The position numbers were made by a program, and so were the translations under genes. The notes beneath the pieces were generated by a model, which was given only the letters and a program-made list of their open reading frames with translations, did not search any database and was not told the origin of the DNA. This document shows, in pieces, positions 1 to 64,000 of a stretch of DNA of 64,000 nt; position 1 is the first letter of the stretch, and every line of letters starts with the position of its first letter. The DNA comes from Pelagomonas calceolata (Eukaryota; Sar; Pelagophyceae; Pelagomonadales; Pelagomonadaceae), in contig CAKKNE010000004.1 in assembly GCA_918797485.1 (NCBI GenBank), forward strand, positions 4,898,001 to 4,962,000, written 5' to 3'.

Positions 1-3000
1 CGGGCCTGGAGCTTGGCCTTCAACGCGTTCTCGATCGCGTCCTCCCTGCGTGGCGAGCGACCGGTGAGTCGCGCAGACACACGGTACCGCGTCGCGTCGA
101 CGGCGTAGAAGGAAGGACGCAAGGACACCGGGTCAGCACCACTCGCTTGCGTCGATCTGGCCGTCGCGATCCGTGTCGAGCACGGCGAGCGCCTGCTGGA
201 GCCGCGCCGGCTCGAGGAGGTACATCAAGTTCTGGTTGCCGCAGGTCTGGAGGAAGTTGATCACCTTCTTGTTCGCCTTGACGGCGTCGATAATTTCGTC
301 CTTGTCCAGGTACCCCGACTCGTCCACATCTATCATATCGAAGACCTGGCGAGCCATGGTCAGGAACTCCGCCGAAAAGTCCTCGTCGGCGGCGGCCGCG
401 GCGCGCGCGCGGCGCTCCCGCTCCTCGGAGAGCTGCTCGAGGCGGCGCTTGAGGCCGCGCTGGATCGCCTCCTCCCTGCGCGCGACCGGCGTTATGCCTC
501 TACGTGGCGACGACGCGTCGATGGCGTGTGAACCGTGGAGGACGCCGCGTACCGCACCACTCCTCGACGTCGATCTCGCCCGAGCCGTCGGTGTCGAGGG
601 CCTTGAGCGCCTTCTTGAGGCGCGCGGGCTGCAGCAGGAACTGCAAGTTCTCCTCGCCGCAGTTCTGCAGAAACGAGATGACTTCTTGATCCGTCTTCAC
701 GGCCTGGACGATCTCGTCGATCTCGAGCGTGCCCGACATGTCCTTGTCGATGAGGTTGAAGCACTTGCGCGCGGCGTTCAGGAAATCCGAGGTAAAGGCC
801 GCGATCTCCTTCGCCGCGTTCTTGGCGTCGAGCTCGCGCTTCGCCGCGCGCGCGGCGAGCTTGTTCTGCAGCGCGATCTCGATGCACTGCTCCCACTCGT
901 CCGCGTCGATGGTGCCGTCGCGATCGGTGTCCATCTCCGCGAGCGCCTTGTCGAGGCGCGACGGCACCAGCAAGTACTGCAAGTTTTGGTTGCCGCAGTT
1001 GCAGAGGAATTTTATCACTTTTTTGTCGTTCTTCACGGCATCCACAATCTCAGCTTTATCGAGCGTTCCCGAGTCGTCCTTGTCGATCATTTGGAAGACC
1101 TCGCGGGCCGCGTTCAAAAATTCTAGCGTGAATTCGGCGTCGGCCCGCTCCGCGGCGCGCTGGCGGCGCTCGCGCTCGTCGGCCAGCTGCTCCAGGCGCT
1201 TCGCGAGGCCGCGGTTGATGGCGGCTTCCCCTGCGTAGCAGACAAACGGTCAAAAGAGCGCATCTCGCGGACACAAAAAGACGCCGGGCAGTACACTCTT
1301 CGATGTCGAGCTCCCCGGACTTGTCGGTATCCAGGGCATCGAGAGCTTTGTCGAGGCGCGGCGGGTGCAGCAGGAATTGCAAGTTTTCTTCGCCGCAGTT
1401 TTTGAGGAAGTCGATCACTTTTTTGTCCTCCTTCACGGCCTTGACGATCTCGGGCTTTTCGAGCGTGCCAGAGTTGTCCTTGTCGATCATAATAAAGCAT
1501 TGCCGGGCAGCCTGCGCGCGGGACCGTCGGTTACATACGCGAAGGCTTCGGACGCCGGGGGCCGTGCGTTCAGGAACTCGCTCGTGAATTTGGCGATCTC
1601 CTTCGCGGCGGCCTTGGCCTGGGCCTCGCGCGCCTTGGCGCGCTGCGCGAGCTTGTTCCGCAGCGCCGTCTCGATCGCGTCCTCCCTGCGCGGAACGTCG
1701 ACGGTCAGCCGCGTCGACGCCGTCGCCGCGTAGAAGCCCCCCCCCCCCAGCTTCGGACTCCGAAACGCACCACTCGTTGCAGTCGATCTCGCCGTCGCGG
1801 TCCGAGTCCAGCTGCGCGAGCGCCGCCTCGAGGCGCGAGGGGACCAGCAGGTACTGCAGATTCTTATTGCCGCAGTTCGTGAGGAAGTCAATCACTTCTT
1901 TATCTGCTCTGACGGCCGTAACGATCTCTTCCTTGTCGAGGAAGCCCGAGTCGTCCTTGTCGATCATTAGGAAAACTGCACGGGCCGCGCTGAGGAACTC
2001 CGCGGAGAATTCTTCGTCCGCTCTCGCATTTGCGCGGTCGCGGCGCTGGCGCTCGATCGACAGCTGCTCCAGGCGGTGCGCGAGGCCCTTCTGGATCGCC
2101 GTTTCCCATTCCTCGACATCAATCTCGCCGGACTTGTCCTCGTCGAGGACGGCCAGCGCCTTCTTGAGGCGCGGCGGGTGGAGGAGGAACTGCAGGTTCT
2201 CCTCGCCGCAGTTTTTCAGGAAGTCGATCACTTCCGCATCGCTCTTCACGGCCTCGACGATCTCGGCCGTCGACAGGGTGCCGCCGCCGTCCTTGTCGAT
2301 CAATTCGAAGCAGCGCCGCGCGGCGGAGAGGAACTCGTTCGTGAACTCCTCGATCTCCTTCGCAGCGTTCTTGGCGTCGAGCTCGCGCTTGGCGGCGCGC
2401 GCGGCCAATTTGTTTTTGAGGGCGTCTTTGATGCACGTCTCCCATTCATCTATATCAATATGCCCGTCGCGGTCCGTGTCCATCGCCGTGAGCGCGGCCT
2501 CGAGGCGCACCGGCACGAGCAGGTACTGCAGGTTTTTATTCCCGCAGTTAACAAGGAACGAGATAACTTTTTTGTTCGACGTGACGGCCTCGACGATTTC
2601 AGCTTTTTCCAGCGTCCCGGACTCGTCGACGTCGATCATTTCGAAGCACTTCCGCGCCGCGTTCAAAAATTCGACGCTAAATTCGGCGTCGGCCTTTTCC
2701 GCCGCGCGCTCGCGCCGCTCGCGTTCGGCGGCGAGCTGCGCGAGGCGCTTCGCCAGGCCGCGGTTGATCGCTTCCTCCCATTCCTCCATGTCCACCTCGC
2801 CGTCCTTGCTCGTGTCCAGCACTTCGAGCGCCTTGTGCAGGCGTGCTGGCTGAGTAAGGAACTCGAGGTTCGGCTCGCCGCACGTGGCGAGGAAGCTCTT
2901 CACCTTTTCGTCTTCCTTGACGGCCTTGATAATTTCGCCCTTGTCGAGCGTGCCGGAGTTGTCCTTGTCGATGAGGAGGAAGACTTGCTTCGCGGCCTGC

Positions 3001-6000
3001 GCGCGGGACCGTCGGCGACGCGTCGACATACACGAAGGATTCGGACGCCGGGGGCCGTGCGTTCAGGAACTCGCCAGTAAACTCTTCGATTTCCTTCTGC
3101 GCCGCCTTCCTCTGCGCCTCGCGGGCCGCGGAGCGCTGCTCGAGCTTGTTCGCGAGCGCCTTCTCGATGCACTCCTCCCTGCGCGGAACGTCGACCGGTG
3201 AGCCGGCGACGTGCTTCTACGCCACACGCACGCCATCGCCGCGTCGAAGGCGACCCAAGATTCCAGACTCCGACACACACCACTCGTCCGCGTCGATGGA
3301 GCCGTCGTTGTCCGTGTCCATCGCCGCGAGGGCGGCCTCGAGGCGCGACGGGACGAGCAGGTACTGCAGGTTCTTGTTGCCGCAGTCGGTCAGGAAATTT
3401 ATTACTTTTTTGTCCGCTCTGACGGCGTCCACGACCTCCTGTTTCTCGAGCGTGCCGGACTCGTCCTCGTCGATCATTTGAAAGACCTCACGCGCCGCGC
3501 TGAGGAACTCGGCGCTGAACTCCTCATCCGCTTTCGCCGCCGCGCGGTTGGCGCGCTCGCGCTCCTTCGACAGCGCCTCCAGCCGCTTGGCGAGGCCGCG
3601 GTTGATCGCCTCCTCCCCTGTGTGGCAGACGCGTCGGATCAAATCTCTGGGACAATAGGAGGACGCCGGGAAGCAGTACATTCGTCGATGTCGATCTCGC
3701 CCGATTTGTCGGTGTCCAGGATCGCGAGCGCCTTCTGCAGGCGCGGCGGGTGCAGCAGGAATTGCAGATTATCTTCGCCGCAGTTCTTTAGGAATTTGAT
3801 CACTTTGGCGTCCTCTTTCACGGCTCGGACGATCTCATCAGTGCTGAGCGAGCCGCCGCCGTCGGTGTCGATCATCTGGAAGCACTCGCGCGCGGCGTTT
3901 TTGAACTCGTTCGTAAATTCCTCGATCTCCTTCGCGGCCCGCGCGGCATCGAGCGAGCGCTTGGCCGCGCGGTCCGCGAGTTTGTTTTTGAGCGCGATCT
4001 CGATGCACTCCTCCCTGCGCGGAACATCGACCGGTGAGCCACAAGCACGTCATCGCCGCGTCGAAGGCGACCCAATGTTGCAGACTCCAAAACGCACCAC
4101 TCGTCCGCGTCGATGGTGCCGTCGTGATCCGTGTCCATCGCCGCGAGGGCGGCCTCGAGGCGCGCCGGCACCAACAAGTATTGGAGGTTCTTGTTGCCGC
4201 AGTTCACGAGGAAGTTAATCACCTTCTTGTTCCCGCGGATGGCGACAACCACCTCCTCCTTCTCGAGCGTGCCGGACTCGTCGACGTCGATCATCTCGAA
4301 CACCTTTCTAGCGGCGCTCAGGAACTCGACGGAGAAATTCTCGTCCTCAGCCCGGGCCGCCTTCTCGCGGCGCTCGCGCTCGTTCGCCAGCTGGTCGAGG
4401 CGCTTGGCGAGGCCGCGGTTGATCGCCTCCTCCCCTGTGCGCAAATCAATCAGTGAGACGCCGTCGAGCAGGCGTCGCGTCGATGGCGTCAGGTCACGAT
4501 TCAAGACGCCGGGACGGTACATTCGTCGATGTCGACCTCGCCGGACTTGTCCGTGTCCAAGATTTCGAGGGCCTTCTGGAGGCGCGGCGGGTGCAGCAGG
4601 AACGTCAGGTTGTCCTCGCCGCACGTCGTCAGGAACCGGATCACCGTCTGGTCGCTTCGGACGGCGTCGACGATCTCCTGTTTGGACAGCGACCCGCCGT
4701 GGTCCTTGTCGATGAGCTGGAAGCACTCGCGCGCGGCGTTTTTGAACTCGAACGTGAATTCTTCGATCTCCTTGCTGGCCGCCTTTGCGTCGAGCTCGCG
4801 AGCCTTGGCGCGCTGCTCGAGCTTGGCCGCGAGCGCGGTCTCGATCGCTTCCTCCCTGCGCGAAACGTCGACCGGTGAGCCGCGAAACCGCCCGTCCCCC
4901 CTCGCGAGACGCGTCGACGGCGTACGTCTACGCCCCCAGCACGCAGTCGCCGCGTCGAAGGCACCCCAAAATTTCAGACTCCGAAACGCACCACTCGATG
5001 GCGTCAATTGTTCCGTCCCTGTCGGTGTCGAGCACCGCCAATGCGGCTTCGAGCCGCGACGGCACCAACAGGTACTGGAGATTCTTGTTGCCACAGTTCG
5101 TGAGGAAGTTGATCACGTCCTGATCAGCCCGCACCGCGCGAAAAATTTCTTCTTTTTCGAGTGTGCCGGAGTCGTCCTTGTCGATCATCTGGAACGCCTT
5201 GCGCGCGAGGCCCAAAAACTCGGTGGAGAACTCTTCGTCGGCCGCGGTGCTCGCGCGCTCGCGGCGCTCGCGCTCCTTCTCGAGGTCCTTGAGGCGCTTC
5301 GCGAGGCCGCGGTTGATCGCCGTCTCCCTGTGTGCGTACGATGTTATGTTGACACGTAGCGGCAACGACGCGTCGATAGCGTCGAGGCGACGTCATGTGC
5401 CGTCGACACGGCCGCGAGAAAGAGTCTATATGTGATCACGGACGCCGCAAAACGCGCCATTCCTCAATGTCGATTTCTCCGGACTTGTCCTCATCCAGGG
5501 CCTCGAGCGCCTTCTTGAGGCGCGGCGGGTGGAGGAGGAACGACAGGTTCTCGTCGCCGCACGTCGTCAGGAATTTTATTACTTCCTTGTCAGACTTGAC
5601 GGCCTCGACGATCTCCGAGTGGCTCAGGGTCCCGCCCTGGTCCTTGTCGATGAGCTGGAAGCACTTGCGAGCTGCGTTTTTGAACTCGGCGGTGAAGTTC
5701 TCGATCTCACGCTGCGCGGCGGCCGCGTCGGCCTCGCGCTTCAGCGCGCGCTGCGCGAGCTTGTTCGACAGCGCGTCCTCGATGGCGTCCTCCCTGCGTA
5801 GCAAGCGACCGGTGAGTCGGACACGGCGTAGAAAGAAGTAAGGACACTGCGTCAGCACCACTCCTGGGCATCAATGTGGCCGTCGCGATCCGTGTCCAAC
5901 TGCTGGAGCGCCGACTCGAGGCGCGCCGGCACCAACAAATACTGGAGGTTCGGCTCGCCGCAGTTGACGAGGAAGTTGATCACCTTCTTGTCGGCGCTGA

Positions 6001-8699
6001 CGGCGTCGATGACCTCCTGCTTCTCGAGCGTGCCGGAGTCGTCCTTGTCGATCATGCGGAAGACCTTGCGCGACGTCGACAGGAAGTCGAGGCTGAACTG
6101 GAGGTCTTCCTCGCGCGCGGCGCGGTTCCGGCGCTCGCGCTCCTTCTCGAGGTCCTTGAGGCGCTTGGCGAGGCCCCGGTTGATCGCGCTCTCCCCTGTG
6201 TGCAAATAACCGGTGAATCATGATTCAGCCGCGGGCGGAGCGGACGCGTCGCGAAGCTCTAGCATGAATACTACACCGGGCCGTGCATTCGTCGACGTCG
6301 AGCTCGCCCGACTTGTCCGTGTCGAGGATCTCCAAGGCCTTCTGCAGCCGCGGCGGGTGCAATAGGAACTCGAGGTTCTCGTCGCCGCACGTCGTCAGAA
6401 ATTTAATGACTTCCTCGTCCTTCTTCACAGCTTCCACAATCTCCTCCTTGGACAGCGTCCCGCCTCCATCTTTATCGATGAGCTCGAAGCAGCGCCGCGC
6501 GGCGTTCAGGAACTGCGTCTTGAAGGCGTGGATCTCCCTAGCGGCCGACTCCTCCTCGCGCTTCCGGATCTCCTCCTCGGCCATGCCCTTGCCGATGTGG
6601 CGCTTGTGGATCTCGATGTTGCTAATCTTGACCTCGGACTGGGCGACGACGTCCTTGCCGAAGCCCGCGGCTTCCAAGGCCGCGGCGATGGCCTCCTCGT
6701 CGGTCGCGCTCTCCAAGAAGATCTCCATGACCAACGACCCGGCCTTGACGCCCTGGACGTGCACGTGCCGCGCCGTGACGTCCGCGCCCGTCTCGGTCAT
6801 GACCTTGCCCGACATCTTCTCGGCCATCTGGCCGCGGAAGCTCTTGTTCGCCGACCGCGGCGTGAAGTCGGGGATCGTGGCGATGAAGGACACGCCGCCG
6901 AGGCTGCGCATCTCGGCGGGGTCGACGGGGTCGCCCGCGCGCGGCGACTCGCCGGCGCGCTTCCTAGATTTCCGCTTCGCGCGGCGCGCGCGAGCTCTAG
7001 CTTCCGCGTCCTTGTTCGAGGCCATGGCCTGCTCCTCGAGGGCCTTGTAGTCTCGGGCCAAGCCACCGGCGCAGGGCTTCTCGATGATCGCCTTAAATAT
7101 ATCCTTGGGGATCTTGAGGCACTCGCACTCGGCCAGAGCAATACACGTCGCCGCGCGCGGCGCGCCCGTCGTCAGGGACAGCTCGCCGAAGAAGTCGCCC
7201 GTCTCGAGCGTCGGGCAGACCGAGTCGTTCGCGCCGGCGACGTAGCGCGTGCACTCGACGGAGCCGTTGAGGATGACGAAGAAGTCCGAGCCCGGCTCCG
7301 ACTCTCTGAGGATGAGCTGGCCCGTGTCGTAGTCGTGCGCCGTCGACGCGTCGACGATCTGCGCGACCTTGCTTCCATCTAACCCGCCGAGCAGCGGCAC
7401 GCGCTTCAAGGCCGCGGCGTAGAGCATGCGCTTCTTGTGCTGCGAGTCCTTGAGGATCTCGCTGAGCGTCAGCTTGTCGAGGGCCCAGGCCGAGCACGCC
7501 GTCGCCGCCGTCGCCGTGTGCGCGCGCGCCGCCTTCATCACATCCAAATCGCCGACGTGGCGCGTGCCGTCGGCCGCCGGCAGGTTGCGCTGGCCCGTGA
7601 AGCCGCCGTCGGCGTCGACGGCGACGTGGCCGTCCTCGATCAAGTAGAGGTAGTCCGTGCCCTTGCCCTGCACGTACAGGCGCTGGCCGCCCTGGAAGAC
7701 CTTGCGGCGGAACGCGTCTATCACCACTCCCTGCTCGCGGCGCGTGAGCTTCGCGAGGGCCGGCACCTTGCAGACCTGCTCGAGGAGCCAGCCCGACTCG
7801 CGCTCCGTCTTCTTCGACGCGAACGGCACCCACGCGCCGTCGCCGTCGATCTCGGGTTTGGTGGGAACGGGGTCCGGCTCGTAGGCCGAGTCGTCCATCA
7901 TGAGCGCCGCCGCCTCCGCACCCAAGATCGACATCTGCTCGAGGCCCTTGCGCGTCGACGAGCCGACCTCGTTGAGGTCGCCGGCCGACGACGCCCTGAC
8001 CAACTTGCGCAGGGCGTCGAGGACGACGGGCGGCCGGCAGTAGGGGTTCAGCACGCGCAGCGACCACTCGACGAAGTCCTTGCGCGGCAGCCGCGCGGCC
8101 TCCTGGCCCTGCGTGCCCGACGCGTCCGGCGCGCCGAGCTCGACGTCGGAGAAGTCCTCGCCGCCGCCGCGGCCCTCGCGCATGCCCTGCTTCAGGGCGC
8201 CGTCGTACTTGCCGACGGCCACGCGCGCCGCGTTGTCGAGCGCGGCCATGTCCTCGAAGGCGACGCACGACTTGCCGCGGCGCAGGCCCATGAACGACTC
8301 GAGCGCGCGGCCCAGGCTCAGGAGCAGGATCCCCAGCTCCGACGGCGTCAGCGCGCGCGCGCGGCCGAAGTCGAAGAGCGCGAACATGCGCCGCGCCTTG
8401 GCCTTGACGCCGTCCTCGCGGTCGCCGCCGCCGCCCGGCGCCGGCGTGCGGCACACGGCCACGGCGCCGCAGAGGAAGCTCAGCGCGTTGATCTTGCCTT
8501 CCTCGCCGGCCTCGAGCTGCGCGATGATGGCCGCCGCGTCCTTGACCTTGGGGCCGACGACCGCCTCGAGCTCCTGCGGCGTCACCATGAACGCGCCGTC
8601 GAGCTGCGTCCGGTGGCGGATGATCATCTCGTCGACGTCGCTGAGCGACAGCCGGCTGAACTGCGCGAACGGCCCCGGGAGGGAGACCGAGGCGCCCAT
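1..8699 (-). CDS. Giant calcium-binding protein: two cyclic-nucleotide-binding domains followed by at least 16 EF-hand-pair repeats (3' end outside window)
   Basis: Exons, 5' to 3': 8699-6287, 6195-5859, 5793-5458, 5327-4992, 4855-4521, 4434-4098, 4014-3680, 3617-3281, 3178-3061, 2996-1771, 1685-1568, 1511-1295, 1230-558, 475-140, 45-1 (continues left). All joins keep frame, giving about 2,500 codons. Exon 1 starts at the first ATG (MGASVSLPGPF) and holds two cNMP-binding folds. The second keeps a phosphate-binding cassette, FGELSLTTGAPRAAT, with the Glu and Arg that contact the nucleotide. Then come repeats of about 112 aa, each with two canonical EF loops such as DKDGGGTLSKEE and DTDKSGELDVDE and a charged helical linker. 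Two repeat types alternate (LIDKDxGG...HPPRL and MIDKDDSG...VPSRL). Cyclic-nucleotide and calcium sensing in one chain is inferred. I do not know an exact orthologue. Gene structure is very secure; role is not. Confidence 0.9.
46..6286 (-). mobile_element. Fourteen introner-type introns in the EF-hand gene
   Basis: Introns (low-high): 46-139, 476-557, 1231-1294, 1512-1567, 1686-1770, 2997-3060, 3179-3280, 3618-3679, 4015-4097, 4435-4520, 4856-4991, 5328-5457, 5794-5858, 6196-6286. Twelve interrupt the same Trp codon between the second EF-hand and the linker helix. After one repeat type they are mostly phase 1 (T|GTAC...CAG|GGGAG); after the other they are phase 2 (TG|GTGC...CAG|GGAG). The introns at 1512-1567 and 2997-3060 are near-identical to each other, phase 0, and start GC. 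The introns at 5328-5457 and 6196-6286 also start GC. Ends match the introns of the dynein, ABC, hydrolase and USP genes (CCRCRCAG at the 3' end). Four equivalent sites, near 897, 2104, 2436 and 2775, have an intact TGG codon and no intron. Confidence 0.85.
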
Positions 8700-9494
8700 C
8701 CTTGCTTGCTTGCTTACTTGTTTGCTAGCTTGCTTGCTTGCTTGCTACTCAGGGCAGCTTCTTTCGAGCGGCTGCTTGCTGTTGCGGCGTGCGGGCAGCT
8801 TCCGACGACTGCTCGCGCAACACCGTGCGCTGCGGGTACCTTTTTGCGGTATTTTACACGCTTCGCAGCTAAAGCAGCGCCGTCGAGCCGGAGAAGCTAG
8901 TGGGCCCGGCAGTTATTTTTAGCGGCTCGCTGGGCTCGTCGCGATGAAAATGGCTGCCCGGGCGCTTCCCGGCGTCCCTACGGAGCCTTGCGACGCGTGG
9001 GCTACCTGGGAGTGAGCCCTGGTACCGGAGCCACTGCGAGTGTTCTCCTGTGGGCGTAAGAGTCATTTGCTGCTAGTGAGTGCGCTCAGCCGGCCGTTCG
9101 ATCCTTCTGTCAGCCTCTGATCCGACCTCGCGATATATCGAGCAAAGTGACTTATCCATGGAGGGGGGGGGGTAAAGTATGAAAGGTACTTAAGGTACTT
9201 TCATGCGATGTTGCGCCTGCCTGCGCCTGCGCAAAAAGTACCAGCTGGTACCTCTGTGCTTATTTTTACAGACACGCACGGCATATTTGACGTGTCCACG
9301 CGTGCTGGGGCGTGGTTATTTACCGCACTGCACGTCTAGACCACTTGTAGCGCCTGCCAGAGGCTCTGCACGTCTGACCACTTGTAGCGCCTGCCAGAGG
9401 CTCTGCGCGTCTAAGACCACTTGTAGCGTCTGCCAGAGGCTCTGCGCGTCTAAGTCCACTTGTAGCGTCTGCCAGAGGCTCTGCACAAAACGAA
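8700..9494. other. Intergenic region between the EF-hand gene and the glutathione peroxidase
   Basis: No gene seen. A degenerate TTGC/TTAC tetranucleotide array fills about 8701-8750, directly upstream of the EF-hand start codon on the minus strand. A run of nine G lies near 9163. The last part holds the 38-bp tandem repeats described separately. As the two genes diverge, both promoters should lie here; I see no clear TATA box or other named motif. Confidence 0.6.
9341..9484. repeat. Four tandem copies of a 37-39 bp unit
   Basis: Each unit begins CCACTTGTAGCG, continues YCTGCCAGAGGCTCTGC and ends with a short CGTCTAAG-like spacer. The four copies differ by only a few bases. The array ends about 10 bp before the glutathione peroxidase ATG at 9495, so it lies in its 5' leader or core promoter. 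Function unknown; it may be a minisatellite or a repeated binding site. Confidence 0.85.
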
Positions 9495-9992
9495 ATGCAG
9501 CTGCACGAATTCCAAGCGACGGCGCTGTCCGGGCGCCGCGTCGAGTTCTCGAGCTTCGCCGGGAAGCCGGTGCTATTTGTGAACGTCGCCAGCGAATGAG
9601 GCGACACCGACAAGTCGTATCGGGCCATCGCCGCGCTGCGCGAGACATACGCTACGCTGGAGGTCGTGCTATGGCCCAGCGATGAGTTCGGGAACGAGGA
9701 ACTGCCTTCGGACCAAATAGCCGCATTCGTAGCACGCTACGGGCTATCTGCCGACGGCGAGGACCGCTGCACGGTGATGGCCAAGGCTACGGTAGGCGGC
9801 ACGGACGCGCATCCTTTATGGAAGGCCATAGTCGAAGCAGTCCCCGGCAGACCAGTAGACTGGAACTTCGCCGCGTGGGTGCTCTTCGACGGTACCGGCG
9901 CGCCGGTCGGCCGCTGGGGCTTCAGCCTCCAGGACATCGGCAACTCGTCCTTCCTGAGCCAGCTCGAGGCGGCGCTCGCGCGGCTCTCGTAG
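9495..9992 (+). CDS. Glutathione peroxidase, selenocysteine-containing (TGA at 9597-9599 read as Sec)
   Basis: Reduces hydroperoxides with thiols. The frame from the ATG at 9495 to TAG at 9990-9992 is 165 codons, with one in-frame TGA at codon 35. It falls exactly where glutathione peroxidases carry their catalytic Sec or Cys (FVNVASE-U-GDTDKSYR). Reading continues with family sequence on both sides: WPSDEFGNEE at 60-69, DAHPLWK at 104-110 and DWNFAAW at 122-128. The tetrad Trp (W123) and Asn (N124) are present, but the usual Gln of the NQFG motif is Glu here (E64). No N-terminal targeting signal is visible, so a cytosolic enzyme is likely. A SECIS candidate follows the stop by 20 bases. A pseudogene with one stop is the alternative; the SECIS and intact flanks make that unlikely. 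Confidence 0.92.
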
Positions 9993-10011
9993 CAGTGAGT
10001 GAGTGAGACGG

Positions 10012-10092
10012 CCCGGCGCACGCGACATGATGCGACGGCGGCGCGTTGCTTTATGCGCGCCGCCTCCGTCGCGGATACGGCGTGTCCCCGGG
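10012..10092 (+). promoter_or_regulatory. SECIS element candidate in the 3' UTR of the glutathione peroxidase
   Basis: Lower helix CCCGG-CG-CACGC (from 10012) pairs with GCGTG-TCC-CCGGG (ending 10092). An internal loop (GAC against ACG) leads to the non-Watson-Crick quartet: ATGAT at 10027-10031 faces GGAT at 10073-10076, which fits the UGAN/KGAW consensus. The upper helix pairs GCGACGG with CCGTCGC and CGGCGCG with CGCGCCG across a three-base bulge, topped by a loop of about ten bases. That loop lacks the usual AA pair, so it would be a variant apical loop. Location, size and the quartet are otherwise as expected for a eukaryotic SECIS. Confidence 0.8.
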
Positions 10093-10264
10093 TTCTGTTG
10101 GTGATGTTATGTAACTTGAGTCTCTTATATACACAAGCTGTTCTATCCGCTGAGCCGACGCCTCGTCCCCGCCTAGCCGCACGCCGGCCTCGCCTTTAAA
10201 TTTTTTTAATTAATATATATTTTTTAGAAGCCAACGCAGTCTAGCCGACGCCATTCTTTTGGGT

Positions 10265-11257
10265 ATGGCCGCCGATAGCGACGATGAAAGTCCACTCCAT
10301 AAGGCCGCTTTCGATCGCGACCCGAAGGCCTTGCGACAATTACTTAGTCAGGGTGCTGTCGATCCTAATTTTTCACCAAATCAGCGTGATGGCAAGTTCG
10401 GGAGGACGCCTCTCCACGAGTTGTGCAAAAATTATAGTAGAGGTCATAGACACAAAGAAAGAAGCGTCATCTGTTTCGAATTACTTCGCGCGGCGGGCGC
10501 GGACGTAAACGCGCGGGAGAACCCGACGACCCAGGCGTTACAGGACGGTTACATTGGTGGTAGGAGACCACTTCACTGGGCTGCGGGGAATAGCGCACGT
10601 CAGCATCTTGTCCAGCGGCTGATTGCATCCGGCGCCCATGTGGATGCTGTGTCGGATGACGGTCGTACGCCTCTGCACCATGCAGCGAGGGCAGGCTGTG
10701 CCGACGCGGCTTGCCTGCTCATTAGAGCGGGCGCAGAAGTGAATTTGAGAGACTCGTGTCTTCCTCATTGTTTTTCTGGCTACACGCCGTTGGAAGCGGC
10801 GGTCGCGTGGAGTGAAAACGTCAAGGCTTTCCCCATACTTCTGCGTGCCGGCGCTACCTTGCCTGACCTCAGGACTGACTGGGCCTTGTACGAGGAGACC
10901 GAGCCTCGAGCAAGATGGTATATAGAAAGGGTGGAGGACGAAGGCGGCTTCGCGAACCTCGCACGTCTTCACCTCAATAAACTGACCGAGACGTTCGTAC
11001 CTAAGTTTGCTGGCCGTCTCCCGCCCGAAATCGTCCGGCATGTTGTCTCTTTTTGGTTACACGCTGGCTATTACGATGAAGGAGGAGAGAGAGTCGACGA
11101 AGCGAAGTACGACTCGCTCGTTGCCGACATCACTCGCAAGGTCGACGAGATGGCAAGTCTCAAGGTCGTCCCTCGCGCTTCGCGTAGGGCCCGTAAGCTC
11201 CGCCACGCGCTCGAGGCGGACCTGGATTCGGATGATGATTGGACCGCGGGTTCCTAA
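10265..11257 (+). CDS. Ankyrin-repeat protein with an F-box-like C-terminal motif
   Basis: Starts at ATG 10265 (MAADSDDESPLHKAAF). Ankyrin repeats cover about residues 8-200; recognisable pieces are SPLHKAAFDRDPKALRQLL, RRPLHWAAGNSARQHLVQRL, GRTPLHHAARAGCADAACLL and GYTPLEAAVAW. Near residue 255 comes LPPEIVRHVVSFWLHAGYY, similar to the short F-box-like helix that often ends ankyrin proteins of protists and large DNA viruses. This suggests a substrate adaptor for ubiquitin ligases, but that is inference. The gene is intronless and visibly less GC-rich than its neighbours, with an AT-rich tract (about 10194-10230) just upstream. Transfer from a virus or another genome is possible but unproven. 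Confidence 0.85.
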   Translation: MAADSDDESPLHKAAFDRDPKALRQLLSQGAVDPNFSPNQRDGKFGRTPLHELCKNYSRGHRHKERSVICFELLRAAGADVNARENPTTQALQDGYIGGRRPLHWAAGNSARQHLVQRLIASGAHVDAVSDDGRTPLHHAARAGCADAACLLIRAGAEVNLRDSCLPHCFSGYTPLEAAVAWSENVKAFPILLRAGATLPDLRTDWALYEETEPRARWYIERVEDEGGFANLARLHLNKLTETFVPKFAGRLPPEIVRHVVSFWLHAGYYDEGGERVDEAKYDSLVADITRKVDEMASLKVVPRASRRARKLRHALEADLDSDDDWTAGS

Positions 11258-11310
11258 GTTGATACTAAGTATACACGATTACACCATCAAGGGGATATAG
11301 AAAACTAGGG

Positions 11311-14300
11311 CTACTTCGCCATCTGGTGCGCCACCAGAGCGTAGTAGTGCGCCTTCTTCGCCAGGAGCGCGTTGTGCGTGCCCTCCTCCAGGAGGCCACC
11401 CTTGCCGAAGACGCAGATCTTTGAAGCCGACCGGATCGTGCTGAGGCGGTGGGCTATCACCAGCGTCGTACATGAGGACGCGGCCACGAGCTCGTCGAGG
11501 GCGGCCTGCACTACTTTCTCAGAATTCGCGTCGAGCGCAGACGTGGCCTCGTCTAGTATCAACAAACGTGGTTTTCTCACAATTGCGCGGGCAATCGCGA
11601 TTCGTTGCTTCTGACCACCAGAGAGTTGTATACCGCGACTACCAACCTCGGTGTCAAAACCGTCCGGGAAGCCACTGATGAAGTCGTATGCATTCGCGAG
11701 CCGCGCCGCGCGCTCGCAGTCGCTTCGCGTTGCGCCCTCGCGACCGTACGCTATGTTTTCGAATATACTGCCAGTGAATAGCACAGGCTCCTGACTCACG
11801 AGCCCGATACTTGCGCGCAGAGCAGATACGTCCCAACTTCGCACATCGGTGCCATCCACAGAAATACGGCCGCCGTCGACGTCGTAGTAGCGCAGTATTA
11901 GTTGAACCGCCGTCGATTTACCGCTGCCGCTTTCCCCCACGAGCGCGCAAACTTCACCCGCTGCGATGGAAAATGTGAGCCTGTGTGGAAATCAACCAAT
12001 GAGTTAGGTTATCCTGAGCATAATTGCGAGAGACCATCGTCAACCTCCACGCCATCGAGCCAGCGCAGTCATGTGAACAACATCGCGTCGATGGCGTGGA
12101 ATCTCCACGCCATCGAGCAGACGCAGTCACAGGGACAATTGTCGCGTCGATGGCGGGGTACCATGAATTTGATTTCTACACGGACGTGAGCCGCTCATAG
12201 ACCGGGCGGTCGGCCCGCGTCGGGTAGGCGAAGGCGACGTCCTCAAAAGAAACCGTCGCCGCGGCGCCACCCTTGCCCCCGTCGTAACCGGACGGCGCGA
12301 GCGCGTCGATGGGCGATTTGAGGTGGACGATGTCCCACGCTTTCTTGGCTGCCGTCATGGCCTGTAGAAGCGACCGATGAGTCGCGGCGCCGTGGACTTC
12401 CAAACACCGAGCTACTAACCTCGGCCTTGTCGATGGAATCACCAGCCACCGCTCCGATTCCAAACGCCATGAATATAATTACGAGTAGGACCGTCATCAA
12501 GTCGGAAAAGGAGACCCAGCCCTTGCGGAAGAAAATACCGCCGACGTAGTACTGGAAGGCTGCGCCTAACAGAATGGTCGCCGCCTGTGTGCAACGGCGG
12601 TGAGAAAAGACTATCCTCACAAACTAGATCGACGACGCCGTGAAATTTGATTTGTGCACGGGTTGCTACCGCGACACCGGCGCCCAGGCCTCCCGCGAGG
12701 CCCTTTCGAATGGCCTGTCGTTCCGGCAACTCCAAAAAGTCGTCGAACTTTCGCGAGACGGCCGCCTCAATTCCGTAAGCTCGCACTGTTCTCATGTGTA
12801 AAACTGCTTCGGTCGCGATGCCACCGGCCCTGACCAACGACTCCTGGGCAGCTTCCGCGACTCGAGCCACATAAGAACCGGTCACCGCAATAGGTGCGAC
12901 AATAAGAGGGATTATACCCAGCGTGACGAGCGTCAGCCGCCACGACGCGTCGAACGAGATGCCGAGGCCTGTGCGGAAACCAGCCAGTGAGTTGGGTGCA
13001 TCGAGAAGGCGGCGCGTCGATGGCGCGAGAAGCTCCACTGCATTGATTTTATGCACTGACAGAGACCGCCCACAACGATAACGACCATTGCAACGGATAG
13101 GGCGATGCGTTGCCCGACGAGGGCGCGTACGGCTTGCGTGTCTTGGGCGAGTCGCGACGCTAGAGCTCCGGCGGCTCGCTCGGGCGCATCGTGCCCTGTG
13201 TGACAACCGCGTGACAAAAGGCTACTGATCCTCTCCGTCTGGCTTCGCGTTGATGGTGACCGCATCGGCGCGGCCGGGCTAAGTCAATACGAAGAGGGAA
13301 AATTGGACGCCGATTGCGCGCAGGAGATCGGCTGGCGGACCATGGCCTCAAAGGACTTGGTCCGAACATCCCTAACAACGTGCTCGGCTGCACGACTCAA
13401 GCCGTAGGACTTCCAGAGCTCGCCGATCGCGGCACATCCAGCCATCGCCACGAACATCAAGGCCCAGAACCGGGCCTCGCGGCGCATATGGCTCGTCGAG
13501 TGGTTGAAGAACGCCACGAGAAACTCAGCCATCAAAAAGCCCAGCAGCGGTTGCGTCGCGCCGCCGATGGCCGAGCCCACGACGCCCAAGGCGACGAAGG
13601 GCCGCTCGTCGCGCGCCGTCCGCCAGAGCCAGCTCACGACGCGAGATGCCGTCGCCTTGTCCACAGGCGCCGGCGCCTCGACGTCGTCGGCTTTCGTCGA
13701 CCCGGCGTCCGTGTCCGTGACGGCCTCGGCGAGGACGACGTCGTCCTCGGCCACGGGCGCGACGCTCGCGACGCTCGTGCCGCCGTCGTCGGACGACGAC
13801 ACCTGCGCCTCGACGAGCGCCTTGTACGCGCCGCCCTTGGCCATGAGCTCGTCATGCGTGCCGCGCTCGGCCACGGCGCCCTCGTTGAGGACACATATCT
13901 GGTCCGCGCGGCGGATCGTGCTGAGGCGGTGGGCTATCACAAGCGTCGTCCGCGCCTTCGAGGACGTGATGCTGTCGAGCGCCTCCTGGACGACGCGCTC
14001 GGACTTGGCGTCTAGGGCCGAGGTCGCCTCGTCGAGGACCAAGATTTCGGGGTCGCGAACCAACGCCCGCGCAATTGCGACGCGCTGGCGCTGGCCGCCG
14101 CTCAGCTTTACGCCGCAGTCGCCGACCTCGGTGTCAAAACCGTCCGGAAAGCCGCTGATGAAGTCGTAGGCGTTCGCGAGCCGCGCCGCACGCGCGCACT
14201 CGTCGCGCGTCGCGCCACTGCGGCCGAACGCGATGTTCTCAAAGATAGTTCCAGTGAATAGCACAGGCTCCTGCGCGACCAGCCCCATCTTCGACCGGAG

Positions 14301-15683
14301 CGTCGCGACGTCGAGCGTCCGCGCGTCGACGCCGTCGACGACCACGGCGCCGCCCGAGACCTCGTAGAAGCGCAGCAGCAGCTGCACGACCGTGGACTTG
14401 CCGCAGCCCGAGGGGCCCACGAGCGCGCACGTCGTCCCCGCCGGGATGTCGAGGCAGAGTCCCGCGCAGACGGGCCGGTCCGGCCGCGCCGGGTAGCTGA
14501 ACTGGACGTCGACGAACTCGATGGTCCCGGCGCCCCGCGTCGTCGAGACGGACGCCCGCCGCGCCGCGGCCTTCACGTTGGCGGCGTCGGTGATGGACGT
14601 GGCGTCGGCTTCGTCGATGATCTTGAAGACGCGCGTGGCCTCGGACCGGGCGAGCTGGTAGGCGGCGATGCCCGGGAGGGCCTGGAGCAGCGCCAAACCG
14701 CCGAACAACACGCAGAGGAAGGCCGTCATCACGTCGCCGCCCGAGATGCACTTGTTGTTCGGCTCGCGGAGGTCGCCGGAAGAATCGCGGCGGTAGTTGC
14801 AGTAGTCGTGGCGCTTCATGTCCTGGCGGATGAGGTAGCTCCCGTACCACAACCCGAGGGCCCAGGTGCCGTAGAGGATGCACGAGACGAGCGCCGCGTT
14901 CGCGCCCGTCGACACGGCGGCGCCGAGCGTCGCGTCCGCCGCGCGCGCGCACGCCGCCGCGTAGCGGTTCATCTCCCGGCGCTCGCCGCCGAACGCCGCC
15001 ACGGTCCGCACGTTGACGAGCGCCTCGTTCGCGACGGCCGACGCGGCCGCCGACGCGTCTGCCGCCTTGGCGTTCGCCCGGCTCGCGACCTTTGACGCGA
15101 GGCCCAGGAGCACGACCACGATGGGCAGCGCGCCGACCGACACCAACGCCAGCGACCAAGCGTAGTAGAGCGACACGGCCAGACCAAAGACGAAGGCGAA
15201 GACGCCCTGCAGCGCGGTGGTGAGCTTCTCGCCGAGCCCGTCTTGGATGGCGAGCGTGGATTCGAGCACCGACGCGCCGACGGCGCCCTGGTCGCTCTGG
15301 TCGAACCAGCTGATCGGTCGTGATAAGACGGCGGCAAAGTACTTCTCGCGGCAGCGCCGCGCTTGCGCCGCGGCGACGCGCGTCGCCAGCGCGGTCTGGA
15401 GCGTGATCGTGATGAGCTGTTGGATGCCCACGACGGCGTACATGAGCGCGAAGAAGTGGACGAGTTTTACAGCCTCGGCCGTGTCGGCCGTGTTGAAGCT
15501 GTCGAGGAGATTGCCGAAGATGATGAGCTGCGCCGGCTGGTTCAGGCCGCTGACCATCACCGTCACGAAGGCGGCGGCGTACATGGCGACGTCCTTGCAG
15601 GACGCGTAGCGGAGGATGTGCTGCGCGCGGCGCGGCGGCTTCTTTTTGTTCTCGGCGGGCTCCACCATCGGTGCTTTACACAT
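11311..15683 (-). CDS. Full-length ABC transporter, ABCB / P-glycoprotein (MDR) type
   Basis: Exons: 15683-13322, 13195-13067, 12968-12625, 12584-12420, 12361-12192, 11980-11311. These join in frame to 1,279 aa, the usual P-glycoprotein length. Order is TMD1, NBD1, TMD2, NBD2. NBD1 has Walker A GPSGCGKST, signature LSGGQRQRVAIARALV and Walker B ILVLDEATSALDA. NBD2 has GESGSGKST, LSGGQKQRIAIARAIV and LLILDEATSALDA. Both D- and H-loops are present, so both ATP sites look active. The motif RPISWFDQ at the start of TMD1 is mirrored by QPISWHD in TMD2, rebuilt exactly across a GC-AG intron. Expected to export lipophilic compounds across the plasma or an organelle membrane; substrate unknown. A second ATG at 15665 could be the start, shortening the product by six residues. 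Confidence 0.95.
11981..12191 (-). mobile_element. Introner in the ABC transporter gene (GC-AG intron with TIRs and target duplication)
   Basis: In gene direction the left target copy is GCTCACGT (12191-12184) and the right copy is GCTCACAT (11980-11973), 7 of 8 identical. The element ends are CCGTGTAGAAATCAA and, in reverse complement, CTGTGTGGAAATCAA. Splicing at the first base of the left copy gives RPVYERLTFSIAAGEVCALVG. This has the same spacing as RPVCAGLCLDIPAGTTCALVG in the other nucleotide-binding domain, which fixes the GC 5' splice site. Two inner copies of a CGCGTCGATGGCG-type palindromic core lie within the element. Confidence 0.85.
12362..13321 (-). mobile_element. Four further introns of the ABC transporter gene, at least two introner-like
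   Basis: Introns 12362-12419, 12585-12624, 12969-13066 and 13196-13321. The first (GTTAGT...CTTCTACAG) looks like an ordinary spliceosomal intron. The second is only 40 bases and ends CACACAG. The third and fourth carry the shared 3' terminus (CCGCACAG, CACACAG); the third contains the palindromic core CGCGTCGATGGCG, and the fourth begins with GC. All positions are supported by frame and by conserved transporter sequence across the joins (for example VVVGG+LGISFDASWRLTLV). Confidence 0.75.
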
Positions 15684-16089
15684 TTGTACGCAGGTGCAGC
15701 GTTTTCGCACTGTTCAGCAACTTGTAGATGAGGTGGCTGCTTGAGCTCTATTTGTTGATTTGCGCAATCGTTGGAATTGTAACGCAGCACCGGTTTTATC
15801 GATGCAAACGCGATCGATGTGAGCGTCCGGCAGCACCTTTTGTCCGGCACCACGCTGTTTACAAACTTGCGTGCGACAGAGCTGGCACTCTCCAGAGACA
15901 TACTAGGCCGACAGCAGCCCGGCAATTGGTCTGGGGACTTACTACGACTACTTGGAGAGGATACCAAGTAATTTGGAATGAGAGGCTACTAAAAAACGGC
16001 GGTCAAGCAGACCCCGCGTCGTCGGCGATCGACGGGGGCTGCAAGCTCGTAGGCGGCCTAGCTCTAAGCAAAGTATAAAAATGTATAAC
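15684..16089. other. Region between the ABC transporter start and the esterase stop
   Basis: Should hold the transporter promoter and the 3' UTR of the esterase gene (both minus strand). No TATA box or other named site recognised. It may also hold an alternative last exon of the esterase gene (about 16060 to 15948), because the esterase stop codon overlaps a perfect GTAAGTGAG 5' splice site. Confidence 0.5.
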
Positions 16090-17388
16090 TCACTTACCGT
16101 TAGCCTCGCGCCGTTGCCGCTCCTTGGCTGCCAATTCCTCATCCTCCGCCGCCGCAGCCGACGCGAGACGCTCTCGCTCGCTCCGAGTAGGCCGCAGCAG
16201 CGCCGTCGCCGCGCGGTCGAAGAGCGGCCCGACGAGGTGCGGCGCGTAGCAGTACGTCGTACAGTCGACGTCGTGGCCGCGCTGGCCGAGGTGGAGGTCC
16301 CCGCGGTCCTTGTAGAGGTCGAAGACCTCGACGACGGGCACGCCGCTCTTCGACTGCGCTCGGATTTTGGCCTCGAGGGCCGCGTAGCCGCCGCCCGTGA
16401 CGTTCGGCGCGCAGAGTGTCGGCGTCCCGACCGCGGCCCGCCTGAGCCCCGAGCCGTCGCCGGTCACGAAATGCTGCGGGTACGTCTCGCGCCAGGCCAG
16501 CAGCACGCGCGCGGGGTCCGGCAGCGCGTTGCGCCACCGCGTGATCGCGTCCAAGAAGCCCACGACGCTCGCGACGTAGGCGTCCTCGGGCTGGTCCGCG
16601 CCGGACCCGAGGCCGTCCATGGACCCGTCGTTGAAGACGTGCGCGACGCGCGCGCCGGCCGTCGGCGCGAGCGCGTTCGCCGCGTCGAGCACCGCCGCGA
16701 CGCCCCGGAACCGCGCGACGCCGAAGAGCCGCATCGCGTGCACGCGCAGGCATCGGCCAGTCCGCTGGCACGCCTTGAAGCTCTTGAACGGCAGCCGCTC
16801 GTGCGGCCGGAGCGCCGCCCACGTCGCGTTGCCGACTTTTTGCCGCAGGTCCGCCGCGAACGCGCCAGAATCTTTCTCCTCGACCGCCCAGTGCGCGCGC
16901 AGCAGCTCGCAGAAGAGGTGGTGCGCGTCGGCCACGGAAGTTGCGTCGCCCCAGATGTAGAGGTCGCCGACGCCGCGCGACGCAAGCCGCGCCGCGGCCT
17001 CGCCGGCCGAGCTGCTGCCGGCGTGGTTGTCGTGCGCGTGCCAGAACCTACGCTGCGATTCCGTCGTCGTCTCGAGGCAGTGCGCGCGCGGCTGATGGTG
17101 GATGGCGCAGCGCCGCTTGTAGAGCTCGGTCTCCTCATCCCCCGCCATGCAGCCGTCCGCGGCGGCGAGCTGCGCCGCCCGCCGGAGCGTGACGCCCTCA
17201 TGCGCCAGCACGCAGCGCTCGCCCTTCGTGAAGTCGACCTGCACCGACGCGGGGACGAGCTCCGCCGCCGCCGTCGTGTGCGCCTGCATCCATTTAGCTG
17301 CCGGGTACTCGTTCTCCCGGAGCGGCCCGAAGCCGATGCGCTTGGCGGCTCCCGCCGCGAAGAGCAGGGGCAGCCATCGGTTGCGCAT
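16090..17388 (-). CDS. PC-esterase / trichome-birefringence-like (SGNH) family protein
   Basis: Chosen start is ATG 17388 (MRNRWLPLLFAAGAAKRIGF), giving 432 aa with a hydrophobic N-terminus that could be a signal anchor. Upstream in-frame sequence is open but lacks a better start. Features of the family are: a GDS-like nucleophile block (YIWGDATSVADAHHLF, Ser replaced by Thr), a WRETYPQHF block resembling RTxSPxHF of plant TBL proteins, and a C-terminal DLHLGQ...DCTTYCYAPHLVGPLF segment resembling the DxxH...DCxHWCxPG ending. Such enzymes O-acetylate or de-acetylate extracellular polysaccharides in the Golgi. With Thr in place of Ser, activity is uncertain. Near the stop a GTAAGTGAG site could splice out about 36 bases and replace the last residue with a 40-residue tail ending at 15948. 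Confidence 0.7.
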   Translation of the reverse strand: MRNRWLPLLFAAGAAKRIGFGPLRENEYPAAKWMQAHTTAAAELVPASVQVDFTKGERCVLAHEGVTLRRAAQLAAADGCMAGDEETELYKRRCAIHHQPRAHCLETTTESQRRFWHAHDNHAGSSSAGEAAARLASRGVGDLYIWGDATSVADAHHLFCELLRAHWAVEEKDSGAFAADLRQKVGNATWAALRPHERLPFKSFKACQRTGRCLRVHAMRLFGVARFRGVAAVLDAANALAPTAGARVAHVFNDGSMDGLGSGADQPEDAYVASVVGFLDAITRWRNALPDPARVLLAWRETYPQHFVTGDGSGLRRAAVGTPTLCAPNVTGGGYAALEAKIRAQSKSGVPVVEVFDLYKDRGDLHLGQRGHDVDCTTYCYAPHLVGPLFDRAATALLRPTRSERERLASAAAAEDEELAAKERQRREANGK

Positions 17389-17651
17389 CGTGCTGCCCCA
17401 GAGCTTCGACGCCTCGGAGGCTTGGCTGCCCCAGAGCTCGCGGGGCTCGGCTCGAGCGGAGGCTGGCAATTTTTGTTGTCGCGCACGGGTTTTGACAGAA
17501 GATGTGAATCTGATGTTTCCGTAGCTCTCAGAGAGTTGCAGAGATTGATCATTAAGCTGGTATAAGGCGATATCGATCGTTGCGGGTTTTCGGGTCATTT
17601 TGGGTCACTTTGTTAGCTCCACTTGCATTGGAGAACAGCCGCCGTGGCGCC

Positions 17652-18002
17652 ATGGCGGCGGAATTGGCGGCTTCGATTGTCGCGGCGGCTTCTACGTTGC
17701 ATGAGCAACACACGGAGCGCAAGCTTGTCCGCGTGAGAGAGGGCTTCGTCCGCGGTGGTGATGCTAAGTTCGAGGACATCCCGCGGGAGCTTAAGGCAAT
17801 TTGGCACGAGCAGAAAGAATTTGAATTCGGAGGAGAGACCTTTGAAAGAGGTGAAACCGTGCAAGTGCCGCTCGCAAAGATGCTCGCGGAGGGTTGGACC
17901 GTCGAGCGCGAGATCAAGCCCGCGGCGGACGTCTCATACCTCGTGCTCGCGCGAACGGCGCCGCGCCCGCGCCCGGGGCCGCCGGCCGCGGGCGGCGTCT
18001 AG
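17652..18002 (+). CDS. Small protein of unknown function (116 aa)
   Basis: Starts MAAELAASIVAAASTLHEQHTERK and ends in a Pro/Arg/Gly-rich tail. The middle (GGDAKFEDIPRELKAIWHEQKEFEFGGETF, split here for description) is charged and probably folds as helix plus strands. No family recognised. It lies tail-to-tail with the kinase gene, only 55 bases apart, and is divergent from the esterase gene (about 260 bp between starts). Codon use resembles the neighbours, which supports a real gene. Confidence 0.6.
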   Translation: MAAELAASIVAAASTLHEQHTERKLVRVREGFVRGGDAKFEDIPRELKAIWHEQKEFEFGGETFERGETVQVPLAKMLAEGWTVEREIKPAADVSYLVLARTAPRPRPGPPAAGGV

Positions 18003-18057
18003 CTAGCCCAAGGGCCTGTTCGGGCGCGACGTAAGGTACAGAAAAAGCATAGATATG

Positions 18058-20268
18058 TTAAAACTCCTCGACCCGCGTCCCGTCGTCCGGCGCAGCGAAC
18101 GCCGGCGCGCGCGTCTCGACGGGGTCCACGAACGTTGGTGGCCGAAGGGCCCGCAGCCGCTTCTTCTCGGCGATGAGCAGCTTGTATTTGGCCTGGTACT
18201 CGCGGATGGGTCGCGCGTGCCCGAGCGCGCGGCGCACGTCCCGCCAGACGGCGGCGTACCAGTCGGCGCGCTCCGTCGCGCCGCCGGCGCGCGCGCGCTT
18301 GTACGCGTCGGCGACGACGATCTTCAGGCGCCGGACCTCGGCGTCCGTCCAGGGCGTCGGGTCGTCGTTCTCGTCACGTTGGTCGTTTTGCCAGGCGGCC
18401 GGGCTCGCCGCGGCGCGCGCCCGCGCGAGCAGCGACGGCGGCGACGCACGGGCCGGCGTCGCGTCGATGGCCGGGATGGCCGGCGGCGAAAAGATGGGCG
18501 TCGCCGGGCTAATATCGCAGGTCGACGGCGAGGCGCGCGTGCTCGGCGTCGCGTCCGCCGCGTCCGCCGCGCGCGGCGCCTCGTCGCCGTCCGACGACGA
18601 CGAGTCGTCGATGGACGAGCCGAGCACGCGCGCGGCCCGCGCCGCCGTGTCGTCCGGCGACGGCATCGGGCCGCGCGGCGACGCCTCCGGCGACGACGAC
18701 GCGTCCGAGTCCGAGGCGTCCCCGTCGGACGCCGGCGACGCGGCGAGCGCCGGCACCGACACAGGCGTCGGGACGGCCGCGCGGCCCGCCGCGAGGACCT
18801 CGGGCGAGTCGCTCGCCGCCGTCGAGGCGAGCGCCGACGGGCTGTCCTTGCGTGGGACCTCGGGCGAGCTCGAGGTCGTCGAAGCGAGGACCTCGGGCGA
18901 CGTCGACGCCGTCGTCGACGCCGTCGAGGCGAGGAACGAGGGACCCGCGCGCGGCGAGGCGAAGGCGACGGGCGACGGCAGGGCCGGCGGCGGCGACGGC
19001 AGCTGGCAGACCGGCGCGACGTCGTCGCCGTCGCTCGCGTCGGCGCGCGGCGGCGGCAGGCCGAAGGCGGCGAAGGCGCCGGCCACGGGGCTCGCGGCGA
19101 CGGCGGCGTCCGCGGCCGCGAGGTCGAGGGGCGCGCCGTCGCCGACGCGCCCGAAGTCGTACGAGAAGGCGGCGCTCGGCTCGAAGCGCCGCGGCTTGTC
19201 GGCCTCGGGCGCGGCGGCGGCCGGGGGCGCCGCGTCGTCGAAGAGGCCGCCGTACGAGAAGCGCGCGCTCGGGTCCGGCAGGGCCTTCGCGCGCGCCGGC
19301 GGCGCGGCGGTCGTGGTCGTCGTCGTCGGGGCGGGCGCCGCCGCCGCGACCGTGGCGGGCGGCTCGTCGCGCGGCGCATTCCTTAGGAACGCGTGGTCGA
19401 GCGCGGCCTGGGCCGACGGCCGCGCCGCAGGGTCGAGGCGGAGCAGCGCATCACATAAATCGGTGCCGCTCACATCGGCGCCGCGCAGCTCCAGGGGAAA
19501 GGCGCGGCGCCTCCGCTTATCCGCCGGCGGCTCCAACCTTAATCCAGTGGCCAATCTTATACCGTCCTGCCAGCCCGCCTGCCACGGGTTGCCCCTCGCC
19601 TGAAAAATTTTGTGGACTAAATCAGCCTCAGAGGAAGCCGGGAAGAGGGGCCGCCCCTTCGTCAACAACTCGCCCAACACACACCCACAGGCCCAGACGT
19701 CGACGGGACTCGAGTAGACCTTCGACCGCAGCGCGTTCTCGGGCGCGCGGTACCAGCGCGTCGACACGTAGTCCGTGTAGGGCGGCGCGGACCGCACCTC
19801 GCGCGCGCAGCCCAGATCCGCGATCTTGCATAACCCCTTGGTGACGAGGACGTTCTCCGGCTTGATGTCCCGATGGAAGAAGCCGCGGCGGTGCATGTGA
19901 CTTAAACCTCGCAGGACGTCCCGCGCGACGCCCGCCGCCTTTTCACGACTAAAGTAGTCCCCCTTCTTCATGGCGTCGTATAAATTGCCGCCGTCCACAA
20001 ATTCCATCACAATAAAGACGGACCCGTCGGCCTTCGCGTGGATCACCTCCATGACTCGTATGAGGTTGGCGTGGCCGCCTCGATCCTGGCACTTTTTGAG
20101 GGATGAAATCTCGCGCTGCTGGAGGCACTCGGTCCAGCTCCGGAATCGCTTCGCGATGTGTTTTATTGCTACGGTCTTGTGGTCTTTTGTCGCTCGACAC
20201 ACGCTGCCGAAGGCGCCCCTTCCTAATAATCTATCTACTTTGTAGCCGTAGGCCTCGCACACAGCCAT
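18058..20268 (-). CDS. RCK/MAK-type protein kinase with a C-terminal SANT/Myb-like domain
   Basis: 736 aa, intronless. The catalytic domain (about 1-300) has the glycine loop GRGAFGSV, VAIK (K36), FFHRDIKPENVL (HRD 132-134), DLG in place of DFG (151-153), and TDYVSTRWYRAPE. The TDY activation motif is the mark of the RCK family (MAK, ICK, MOK), which controls cilium length and intraflagellar transport turnover. Also present is SSPVDVWACGCVLGELL...RPLFP. A low-complexity Ala/Ser/Pro/Asp region follows. Residues about 640-720 (PTPWTDAEVRRLK...DWYAAVWRDVRRALG...REYQAKYKLL) look like a SANT/Myb-type three-helix domain. I do not know this combination from other RCK kinases. The kinase call is secure; the SANT-like call is moderate. 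Confidence 0.9.
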   Translation of the reverse strand: MAVCEAYGYKVDRLLGRGAFGSVCRATKDHKTVAIKHIAKRFRSWTECLQQREISSLKKCQDRGGHANLIRVMEVIHAKADGSVFIVMEFVDGGNLYDAMKKGDYFSREKAAGVARDVLRGLSHMHRRGFFHRDIKPENVLVTKGLCKIADLGCAREVRSAPPYTDYVSTRWYRAPENALRSKVYSSPVDVWACGCVLGELLTKGRPLFPASSEADLVHKIFQARGNPWQAGWQDGIRLATGLRLEPPADKRRRRAFPLELRGADVSGTDLCDALLRLDPAARPSAQAALDHAFLRNAPRDEPPATVAAAAPAPTTTTTTAAPPARAKALPDPSARFSYGGLFDDAAPPAAAAPEADKPRRFEPSAAFSYDFGRVGDGAPLDLAAADAAVAASPVAGAFAAFGLPPPRADASDGDDVAPVCQLPSPPPALPSPVAFASPRAGPSFLASTASTTASTSPEVLASTTSSSPEVPRKDSPSALASTAASDSPEVLAAGRAAVPTPVSVPALAASPASDGDASDSDASSSPEASPRGPMPSPDDTAARAARVLGSSIDDSSSSDGDEAPRAADAADATPSTRASPSTCDISPATPIFSPPAIPAIDATPARASPPSLLARARAAASPAAWQNDQRDENDDPTPWTDAEVRRLKIVVADAYKRARAGGATERADWYAAVWRDVRRALGHARPIREYQAKYKLLIAEKKRLRALRPPTFVDPVETRAPAFAAPDDGTRVEEF

Positions 20269-20780
20269 CTTTTTTTTGGTTTTGGTCCTCTCGGTGGTTT
20301 GATCTGTTGCGTGGGTCCGGCGGTGCCGGCGCTGGCTGTTTTGATCTTTGTCAGTAGATTTGCTTGCGCGGGCAGCGTTTCGGCTGGCGCCCGCCCGCGC
20401 GCGGTTCGGCCGAGGTCACTGGTCGGACTGAATTTGCCCGGACATTTTAGTGTTTCTATGCCTCGGAGGGGGAAAGGTCGTCCTGGACGTTGTGTTTGCA
20501 AGGATGGATGCTTCAAAAAAAAAGCTAGTGGCTTTACGCTATCGAGGTCTATCGATAGTCCACACACGCAGTCGCTGAGAGCAAGCTACGCTGCTTCCCG
20601 GCGGCGGCCGGTGGCGTCTGGCGCCGTAGACTTTCGCCTCTAAGCCGCGCATACGCTGTGTGCGTTGCGCCGAGCTCCGCGGCCGCATACACGCGTAACT
20701 TGGCGCGGAGGCAGCAGAGCGCGCCTGTTTGCGCCGCGCCGAGCTTCCGCGGCACAACTCACGGGCTCGCGCACGCGAAG
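20269..20780. other. Divergent promoter region between the kinase and the hnRNP Q-like gene
   Basis: Both genes start here and point away from each other. No coding frame of interest was seen. The short palindrome ATCGAGGTCTATCGATAG lies near 20542. No TATA box or named promoter motif recognised. Confidence 0.5.
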
Positions 20781-22157
20781 ATGGACCCGACAGTCGCCGC
20801 GCCCACGTTGGGCGGCCTCGGCGGCCTCCCGCCGCCGGGCGTCGACGAGGTCGTGACGACGGGCTACGCGGGGGGACCGCTCGGCGTCGCGCTGCCGCCG
20901 CCCGCGTCGAGCGACATCGGCCTCGGCGCCTTGGGCCCGCCGAACGACCCGCCCGTGCCGCCGGGCGCGGCAAGCCTGGGCGGCCTGCCGCTGGGGGCGG
21001 CCGCGCCGGGCATGCAGCCCCCGCCCTCGGCTTTCGGGCCGACGTCGCTCAGCGAGGCCGTGAGCCACCGCCTCGACGCGGGGGCCCTGCGCGCGCTCGC
21101 CGAGCTCGAGACGGCCGAGGCCGACGCCATCGCGCAGCGCCTCGAGCAGGCCGGCGCGACCGTCCGCAACCCCAGCGCCTACGTGCACCGCGCGGTCAAC
21201 AACGCGCGGCGCCGCGGCACGCAAGCGCCGCCCTACGGCCAGCCCGGCGGCGCCTACGGCGGCGGCGCGGCCGCAGGCCAGCTCGACCAGAACGCCCTGA
21301 GCGCGCTGCAGGAGCTGCCCCAGGAGCAGGCGACGTCGATCCTCGACGAGCTCGCGTCCAAGGGCGCCGGCGTGCGCAACCCGTCGGCCTACGTCGTCAA
21401 GGCCGTCGGCAACGCGCGGCGCCAGTTGGAAGGAGGCGGCCGCTTCTACGGCGGCGGCCCGCCCGGCGGCCCGCCGCGGGGCTACGGCGGCGGCGGCTAC
21501 GGCCGGCCGCCGATGCACGGCCAGCCGCCGGCGCCGCGCGGCTACGGCGCGCCGCAGCAGCCCTTCGGCCCCACGGGCCAGCAGCTCGACTACCCCGGCG
21601 GCCACTACTACGAGCACCACGCGGCGCCGCCGCCGTCGCAGCCCTTCGACACGGACGCGGCGGTGGCTGCCGAGTATGCTCACTTAGATCAAAAGGCCGT
21701 CGCGGCCCTGCAGGCCTTGCCGGCGCTCCAGTCGACGCAGATCCTTTTGGAGCTGCGCAGGAAGAGAGGTGCCATCCGCAACCCGAGCGCTTATGTGATG
21801 CGTGCCACGGCGAACGCCGCCGCGGGCACGGTGCCCGACACGGCGCGGTCGCCGCAGTACGCCCAGTATCATCAACAGCAGCAGCAGCAGCAGTACCAGT
21901 ACGACCCGTCCCAACAGCAGTACGGCCAGCCGCCGGCGCCGGCCGACCAGCAGGCGGCGTACCAGCAGCAGCAGTACGCGCAGTACGGCCCGCCGGCGGG
22001 CTACGCCGCCGCGCCGGGCGCCGCGCCGGGCGCCGCGCCCGACTACGCGGCCTACGCCGACGCCGAGGCGGCCTATGCCGCGTACGCGGCCGGCGGCCAG
22101 CCGGCGGCCTACGCTCAGCCGGGCTCCGCGCCCGGCGCGCCGGAACCCGGCGCCTAA
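20781..22157 (+). CDS. hnRNP Q acidic-domain-like triple-repeat protein with a Gln/Tyr/Ala-rich prion-like tail
   Basis: Starts at ATG 20781 (MDPTVAAPTLGGLGGLPPP), 458 aa. Three copies of a helical module are seen at about 94-140, 172-216 and 300-346, with the pattern LDxxALxALxELP...Q...IL.EL...G..VRNPSAYV.KAV.NARR. This is the consensus of the acidic N-terminal domain of hnRNP Q/R and related RNA-binding regulators, where it mediates protein contacts. The linkers are Gly/Pro/Tyr-rich. From about 355 the tail is dominated by Gln, Tyr, Ala and Pro (YHQQQQQQQYQYDPSQQQYG), like prion-like domains that drive RNA granules. No RRM is present. A role in mRNP assembly is inferred. Confidence 0.8.
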   Translation: MDPTVAAPTLGGLGGLPPPGVDEVVTTGYAGGPLGVALPPPASSDIGLGALGPPNDPPVPPGAASLGGLPLGAAAPGMQPPPSAFGPTSLSEAVSHRLDAGALRALAELETAEADAIAQRLEQAGATVRNPSAYVHRAVNNARRRGTQAPPYGQPGGAYGGGAAAGQLDQNALSALQELPQEQATSILDELASKGAGVRNPSAYVVKAVGNARRQLEGGGRFYGGGPPGGPPRGYGGGGYGRPPMHGQPPAPRGYGAPQQPFGPTGQQLDYPGGHYYEHHAAPPPSQPFDTDAAVAAEYAHLDQKAVAALQALPALQSTQILLELRRKRGAIRNPSAYVMRATANAAAGTVPDTARSPQYAQYHQQQQQQQYQYDPSQQQYGQPPAPADQQAAYQQQQYAQYGPPAGYAAAPGAAPGAAPDYAAYADAEAAYAAYAAGGQPAAYAQPGSAPGAPEPGA

Positions 22158-22394
22158 CTCCTCGAACCACGTCCTCGCGGAGTACGCGCCTGAAGAAACC
22201 GCTCCACCAAGAACCTCCTCGTGCCGCGCACGCACACCGTCCTCGATCGCGCCCGATCTTCTGCCGGGTGTCGCGTTGCAGCAGTCCCCTCCCCTCCCCG
22301 TTTAGCCCCTCGCCGGGCTTGTTACTAATTATGATCGAAAAAAAATGTACTAGATATGAGAGTTAAATACAGAGGTCGCCCCTAAAAACGCCGC

Positions 22395-23430
22395 TCAGCC
22401 GGACGACGGGCTCCGCAGGTCGAGCACGAAGATCGACTCGAGGCAGTCCTGGATGGCGAGGCGCGTGCGCTTGAAGTCGTCGATGTCGTCCATGTAGTGT
22501 CCGCTCTTCGAAAGACTGACAGTCACGTCCTCCGTCTTGATCCGGTTCGCGAGGCGCACGGCCGTCGTGTAGGGCACCTCCTCGTCCTCGAGGCCGTGCA
22601 GGAGTCTAACGGGGCACTGGACGTCTAGGCCGCCGTCGGGGCCCTTTAGCAGTAGGTGATCGCGCGCGTCCTCGATCAGCTTGCGCGAGATCGGATACGA
22701 ACAATCACCCCACTTGATGAGCTCCATGCCCTGTGCGGAAAGCGACCGGTGAGCCTCGATGGCCGGGCAGGCCTCGCGTCGATGGCGTGTTGATGTCTGC
22801 GCTGCTGCGTGCATCCATGATCCTCTCGATGACGTCGGGCTTGAGCCTCTTCAGGAGCAGGTCCTCCGTGAAGTCGGGGTCGGCCGCGAGACCAACGACG
22901 CCACCGACGAGCTCGGGATCTGTTTGAGCGAGCCGTACGGCTATCCACCCACCAACTCCGGCGCCGACGAGCACGACGCGGCGGTGGTCGTTCGGCGAGG
23001 CAACCGTTTCGATCAACTGCTTCGTATCGGCGAGCCACTTCGAGAGACAAGCCTCCTCGATGTTACCCTTCGAGCGTCCCACGCCGTGGTAATCGGCCAC
23101 GACGAAGCTATATTTGTTCTTGCGGCACCAGGTCCGCAAGGAAGAAGACATGGCGTTCACTTTCGGCAGAGCAAGAGACGGCAAAAACACGATAGCCGCG
23201 GGATCTCCGCCGGCTGGCGCGTGCTCCGCGTCAAAGACGATGTCCGACGTGCCATCCGTGCTCTTCAATATGAGATCTCGCCCAGAGGTCTCCCAATTTG
23301 TGCGGTCCACTGCGGAGACGACCGCCGAGCGGAGCGCCGTGGGACTGCTTACGCTGCGAGCCGGCGCCGCGCGAGGGGCCATGCGCTGTAGCGCGCCCGC
23401 AAACGCGGGAACGAGTGCTAGCACCCTCAT
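22395..23430 (-). CDS. Alpha/beta hydrolase (ABHD10-like) lacking the nucleophile serine
   Basis: Exons 23430-22813 and 22730-22395, 317 aa. The N-terminus ([20 protein letters not shown]) looks like an organelle presequence. Fold markers are [11 protein letters not shown] (oxyanion side), [13 protein letters not shown] (nucleophile elbow), [12 protein letters not shown] (acid) and SKSGHYMDD (histidine). In relatives the elbow is G-x-S-x-G-G-W; here residue 158 is Gly (codon GGA), so the catalytic serine is missing while the acid and histidine remain. A non-enzymatic or altered role follows if the sequence is right. The gene continues in frame across one GC-AG introner (IMD+GMELIKW). Downstream of the USP gene on the same strand. 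Confidence 0.85.
22731..22812 (-). mobile_element. Introner in the hydrolase gene (GC-AG intron)
   Basis: 82 bases, beginning GCACGCAG and ending TTTCCGCACAG. It contains the palindromic core CGCGTCGATGGCGTG found in other introners of the window. A short match, CATGGA, lies on both sides (left ATCATGGA, right GGCATGGA), the likely trace of the target duplication. Phase 0; the join gives IERIMD+GMELIKWG. Confidence 0.75.
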
Positions 23431-23575
23431 CCTCTGCGGTCACAAGCTACGCTGAAATGGGACGGCTCTGGGCGCGTCGAGAAGCTCGGACGCGGCTCTG
23501 GGCTTTTGCTAGTGTCTTACATGACGCTAGCGGATTCCTAAACGAAGAAAGAGTCTTTATAGATAGTTAAGTACA

Positions 23576-25649
23576 CTACTTGCGCCCGCCGATGGCGTCC
23601 AGCGCCCGCGCGACGGAGGGGTGGGAGGCGTCTTCATAGAGCACGAGCCGCGGCTGGAGGTGTTGCCTCCCGCACGTCCGCACCGCCTCGTCCCACGTGA
23701 CGGCGGCCCGCATTTCCGGCGGCCCGTCGGACGCAGCGTTTGCATACTTGCTCTTGGACCCGCGGCTCGGCCGCGCGCCGCCGGACAGGTGCGGCAGGTC
23801 GTTGAAAAAGAGGAACGCGTCGCTCGTCTGCCGCTTGACGTAGGCTACGTAGTGCTGAAGCCGGTGGCAGTAGCAGACGAGCGCGTAGAGGGCGATGGGC
23901 GCGTCGGGCTGCGGTGTGAAGGCGCGTGCGAGCGCCTCGATCCGAGCCGCGTCGCGCGTCGGCGGCCAGGCGAGGTCGAGGGCGATGATGGACGCCCCGG
24001 CCCGAACGACCGGCGGCGGTGTCACCGTGGCGGCGCCCGTGGACCGTCCCCGCCGCGGCCGTGCCGGCGCACCGGGCCGCGGCGTCTCGGGCGCGGCGGC
24101 GAGCGGCGTCGCCAGGGCGTGCACCAATAATGCCTGGACCCGCGCCGTGTCGATGCCGTCGCCCCAGGGCACGGGCTGGATGCGGTACAAATCGGAGAGG
24201 CAGCGCGCTTGCGACGGGACATTCGGGTGGTCCAGCGCCCGCTGCACGGCCGAGAGCGCGTCGCTCGTGTCGCCGAAGCCGTGGCGGTCGCCCTCGGGCG
24301 CGAAGGCCTCGGCCAGCCGCGCCGGCGAGACGCTGTCCGCCTGGTCGAGGTCGGGCACCGTGTCCACCGAGGCCCCGATTCTAGCCTTCTTCGGCGGCGG
24401 CGGCGCGTGCGACGCGAGCGTCTGGCGGTACTCGCGCCACGTGTCCACGAGGGCCTCGATCTTCGGCGCGCCGGGCGTGTCCCATTCACTGGTCTCGAGC
24501 GCGCCCGCCTCCAGGGCCGCCTCGAAGCACGTGTGCCACGCACGCGAGTGCCACAATACTTGAAACGCGCACGAGAGCCAGCAGGACTTGGCGCGGGGGT
24601 TGGCGAAGGGCGCGTGCACGTAAGACCGCGACGGCTGGATGGAGCTGCCCGTCGGCGCCGCAGGGGTTTTTGGCACCGGGGGCACGCTCGGCGCCGGCGC
24701 CGGCGACGCCGCGATTTGCGCGCGCCGCGCGCGCGCCGCCAGCGCCTCCAAAAATAGGCCCGCGCGCGCAGCGTCGAAGCCGCAGCGCGGGCCCGAGAGC
24801 TCGCGCGCAACGGCCGCGCGGGCAGCGTCGTCGGCCGCGGCCTCGCAGCGCTGGAGCAGCGCCGCGGACACGCGCACGACGCCGGCCCGCGGCTGCTCGC
24901 CGTCCTGGTAGAGCTGGCGCCGCCCGTCGTCCGTCGCGTCGAGGCGGCAGAAGCCCGCCCGCGCGAGCTCCTCCTCGGTCCCGTCGGCGCGCTTGACGGC
25001 GACGACCTGTGTGGAAATCAGAATTTACGGCGCGTTCGCGTCGACCTCCACGCCATCGACGACGCACCCGCCACACTGGTTGATTTCCACACAGGCCACG
25101 ACGTGGACCCACCCTCCCCGCGGCGTCGCCGCGCCGCCCGGCGCCACCGCGCCGTCGCCCTCCCTTAAGTCCGTGAGGGGTGCGGATCTCAAATCCCGGC
25201 CCGACAGCACGGGCCACGCGCCGAAGCGCCCGCCGTAGACGAGGCGGTACGTCCGGCGCCCCGCGCGCTCCCGCTCGCGCGCCGCCTCGAGCGCCGCGTC
25301 ATCCTCTGCGGCTCGCCGCCGCGTGTCCTCGCCCACGGCGCCGATCCTGCCCCGGAGGCCGTTGATCCGCCGCGACTTGACGAACTGGACGACCGCCGCC
25401 TCCGTCGAGAAGTAGTCCCGGCCCTCGAGCGCGCCCTTGCGGAGCGACGTGTTCGCGCCCGGCCGGAAGTACGAGTAGGGGTGGAGGCCGGAGCCCTGCT
25501 TCCAGGTCCAGCCGACCTGCTTTAATCTCGCCCACATGATGTTGAAGGGCAGCTCGTGCCTGTGTGAGGTGCGCCTCGGGCGCGTCGCTTCGAAGACAGG
25601 GGACGCCGGAAACGCGCAACTCGACGAACTCGCCGCTCGGGCCCAGCAT
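23576..25649 (-). CDS. Ubiquitin-specific protease (USP/UCH-type deubiquitinase)
   Basis: Exons 25649-25618, 25559-25103, 25006-23576, joined in frame to 639 aa. Start ATG 25649 (MLGPSGEFVEL). The N-terminal part carries a stretch GWTWKQGSGLHPYSYFRPG followed by GRDYFSTE, a module of unknown role that I recall in many stramenopile proteins. The protease core has a Cys box, NPRAKSCWLSCAFQVLWHS (first Cys aligns with the nucleophile of NxGNTCYMN), and a His box, CHRLQHYVAYVKR...FLFFND, aligning with GHYxAYxR...WYxFDD. The insert between them is Pro/Ala-rich and probably disordered. Expected to remove ubiquitin from unknown substrates. More 5' exons cannot be excluded because exon 1 is short. 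Confidence 0.8.
25007..25102 (-). mobile_element. Best-preserved introner of the window: 88-bp element plus 8-bp target copy in the USP gene
   Basis: On the plus strand the element reads CTGTGTGGAAATCA (25007) to TGATTTCCACACAG (25094): a perfect 14-bp terminal inverted repeat. It is flanked by GCGACGAC (24999-25006) and GCCACGAC (25095-25102), 7 of 8 identical. In gene direction the intron starts GT at the first base of the upstream copy (25102) and ends CAG at the element end (25007). Excision rebuilds GGWVHVVAVKRADG without gain or loss. The centre carries ACGCCATCGACG, the shared core. Confidence 0.93.
25560..25617 (-). mobile_element. First intron of the USP gene (introner-like, GC-AG)
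   Basis: 58 bases, GCGCGTTT|CCGGCGTCC at the 5' end and CTCACACAG at the 3' end. The block CCGGCGTCC right after the first eight bases recurs in many introners of the window. The join gives FVEL+HELPFNIMWARLKQ. Confidence 0.75.
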
Positions 25650-26134
25650 CTTTGCTCGGCTCTGTTTGGCTTCGCTCTCCCCGGCGGCGTTCTTTTCCGG
25701 TCTTCTGGCTGGATCTTGCGCCGACGGCGTTGATTTTGTAGCAGGTCCTCTCCCTGACTTTTTGTTTGCAGGTTCGCCTCCCGCGCTATTTTCGGCTCAG
25801 CGACTTTGTCGCGTGCAGTGCCGTGCTGCAGGGGTGTCCCACAGTTGTCTGTAGCAGCAGTAGCGAGGCCCAGGTGCAACGCGAAGGCGTAATCTGCGAG
25901 TAGCTGCTGATGAGCAGCCGAGTGCGAGGGCGGAGCGGACGTCCGGCGAGCCAGGCCTCGGAGCCCTCGTCCGGCCCAACGTATCCGTAGGCGAGTGATC
26001 CGGACGCAAAAGCGGGAAATTTTCGGACCCGGCCAATCCGCCCGCCCGCGTCCACAGTCCTAGCACTCCTAGCACCTAGACAACACATCGAGAGGAGAGC
26101 ACGGATGTACTAAGTTAAGCCGACCGACGCCTAC
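25650..26134. other. Region between USP start and POLD2 stop
   Basis: Same-strand spacer holding the USP promoter or 5' UTR and the POLD2 3' UTR. No convincing coding sequence, TATA box or repeat was seen. Confidence 0.5.
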
Positions 26135-27589
26135 CTAGGCCGACGCCGGCGGTATAGGCGGGTCCTCGTCCATGCCGTCGTCGAAGCAGAGCCGCTCGAC
26201 GGCGAGCGTCTCCAGATCTAAAACGGCGCAGACGCCCGTCTCCGCGAAGGACGGCAGGCACACCAGGCGCGCGCAGGCCTCGCCCGCTTTCGTGGAAGCG
26301 AGGGACGTGGCGAAGGCCGGCGCGGCGCCACTAATAAGAATGTCGGGCGGGTCCTCAAGCACAAAGGGATCGCCGTCCTTGAAGGGATACGACGGTAAAG
26401 TATCGGGCGCGGTGGGCGCGGCATGGCGCCACCAGAGCGTGTCTTCCAAGCAGGCGAGGAAGGCATCATCACTATCGCCGTCGACGTGGCGTTCTTTACA
26501 TTTCGCGCCGTCCCCCATTACTCGCTCGGCGCCGCCTTGCTCGTAGGACGCCGACCTCAAAAAGTCGGTGACGGGCTGGCCCGCGTGCGCTAACAGAGCA
26601 CGGCCGCCGACGGTTGATTCGCAGGGGTTGGTCAGCGAGGTAAAGGTCGAGTAGCGGTTCGCCTCCGGGAGTAGCAGCGGGTGTAAGGGCTGCTGCGGCA
26701 GCGCGAAGGACGTCGGGTCGCGGGCCCCCGGTAAGCAAGCCGTCGGGAGGAGGGAAGCTAGTCTAGCAAGTCGCACGTCGGCGGCGCGCACCGGCGCGAG
26801 GACCGTGTGCTTGTCCTCCGTGTCGCCGTTCTTGTTGTCCAAAGCGCGCGCTGTGCGCTCCCTACCTTTGGCCGCCGCCGGATCGAGGCAGACGACATCC
26901 CCAACACAGAAGCAGCGCGCGACGCTTCTCGTGAACTCGTCATCATCAGAAAGCCGGCCCCCGAGCCAGTCCGTCAAGAGCGCGAAGCGCGCCATGGCCT
27001 TGAGCTCCGTGGCGCGGTCCTCACCGCTATAGGCTAGACCACCGATCAACAACACCTTGGCGCCGTCGCTCTCCATCGGACTCGACTGAGGCTTTCGGAA
27101 GCCGCATCCGACCAAACGCTCGACCTCGAAGCCTGTTTGAGTGTTCTTTCCTACACAGGCGACGGGCAGGCCCGTCACGAGCGTCCTTGAATCGACTTTC
27201 AGCAGTTTGAGGCGGCCGCTCTCGTCCTCCAATACAATTTCGTCGTCCGGCGCCGCTAGCGAAGAGGGAGGCGCCGCCTTGGCGCCGAACAACTCCCTAT
27301 TGCCCTCGATGACGTCGGGCCGCTGCGAGCACGCCTTGAACGTCGTTCCGAGGACGACGAGCCTCTGGTCGCCCTTGGCCTCGGCGGCCTGGACGACGCG
27401 GCCCACTATCTTAATACCGGGGAAAGCTTTCCGGGCCGCCTTTTCCAATTCGCCCCGTAAAGCGGCTGCTCTCTTGTTGTAGACGTGCGAGTACTGCTGG
27501 ACGTAGCTGCGCTGGCCCGGCGCGACGCTGTACTTGTGGCTCGTTTTGGCGTCGAAGGGCGCCGTGAGACGCGCGAGCTGTGCTGCCAT
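26135..27589 (-). CDS. POLD2: DNA polymerase delta small regulatory subunit (POLD2-like)
   Basis: 484 aa, intronless, ATG at 27589. The N-terminus is characteristic: SHKYSVAPGQRSYVQQYSHVYNKRAAALR matches the FxxRxxxYxQQYxxxYxxRLxxLR block of the delta B-subunit. An OB-fold region follows (LEDESGRLKLL, TLVTGLPVACVGK). Next comes the inactive calcineurin-like phosphoesterase domain (KVLLIGGLAYSGED) and the late NPCESTVGGRALLAHAGQPVTD block, where active enzymes have NPC...H motifs. Length fits the family (about 430-490 aa). Serves nuclear replication and repair by holding the catalytic and Pol32-type subunits together. Secure call. Confidence 0.93.
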   Translation of the reverse strand: MAAQLARLTAPFDAKTSHKYSVAPGQRSYVQQYSHVYNKRAAALRGELEKAARKAFPGIKIVGRVVQAAEAKGDQRLVVLGTTFKACSQRPDVIEGNRELFGAKAAPPSSLAAPDDEIVLEDESGRLKLLKVDSRTLVTGLPVACVGKNTQTGFEVERLVGCGFRKPQSSPMESDGAKVLLIGGLAYSGEDRATELKAMARFALLTDWLGGRLSDDDEFTRSVARCFCVGDVVCLDPAAAKGRERTARALDNKNGDTEDKHTVLAPVRAADVRLARLASLLPTACLPGARDPTSFALPQQPLHPLLLPEANRYSTFTSLTNPCESTVGGRALLAHAGQPVTDFLRSASYEQGGAERVMGDGAKCKERHVDGDSDDAFLACLEDTLWWRHAAPTAPDTLPSYPFKDGDPFVLEDPPDILISGAAPAFATSLASTKAGEACARLVCLPSFAETGVCAVLDLETLAVERLCFDDGMDEDPPIPPASA

Positions 27590-29515
27590 GACTATCCGGT
27601 ATCAGGCGCGGCGCCGGCGCGGCCAGGTGTGAGATGGATTTTGAAATCTGCTGGCTCAGCGGAGCTCCTGCGGCGTGTCGCGGCGCAGGGCGTCGACGCA
27701 GCGCTACGGCTTGCTGTGACAATGCTGTCTTGTTGACGCAGCGGTCTGCGCGTCGCTACGACCCCCCTGCAATCAAAACTCGGGCGCGCGAGATGCGAGC
27801 TAGCGGCATGTAAGACACTAGCAAGCAAATTCGGAACGCGCATGCAGCCGATTGAGTATCCTTCAGTTCGCCACTGGTCCAAAGAGAGCAATGGGACACG
27901 TACTGGGGGCCGAAAAACGAAATTTTTTAATTCGCGCTGACGATGGTGCCATGGTCATGGCGGCCGCGCCCGATTAATTCTGTCAATCCCTGCCCAAGAG
28001 GTCTCCCTGGGGTCGCCTAGGGTCGGTACTATACACGTGCAAGCGCCTGCGCCGCATGCGCCGCCGCTTCAAGCATTTTTGGCCGATTTCTCTCAGCAGC
28101 ACGCGGCGTTTTAGCAGGTTTAGCCGGTCTGGCTTTTCAGAGCTCTCCGAGAGCACTAGGCTGCCGCATCGACGGCGTATGCGGTGCAGGCGCGTACCCA
28201 CAACCAGACCTACCCCGAGAGGCCACCAGGAGCCGATCTGCCCCCGGAAAAAGTGTGCAATTTGGACCCGATGGCGCCCCGTCCCCGTAAAAAACGTCAA
28301 TTTCTCTAGGGCCCCAGGAATCGTAATAGCGGTCTCGCTGGGTCCCATACTACCCCACCGATAGTCAACTACAAGTATTTGACATCTACATTATAAGAAG
28401 GGTACTTTTGGCTGCCCACGCTTGGGACGTGAACATCTTGATCTGGACCTCGCACAAGTCGGTCGGTCATGGAACAAACGATCGCATCATGGTCCATGGT
28501 GATGGTACACGCGCTGCTGGTCGCAGGTCCAGGTATTTAGCGTCGAATTGACGTGATGTTGTGGTCCCGAGACCGACGACCCGCGCCGAGCATCTTTGGG
28601 TCTCGGAGCAATGTAGTACACGCACAGGCCGGTTATCTGGCCCGTCCCGTAACCGAAGCGCCTGAAACGCAAATTTATTCTATAACTCACCGGTCTGGGG
28701 CCTTTCCGGTGCCCCGCGTACGTACCGTCGTCCGCGGAGAACGGGCAAGTCGGTCGATCGTGAACAGAACAACGGCGTTATGGTCCATCTATATAGTGGC
28801 GTCGCTGATACTCGCGGATTCTGGAATACCTGCCCCTTACGCCATCGAAGAGTGGCCGCGGAAATGCCGATTCGCGCGGCTCTAACGGAGCACCTAAAAT
28901 AGATGAGTATTTGTTCAATCGGCCTAGATGGACTCTAACACTAACAAACGGAAGGAAACGGACATAAACTCGGGAGTTGTCTAGTAGAATTCTTCTCCCG
29001 CCCTCCGAGCGCGGGCCGTCGGCTCCGGTTCCGTCGATTGTGGATGAAAACTGGGCTGGAGTTGATATAATGTACCAATTGGATAGTAGAAGGCGGCGTC
29101 AATCGCTGGTGAAAATTGGCAAGCCGTAAGATTCATCCGCGAATGTCGCTGGCGGTGCCTTCCGGGAGGCGCGAGGGTATGTTCCCGGGCCGCTACTCTG
29201 AAATATTTGGTCTCGGCGAACGACTAGGATGTATTCTGAATTTTGGTCGTTCTTTGAACGCTATCGAGGCGTATCGTTGGATTTGCTAGTGTGTCGATAT
29301 ACGCTAGCTCTTCTTTATGGCGGGGCCTGGTACATGGGACTACTTCGGGCGCTCGCGCAGCCATCGACGCCATCGACGCGATATATATATATATCATATA
29401 CTTATCGGGCCGGGAGGGCGGAGACCTACGCGGCGCGGGAGCCACGAGTACGCAAGGAATTCCACAGATGACCCGCTTAGGCAAGGGAGAGGCGAAGGAA
29501 GGGCCTCCATCGAAC
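27590..29515. other. Gene-poor region of about 1.9 kb
   Basis: No frame here shows family sequence or the codon use of the neighbours, and composition is less GC-rich. It contains a degenerate direct repeat (about 28453-28500 and 28745-28790), a 24-bp motif at 27799-27822 that recurs elsewhere, and an (AT)n run at about 29381-29392. The dynein transcript should end near its right side. No tRNA or snRNA recognised. Confidence 0.5.
27799..27822. repeat. Dispersed 24-bp motif, copy 2 (others at 23508-23530 and 51879-51903)
   Basis: Read on the minus strand: GCTAGTGTCTTACATGCCGC then TAGC. Copy 1 at 23508-23530 reads the same with ATGACG in the centre; copy 3 at 51879-51903 has one base fewer. 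The ends GCTAG and CTAGC are inverted. All copies are intergenic, copies 1 and 2 about 80 and 210 bases upstream of the hydrolase and POLD2 start codons. Confidence 0.6.
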
Positions 29516-32500
29516 CTAGGCCGTCTCGTTCGCGAGGAGCGCCACGCCCCGCAGCGTCCAGTGGTTCCGCGGCTTCTCGACCGTGCACTTCAAAGTGACG
29601 TAGAAGATGAAGCACTTGATGTCGGGGTTGCCCGGGTAGCCGTCTCCCCTAACGGGGTACTTGTAGACGGGGCACTCGTAGGGGCCGTGCTTGCCGAAGA
29701 GCTCGATGCGCCGTTTGATGGCCTCGTCCCTTACGAGACCCGACACGAAGAGCACCGGGAGGGGCACGATGAGCGTCTTCGGGACACTTTCTACTAATAA
29801 CCCTTGCTTGTTGTCCAACGCCGCGCCGTCCAGGAATAGCCCGTGCACATACACGCCTTCCGGCGGCGCCGCGCGACACTGGTCCACCCGCTCCATGGTA
29901 GTAACCTCCGTCCGGTAATCCACTTCGTCCAACGCCCACTTGTCCGCCTTATGTTTTCTAGTAACTTCCTGCTTCATCGCTGTTAAGAATCCGGTAGGAT
30001 TAAACCACCCCGTCATCCAGAACGCCGGCGGCCGCGACTTGTTGAGCCACGTGCGATCCTGGTCGTCTCGCGCGAGGAGCGACGAGAACCACTGGCCCAG
30101 CGACGGCAGGATCCAGGAGAACTCCGTGCCGCTCAAGGTGTAGATCCACGAATGCGGGACCCGAGCCCCGCCGATCGCACCTAATGCTTGCGCCAATTCA
30201 TCGGTCAAGACCACCTCGCCCTTGATCGCTAATTTGAGCTGCACGAGCTGGAAGCCGACCTTCGATAAGACATCTTGTAATCTTTGTATTTCTTGGAACA
30301 AAAATATATTTAACGGTATGGTCAGCCCGCCGAGCTTGTTGATCTTGTGCTTGTAGTCGTCCTCGTTGTACTCCTCCGGGAGGCGCGAGATGAGCTCCGT
30401 CGCTTTGCGCGTCACGGCGTCCTCGATGGACTCGCCGCCGCCCCCACCACCTTTAGGTTGCGTTTCTCCGAGCGTGGCGATCATCGCGTTCACCTCGTTG
30501 ATGCGGAAGGTCAGTTCGGCGTTGGGATGGAGACCGGAAATTTCCGGCGAGTCGGCCTCCGGGAACGTCTCGATGTAGTCCTGTGTGGCACGACGCCGTC
30601 GCGATACTGTCTCCGTTCACTCACGCGACGCTCAGACTCTCGCACGGCCACGTCGACGGCGTCACGGCGGTGTGGCATCGCGTTGACGCCATCGACGCGA
30701 AGTTGAAGTTCGGAAAACGTGAGAAAAAGACGCTGAGTCACGGACCTTGAAGGGCTTGAGTTCCGTATGTCCGGGCACCGTATACTTGTAGTTCTGGGGG
30801 ATGGGCATCACTGGTGCAGAGGGCGTATACGAAAAACCTTCCTCGCAGACGCCGGGCCTCAAAAACTCCTCCGCGTACGTGTTGAACATGCGGCGGTCGA
30901 CCGAGTCCGTTATTTTGCCTCCGTACTGGACCTCGCTCACCATGTACTGTAATGTGGACCAAGAAATGGGCCCGGCATACAAATGCCCTTCCAAGAACAA
31001 GATACACGCCGTCAGGTCCGCCGTGTTGTACTCGTACTTGATGCACCAGCCTGCGTGGCACGGACGCCGTCGCGATACTGTCTCCGTTCACTCACGCGAC
31101 GCGCAGACTCTCGCACGGCCACGTCGACGGCGTCACGGTGTCGGAACGTCGCATTGACGCCATCGACGCGAAGTTGAAGTTGAGAAACTCGAAGAAAATG
31201 ACGCTGAGTCAGCACCGATCGCGCCGAACTTTCGCCGCTCCTGAACCACGCTATGGAGGAAGGATAGACCGAACAGCAGCTTGCGCCACTGCTCCGTCTC
31301 GACCCTCTCTAACCTCTCTTGATCTACTGTGACCGTATACGTACGTAAGAGTCCGGCTTTTAAACCCATCGGCGGTTCATTAGTTACTTTCGTACTCATC
31401 TGCAGCAAGCCCAAAGGAAAGTCCTTGTGCGGCAGGCACGTGATGAATAATCTAAAGTTCGGATCGATGGCCTCCATCTTCGCGAACATCTGCGTGGGAC
31501 CGACGCCGTCACGAGGCGCGTCGACGCTCGTGTGATCATGAAGACGGCGTCATGACGCCATCGACGCGAAGTTCAAGTTGAGAAATTCAAGGAAACGGAC
31601 GCGGAGTCCGCACCTGCTCCATGTCCGCCATGAGCTCTAAAGCCAATTCGCAGTTCTGGAGCATGACCCACAGACCTTCTTGCGCGGCCCCGTTCAACGC
31701 TTTGATGGCGACGGGCTCCTGGCCCTCGCCCAGACTGATGACGGCGGGCGGCGGCAGCTTCTTCTTCCTTGCTAGGAGTTCAATGGACTCCGTCGGGTCC
31801 ACGCCCGCAGACAGTAGGAAAATAGTAGGCACCTCGGCGCACGACTCGTCGTAGGTCATCTCCATGGTATCTGTGACCGGTTCAACAAATCTAGGACCCA
31901 TCTGGGGCGTCGCCTTGATGAAGTCGCGCGCCTGCGGGATGCACCGGTCCATGCGGAGCATCCGGACCACTAGTAATCGCAAAAAGGGTCCGATCTCGAC
32001 GTTCTCCGAAATCCTCGTTTCGTAGTCGGGGATAGCTAATTGCTCGGGCTCGTTGTCCTCGTACCACTTCCTCCAAATACTTTCGTTCGCACCTGCGCGG
32101 AGCATTTCGAGTCAAGAACGGCCTCAAAAATCAAAAAGAAACCGCCCACCGCCATGATTCTAGGAAACGAGTCGTATTAATGAAGTGAAACCACCACAAC
32201 ACGACGGGACGCCGAGATACGCACTCATATCAGAAGGCATGTTCGCGAAAAATTTGAGCGCGTCCGCTAAGGCGAGAATGTTCAGCCAGGAATCGTTCGT
32301 CATCCAGCCGAAGGGCTTGCGCTTCGCCGTGTTGATGTCCAAAGCCGCGCCTCCTCGTAAGAACAGCGTCACGTCGCCGGACTTCAATAAACCGGCAGTG
32401 ACCAAAATCTTCAGCGTACAGATCAAGATAAACGTAAGTTTGTCCTTCTCGTACAACCCCCGATTAATATAGCGGTACGTGATGTACGTCATGCAGTCAA

Positions 32501-35500
32501 TAATATTTTCGACGCGTTTCGACGCCAGAGAAGCCCGCTCGGCCTTGTCCATGCTGGACATAAACAGCCCCAAAAACTGAGCTAATGAGGTTTGATACAT
32601 GGGATTGACGGCGGACATCTCGACGATGGCAAAATACAAGCACGAGCCCCGCGTCGCCACTGGTCTAAATTGTTCCCTCTTCTCATTAATGCTGATCTTC
32701 GTCTCGTCGGCGGCCTTCAACTTCTCGCCGACCTCCTGGGCCTTCGCCTTCGTCGAGGCGAGGACATCCACTAATTCCTCGTCGTCTAGGAGGTTCCCCG
32801 TGTTACTCGTGAGTCTTTCGAGTAACGAAGCGTCCAGCGCCAAGAGACTCTTCGTGTTGGCGTTGACCTCCTGCAGCACTAAAGCTAGTTGCTCCTCCAA
32901 AGCGCGCTGCTCCTTGCCGATCACTTTCCCGAGGAGCTGCTCCTCGAGGCCCTTTTGCGTGACCTGTGTGCGAAACTGTCGCGAAACTGCCGCAGCTCTC
33001 TCACGCGAGGTGTAGACGCTCTGATCATCATGAAGACGCCCTCGTCCCAAAGTTCAAGTTGAGAAATGGATTTACATTTGACGCCGAGTCACGGACCGTG
33101 AAGTCGACGACCGTCGTCTTCGCCTGGAGCTCCGGCGAGAAGGTCGGGTTCGGCAGTCTCGTAATAAAATAGGCCATGAAGGCCATGTCGTAGTCCATCT
33201 GCTTGTCGGAGATCGTGATGATGTACCTGCGGGGCGTCGGCGGCTCGGGACGCCGTCGGCGCGACGCGAACGCGTCTTCCAGAGACTCAACATCGGACAA
33301 GGAGACGAGTCGTATCAATGAAGTAAGACGCCGCGAGCGCGCCGCCGGCCCTTTTGCACGTACTCCTTCTCCAAGACGGGGTCGAACATCGGGTCGATCT
33401 CGTTCTCGACGCCTAATACAATAAAGGCCTTGCCCTCCTGCATGGCGAACTCGAGCTTGTCCTTGATCTTCGGATCGAGGAGCTGGACCGTGGGCGACGC
33501 CGCCGGTAATCTTTCTTTCTCCCGACACGTGATCCAGCCGACGGCCTGGCCCTGGGGATCGATCAGCAGCGGGAACCGCGAACTTCGCGTCACGAGGATG
33601 CCGTTCTGGATCGACAGGGGGTCCGTCGGTAACCCTTCCTGGTTCCAGTCGCCGATCGTGCCGATGTCCGCGAGGAACTCAATAATATTCAGGTTTTGCG
33701 TCACGGGCACGTGCCGCGTCTCGCACTCGTTGCTGTACTTGTCGACGATGCAGTAGCTTCGGTACTCCTGGTTGAAGGGGCCGCAGTACGACACGAACGC
33801 GCACGCCACCGCGCAGTCGCCGACGAGCCTTAGTTTCTCCGACGCGAAGCCGTTCGCGTCCTCGGTCCAGCGCTTCTGCTCTCCACTGAGACCGCCGATC
33901 AAATCCGTGGCCTGCGTCATCTTCTTCATGAGCCTGCGCGGCGCGTCGCGTGTGGTCCGAACGGCCTCAAATTCGAAAAACAAACTACCCACGACCTCGT
34001 CTGATGGACACGAGTCGTATGAATGAAGTGAACACGTCAAGACGCCGCGACCCCACATGTTCGCGTTGTCCTCCAAAATCTTCTTCTCGCCCATCTGGCG
34101 CTCGAACATGGCCTGCGGGCGTGTCGCGTCGCGCGGCCGTCTTCATGAATCTCGACGGGGTCGTGGGGGTCGCTCTCCATCAGAGAAGGCGAAACGACGG
34201 ACGCCGGGGATCGTGCCTGCAATTCCCCCAACTTCGCGTTGACTTCGGCTAATTTCGCTTCGGCCTGCTTGAGCTTCTCGGCCGCCTCGTTTAACGACGC
34301 TTCAGCTAGTGCGAGAGCCTCTAGTTTCGGCTTGACAATACGACTAGCGTAGAAGTAGTCCTTCATCGCCGCCGCAAAAATACAAAGACCCTCCGCCGCC
34401 GACGACGCGGATTTAGCTACTTTAGGAGTGAAGTACTCGCCGCCCTCTTCGGTGCCGAGGTCGACGTACGGAAATAAAAACTCGACCGTCTCCTCGTTCA
34501 TCAGGTCTTTCCCTTCGGCCCCGAAGGCCTGGAGGTCCGTCAGGAAGTTGGCGCCGCCGAGCATGGCCTGGCCCGAGAATTTAAATGAGGTGCCAAAAAA
34601 GGGCAGGTCCTCTTTTTTGACGTAGAGCGTCTCGGGGACGACCTGCGCGGCGCGACGCCGTCGACGCGCGTCGTCGCCATCTCAGCATGCCGGGGGTGGT
34701 CTCTTCGTCGATTTCGGGCCGTGTCGAGGCGTGCCGCGGTCCCGAGGCTCTCTGACGGCCCCGTCGACGGCGTCGCGTGGGCGTGGCGTCGCGCCGACGC
34801 CATCTTCATGATATTGAAGTTCGGAAACGTTCCGAGAAAAACACCGAGTCGGCACCTTCTCGAGCGGGAGCTTAAATAAAATCAAAATGCAGTCGAAGAT
34901 CATCTTGATGATGTCCGTCGGGTTCTTGTTGGCTTTTATTTCTTGGATATCTTTCGGTTTGATGGACGCGATCGCTTTGTTGGCCTGCGCGGAGTTTTGG
35001 GGTCGTGGAGTGGTACGGGAGGATCGTGTCCGGGAATGGCGGCGGTGGGTCGTTTCTCGTTGAATTTTGAGGCGATTTCGAGGTGATTCGGTCGACGTTG
35101 CTCGACGCGGTCCGAACGGCCTCGATATCGAAAAAGAAACCACCCACGACCTCGTCTGATGGACACGAGTCGCATTGAAGTGAAGGCACCGTACGGGACG
35201 CCGCGAGCGCGCCTTGTCGACGAACGGCTGCGCCTTCGCCAAATCAATTTCCGCCAAGGCCTTCTCCTTGCCGATCCGCTCCGCATCCGCTTCGCAGGCC
35301 GCCTTGTCCTTGGCTACTTTATCTCCTTCGCGCTGCGCCTCCGCCGACGAGATCTGCAGCCCCTCGAGCATCTTATTCGTCTCCTCCGACGCGACGGCCA
35401 ATTTTTTATCTTCCTCCGCGAGCACGAGTTTCATGTCCTCCACGTCTTTACCGCCCTGCTCGAGCTTCTCGAGACCCAACAAAATGGACGCCTCCTTGTG

Positions 35501-38500
35501 CTCGATCTCCGCGAGCTTCGTCTTGTACCTGCATTGATACCGTCGCGACACGGCCACAGCTCTCTCAGAGCCACGTCGACGGCGTCGCGGTGGCGGCGCG
35601 TCGCGTGGACGCCATCTTCCCAAAGTTCAACTTGAAAAATTGATGAGCATCGGACGCTGAGTCACCGTACATGACCTGGTAGGCCGCGATGAAGCTGAGG
35701 TACGACTTCGGCGTCTGGTAGACCTGGCGCCGCATCTTCTCGAAGTACTCGAGGCAGACGTCCGTCGTGTGCGCGTGGCACATGCCTGCGTTTGATGGAC
35801 GCCGTCGCGACACGGCCTCTGGACATCCACGCGACGCGGAGGCTCTCGCGTGGCCACGTCGACGGCGTCACGGTGCCGTGAGACGTCTTCACGAAAACTT
35901 CAAGTTGAGAAATTGAAGGAAACTTCAACGCCGCGTCCGCGCCCATCGTCGTCATGACGTTGTTTTTGATGTCGTCGTCGCAGGCCATCTCGAACTTGCC
36001 CAGGAAGCCCTTCGAGACGGCGACGAGCGCCTCTTCGGGCCACGGCAGGAACCAGTCGATCGTCGGCGCGGACACGAGGCCCGGGAACCGTCTCGCCCTC
36101 TCGGGGAATTTCGGGTTCAAGGGCGACATGCAGAGCATGAGGTGCAAGTTGTCCCTTGTTACATCAGTTAAATACGCCTTGAGGTTGTCCTGCGTCTCTT
36201 CGACGCCCGGCCGATTTTTGATGAAGGACGGCCGCAATTCCGCCTGTGTTGATACAAACAATCACGAAACTCGTCGAGAAGCGAGGCACGTCTCCATGAA
36301 GATGGCGTGGAGCGCGTGACGACGCTCTCGGACGCCATCGACGCGACCACGTCAAGTTCAAGTTCATTTTCTGCTCTGAGTCACTGACCGTCATGGCCAT
36401 GATCTCGTCCTTCGCAAACAAGCCGGGCACCTCGCCCGTCATGAGCACACTATTCAACGTCTCGAGGAACGACTCGGCCTTGATCTCCGACTCGGTGAAG
36501 AGGAACGTGGTCCCTTTGCCGGCGCCGGCGTTTCTGTATAGAGTGCGGATGTCCTCCAGCAGCGAGGCCTGGTTGTACGTCTTCGTGAGCGTGATCTGGA
36601 AGCACATGAATCGACTGATGTAACTGGAGAGTCGTGTTAACGACTGTTTACCACTACCACCCACACCTACAAGAAGTCCAGAGCCGCGCGGCATCTCCAT
36701 CAATCTGTTGATCTTCAGCATGTGCTTCAACGCGTCGTCGAAGAGCACCAGGTCCATTTTTTTGGACGGGTTTTCCTCGTTGTACTTGTCGAGGAACATG
36801 TCGACCCTAGATTTGATCTCTTTCAGGGTTCCTCCCGGCTCATACACTTTAGGAGCCTCCTCCTGCATGACGCCGTCCTCGTCGTAGATGTCGTCTCTCA
36901 AAAAGTTGACCATCAGTAGTTCACTGTCAGAAGGAATACCGGCCACGACGGCCTCGTCAAACACTTCCGTGATGGTCTCTTGGATCGCGCCCGTGCAGAC
37001 GTCCTTGTCTTTATAGTTCGTGAGCTTGTCGTTGAAGACGCGCTCGCACCTGCGCGGAACGACCTCGTCTGATGGCCACGAGACACTTCAAAACGCCGCG
37101 AGCGCACTCGTGCTTCCAGACGTTGACGAGCGTCGAGGGTGGTGCGACGGTGTACGTGCCCTCCTGGCCGCGCGTGCCGCCCGTGTTGATCGAGTCGTGC
37201 GGGACAGCTAAAACGCCCTGGAAGACGCGCGACAGGTCGCGCATGTTGAAGACGTAGTGGAACCTGCGCGGCGCGTCGCGGTTCGTATCTCGGCGTGCGA
37301 CGGTCGACGCGCGTCGTGTCCACCTCATGATGAAGTGGGTGCATTCGGACGCGACGCGGTCCGAACGGCCTCTTCAGCAAAAAAGAAACGACCCACAACA
37401 TGATACGGGACGCCGCAACGGACTTCGCCGGCGTCGGCAGCATCTTGTTCTGCATGAAGGTCCACAACTTGATCGTGGCCTTCGTTAGCGCGTTCACCAC
37501 TAGCTTGAGATCCGTCTCCGTCTGGCGCGCGGGAAAGCGCCCGGCGAGCATCTGGCCGTAGATGTCGTTGATGCTGTTGATGGACGGCGGCGTCAGGTTG
37601 ATCGTGTAGAACTGCCGCTTCAAGCGATTCGGAATGTCATTCCTCCCCCCACCGGGGTGGCCCATGGCCCCGATGTAGTAGACGTCCTCGCAGGTCTTGA
37701 AGTCGCCCCTCTTATCCTTGTCGAGGAAGCAAAAACCCGAATATTCGACCAATTGGCGCATCAATTCGAGCGTCGGCTGGTCCGTCCACTTGTTGACCTG
37801 TGTGTGATACGTGTCGAGGCGCCTCCACGCCATCGACGCGCGTCGTCTCTAGGAATGATGGAAGTGGGTAGTTTCTTTGTCGAATTTGAGTGCATTCGGA
37901 CCGCGTCGAGTATATCGAGTCGCGATCTCGCTCAATATCGAAAAAGAGACCACTCACGGCCTCGTCTGATGGACACGAGTCTGATGAACTACATGACGGG
38001 ACGCCGCGAGCGCACCTCCGGCATCGACATGTCGTCGATGAAAAACGTCATCTTGTTGCCGTTCGGCGGGCCGAAGTTCTTGCCGCCCCTTTTGTCGAGC
38101 TCGGCCTCGACGGCGTTCTGCGCGCCGAACCTGCGCGGCGCATGTCCGTCAAAGCGGTCCGAATTCACTCATGGCCACGCGTCGAAGGCACCACTTCAAA
38201 ACGCCGAGGTCGCACATCGTCGTCGCGAACGAGTAGTTGACCGTCCTCGTGAGCATGTCCAGCGACTGCAGGAACATCCTTACCGTTGCTGTTTTTGCGG
38301 TACCGGCAGAACCAATAAGTAGAGCGGCCTTCTTCTGCTTGTGGGCCTGTTTAATTAAGTACTGCGTCCGCTCCGCGTCGACCGTCGGCACCAAGATACT
38401 CGCAAAGTCCAGCGTGTCGCCGTCGGGGTACTTCCAGACCGGCGCGCTCCACTCGACCCAGTCGCAGCTCTCGTGGTCGAGCTTAAACTCGAAAACATTT

Positions 38501-41500
38501 CCAGAGGGCATGTGCGTCTTGTCTACTGAAGACATCCACTCGTTGAGCTTGTCGCGGTCGTCGGCCTCGAGTAACGCGCCAAAGGACCACGTGAAGGCCA
38601 GGATGAAAATCTTCTCCAAGTTGACGGCGAGGTCTCCCTGATCAATTTTGATGGCCGTTTGCACCGGTGCCCCGGCTTCTAACGTAAAGCCGTCAATTAA
38701 GGTCAGCATGGCCTGGAGAATCGCCATCCGACCCGTCGCGAGCTTCGGGGACGTCTGCCTTTGTAAAAAGGAAAAGGCCGGGCCCGGCTCGATGGGGTCT
38801 GTGTGGAACGACACCGTCGCGAAACTGCCGGCAGTCACGGTGGCGGAACGTCGCATTGGCGCCGTCTTCCCAAAGTTCAAGTTGAGAAATTCGAAGAAAA
38901 TGACGCCGAGTCACTGACCGCACTTGCCGAGCCACTTCTCCTTGAGTTGTGTAAGAATGTCGCGTTGATCCTCCGGCCTCGTCTGCACCCACGCCGTGAA
39001 CAGCGCCTCCCAGTCCAATTCCACTTCAGACAAGTAAATGATGCCCGCGCGAGAGACCGTCGCCGGCGACGCGTTTTTGAGCGTCTCGACCTCGAACATC
39101 ATCTTGACCTGCGCGTGGCGGCGGTTTCGCGCGTTGCGAGGGGTTCGCGGCGCTCTCACTTCCTCAATACGACGCGTCTCCATCGCAGGAGGCCAGGCGT
39201 GGTCTCAGTTTCGATTCTGGGGCCGTTCTCTGGCGTCGCGTCGACGGCGTGAAGGCACCGCAGGACGCCGCGTGTCACGTTGTCCGTCATGGGCATGCGG
39301 TCGCCGTTCGCCAGCGTGAGGATTTTATTGTCGTCCAAGACCGTGTTCAGGTCCTCGATCCAGATCGCGTCGACGGGCCCGTCGGCCGTGATCCACGTGT
39401 TGTAGGGGTTGTCGCGGTTGCAGGCCTTGGCCCACATGGCCGCGAAGACGCCCGTCGTCCACTCCTGGCTGACGGGGTCGACCTCGCCGTACATCTGCTG
39501 CGCGCGGATCGCCTTCGGGTTGAATCGACACGCTCGGTGCTGCAGGTCCATGATCTTGTGTAATACTCTCCTCAACAAGTAGAAAATGGTCGACTTGCCG
39601 CCTCCGGTGGGCCCGACGAGCATGATGCCGTGGCGGACCTGTGTGTGACATGTGTCGAGTCGCGACCTCGCCCGAAACCACTCTCATGGACGTGAGATGG
39701 ACACCAGTCGCGTCGATTGCGTATGAGCCCGACGCCATCGCCGCGACCCGTGAAGATTGCTCTCTGCCTCTCTCGGGAGTCCGAGGCGACCGCGTGGTCC
39801 GAAACGCCTCAAAATCGAAAATGAGACCAGCCACGGCCTCCTCTCCTGGAGACGACGCGTTTGAATGAAGTGAAGGCGCCTCTACACTTCAAAACGCGGA
39901 GACCGCACCTTCGTCGTCTCGTAGAGCTGGATGACCTTGCCGACCCAGCCGCCGCGCGTGCCCTCGGACCCCTCGGGCCCCTCATAAAAGATCTTGCCGT
40001 CCTTCTCGCATTCCTCCATCAACGCTTGTTCCATGTCGGGGTATTCGGCCTTCGGCGGGGCGCTCATGGAAGGGAACAAGTCGGCCAAGATCGATAGGAA
40101 CAGGGGCACGTCCTGGGCCACGAGCTTCGACAGGTTCATGTCCCGCAGCGTCTGGTACACTAAGTAAGATTCGGGCTTGTCCATGTTGTTTCTCTTGGAG
40201 GCGCCCATCGTCCGCAAAACACTGAGGATGTTCCGCAGGCCCCAGTCGTAGTGCTTTTGATTTGATAACTGTAATTTACACGTGTCATAAAGGACAAAAA
40301 ATTTGAAGGACAGCATCTCGTACTGCGAGTAGCCTGCGCGGGATCATACTCGCGTTGACGCCATCTTCCCAAAGTTGAAGTTGACGCCGAGTCAGCACCG
40401 ACACTACACAATTTCACCTTCTTGATAATTTGAAAATTCGGCACCATCATCATGACGCCGCGGAAGAGGGCCTTGAGGTTCTCGGGCAGCGCTTGGCGGC
40501 CCGCGTAGCCCGGGTTCATCGTGATGAAGTAGCCGACGGCCTTGTTGAGGCGCACCTGTGCGTGGCGGCGGTGTCGCGCGTTGCCGCGGTGTTCGGGCGC
40601 TCTCGCTTCATTGATACGACTCGTGGCCATCAGAGGAGCCGGAGTCACGACGTCGGTCCGAAGGCGCCTCCACACGACGGGACGCCGGCGCGCACGTCCT
40701 GCGGGTCGCCGGGGAACTGGAAGAAGGCCTTGTCCGCCTTCTTGGCGTTCTGGATGCTCAAAACTTGTTGCGCCACCACTGACAAAACGGGTAAGCGAAT
40801 CCGGTTGAACTCGTCGAAGCAGCCCCAGATGCCGCTCTGACACAAGCCTTTAAAGATCTTGGCGCAGTCCTTGTAGGACATCTGGTCGCCGCAGTTCGTG
40901 ACGACCACGAAGATGCCTAAAGATGCGCCCAGATCCTTCGTCGTTTCCGTCTTGCCCGTGCCGGCCGGCCCGGCCGGCGCGCCGCCAAACGACATGCCCA
41001 GGGCCTGGGCCAACGTGATGTAGCACCGATCCGTGAGCGGCGTCACAACTAGTCGCTCCTTCGACCCTAGATACTCGTAGGAGTAGGCGAAGTCCTGCGC
41101 GGGGCGTCGTATTCACTGGAAGCGGTCCGAATGGCCTCAAAATCTCTCAAAAAACTACCCCCGGCATCGTGCGATGGCCACGAGTCACATCAACAAAGTG
41201 AAGGCACCTCCACACGACGGGACGCCGCGAGCGCACGAAGTTCGTGATCGCGATGACGACGCTCCCGTCCGGCGAACAATCATCCGAAGCTTGGGGCCGC
41301 CAGTAGAATCTAGCTTGTTTGGTCCACTCGAAGTCGTTCGCGTCGTGGATGAGCTTCTTCTTGTAGAGCTGGAACATCTCCGTCGTGACCTGTGTGGCAC
41401 GGACACCGTCACGAAACTGCCGCGGGAGGCGCGTAGACGCTCGTGCGGCCACGTCGACGGCGTCATGTTGACGCCATCTTCACAAAGTTCAAGTTGAGAA

Positions 41501-44500
41501 ATTGAAGGAAACCACGCTGAGTCAGACGTCCTTTTGGTGCACGTGGATCGTAACTAAAGTTTCGATCTTCTTGCGGTTGACCTTCGTGCCCAGGTCCTGC
41601 AGGCACCACGACGACAGCTCCAGCAACAAGTTATTTTGGCGCGCGTTACACTCCTTCATGCCCGACTTCTTTCTTTTGCACTCCTCGAGCGCCGTCTGCG
41701 TGTCGGCCGTCCACATGAACTGGATGCCCAACAGAGCGATTTGCGCTTTGCTGTCGTCGACGAAGCGTCTTAACCCAGGAATGTCGACGCCCGTGGCCGC
41801 GCAGTACTCGCCCGCGGTCGCGCATAAACTTTTTACTGTTAACTGCATGTAATGTAATAAGGTCGTGAGCCAGTCCTCGATGTTGCCCGACGCCGGCACG
41901 GGCTTGATGAAGGGGAACTCCTCGTGGCCGACGCCGCCGGAGCCGTGGATCGTGCGGATGATGGCCTGCGCGGAGCATCGCGGTTCGGTCCGAATTCACT
42001 CAAAATCACAAAATAAACCACCCACGTCATCGTGCGATGGACACGAGTCGTATCAGTGAAGTGAAGGCGCCTCTACACGACGGGACGCCGCGAGCAGACC
42101 TTGTCCTTTTTGTCGTGGTCGACCTTCTCCAAGGCGTCGAAGACGGTCTCGTAGTGGGCGTTCATCGTCGTCGGGTCGCTGCCCTGCGACAGGATCTGGA
42201 GCAGCTTCGAGTTGGAGCAGAAGTAGAACCGCGGGAACTTGCTCCGTTTTTGCTCGAGGTAGCCCTCGAGGGCCTTGGAGCACTTTTCTAGTTCGCCGTA
42301 CATCTCGGGCAGCTTCGCCTTGAGCATCTCGTTCTGGCAGCAGGGGACGACGAGCGACGTCGACTGCGACACTTGCCTGCGCGGAGCATCACGATTGGCC
42401 TCAAATCCGAAAAAGAGACCACCCACACCATGCTACGAGTCCCAGCGACAACGTGAAGGCACCGTAGAAGACGCCGAGTCCGCGCATGATCTTCGTCCAG
42501 TCCTTGTCCACTTTACTAAATTTTTTGGCCTCCATCGGGAGCCTGTGTGGACATCAAAGTTCAACTTGGGCTTCAAGTCGGGGTCTCTCTCCCTTGAAGT
42601 GAGGTGCTGCTCGCTCCAGTCGGTCGAGTGTGTCTCTCGGAGATCGTGTCCGAGTTTGGGCCTCTCCGAGGACCGCGGCGCCGAGATCGCGAGACGCGAA
42701 TAATTTCCACACAGTGGCAGGCTGCTTGGCGATGTCGCCGCCCGTGAAGACCGATTCGAGGGAGCACCACATGAGCTGGACCTTGACCCACTGCTCGAGC
42801 GTGTCCGCGGCGTCGTTCAAATTAGCTAACAGCTCCGCGGCCTCCTCGCGGAACGGCGCGACGTGGCGCATGGTGAGGAAGGTCTGCATCTGCATGATGC
42901 TTTCTTCCAGTTCTTCGGTCAGGATGCCCGTGCCTTGTAAAGTAGGTATAGGTCTAGATTTCCAGTCCTGCGTGGGAACGACGCCGTCACGTCTCACGAG
43001 GCGCGTGGGCGCCCTGGTGATCATGAAGACCACGTCAAGTTCAAGTTCAATGAAGACGCTGAGTCAGTACCTTGAACGTGAACTCGCGGACCTCCCAGAT
43101 GCCGTTAATTTCCTTTATATCTTGTTCTATTTTTAATTGTTTATCGGCGCCGTCCGTGATCTCCAGCACCTCATCCGCCACGTTCTCCAATTTGAGGGAA
43201 ATGATGAATTCTAATGTAAAATCCGCGCTCTCCTGGTCGAAGTCGTTCTTGACCAAAGCTCGGAGCTCGTCCCAGTGCCGCACCATCACGCTGGGTTTGG
43301 CGAGTTCCTGGAGCAAGGGCAGCACGATCTGGAAGTCCTCGATGCGCTTATTTAAATTTTTATACGCGTCAAAAGCTCTAAGTCGACCGGGCATCTTCTT
43401 GCACCGCAAGGCAAAGTTGTCCATCGCCGCCGTCATGTCCTCCATGCCCGCGACGATGGCGGCAAATTGCAGCAGGTTCCACTCGTTCATGTTCTCCTTG
43501 ACGTCCGTGTAGAGCGAAAACCTGTGCGTGATATATCGCGTCCCGTCGTGGGGAGGCGCCTCCACGCCATCGAGGCGACTCGTGTCCATCTCACAGTGAA
43601 GTGGGTGGTCTCTTTTTCGATTTTGAGGCCGTTCGGACCGCGTCGATATATCGAGTCGCGACCTCGTCTTCCAGAGACTCAAATTCGACAAAGAGACCAC
43701 TCACGGCATCGTGAGATCGTATCAATGAAGTGAAGGCGCCTCTACACGTCAAAACGCCGAGATCAGACAGCTGGTCGAACAGCTTTATGTCCTTTTCCGT
43801 CTGCGCGAGCTCCGGGTATTCGCTAAATGGCAAAGCGAAGAGCTCCTCGCCGTTGTGGGCCATCTCGTACTTGCGCACGCACTGGGCCAGGTGGTCCTTG
43901 GCGAAGCGCAACCGATCGAGCGCCACCTCCGGGTCGACGCCCGGGACGCCCGGCCCCGCGTTGATCCAGTTGTCCCTGAGTTTGTCGACCTCCTTCCTTA
44001 GGACATTCTTGCTGACTTTCAGGTTCTTCTTCTGGACGTGCTGCTTGTTGCTCATCTCCTCGGCCCTGTGTGGGATCATGCAATCACGAAACTGCCGCGG
44101 CTCGCTCACGAGACCCGTAGACTCTCTCACGGCCCCGTCGAGGGCGTCGCGGCGGTGCGGCATCGCGTCGACGCCATTTTCACAAAGTTGAAGTTCGGAA
44201 AAGGCTGGAAACAGACGCTGAGTCAGCACCTTACGGAAGCGGTCGCGACCATCTTCCGCCAGCCGCTCTCGAGCACCGTCCGCTTGTCGACTTCCGACTT
44301 GTCCATGAAGCCGGACGGTAAATTGCGCTCGAGCATGGCGTACATCTCCTCGATGGGCCGCATCTCCATGCTGATGCCTGCGTGTGACACGTATCGAGTC
44401 AAATTCGACGAAGAAAGCACCCACGTCATCGTGAGGAAGTGAAGGCACCGCCACACGTCAAGACGCCGCGAGCGGACCCGACTCGCGCTCGCGGATCGTC

Positions 44501-47500
44501 TTGAAGAGCGCCATCATGACCCCCAAGGCGTCGAGGTCGTCGTCGGCGACGACCTTCTCGAGCTTCACGGACGTCGCCCTTATGTACTCGGACAGGTCGT
44601 CGAGCTTCTCGCGCGCCTCCTTGTGCCTGCGAGGAACGACGCTCTCCGAGCCCCATCGAAGTTGAAGTTCAACACTGAGTCACGCAGGTTGTTGCAGTAC
44701 GTCTTCTGCCAGACCTCGACGTCCGCTTTCAATTGCCCTTTGAGTTGGGTGGTATTGAGAGATAACGCCCCGATGTTGTGGCACGTCGCGATCTGCCCGA
44801 TGTCGTCGTCGGTGCCCTGGAAACTCTTGAGTTGGGAAGCGTAGTCCTCGAGCGACGGATTTGTAGAGAGAAACTCCTTGTAGGCCTCCTGCTTGTCCTT
44901 CTGCCAGAGCCAGTCGAACTGGCCAAAACTATGTAAGTAATCTGCTACCGTGTTCCGAATGCCTTGCAAACTACCGGTGAGTAGCAATGCCACGCGCACG
45001 ATTTCGATGTCCTTCGTTATTCTCTCAAAGAAGCTGGGGGCGTCCGCGGTTCTATATTTCTCCAAAGCGACAATCCTCCAATCTTTCACGCGCTTGAAAC
45101 ACCCTAAAACGGCTTGCGCCGACCGGTTGATGCAATTTTGCACATCATCAAGAGACGGCGACAAGACGCATTCCTCTGAACCGAGACGAACCCCGATCTC
45201 GAAGAAGGGTCTCGCCGTGTAGAGAAAACCAGAAGCGACCCGACAGGCGATCCTCTTCTTCAGCGCGTTCAGCGAGTTCTTCGCGCTATGCAATAACGCC
45301 TGGTACATGAAGTGGTTGTAGTGCTTCTTGAGCTTGGCGACCTCGTCCGGTTCTACATGCGAACCGGGCTGCTCGAAGCGGTAGGCCATGATGACCTGCG
45401 CGGAGCATCGCGGTGATGTGGCGTCGCGTCGACGGCGTCCCGAGGACCACGGAGACTCTCGTGGGATCACGACGACGGTCTCATGAAGGCGCTGTCTCGT
45501 GAAGACGCCATCGACGCGTGACACGCCGCGACGGCCCCGACGCGGTCCGAAACAGCTCAAACTCGAAAAAGAAACGACCCCCGGCATCGTGCGATGGCCA
45601 TGAGTCGCGTCGATGGCGTAAGAAGGCAAAAGGACGCCGAGATCGGACCTGGACCAAATCGTCGACGGCCGCCTCGATCTCGAGGTTCTTTCCTGTTAAA
45701 ACATCCACTTCCACCTCGATGTGGTCGTGCTGGTTGTGCACAAAGTCGTCGACCGTGAACGACTGGTCGTCGGGCAGGTCCACCAACCGCGTGCGCGAGA
45801 CGACCTTCAAATTGTTCTCGATGCGGTGCTCGATCACATCATTGATGCCCGTCACGAGCTGCTCCAGGCGCTTCAAACCGTGGTGCACGTGCGCTTTGTA
45901 GCTATCAATGTTCATCGACGTCCAGGTCAGCGTCACCATGCCCGGCCGGAGCTCGGCCTCCATGTCGTTGAAGTGCGGCCGCAGGACCATGGCCGTGACC
46001 GGAATCACCATGCTCACGACGCGATCATATTCATTTAAAGCCCAGTGCAGGTCGTTGTAGTAGGACTTCAATTTGTCCTCTTGAAATAGAATTATTTTGG
46101 CCGACTCGGGCACCTCGACGCCCATGCGATCCAGGCACTTCGCCTCCCTCACCAACTGCAACAGCTCCAAATCAAAGTTCACGTACAATTTTTGATCTTC
46201 CGGATGTCTTATGATCAGAGTAGCTTGTAAACCCGATTTGGCTTGATCTATACTAGAAACCCAGGCCTGGTGCCAGAGGTACTCGAAGGCGACCAGCGTA
46301 CGAGCCAATTTGTTGTACATCTTGATGATGCGCCGCGCCCCCGGTCCATCCAAGACATTTTGATTTAATTCAAATTGCCGCATCGGGCCCTCGATCCTTT
46401 TTAACAGGTGTCGGCTCCACGTGATGTTCCCGGCCACCGGGGGTAGATTGCGGGGAATGGGCGGGTCGTGCTTCTGCTTCTCGTAGAGCTGTTGCACCTG
46501 CTCGAGCTCGATGCCTGTGCGGAGCATTTCCGTCAAAGTCCGAACGGCCCCAAAGTCGAAAAAGAAACGACCCCCGGCATCGTGAGATGGACACGAGTCC
46601 ATCCAAGGATGTGAAGGCACCGCAACGCCTCAAAACGCGGAGATACGCACCATAGTTCTGGAAAATGACGTTGAGCTTGCTGTCGAGGTCCGACTTCAGC
46701 GTTTCTCTTTGCAGTATTGCTTGGAACGTCGCCAGCAGCCCCAGACTGTTTTCGATGGACGTGATGTTCTCGAAGGACTGGTTGATGAAGTGCTGGAGGG
46801 CGCCTTCGAGGTCCGAGATCTTGACCTGCGCGGCGCATCGCGGTCGCTCGACTCGGTCCGTAGACTCTCGTGCGGTCGCGTCGGCGGCGTCGCGGTGGCG
46901 TGACGTCGCGCTGACGCCATCGCGGCGGCGCTGTCGCGTGAAGACGCCATCGACGCGACCGCCGTCTCTCTGACACGCCGCGGTCGCTCGACACGGTCCG
47001 AACGGCCCCAAACTCGAAAAAGAGACCACCCACGTCCATCATTCCTGGAGACGATTCGTATTGAAGTGAAGGCACCGACGCGGGACGCCGGGATCTTCAC
47101 ATTAAATTCGACGTAGTCCCTATCAAATTTGTTGTTGTGGTAGTCCAGCAGATCGTGGCCCTTGCCCCGGAACTCCTTCACGATCCGGTGGAAGCGCGCG
47201 ATGAGCTGCTCCATGCCCTCCAATTTATTGACACTGAGCGACTTGAACTGATCAATGGTCGAAAACATGTCTATCAATTTAATGACGCGCCGGCAGAACA
47301 AGTCGAACTTCCCGAAGATGTGCATCTCGTTGAAGTCGAACTGCTTGCCCTTGGGCATCTGCTGGAGCTTCTTTTTCGTGAGTCGGTACTGGTCCTGGTA
47401 CGCCTCCGAGAGTTTTAAACAGGCTTCTAAGCGCCGCACGAGGTCTTGTTCATTGGACTCCCAGAGCGTTTCTGCACGACTAGCGTCGGAGTGGCAGACT

Positions 47501-48648
47501 TCCGAGGGATCAATACTCCAGATCGACGCCTTGCAGTTGACGATCATCTGGTCCGTGATGCAAGCAAATAAAGCCGTCATCCTTTCTGAGGTACTGTAGT
47601 ACCTTGCGATGGTGTGGATCATTTTTATGGAATTCGTCAGGGCCGGGAGCGTGTCTACTATTGTTGTTGTCGTCCCCTTATACAAAGGCTCAATAAATCT
47701 CTCCAAAGTAAACAAGTACTTGACGTTGTCCTTGGCCTCGTTCGCCGCCTCCGTGATGTTCACGTCCGTCTGCTTCCACCTCCTTAACAACGCGACGAGC
47801 TTCTGCTTCGACGGATCCCCGGTGTTCTTCGTCACCGCCTGCAGGAGGTTGACGACGGCCTTGCAGTCCTTGCGCTTGAGCTGTTCGCTGATCGAGGTCA
47901 AGCGCTGCATGCGGTTGCGCCAATTATTTAATTCTCGTAAGGGCCCGACGTCGTCGCTGCTGAGCGACGCCGGCCTGTCCAGATATTGCTGGATCGCGTC
48001 GCACCAGCCCTCCAACAAACTTTCGAACTGGGGGATGAGCTCGGGGTTCTGGCGCGCCTGGGAGTTGAAGGTTTTTGTGGTCTGCGCCATCTGCGAGCCC
48101 TCGGGCTTGGCCAATTCCAAACCGCCGTCGAGGCTGACCACGGCGTCCTTGACCGTGGCCGCTAAGGCAGACATATCACTGGAAAAGTCGCGGCGCTGGT
48201 CCGGGCCCGCGCGGCCCCACTGCTCGCTGTGCGCGAAGGCCGGCACGCCGTAGCCGTCGAGGAAGGTAGATAAAGCGCCTAACGCTGACGAGTGCATCTC
48301 CGTGAACATGAGCTCCGTGGTCGAGGCTTTGTCCGCGGCGATGGGCTCGCCCGGCTTGACGCCTCTCACAAAAGCGCAGCAGCGGCCCGCCATTCTACTC
48401 ACCGTTCCGACGCCGAGCGTGAGCTCGGGCGCGGCGCCCTCTTCCGCTTCGCCCTCGTCGTTGCAGGGCGGCTGGTGGAAGACGAAGACGCGCTGCTCGC
48501 CGTTCGACCCGTCGAAGAAGCCCTTGAGGAAGGCGTTGTTCTCGGCGCGCCGCAGACAACTATTCGCCTTGACCGCGTCCACCCCATCCTGGGCGAAGCA
48601 GCCCACGATCTTCTGGACCATCCACTTGCCGCGCTCCGTGCCGGCCAT
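29516..48648 (-). CDS. Axonemal outer-arm dynein heavy chain (DNAH5/DNAH8-like, gamma class), complete, 36 exons
   Basis: Exons: 48648-47101, 46825-46651, 46514-45649, 45395-44686, 44626-44478, 44377-44230, 44065-43769, 43521-43071, 42967-42723, 42542-42486, 42376-42100, 41965-41528, 41389-41237, 41094-40696, 40555-40399, 40333-39909, 39638-39279, 39108-38919, 38798-38216, 38130-38016, 37797-37424, 37263-37108, 37049-36389, 36243-35943, 35785-35671, 35528-35213, 34984-34856, 34642-34217, 34112-34057, 33933-33343, 33226-33097, 32963-32225, 32092-31614, 31489-31216, 31050-30746, 30580-29516. Total 4,619 aa, typical of the family. Order: tail; AAA1 with GPAGTGKT (near 40975) and NPGYAGR; AAA2 GPTGGGKS (near 39600); AAA3 GSAGTAKT (near 38300); AAA4 GVGGSGKQS (near 36655); coiled-coil stalk and microtubule-binding domain (about 36200-34200); AAA5-6; C-terminal cap ending [10 protein letters not shown]. 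It drives outer-arm sliding in cilia. Confidence 0.96.
42543..42722 (-). mobile_element. Dynein introner with visible inverted repeats (GC-AG)
   Basis: In gene direction: left target copy GCCTGCCA (42722-42715), element CTGTGTGGAAATTATT to GATGTCCACACAG (42714-42543), right copy GCTCCCGA (42542-42535, 5 of 8). The inverted ends match over about nine bases. Splicing before the left copy gives GGDIAKQ+LPMEAKKF, the normal dynein sequence, so the 5' splice site must be GC. Confidence 0.85.
46826..47100 (-). mobile_element. Dynein introner with 7/8 target duplication
   Basis: Left copy GTGAAGAT (47100-47093) is followed by CCCGGCGTCCC; right copy GTCAAGAT (46825-46818) is preceded by CCGCGCAG. 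Splicing yields YVEFN+VKISDLEG in phase 0. At 275 bases it is the longest intron of the gene and contains nested CGACGCGACC/CGCCATCG palindromic blocks. Confidence 0.88.
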
Positions 48649-49161
48649 GGTGTCCTCTTATCTCCTGTGGCGCGTTCTGCGCGCGGCGCTTCCGCGGCGG
48701 CGCTGTTGCTTTTTCTACCGGGCGCTGCCCGCTGCCCTCCGGGCTGCGCGTCCGCTGGCGTGCGGCGGAGACCTCGGTGCCGGCCGCCCTCGGAGAGGCG
48801 CGGTTCCTTCCCGGCGTGGAGATCGCGCCCACTATAAAGCCAGCAGACAGCTCGGCGTTTTGCGCCGGGCTGCCCTCCCTAGTGGGGTAAACAACGACCT
48901 GACATAACCCTAGCGCAAAATCGAGGAGAAGCGGACGTTAGTCGTACCAAGGAAGACTGCTCCGCCCTCCACGCCGTGCCGGAGGAGCGGTCTTGGCCGG
49001 GCCGCACCTGGCTAGCGCACCCGGCGGCGTCGAGGGCTGCCCCCGCCGCGGCGTCAACGCACCAATCGTATATTGCGGCCGCGACGGGCTCCCTTCATAC
49101 GTTCGGAGCGTCCGCAGAGCAAAAAACGCGACCGCTCGGCGCTTTCTAGGCACCAAAGACC
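48649..49161. promoter_or_regulatory. Shared upstream region of the dynein heavy chain and the TPR gene
   Basis: The two start codons lie 513 bases apart and point away from each other, so one region probably serves both. I looked for an RFX X-box-like inverted repeat and a TATA box and saw neither clearly. Bidirectional control is inferred from arrangement only. Confidence 0.45.
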
Positions 49162-50397
49162 ATGACGGGCAAGCTCTCGGCGGCGCAGCTCGCCGAGCGC
49201 CTGCCCGACGAGGCCGACGACGGCCCGACGCAGCTCGCGGACCGCTACCCCCAGATCGACGCCCCTTTACGGATAGAGCCGCCGCCGAGCATGAAGGCGC
49301 CGGCCAGGAACGACGCGCCGAGCCGCGATGCCCACATAAGGCGGTCGGCCTTCGCCCCGGCCGCCGCCACCATCAAAGGCGACGTCCTGAAGGCGCTCGG
49401 CGCCGTCGACGATCCTACGAAGTTCCTGGACCCGCGGACGGCCGAAGGATCGAAACTGAGGAGCCTCGACCGCGCCGTCCCGGACCCGGCGGCGCGCGGC
49501 CCCTTCGACACGAAGATAAGCAACTTCCGGCACCTCGCCTTCTCGTCGCGCCGCGCCGGGCGAAGGGAGACGGAGGCCCAGGCCTACTTTAGCATCGGCG
49601 TGATGCACGACAACGAGGGCCAATTCGACGAAGCGCTGCGGGCCTACGGCCAGTTCCTGGCCGTGGCCCGGGACGTCGACGACGTGGAGAAGGAGGCCCT
49701 GGCCTACAACGCCATGGGCGTCGACGAGATGGCCGCGGCGTGCCCCGCGAAGACGACCGGCGAGGGCTTCGGCGCGGCGGCGCTCGCTGATCAGAGCGTC
49801 GAGCGCCTCGAGAAAGCAATCAAACTCCACGAGCGCCATTTGGAAATCGCGGACGCCGGCGGGCGCTTCGCGGCGCTCACGAACCTGGGCTTGTGCCGGG
49901 GCGCGCTCGGCGACGCCGACGGCGCCGCGCGGCACCACCAGGACGCGCTGCGCCTCGCGATCGAGCTCGAGTCGTCGTCGGGCCAGTCCATCGCCGTGGG
50001 CAACCTCGGGAGCCTCGCGCTGCGGCGCGGCGACCTCGCGACGGCGCGGCCCTGCGTCGAGCAGCACCTCCAGCTCGCGCGGTCCCTGGGCGACGCCGGC
50101 GCCGAGGTCCACGCGCATCTGAAACTCGGCCACCTCGCGGCGGCCGAGGGCGACGACGGCCGCGCGCTCGCGGCGTTCGAGGCCGCGGCGGCCGTGGCCG
50201 AGCAGGTCGGCGAGATCGGGACGCTCAAGCGGGCGAACTGCTACGTCGGCGTCGCGCGGGGCTCGCTGACCATGGACGCCATGTTCCGCGGCCTCGCGGA
50301 CCGCGTCCGCGCCGACGAGGCGCGCTGGGCCGCCGAGGCCGCGGCGGACGCGCCGGCGCCGGCGCCGGCGCCGGCGCCCGCGCCCGCCGCGGAGTGA
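49162..50397 (+). CDS. Tetratricopeptide-repeat protein, possibly TTC29-like (axonemal)
   Basis: 411 aa, intronless, starting MTGKLSAAQLAERL. After a disordered N-terminus (about 1-120), TPR motifs run to about 375. Examples are AYFSIGVMHDNEGQFDEALRAYGQFL, AALTNLGLCRGALGDADGAARHHQDAL, AVGNLGSLALRRGDLATARPCVEQHL and AHLKLGHLAAAEGDDGRALAAFEAAA. The tail is an Ala-Pro run. The arrangement of TPRs with long inter-repeat helices resembles TTC29, a dynein-docking axonemal factor. Placement next to an outer-arm dynein gene fits, but other TPR families cannot be excluded without a search. Confidence 0.75.
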   Translation: MTGKLSAAQLAERLPDEADDGPTQLADRYPQIDAPLRIEPPPSMKAPARNDAPSRDAHIRRSAFAPAAATIKGDVLKALGAVDDPTKFLDPRTAEGSKLRSLDRAVPDPAARGPFDTKISNFRHLAFSSRRAGRRETEAQAYFSIGVMHDNEGQFDEALRAYGQFLAVARDVDDVEKEALAYNAMGVDEMAAACPAKTTGEGFGAAALADQSVERLEKAIKLHERHLEIADAGGRFAALTNLGLCRGALGDADGAARHHQDALRLAIELESSSGQSIAVGNLGSLALRRGDLATARPCVEQHLQLARSLGDAGAEVHAHLKLGHLAAAEGDDGRALAAFEAAAAVAEQVGEIGTLKRANCYVGVARGSLTMDAMFRGLADRVRADEARWAAEAAADAPAPAPAPAPAPAAE

Positions 50398-50836
50398 GTA
50401 AGGGTATTGAAAATGGTAGCGCTTGTTTACGCGAAAGCACACGCCGTCAGGCTCAGGCTAGTTACGTCGCGGGGTCCCCCGTACCCCTCCCGCTCCCCCC
50501 GGGCCCACCCGTCCGGCTGGACTAGGACGCAATTGCTGAGTCGCAGGGACTCGCACCCGCCTCAGGCTCAGGCCACGGTCGATGTTACGGTGCTAGGACT
50601 AGTGGGCGGAGCCCCTGGGGGGGAGACACCGCGCGTCGCCGATTCATCGGCGGCGGGCGCGGGCCGCTTCTTCAGGCTCACTGGCTCACTCATTCTAGTG
50701 TCTAGCAGCTAGCTCGTAGAGGCTTGGAGCCGAGGCCAGACTGATCGCAAGGCCAGCCGAGGACGCCCTGCAAAGGTCCTGGCCAGTTCTCTGCTGCCAG
50801 CGCACGACTGCTAACCCACCCATCTGGGGAGTGGTC
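50398..50836. other. Spacer between the TPR gene and the next plus-strand gene
   Basis: No gene seen. Several short copies of CTCAGGCTCAGGC-type sequence lie at about 50449 and 50570, and CTAGTGTCTAGCAGCTAGC lies at 50694. No terminator or promoter motif recognised. Confidence 0.4.
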
Positions 50837-51439
50837 ATGGCCTCTCTTGCGACCAGCGTCGGCGCCGAGCCGAGCGTCCGCTTCGCGATCGACTACGCCG
50901 AGGAGCAGCCGAAGATCAGCGACGCGTGCAAGAATTTCCTGGCCTACCGTATCGCGCAAGCGAAGACGGACGCCAACACGTCACAGGCCGACGCGGACCG
51001 CGCGGCGCGCCTGACCATGCTCTGCGGCCGGAAAGCGATGCGCGCGGTCAACGCGGCCGCGCCCGCCACGGGCGACGCCGCGGCTGCCTACGCGGCCAAG
51101 GAAGACGCCCTGGCGACGCGAAGCTTCGGCAAGTCGTACCTGTGCGACCCCGTCGTCGCCGCGGCCGTGCGCGCGGTCCCGGCGGACCCCGCGATGGACG
51201 GCGCGGACACGGAGTTCCTCGAGGCGTTCCTCGCGACGGCCGGCGACGCCTCCGACGATCTGACCTGGGCTCCAGATTACGCGCAGGTGTTGCGCGCGCG
51301 CGACGCGGCGCGGCGCCGCGAAGCGGCGAGGCGTGCGCCAGTGCGGATCGAGGCGCGGCATGCGGGGGGGGCGCCGTCGCGGCCGCTGCCGGCGCTGGCC
51401 CGCATCCCGGGAGGCGCCTCGATGCGTTTTACTAAGTGA
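50837..51439 (+). CDS. Protein of unknown function (200 aa)
   Basis: Start ATG 50837 (MASLATSVGAEPSVRFAIDYAEEQPKIS). Alanine- and aspartate-rich, mostly helical by composition, with a basic C-terminus ending GASMRFTK. No transmembrane segment, signal peptide or known motif. Codon use matches neighbouring genes and the frame is uninterrupted. No family recognised. Confidence 0.6.
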   Translation: MASLATSVGAEPSVRFAIDYAEEQPKISDACKNFLAYRIAQAKTDANTSQADADRAARLTMLCGRKAMRAVNAAAPATGDAAAAYAAKEDALATRSFGKSYLCDPVVAAAVRAVPADPAMDGADTEFLEAFLATAGDASDDLTWAPDYAQVLRARDAARRREAARRAPVRIEARHAGGAPSRPLPALARIPGGASMRFTK

Positions 51440-52331
51440 ATGAAGGTCTTCTTTAGAACTGTCTAGCCGTTGCGTCGGGTCTGTATAGCCTTATGCTAGG
51501 GACGGGATGGCCTTGTGCCAGGGTATAGGACTCCCCCGACGACGATCGACGGCGCGCGGTCGTAAGCTCTCAGGTGACGCCCGGCTCATCTGACTTGTAT
51601 CGCGCGTTGAATGTTGTTTTGTGGCGTACCTCGTGGTCTATGTGAGCTGGATGGGCTGTCGATTCTTCCACTTTCGCTCTCAACTGAACGGCCCAGTGGC
51701 CCTTGGTAGCAATAAGCTCACACAATGCCGCGGTCTGCGGAGCAAATCTAGATAGCTTGGCGAGGCGCTCGCGGTACTTGAGCTTCATGAGCTCGCCCGG
51801 CGCAATGAAATTGACCAACATCATCTTCGAGACGGACCCCTTACCTTCGAAGGTCCCGAGCACCTTGCTTGCAAAGAGCTCTAGTGTCTTACAGGCCGCT
51901 AGCTAATTCGCGTCTCCACAAGGGCGTCACAAGGGCGCGTCGGACTTGACGGTCGAGATGGATCCGGACCTCGCCGCGGAGGCGGAACGCGTGCACCAGG
52001 CCGTCGTGGCCGCGTCGTCCGAGGGCGAGGACGCCGCGCGGCCGTTGCCGAACTTGCCGCCGCTCCGGTGAGAAGAGCCGTCGTGTGTGTTGGTAGCGGA
52101 GGGGTCCCGTTACGTGTAAAATTGAACTCTGCGCCATTAGCACACAGAGACACACTAGACTGGAGGTGGTTACTCCTCGACGGAGAAGCTGCACTCACAG
52201 CCTCCAGGGCGTAAGTACGTAACGCGGGCCAGACAACGCCGCGGCGCTAGCCTTCCCTTTTGCAAAGAATCGCTGCTCTTGAACGCGCTGCGGGAGCAAA
52301 ACACCGCAGTGCACCCCTGGCCTCCAGCAGC
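51440..52331. other. Region upstream of the cysteine synthase, with possible short coding fragments
   Basis: On the plus strand, 51958-52071 encodes MDPDLAAEAERVHQAVVAAS and a further 17 residues before TGA, in frame with an open stretch from 51907; it looks like the end of a coding exon but I cannot connect it. On the minus strand 51570-51863 is open but lacks a good ATG. Copy 3 of the dispersed 24-bp motif lies at 51879-51903. Confidence 0.35.
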
Positions 52332-53073
52332 ATGCGCACGCTCCTACTCGCCCTCGCGGCGACGGTCAGCGCATTCGCGCCGGCCGCGCGGCCGGCGGCG
52401 ACAACAAAGCTCCACGAGCGCCCGAAGATCGCCGACGACATCACGCAGCTCATCGGCGGCACGCCCCTCTGCCGGTTGCGGCGCGTCGTCGGCCCCGACT
52501 GCAAGGCCGAGATCGTGGTCAAGCTCGAGTCCATGGAGCCCTGCAACAGCGTCAAGGACCGCATCGGGCTGAGCATGATCCGCGAGGCCGAGGACCGCGG
52601 CGACATCGCGCCCGGCAGAACGACGCTCGTCGAGCCGACGTCGGGCAACACGGGCATCGCGCTCGCCATGGTCGCCGCGTCCAAGGGGTATGATATTGTC
52701 CTGACCATGCCCGAGTCCATGTCCATGGAGCGCCGCGTGCTGCTCAAGGCGTTCGGCGCCGACCTGGTCCTGACGCCCGCCGCGAAGGGCATGGGCGGCG
52801 CCGTGAAGAAGGCGGAAGACATCGCCGCGGACCTCGGCGACAAGGGCTACCTGCTCCAGCAGTTCAACAACCCGGACAACCCGAAGGTCCACCGCGAGAC
52901 GACGGGCCCGGAGATCTGGGCCGACACGGACGGCGCGCTCGACATTTTGCTCGGCGGCGTGGGCACGGGGGGCACGCTCACGGGCAGCGCCCAGTACCTC
53001 AAGCCCCTCAAGCCCTCGCTCAAGGTCGTCGCGGTCGAGCCGACGGAGTCGCCCGTCCTGAGCGGCGGCTCGC

Positions 53074-53104
<31 letters not shown>

Positions 53105-53387
53105 GGGCTTCATCCCGGGCAACGCCGACACGTCGCTCATCGACGAGGTCGTGCAGATCTCGAGCGAGGACGCGATCGCCATGGCGCGCGGCCTCGCCAA
53201 GGAGGAGGGCATCTTCTGCGGCATCTCGTCGGGCGCCGCCGTCCTCGCGGCGAAGATCGTCGGCGAGCGCGCCGAGAACGCGGGCAAGCGCATCGTCGTC
53301 ATCATCCCGTCCTTCGGCGAGCGCTACCTGTCGACGCTCCTCTTCCAGAACCTCTGGGACGAGGCGAGCGCGATGAAGGCCGAGTAG
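52332..53387 (+). CDS. Plastid-targeted cysteine synthase, O-acetylserine (thiol)lyase
   Basis: Makes L-cysteine from O-acetylserine and sulfide with pyridoxal phosphate. 351 aa, start ATG 52332. The N-terminus [25 protein letters not shown] is a signal peptide followed by the Ala-Phe-Ala-Pro motif (14-17) that directs proteins into secondary red plastids of stramenopiles. Mature motifs: [11 protein letters not shown] (39-49), [11 protein letters not shown] with the PLP lysine K75, [10 protein letters not shown] (substrate and PLP phosphate side), [10 protein letters not shown] (phosphate loop) and [11 protein letters not shown]. All active-site pieces are present. The enzyme is intronless. 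It supports both plastid sulfur assimilation and the taxonomic placement. Confidence 0.95.
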
Positions 53388-53798
53388 GTTCGCCCCCCGC
53401 GAGCGATAAAGTAGACGAGTAAGAAGAAGAGGCGCCTCGCCTTTCTGTCGCTGGGGAGCACTGGGACCGGTGACCGGACTCGTGCGGGCCGGCGGCACGG
53501 TAGAGCCTCCAGATCGCTGGTGCTAGGCCTCTAGACGCGACGGGGGGCCACCGCGGGCCGAAGTCCGTTCGACGCGCTTCCTAGTGGCGGCGTTGTTGGT
53601 GAAGGACGAGGCGCTGCAAAATCGGCGCTGAGCGCCTCGGGCAGCGTTGGGCAGCGTCGGCGGCTCCTGACGGCCCAGCGGAGCTGCTCCAGCGCACGCG
53701 AGGCAGCGGAGCGCCGGCGAGGCCGCAGCTCGCATCCGAGGCCCTTCGAGGCGGCCGCGGCACCGACACGGCGGCAGAATAAGACAGAAGCAACAAGC
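53388..53798. other. Spacer between cysteine synthase and the IQ-motif gene
   Basis: Both flanking genes are on the plus strand. No coding frame, TATA box or repeat was recognised. Presumed 3' UTR and promoter. Confidence 0.4.
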
Positions 53799-56700
53799 AT
53801 GCAGCACGAGGCCCACCCGGGCCTGCCCGACTACGGCGAGGTGAGCAGCCGCGAGCGCGCGCTCGAGCAGTACGCGCAGGACCTGCACCGCCGCGAGATC
53901 CAGCTCATGCGCGACCGCATCCACAAGAAGCCCGTGGGCGGCGGGCCGACGCTGGGCAACGCGCCGGGGCGCCGCGCGGCCGGCGCGGAGCGCGTGCAGG
54001 CCGCGCGCGCGGCGGCGTTCGAGGGCGACGCCGACGGCCTGCTGCTCTCGGGCGGGGCCGCCTCGCCGCGCGCGCGCGAGACGACCTTCGGGCGGACGGC
54101 GCGCGAGGTCACGGCGCCCGTCGCGCGGCCGGAGCCGCCGTCGCCGGCCGAGATCCGCGACGCGGACGACCGCGCGACGCGGCGCCGGACGCGGGGCGGC
54201 TGGTCGAGCCGCGCGGCGACGGACCGGGCGCGCCCGTCCTACGTCGACGACCCGCGCTGGCGCGGCGAGGCCGCGACGCCGACGCCGCGGCCGCGGCCGC
54301 GGACGGCCGGCGCCGGCGAGCGGCGGCGGCAGCTGCGCGAGGCCCACGCGTCGCTCGAGACGCTCATGTCGGACTACGGACTGGGGGCGGCGGCCCGGAG
54401 CCCCGAGGTCCTGCGGCGGCCGCGGACGGCGTCCGTCGTCGACCGGCGGCGCCGCGCGGCGCCGCGCGCGGACGAGCGCGCCGCGACGCTCGCGGGCGAG
54501 GTGGAGCGCCTCTTCAAGGGCGAGCCCTCGGTGAGCGTGCCCTCGGCCGTCGCGCCGCCGCAGTACGGCGCGACGCGGCGGCGCTGGTTCCAGGAGGTGC
54601 CCCCCACCGAGTGGTTCCGCCACCACCACCTCATCGACCCCTGGGTGCGCTACCACACCGAGGGCTTCCCCACGCCGCCGCCCGAGCCCGAGCCGGCGCC
54701 GCCGCCGCGGCGCAAGAAGAAGAAGAGGGCCAAGAAGAAGCGCGCGCCGAGCCCGCCGCCGCCCGTCGCCAGGACGCCGAGGAAGAAGAAGAAGAAGGTC
54801 GTCAAGAAGAAGGCGACGCCGCCGCCGTCGCCCGTCCCGTCGCCGCGGCCCGCGACGCCCAAGCCGGTCCTGCGGCACTCGTCGGCGCAGACGCCGCCGC
54901 TGGAGCGGCCGCGCGCGCCCGAGGCGGCGCCGCCGCCCTTCGACGCCGTGGCGGCGCGGCGGGCGCGGGACGCGCGGCGCCGGCGCGAGCAGAAGGCGCG
55001 CGTCGTCCTGCAGGCCGGCGGGCGCGGCCTGCTCGCGCGGCGCCGCGCGGCGCGGCTGCGGCGGCGCCTCGCGGCGGCGCGGCGCGCGGCGCGGAAGCGC
55101 AAGGACAAGGACGCGCGCCTGAAGATCCGGCAGAAGGCCGCGGCCGTCCGGCTGCAGGCGCGCGAGCGCGGCGCGCAGGCGCGGAAGAAGTACCGCGCCC
55201 GGAAGCAGGCGCGCCTGCGGGAGCTGCAGCGCCGGAAGGAAAGGCGGCAGCGCGAGGTCCGGAAGGAGCAGCAGAAGCGGCTCCGGCTGAGCGCCGTCGC
55301 GCTCGTCGTCGCGCGGCTCCGCGGGCTGCGCGACCGGCGGCGCTTCGTCAAGGACCGCGACCGGGCGCGCCAGCAGAAGCGGCGCCGCGAGCGGGAGCAG
55401 GCCGCGAAGTCGCTGGCCGTCGCCCAGAAGCTGGAGCGGAGCCGCGCGGCCACGCGCGTCCAGGCGGCGGCGCGCGGGCGGCGCGCGCGGAACGAGCTCC
55501 GGCGGCGGCGCGCGGCGCAGAAGCGCCGGGCCCAGGCGAAGCGGCAGCGCGAGCGGGAGCAGGCCCAGCGCAGCCAGGCCGCGCTGCAGCGCATGGAGCG
55601 CGGCCGCGCGGCGACGACCATCGCCGCGGCGGCGCGCGGGCGCCGCGCCCGCGACGAGCTGCGGCGGCTGCGCGCGGCCGCGCGGCGGCGGGCGCAGGCC
55701 CGCCGCCAGCAGGAGCGGGAGCAGGCCGCGCGGAGCCAGGCCGCGCTGCAGCGCGTCGTCCGCAACGACGCGGCGACGACGGTGCAGAGCGCGTGCCGCG
55801 GGAGCGTCGCCCGCCGGGAGAAGCAGAAGCTCGTGGAGCGGAAGGAGCGGGCGGCGCAGAAGCGGCGGGAGCTCGCCGCCGAGCGCAGCCGCGCGGCGAA
55901 GCGGCTGTGGCGGACGAAGCTCATGGCGACGCGCCTCGCGGCGCGGTACCGCGGCAAGATCGCGCGGCGCGAGGCCGCGGCGCTGCGGGACGCGGCGCGG
56001 CGGCGCGAGGCCCAGCGCGAGGCGGCGCGGCGCCGCCGCGAGGCCGAGGCCGCGCGGCTCTTCCGGATCGCGCGCCTGGCGACGCGGCTCGCGGCGCGCT
56101 ACCGCGGCAAGGTCGCCCGCGACGCCGCGGCCGCGCTGCGCGAGGACCGGCGCCGCCGGGAGGCGCAGCGCGAGGCGCTCCGGCGCAAGCGCGAGCTCGA
56201 GGCCCGGCGGGCGCGCGCGGCGACGCGCCTCGAGGCGCGGCAGCGCGGCGCCTCGGCGCGCGCGAGGACGCGCGGCCTCTTCGAGGCCGAGCGGCGGCGG
56301 CGGCGCGAGCGGGACGCCCTGCGCCGGCGGCGCGAGGCCGAGGCGGCGCTGCGGCGGCGCCGGCTGGCGGCCGTCAAGAGGCTGCACTCGTTCTTCCGCT
56401 CGTGCCTCGCGCTGAAGAAGCTGCGGCTGCTGCGGGACCTCGCGGAGGCGGCGCGCCTGCGGGACCTCGAGATGCGCGCGCGCGCGGCGCGCGCGCGCGA
56501 GGATGCGCGGCGCGCCGAGCGCGAGGCCGCGCGCCAGGCCGCGAACCGCGCCGTCGAGGCCGAGCGCGTCCGGCTCGAGGAGGAGGCCGAGGAGGCGCGG
56601 CGCCGCGCGGCCCAGGACGCCGAGGACGCGCGGCTGGCGGAGCTCGCGCGCCAGGCGGAGCGGAAGCGCCGCGAGGCCGCCGAGGAGCGCGAGCGGCTCC

Positions 56701-57905
56701 GGCGCGAGGCCATGCGGAAGCGGCGGAACCAGGTGCTGGCCGCGACGCGCATCGCGAACCAGGTGCGGCGGTGGCTCGCGGGCGTGGCCTACGACGAGCT
56801 CAGGGCCCAGCTGCACGCGCGGCGCGCGGCGCTGGCGGCGGAGCGGCGCGCGATGACGGCCGTCGCGGCGGCCGAGGCGCGCCGCCAGGCCGAGGCGGCG
56901 CGCGAGCGGGCGCGCAAGCTCGAGGCGACGGCCCGGCGGCAGGCCCAGGTCGAGCGCATGCGGAAGCGGCGCCAGGCGGCCGTCGAGATCCAGCGCCGCG
57001 CGCGCGGCTTCGTCGAGCGCGCGGGGCGGTCCGCGGAGAAGCTGCGGGCGCTCGAGCGGGACCGGCGGCTCGCGGCGAAGGCGGCGGAGCGCGCGCGCAA
57101 GGACCTGGCCGAGGCGCTCGAGCGGGACCGCGCCGCGGCGGCGGCGGCGGCGAACAACGCGCGCGATTTCCTCGACGACCTGGCGCGCCGGCGGCGCGAG
57201 GCCGAGGAAGCGCGGCGGCGCCGCGCGAAGCTGGAGCACGACGCGGCGACGCGCCTCCAGGTCTGGGCGCTGGAGTGCCGCGCGAACCGGTACATGCTGC
57301 CCTACCGCAAGCACCGGGGCGGCCACTACCGGGGCTGCCCGTGCTGCGTGAACAAGCCGGGCAAGTACTCGCGGGTCTTCGGGCGCTACTCCGCCCGGGC
57401 GTCGACGCCGCCCGGCGCCGCGCCGCCGGCCCGCCGCGAGAAGCCGCGGCCGCGTCCGGAGCCGCGCGACTTCGAGGCCGTCGCGATGGAGTTCGGCTAC
57501 CGGGGCCCGCCCCGGCGCGACGACGACCGCGGGCCGCCGCGCGGCTACGAGACCGACCGCCGGCGGCCGCACCCGTCGGAGCAGCACTGGCAGTTCGACC
57601 CGCGGCGGCCGCGCCTGAACCGCTCGGACTCGTACGACCGCACGACGCGCGAGTACGAGGAGCTCCAGGAGCGCGTCGAGAACCTGCGGCGGGCGCAGCA
57701 CGAACTCATGGTCGCGGACATGCGACGCGTGCCGCTCTACGACCAGCCGGCGCGGGACCCCGGGCTCCTGACCGTCGCGCGCGCCGAGATCGACGGGACG
57801 CTCGGCCACGTGCTCGGCGACGCGTCGCCGCCGCGGTCCGGCGCGCCCTACGCGTCGCGCCGCCCGCGTCAACCGCGGACGCGGAGGCAACTCGGGTACG
57901 AATAA
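53799..57905 (+). CDS. Large IQ-motif, arginine-rich coiled-coil protein (1,368 aa), probably cytoskeletal or ciliary
   Basis: Start ATG 53799 (MQHEAHPGLPDYGEVSSRER). A basic, proline-rich N-terminal third is followed by about twelve IQ-like units in 390-1170, such as ATRVQAAARGRRARNELRRR, ATTIAAAARGRRARDEL, ATTVQSACRGSVARREK, ATRLAARYRGKIARREA and AVEIQRRARGFVER. Long helical Arg/Glu/Ala stretches separate them, so an extended rod that binds calmodulin or EF-hand light chains is likely. Around 1180 a compact segment, HRGGHYRGCPCCVNKPGKYS, breaks the pattern and could bind metal. Arginine content is extreme and encoded largely by CGC/CGG, which leaves antisense frames open. No orthologue recognised; ciliary role is inferred from style and neighbours. 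Confidence 0.85.
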   Translation: MQHEAHPGLPDYGEVSSRERALEQYAQDLHRREIQLMRDRIHKKPVGGGPTLGNAPGRRAAGAERVQAARAAAFEGDADGLLLSGGAASPRARETTFGRTAREVTAPVARPEPPSPAEIRDADDRATRRRTRGGWSSRAATDRARPSYVDDPRWRGEAATPTPRPRPRTAGAGERRRQLREAHASLETLMSDYGLGAAARSPEVLRRPRTASVVDRRRRAAPRADERAATLAGEVERLFKGEPSVSVPSAVAPPQYGATRRRWFQEVPPTEWFRHHHLIDPWVRYHTEGFPTPPPEPEPAPPPRRKKKKRAKKKRAPSPPPPVARTPRKKKKKVVKKKATPPPSPVPSPRPATPKPVLRHSSAQTPPLERPRAPEAAPPPFDAVAARRARDARRRREQKARVVLQAGGRGLLARRRAARLRRRLAAARRAARKRKDKDARLKIRQKAAAVRLQARERGAQARKKYRARKQARLRELQRRKERRQREVRKEQQKRLRLSAVALVVARLRGLRDRRRFVKDRDRARQQKRRREREQAAKSLAVAQKLERSRAATRVQAAARGRRARNELRRRRAAQKRRAQAKRQREREQAQRSQAALQRMERGRAATTIAAAARGRRARDELRRLRAAARRRAQARRQQEREQAARSQAALQRVVRNDAATTVQSACRGSVARREKQKLVERKERAAQKRRELAAERSRAAKRLWRTKLMATRLAARYRGKIARREAAALRDAARRREAQREAARRRREAEAARLFRIARLATRLAARYRGKVARDAAAALREDRRRREAQREALRRKRELEARRARAATRLEARQRGASARARTRGLFEAERRRRRERDALRRRREAEAALRRRRLAAVKRLHSFFRSCLALKKLRLLRDLAEAARLRDLEMRARAARAREDARRAEREAARQAANRAVEAERVRLEEEAEEARRRAAQDAEDARLAELARQAERKRREAAEERERLRREAMRKRRNQVLAATRIANQVRRWLAGVAYDELRAQLHARRAALAAERRAMTAVAAAEARRQAEAARERARKLEATARRQAQVERMRKRRQAAVEIQRRARGFVERAGRSAEKLRALERDRRLAAKAAERARKDLAEALERDRAAAAAAANNARDFLDDLARRRREAEEARRRRAKLEHDAATRLQVWALECRANRYMLPYRKHRGGHYRGCPCCVNKPGKYSRVFGRYSARASTPPGAAPPARREKPRPRPEPRDFEAVAMEFGYRGPPRRDDDRGPPRGYETDRRRPHPSEQHWQFDPRRPRLNRSDSYDRTTREYEELQERVENLRRAQHELMVADMRRVPLYDQPARDPGLLTVARAEIDGTLGHVLGDASPPRSGAPYASRRPRQPRTRRQLGYE

Positions 57906-58364
57906 TTCATGTTACAAGTTACACCCTTGGAAGTGCGCGCCGCAGGAGGGGCCGCGCGAGGCGCCGCTCCCGCCTCGCCCGGCGCGGGCCCAAATTCGCC
58001 GTTCAGCCGCGCGGCGAAATTCCGGGCGAATGAGCACAGTAATTAAAGCGACAAAGGCTAGGATAAACACAATTCCCCTTACTTCTTGACTATTGACAAC
58101 CTTGCTCACCGCGTCATTGGCTGCGCGCGGAACGCGCAGGAATACCGCCTTGGAGCATAAACCGCCATTCAATAGCCGCTATTGACTAACCTTGCTCACC
58201 GCGTCATTGGCTGCGCGCGGAACGCGCAGGAATACCGCCTTGGAGCATAAACCGCCACTCAATAGCTGCAGGGAGAGAACGCCTTGTGCGCCTCTGGAGA
58301 TCTCCGTCTAGATCTAATTCTTTTTCTTCGCCCGCGCCCGCCGCTTCGGCCGCGACGCCAATGT
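57906..58364. other. Convergent intergenic region (3' ends of the IQ gene and the Tudor-like gene)
   Basis: Contains a tandem duplication (see 58091-58268) and otherwise no coding sequence that I can support. Confidence 0.5.
58091..58268. repeat. Tandem duplication of an 89-90 bp unit with an internal hairpin
   Basis: Unit 1 starts TATTGACAACCTTGCTCACC at 58091; unit 2 starts TATTGACTAACCTTGC at 58180. The copies differ by one inserted T and three or so substitutions, so the duplication is recent. Each unit carries CTGCGCG-CGGAA-CGCGCAG, a 7-bp perfect stem with a 5-base loop. It lies between two convergent genes and may be in both 3' UTRs. Confidence 0.9.
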
Positions 58365-61300
58365 TCACGCCTCGCCCGGGAAGAGCGCGCGCTTGAGCTC
58401 CTGCTCCTCCGGCTTCGTGATCTTGCGGAAGTACATCCACGGGCCCGTCGCCTTGATCGACGATCCGCGCTCGTGTGGTCCATCGAGCGAACGGAGGGCC
58501 CAGGGCCCGTCCGTGCCGCCGGGCCAGACGCTCGCGTCGACGTCTCCCTTCGGCTTGAAGAAGCCCGAATTAGCATCGTATTCGGGCGCGTGGCCGAGGA
58601 AGCGCGCGGGCAGGCCCGCTCGGGTGGTCGGCCACTCCGACTGCGAGAGGATCGGGAGCAACTCGTGGGTCTCCGGGTCGATGCGCGCGATGAGTATGGC
58701 GTCCTTATAACGGCACCCGACCAGTTGCTGGAGGGTCTTCGTCTCCTCCTTCTTCTTGCGCTTCTTGGCCCGCGGCTTCTTCTCCTTCTCGCCGTCCTTG
58801 TCAATTTCAGATAAATCGACGCGCTGCTTGCGCACGCGCGTCTTCGGCAGGTCAGAACACTCGTCAGCTACCACCACCTCCTCCTCGGACTCCGGCTTCG
58901 ACCTCGCCCGCTTGCGCTTGTCTCGGCTTTTGCGTTTCTCCAACTCTTGATGATACCTCGCGCTGGGCTCGTACTTCTCCAGCGGAGGAAAGCCGTACCT
59001 ATTTCCCGCAAGCTGATGATCGCGCGCGTCACAGAGCCGCATGCAGCACGTCAGACTAATTTGGGCGTCGACGCGCGCCTGGTGCCGCATCTTCGAGCAC
59101 AATTCCCCAGTCTTCAGATCCGTGAGGTCGTTGCCGAGCGTGTTGGTCAAGAACGTGCACGACGTACTAATACTATGCGCCGCTCCCGCAATAGCCATAG
59201 GGTGGTCGTGCCGCGGCCGGCCGAGCGCATCCAAACCACACAATACGCACATGATGTCGACGAGGTCTACTACGTCGACGTCGTCCGCGTCTTTGGGCAT
59301 ATTTTTCTTAAGGAACTTATAGTCAGGCCCGCGGTGCGTCCCGATGACGTCCACCTTACTTGCCACCTTCCGCAGACCGTCGTCCAGCGCATCGGGGCAC
59401 ACCTCCATGAGGGTCGGGCGGCGCAGGGGCCGGTAGCGGCCGCCCATCGGGTTCGCTATCGTCTTCTCCATATCACGCAGACTGATCTCGAACAAAATAC
59501 TCGCGGCGTCCTCGTCTTTATTAGGGATGTAAACAAAAGCTTGTTCGTAGGTAAGAAACTCATCCATGCCGTGCGTTCCCTCGCCGTCGTTGCCCGCGAC
59601 TTTCTTCCCCGACTTTCTGGCTTTCAGGAAGGTGATCGTGCTCTTGTGCGCTCGGTAATCCCAGCTCTTCGGAGGAAGCCGTGCCAGCCGTGCCTCGAGC
59701 ACCTTGATGGACACTTGCTTGGGGCACCGCTCCAAAAGACAAGCCGCGGCCTTTCTCGGATCCTTCTCCTCCTCTAGGATCTTCCTGATCTGGATGCCGA
59801 GGGGTGAATTGATCGCCTCGACGGCCCTGGAGCCTTTCCGCAAGTCCCGGCCCTTGCCGTGGCCCGTGGGCTTGCCCTCGGCCTGACACTTCTGGACCCA
59901 TTTCGTTTGTTCATCGACCCTTTGCTTTGCATAATCGTCATCCTCGATAAAAACGATTTGTGACGATCCTCGATGGCCTTGTAAACGAACCACATATACA
60001 ACGCCGTCGATCCTGACTCTAGTTAGCGTCCCGCGCTCATTGAACTTGTCCTGCCAGGTCTCAAATATACCTAAGTGCGTACCACTAGAGATAGCTCCAT
60101 GAGCTTCAATGCCGCCTGTGTAACCCGCCTTCTTTGCTAGCGCCTCCACCCGCGCTCGAAGCACTTGCATCTTCGCAAGTTCCGACGTCTTACCCGATGG
60201 GCCGTCTTCCAGTCGCCGTATCATCGCTGATGCGTTAGTGTAACTCGTTAGCCCAGGTGACCGGAACCCTCTATTTCCGCTATTATAAGCTACCACCACG
60301 ATCCCGTCCGCATCCTTGTTCTCGAGCGTCTTGTGGGCGGCCACTTTTTGTTCTAGCAGCGTCACGCCTTTCTCGGCGTGACGCTGGCGCCTTGGTGTCA
60401 GCGGTTCTCCTTGCACACATGATGATGATGATCTGAAATACCCATCGCTCGGCACCCAAACCCTCGGGGGCCCCGACGGCGGCGGCGGCAGGTTGACGAC
60501 TAAGTCATGAATCTTGTGCACATCGAACGTCTCGGTAGACCCGTCGTCGCACGGCTCGGCCGTCGGCTCGTCCACGTCGACGTCGCTGCCGGTAGAATCG
60601 ACGCCCGTGGGTGCTGGATTACCGCGCCGCGCTTCAGCATCGCGCAGCGCCGTGGAAGCCGGCGCCGTGGAAGGCCGCGCCTTGGGAGGCCGCGAAGCCG
60701 GCGCCTTGTTGGAAGGCCGCGCCGTGAAGACGCCCAGCAGCGAGTCCGCCTCCGCCGCGTCCTTGTCCGAGCCGTCCGAGGCGTAGTCCATCTCTTCGTC
60801 GCTGGACGCCTCGGCCACGCTCTCCTCCTTCGCCGACTCGTCGTCCTCCTCTTCAGACGCAGACTCGCTGTAGGCCTGGCCTCGCCACTCGCACCAGGCC
60901 CGCAGCAGCCGCTCGCTTAGATCGTCCGGCCAACTATCTAGGTTCAGGGCGCTCGCTAGCTCGTCGGCGCTCTCGCACGCCTCGACGTTCACTATCTCGA
61001 GCGCCTCGTCCAATTCATAGAGCAAAAACTCGTCTTTGACGTTCGCCTCGGCCCACGCTTTAAGTGATACCGCGACGTCGACCGGCAGACACGGCGGCGA
61101 CGGCGGCGGCGGCGGCGCGACGGCGTCGCCGCCCGCGCGCGGCGCCGGCGCCGCGGACAGGATGCGGACGTCGGGGTTCGGGAACGTTATGACGTCGGTC
61201 GGGCCGTCGTCGTACTGGACCTCGGCGGTGGACATGCACAGCACCTTCCGGATGGTGCCCTCGACCTCGCCGTCCTCGAAGCCCACGACCACGCGGGTGC

Positions 61301-61958
61301 CGAGCGGCGGCGCGAGCTGGGGCGGCGGCGCCGCCGCCGGCAGCGCGGCGACCGCCGTGGCCGCCGCCGCCGCCGTGCGCGCGGAGGGCCGCGGCTGCGG
61401 CGCTTCTAGCGACGTCGGGTCGCGGACGTTGGCCGGCGGCCCGCGCGGCCCGCGGCGCGGCGCCGGCGGCGCGACTGGGGAAGTTGGCGCCGTCGGCACA
61501 GCCGGCGCCTCCCGGACGCGGCTGAAGCGCGGCGGCGTCGCCGGGGCTTCTAGCGCCGGCGGCGGCGGGTTGCGGACCTCGGCCGCCAGCGTCGCCGGCG
61601 TGTCGCGTCTCGCGAAGTCGTCGTCGGCCGCGAACGCGCCGGCGGCGAGCGGCAGCGCCGTGGCCGCGCCCGCGGCCGCGAGGGACTGCTCGCCGTCGTC
61701 GTCGAAGCCGCAGCTCGGCGGCGGCGCCGCCAGAGGCGCACTCGCGGGCGGCGCCAGGCTCTGGAACGGCCGCATGTTCGACGTCCGCTGCCACGGTAGC
61801 GCGGCCTCTTGCGGACGATGCGCTTCGGTCGTGACCGGCGGCTCCTCGCGTGCGTGCGGCGCCGTGCGCGGCCGCTTTGCAGGCTTTGCAGGCTCCGGAG
61901 GCCGAAACCGCTTGAACTTGGGCTCCCCGGCCCGTGGCGGTTGCGCGCGGTGGCGCAT
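58365..61958 (-). CDS. Large protein of unknown function with a Tudor/SGF29-like module
   Basis: Start taken at ATG 61958 (MRHRAQPPRAGEPKFKRFRPPEP); the frame is open a little further upstream. 1,197 aa, intronless. The first 250 residues are Pro/Ala-rich with basic patches resembling nuclear signals. A Tudor-like barrel follows: LGTRVVVGFEDGEVEGTI...AEVQYDDGPTDVITFP. Then comes an acidic stretch (ASEEEDDESAKEE). The C-terminal half is globular and conserved-looking, with NSGNRGFRSPGLTSYTNAS, a Cys/His-containing part (DIMCVLCGLDALGRPRHDHP...LTCCMRLCDARDHQ) and a basic KKRKKKEETK tail segment. A chromatin-linked role is plausible from the Tudor fold, but I do not recognise the family of the second half. 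Confidence 0.75.
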   Translation of the reverse strand: MRHRAQPPRAGEPKFKRFRPPEPAKPAKRPRTAPHAREEPPVTTEAHRPQEAALPWQRTSNMRPFQSLAPPASAPLAAPPPSCGFDDDGEQSLAAAGAATALPLAAGAFAADDDFARRDTPATLAAEVRNPPPPALEAPATPPRFSRVREAPAVPTAPTSPVAPPAPRRGPRGPPANVRDPTSLEAPQPRPSARTAAAAATAVAALPAAAPPPQLAPPLGTRVVVGFEDGEVEGTIRKVLCMSTAEVQYDDGPTDVITFPNPDVRILSAAPAPRAGGDAVAPPPPPSPPCLPVDVAVSLKAWAEANVKDEFLLYELDEALEIVNVEACESADELASALNLDSWPDDLSERLLRAWCEWRGQAYSESASEEEDDESAKEESVAEASSDEEMDYASDGSDKDAAEADSLLGVFTARPSNKAPASRPPKARPSTAPASTALRDAEARRGNPAPTGVDSTGSDVDVDEPTAEPCDDGSTETFDVHKIHDLVVNLPPPPSGPPRVWVPSDGYFRSSSSCVQGEPLTPRRQRHAEKGVTLLEQKVAAHKTLENKDADGIVVVAYNSGNRGFRSPGLTSYTNASAMIRRLEDGPSGKTSELAKMQVLRARVEALAKKAGYTGGIEAHGAISSGTHLGIFETWQDKFNERGTLTRVRIDGVVYVVRLQGHRGSSQIVFIEDDDYAKQRVDEQTKWVQKCQAEGKPTGHGKGRDLRKGSRAVEAINSPLGIQIRKILEEEKDPRKAAACLLERCPKQVSIKVLEARLARLPPKSWDYRAHKSTITFLKARKSGKKVAGNDGEGTHGMDEFLTYEQAFVYIPNKDEDAASILFEISLRDMEKTIANPMGGRYRPLRRPTLMEVCPDALDDGLRKVASKVDVIGTHRGPDYKFLKKNMPKDADDVDVVDLVDIMCVLCGLDALGRPRHDHPMAIAGAAHSISTSCTFLTNTLGNDLTDLKTGELCSKMRHQARVDAQISLTCCMRLCDARDHQLAGNRYGFPPLEKYEPSARYHQELEKRKSRDKRKRARSKPESEEEVVVADECSDLPKTRVRKQRVDLSEIDKDGEKEKKPRAKKRKKKEETKTLQQLVGCRYKDAILIARIDPETHELLPILSQSEWPTTRAGLPARFLGHAPEYDANSGFFKPKGDVDASVWPGGTDGPWALRSLDGPHERGSSIKATGPWMYFRKITKPEEQELKRALFPGEA

Positions 61959-64000
61959 GACGGTGCGCGCGGCGAAGACGGACTTTGCTTGCCTGCGAAG
62001 ACGCTCGTAAAGCGGCGCGCGCGCGGCGAAGCCACTCAAAACGTGCGCGACGACGCGCGCGCCGCGAAGAGCTCTGAGTACGCGTGGCGAAACAGGCGAA
62101 GGCCTCGAGACGCCGCGGCGGACTACTGGTGCGCGCTCGAAAGGCAGGCCTCGATGCGGCCTCGAGCTTGGACAGACAGAACGGCGCGCGAGGCGCGCTT
62201 CGCGGGCCGCCGCTTTCTCCGAAGCCCTGCGCGGTCACAATGGTGTGGCGCGGCGAGTCTCAGGGGGTAGCAGCTTCTCTCTCGAGCTGCGAGAGCGCTC
62301 TCAATGTTTAAATGCGTAAACGGCCTTTTTGAGCGCGTTTCCGCGCGCGCGGACGCGCGCCATCGCTGCGCGCGACTTTGAGGGACGCTGGGACCGCACG
62401 GCGGCCTCGCGGGGTGAATCGGTGGCCCCGCAGAGCAGCGCGGCGCTGCGCGCGCAAACGCGGCCAGGAGGACGACTAGTAGCTTACTGTAGCTAGCCAT
62501 TTTTGCCATACAACTCTTCCTAGCAGCGTTTTTGGGATGCGGGGGTGTTAGTATGGCAAAAGCAGCTTCTATGGCTGCGGCAAGGCGCAGCTAGCACCTA
62601 TTTGACACTAGGTGATTATAGAACGACGAGGCTCGGCCAAAAATCGGGCAAATTTTGCGAGTTCAGCAAATTCGCTGGCGCTGTTGCCGGCGTTTACGGG
62701 GGCCTTGAATAGGCCTACGAACGCCCAGTCAACGATTTTAGCCGCCGTGCGCGCTAGCGCGAGCATTCGGCGGTTTCACCTACGATGCTCTCCGAGCAAT
62801 GAAACCGCGCGCGCCGGCGCTCAATTGCGTTAGCGCAATGCTCGCTTGTACGGCGGCAACGTGGCCTGCACCAGCGCTATCCAGCTCTCTCTCAACCGTC
62901 GCGTGGTCGCCGCGGCGGCGGGAGACGCGCATGGCGCACGGCGGCGCGTTTACACGGCGGGCACGCCCACGGTCGTCGAGCCGGCCGCTTGACGGGCGTG
63001 ATCGGTCCTATGGCCGCGGGTCTATTTTCGAACTCAGCGAGCTCTGAAGCGCCCCAGCACCTTCAGCTGCGCGAATTCAGAGCCACCGGTCGCCGCCGAC
63101 GGAATGGAGCGGAGGTGCTGAGGATCCTTGGTCGCGGCGCCGGCCGATGAAGGAGATCACGGCGACGCCCTCTACACGCCGTCGACGCCCAGCAGCTGTC
63201 TGCCATGTCTGCAGATTGCGACGCCTGCGACCGAGCGTGGCGAAGTGCGTTCCGAGGGAGGCCGACCGCGTCGATGGCGTCGGTGCCAAACAGCGCCCTT
63301 TAGGCTTCTGGGGCAACGACCGCGGGCGTCGCGCGAGTCCAGGGCCTCTGAGCGGGCAGCGAAAGCCGCTGCCGCGACTCTTCTCCATGGGTTGGTACGG
63401 CGTCGTCGTGCACGAAGCTGCCGGGGCGCGTGCTGGCCCCGATCGAACCGCTGGGCCGGGCCCGCGACGGCCGTCGGCAGCGTCTGATGGACCGCGCCGT
63501 CGCGTTCGGGCCGTGCGGCACTCCTTCTGATCTCGTCGACGGACGCGGCGAGCTCTACGAGCGATGCGGCCGGCGGACGCGGCACGCGGCATCATCCAAG
63601 CGCTGTGGCTCTGCCCGATGGCGAGCGCGCACGCGTCGAGTTCGTGCGTAGCCGCGGACGTCGCGCGCGCGCTACTGCTGCTCTCGTCGGCGTGGCGAGC
63701 CGTTGAGATACTACGGCCGCGCCTCCGACAACATGCCGGCCGATTTGTTAAGTGACTCATTATTGTATATAGTATCTTACATGCAACGGCTCTTGGTGGA
63801 ACAACCGGCGCTCGAGCTCGTGTCCTGCGCCGACTGCGATCAGTGCCCGGGGCCCCCGCGCGCCGTCTCGAGACTCGAGCCCCGGCGGCCGGCAGCTGTC
63901 TGGCGTGGGCGCCCGCGCCGCCGGTCGCGCTCTCGACGGCGTATCTGCGTCGCCGACGAGGTCTGCGTGCGCACGGACAGCAGCTGCACGCGTACGTCGC
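61959..64000. other. Right-hand 2 kb without a supportable gene
   Basis: Open frames here are short or have compositions typical of GC-rich shadow frames. The best is 63077-63760 on the minus strand (ATG start, 227 codons), Arg/Ala-rich and without motif. Seen: an 11-bp inverted repeat (TTTTGCCATAC/GTATGGCAAAA) at about 62503-62562; CGGTTTCA/TGAAACCG near 62779-62812; TTGCGTTAGCGCAA at about 62824; and one copy of the introner core CGCGTCGATGGCGT near 63267, which could mark a gene I have not resolved. Confidence 0.4.

Follow-up and report, generated by a model that had tools for sequence, protein, structure and literature searches.

The origin of new introns is an old question, and introners that are DNA transposons are already known as a way of making them, into which the family described here fits. 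The introners of Aureococcus anophagefferens, as described by Huff, Zilberman and Roy in 2016, reportedly possess terminal inverted repeats (TIRs), duplicate their target and borrow one splice site from it. TIRs, a target duplication and the combination of one carried with one borrowed site are also found in the family from Pelagomonas calceolata, a likeness of general design rather than of aligned sequences. A difference from the Aureococcus introners is that most of the sampled P. calceolata copies have been shortened to 60-200 bp through internal deletions.

Further described systems are compared here on the basis of the available portions of the papers cited by PMC number. Gozashti et al. 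(2022) sorted introners into classes by their TIRs and target-site duplications, with a method that allows insertions in opposite orientation; in some of their families the 3' splice site is part of the element and the 5' site comes from the duplication, and GC donors reach up to 50% in some families (PMC9860276). The present family shares with them the carried 3' site, the 5' site from the duplication and the occurrence of GC donors. The two-sided donor rule, the orientation-neutral design and the missing U1 complementarity reported below are not stated in the available portions of that paper. Neither the two-sided rule nor the missing U1 complementarity, for which no search by name was made, turned up in the available portions of PMC9860276, PMC9481584, PMC7789003, PMC12768974, PMC11782384, PMC10368747 and PMC3878927. 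The introner elements of Amoebophrya also have inverted repeats at the intron ends that could form a hairpin, as those of P. calceolata could, but their direct repeats measure 3-5 nt and their splice motifs are largely non-canonical, in contrast to 8 bp and GT/GC-AG here (PMC7789003). In the published genome of P. calceolata RCC100, a study that also used RNA-seq of this strain, the nuclear part totals 32.4 Mb in six contigs, next to a plastid contig of 90 kb and a mitochondrial one of 39 kb; it has 16,667 genes with 0.45 introns per gene, and intron lengths peak near 210 bp, which the authors called the characteristic length of Aureococcus introners (PMC9481584). Since the full-length element of 203 bp plus 8 bp of target gives an intron of 211 nt, full-length copies probably explain this peak in P. 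calceolata.

The window, i.e., the stretch of 64,000 nucleotides on contig 4 that was analyzed, contains at 25007..25094 an 88-bp element in canonical (+) orientation, located in a gene on the minus strand. With a probability of about 0.92, judged from sequence, the family to which it belongs is a nonautonomous cut-and-paste DNA transposon that inserts into exons and is usable at once, in either orientation, as a spliceosomal-type intron. The perfect 14-bp TIR and the 7/8 target-site duplication described in an earlier note on this DNA were recovered. The TIR at 25007..25020 (+) provides the 3' splice module, reading TGATTTCCACACAG on the gene strand, and its counterpart at 25081..25094 (-) lies on the 5' side of the intron. 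A repeat-finding tool reported 15 bp (25006-25020 / 25081-25095), because the two bases that flank the element pair as well. The 8-bp target copies read GCGACGAC (24999-25006) and GCCACGAC (25095-25102) on the plus strand and agree at 7 of 8 positions. On the gene strand, the 5' splice site would be the GT at 25102-25101 within the upstream copy (25095..25102, GTCGTGGC), and the downstream copy (24999..25006, GTCGTCGC) would be exonic. The predicted intron, 25007..25102 on the minus strand, is 96 nt long, lies in phase 0, reads GTCGTGGC...CCACACAG, i.e., GT...CAG, and would introduce an in-frame stop if retained. The "complete transposon anatomy" of the earlier note is borne out by the TIRs and the target duplication but is too strong a term, as the copy is an internally deleted derivative of an element of ~203 bp. 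Its supposed youth also needs qualification: because its TIR is one base off the usual family sequence, at position 15, and its substitutions amount to 3.4% relative to a 203-bp family reference assembled by eye, the copy is fairly young but not brand new. An Rfam scan of the window returned no family at the gathering score.

The host gene comprises an upstream coding part at 25103..25537 on the minus strand (145 codons from a likely ATG at 25537) and a downstream part at 23576..25006 (476 codons plus stop). Unspliced, its frame runs into a TAA within the element. Removal of 25007-25102 yields ...GGW VHV VAV KRADG... in a 795-codon stop-to-stop frame (621 codons from the likely ATG), and the claim that removal restores the codons thus holds, with WVHV joined to VAVKRADG in one open frame and related proteins continuous there. 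Database proteins are designated here by P numbers and fetched loci by L numbers. P0001 (98% identical) and P0002 (82% identical, from a contig of at most 60 kb) cross the junction with no added residues, and P0005 (an Aureococcus gene model) and P0007 are likewise continuous. The comparison with orthologues for empty sites, proposed in the earlier note, gave uninterrupted relatives (P0001, P0002, P0005, P0007) at the protein level. In DNA, the empty form would be a single GTCGTSGC (or GTTCCTGC) free of the element. P0001 and P0011, the latter a relative of a second host gene treated below, could be empty alleles if they derive from DNA, or spliced messages if they derive from transcripts; P0005, an annotated gene model, and P0016, an MMETSP transcript, were not counted as evidence for empty sites. 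The label USP that had been attached to the window gene found no support in Pfam, where its protein matched no family at an E value of ≤1; a Cys and a His motif of the kind found in such proteases can be made out by eye only. A search for relatives of the gene in viral contigs gave one stretch that matched the pattern and none that was confirmed.

The search of the genome for the TIR, also proposed in the earlier note, covered 32,445,274 bases (32.4 Mb) in 8 contigs. An exact TIR 13-mer was found 1,721 times (878 + 843) compared with a single match of the reversed control pattern, and the window element is therefore far beyond chance. Many similar introns at unrelated sites are the hallmark of introners, and here 1,721 TIR ends were found in the genome and 82 distinct TIR pairs in the sample. 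The target duplication is perfect over 8 bp in 36 of the 82 pairs and has one difference in 23, and no pair shows a perfect duplication of 4-7, 9 or 10 bp; a duplication of fixed length combined with TIRs is what characterizes DNA-transposon introners. From the share of exact ends in the sampled elements (113/164) and the 1,721 exact TIRs, the family can be guessed very roughly at ~1,200 copies, or about one-sixth of the roughly 7,500 introns. This guess extrapolates from a sample that was not random and whose members were collected by similarity to the window copy or by an exact TIR on contig 1, both TIRs being required. No exact match to the 21-base right end of the element was present in viral contigs. 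The window itself holds a second introner of the family at 11981..12183, which is 203 bp long, has a 7/8 target duplication and was assigned minus as its coding strand, and a third, older-looking member at 42543..42714 (172 bp, target duplication 4/8). The latter forms, with L074:4669-4848, a third subfamily (CTGTGTGGACATCAAAG...) with a different inner right-end sequence; this subfamily might stand nearer to the origin of the ends. A large duplicated region is common to the termini of contigs 1 and 5 (L013, L023 and L024 on contig 5; stretches near 258, 293 and 317 kb on contig 1), and because both copies seem to carry the same introners at the places seen, it offers no presence/absence difference.

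The ends of the element were then compared with respect to the strand of the host gene, which was called from codon usage in 150-base flanks after removal of the element and one target copy. The codon model assigned 114 of 117 pieces correctly, these having been cut from its own training frames. From 82 pairs, 81 had sufficient flanks, 80 of these had unique flanks, 64 had a clear coding strand (the other 16 were left out of the donor count) and 59 had at most two target mismatches. All 59 begin with GT (38) or GC (21) in the target duplication on the coding strand, as do the five callable pairs with more mismatches, one of which (L018:352-576) is a false pairing that has an end in common with a counted copy. 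At the unused mirror-image end, GY occurs in 27 of 59 copies; taken singly, position 2 is Y in 50 and position 1 is G in 31, against a background for GY of 17.6% per position. The same asymmetry is seen in the element ends, the acceptor AG being intact in 59/59 at the used end and its mirror-image CT altered in 7/59 at the unused end (Fisher p 0.013). Genome-wide, 1,074 of the 1,721 exact TIR ends (62%) have GY at the donor spot and 171 one base further out; the share is lower than the 73% predicted from the sample, a gap that may stem from copies that lie outside genes or whose duplications have decayed.

With respect to the gene, 29 copies lie in sense and 28 in antisense, with 2 unclear. 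On account of the asymmetry of the used end and of this 29:28 ratio, the family appears to make introns for either strand and is neutral to orientation. The view of the earlier note that introners are nonautonomous DNA transposons that carry one splice site and borrow the other agrees with the sequence constraint observed here (GY 59/59, AG 59/59). The difference in GY between used (59/59) and unused (27/59) ends points to two forces. One is a preference of the insertion machinery for a palindrome near GYNNNNRC, as the target sites indicate; the other is a demand at the used end, most simply understood as selection for splicing. In this compact genome, every copy pairs an end constrained by splicing with a mirror-image end free of that constraint, so that the preference of the transposase and the selection on splicing can be told apart in one copy after another. 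From an mRNA alone, the cut cannot be assigned to one base of the 8-bp duplication, but the requirement for GY and AG favors the first base, where the earlier note had also placed the 5' splice site.

The following sequence of events would account for this pattern. A transposase that favors palindromes near G-Y-N4-R-C would cut a target of 8 bp. Read outward, each TIR gives ...TTGATTTCCACACAG and would thereby provide a pyrimidine stretch and a CAG acceptor, possibly with a branch point, at each end. Target preference and TIR ends together would supply a donor and an acceptor on either strand, whichever strand the gene is on. Coding-strand ends lacking GY, which are absent from the sample, have presumably been purged by selection, and later internal deletions would shorten the intron in place.

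The mobilizer may be a transposase of the hAT type, for which we see slightly less than even odds. The family has in common with hAT transposons such as Hermes, whose target preference is an 8-bp duplication of the form nTnnnnAn, the duplication length and the pyrimidine and purine at positions 2 and 7 (PMC10368747, PMC3878927; available portions). Moreover, the genome contains a hAT transposon, apparently full, at L060:4550-8200 (G000:C4:4499549-4503199), with a perfect 14-bp TIR (CAGGGCAGCAGAAG), a perfect 8-bp duplication (TTGCTCGC) and an open 714-codon frame with a match to the hAT dimerization domain. A TIR in common with a hAT transposase gene is lacking: this transposon, the sole hAT found, has the TIR CAGGGCAGCAGAAG, which starts with CAGGGCAGC, whereas the family TIR starts with CTGTGTGG, and its protein is present only once in the genome. 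The published rule further calls for T at position 2, but among the 50 of 59 unused ends with Y there, only 21 have T. Genome searches by transposase family found no transposase with the family TIR (CTGTGTGGAAATC ends). Those for MULE and IS1595/Merlin transposases found nothing, with controls detected, and those for KDZ and P-element transposases also found nothing, but there the controls were silent too. An autonomous copy of the family may exist in the genome. Among 79 ends with variant inner bases, compared by eye against each other as listed, no facing pair lies 1-10 kb apart, the nearest being separated by 11.4 kb. Near-exact TIR matches without a close partner number 6 of 192 in the fetched DNA, overlapping loci being counted twice; at L069:650, one of the six, the far-off ends that face it belong to other elements.

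A sharp question raised by the family is how donors without U1 complementarity are chosen so exactly when the U1 genes look canonical. Two candidate U1 snRNA genes were found (L081:1501-1672 and L082:1501-1678, both in G000:C1), just under the Rfam gathering score, with different bodies and the same canonical 5' end AUACUUACCUG. Positions +3 to +6 of the introner donors show no GURAGU bias, and the match to U1 is 3.37/9 compared with 3.35/9 at 1,000 other GY sites in the vicinity; in 57 of 59 introns, a competitor site matches better. The U1 duplex energies agree with this picture (-1.89 kcal/mol at introner donors, -1.95 at other sites, -14.0 for a canonical site), and in 55 of 59 introns another GY within the 108 nt examined pairs better with U1. 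Introner donors therefore have no complementarity to U1 beyond GT/GC, and the cut would fall exactly 8 nt outside the TIR.

One tentative answer, which keeps the transposon model but competes with ordinary donor choice by consensus, is that the donor is guided by position: the TIRs would form a 15-bp RNA stem that brings the end of the exon, 8 nt upstream, beside the acceptor, where a bare GY would be enough. The background-level U1 match and energy, the absent GURAGU bias and the canonical 5' ends of the two U1 genes would fit such guidance, and folding predictions do pair the TIRs, on either strand of the reference element as well as in the window copy. We nevertheless regard it as doubtful, since pairing follows from TIRs regardless of any function, TIR positions changed on both arms amount to 1 in 885 (a change that preserves pairing), which leaves no power to detect covariation, and the ordinary introns of this genome may have equally weak donors. 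If position does guide the donor, the element could be seen as a strand-blind intron maker, with TIRs that serve as transposase sites in DNA and as a stem marking the donor in RNA, a GY 8 nt outside that needs no U1 pairing, and a palindromic target preference that makes about half of the ends usable; this combined picture is speculative, and we consider it rather unlikely.

It is very improbable that the element is an unspliced MITE that breaks genes in this strain, although some database proteins do read straight into it. At the window gene, these are P0003 and P0004, both of which begin with MISTQVVAVKRADG, the ISTQ in their start being the element end translated in the frame of the gene; at the L003 gene (PF04187), they are P0013-P0015. 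Against this stand the GY (59/59) and AG (59/59) that follow the coding strand, the stop or frameshift that 55 of 65 copies would cause on retention (phases 0/1/2 = 28/17/20 of the 65), and the location of copies in conserved enzymes whose conserved blocks are restored by removal. In cysteinyl-tRNA synthetase (L072), the junction reads DFA|LWK and both printed alignments with solved chains are gap-free there. In FGAM synthase (L074), it reads VLKEI|VETEGA and is gap-free in the alignment with the best chain, 9n9w_A; in a second alignment, a gap of 2 residues lies 4 residues beyond the junction. In the L003 gene, P0011, P0012, P0016, P0017, P0020 and P0021 are continuous through a sequence similar to FLP|EGG. 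When relatives are compared by lineage, at the level of proteins, those that are continuous are P0002 and P0007 for the window gene and P0012, P0017, P0020 and P0021 for the L003 gene. Least likely of all is a spread as RNA via reverse splicing, a route suggested for introner-like elements of fungi: the copies do occur as introns in genes, but 8-bp target duplications, TIRs and equal numbers in the two orientations are unexpected if a spliced RNA had been reverse-spliced. P0018 and P0019 (matched parts 92% and 91% identical) have a different insert in the L003 gene, after NYG, whose translation resembles the element family by eye in two frames and which is probably a separate gain in a related lineage.

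With the transposon reading retained, the L003 copy also gives a view of how such introns may change in length. The element there measures 84 bp in the reference, and P0015 corresponds to a read-through across this same copy, as does P0014 with one extra base and the exception of one residue. P0013 has the same insertion but reads VWKSKFTARSC-stop, as expected of an undeleted 203-bp form if this had the three-T run of the L003 copy. Since P0013 fits the undeleted form at the same site, the internal deletion in the reference copy probably came after the insertion. Among the alleles of L003:1494-1585 represented by P0013, P0014 and P0015, the element seems to vary in length, with a further difference of one base. 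The comparison suggests that introns shorten in place within natural populations.

Across the family, the large deletions are mostly individual to each copy, and length shows no correlation with divergence (rho -0.04; 73 of 76 copies). Microhomology at the deletion junctions averages 1.3 bases compared with 0.7 in random deletions. The breakpoints were counted by eye in 34 single-deletion junctions. On the right, 15 overlap positions 169-173, close to where the palindrome GTCGGGTGCACCCGAC (166-181) has its tip; on the left, 14 fall wholly within positions 68-79, which form the loop of a 12-bp stem, and another 2 overlap this loop. The internal deletions tend to end at the tips of hairpins (56-91 and 166-181 of the family reference), as if these had been cut or skipped.
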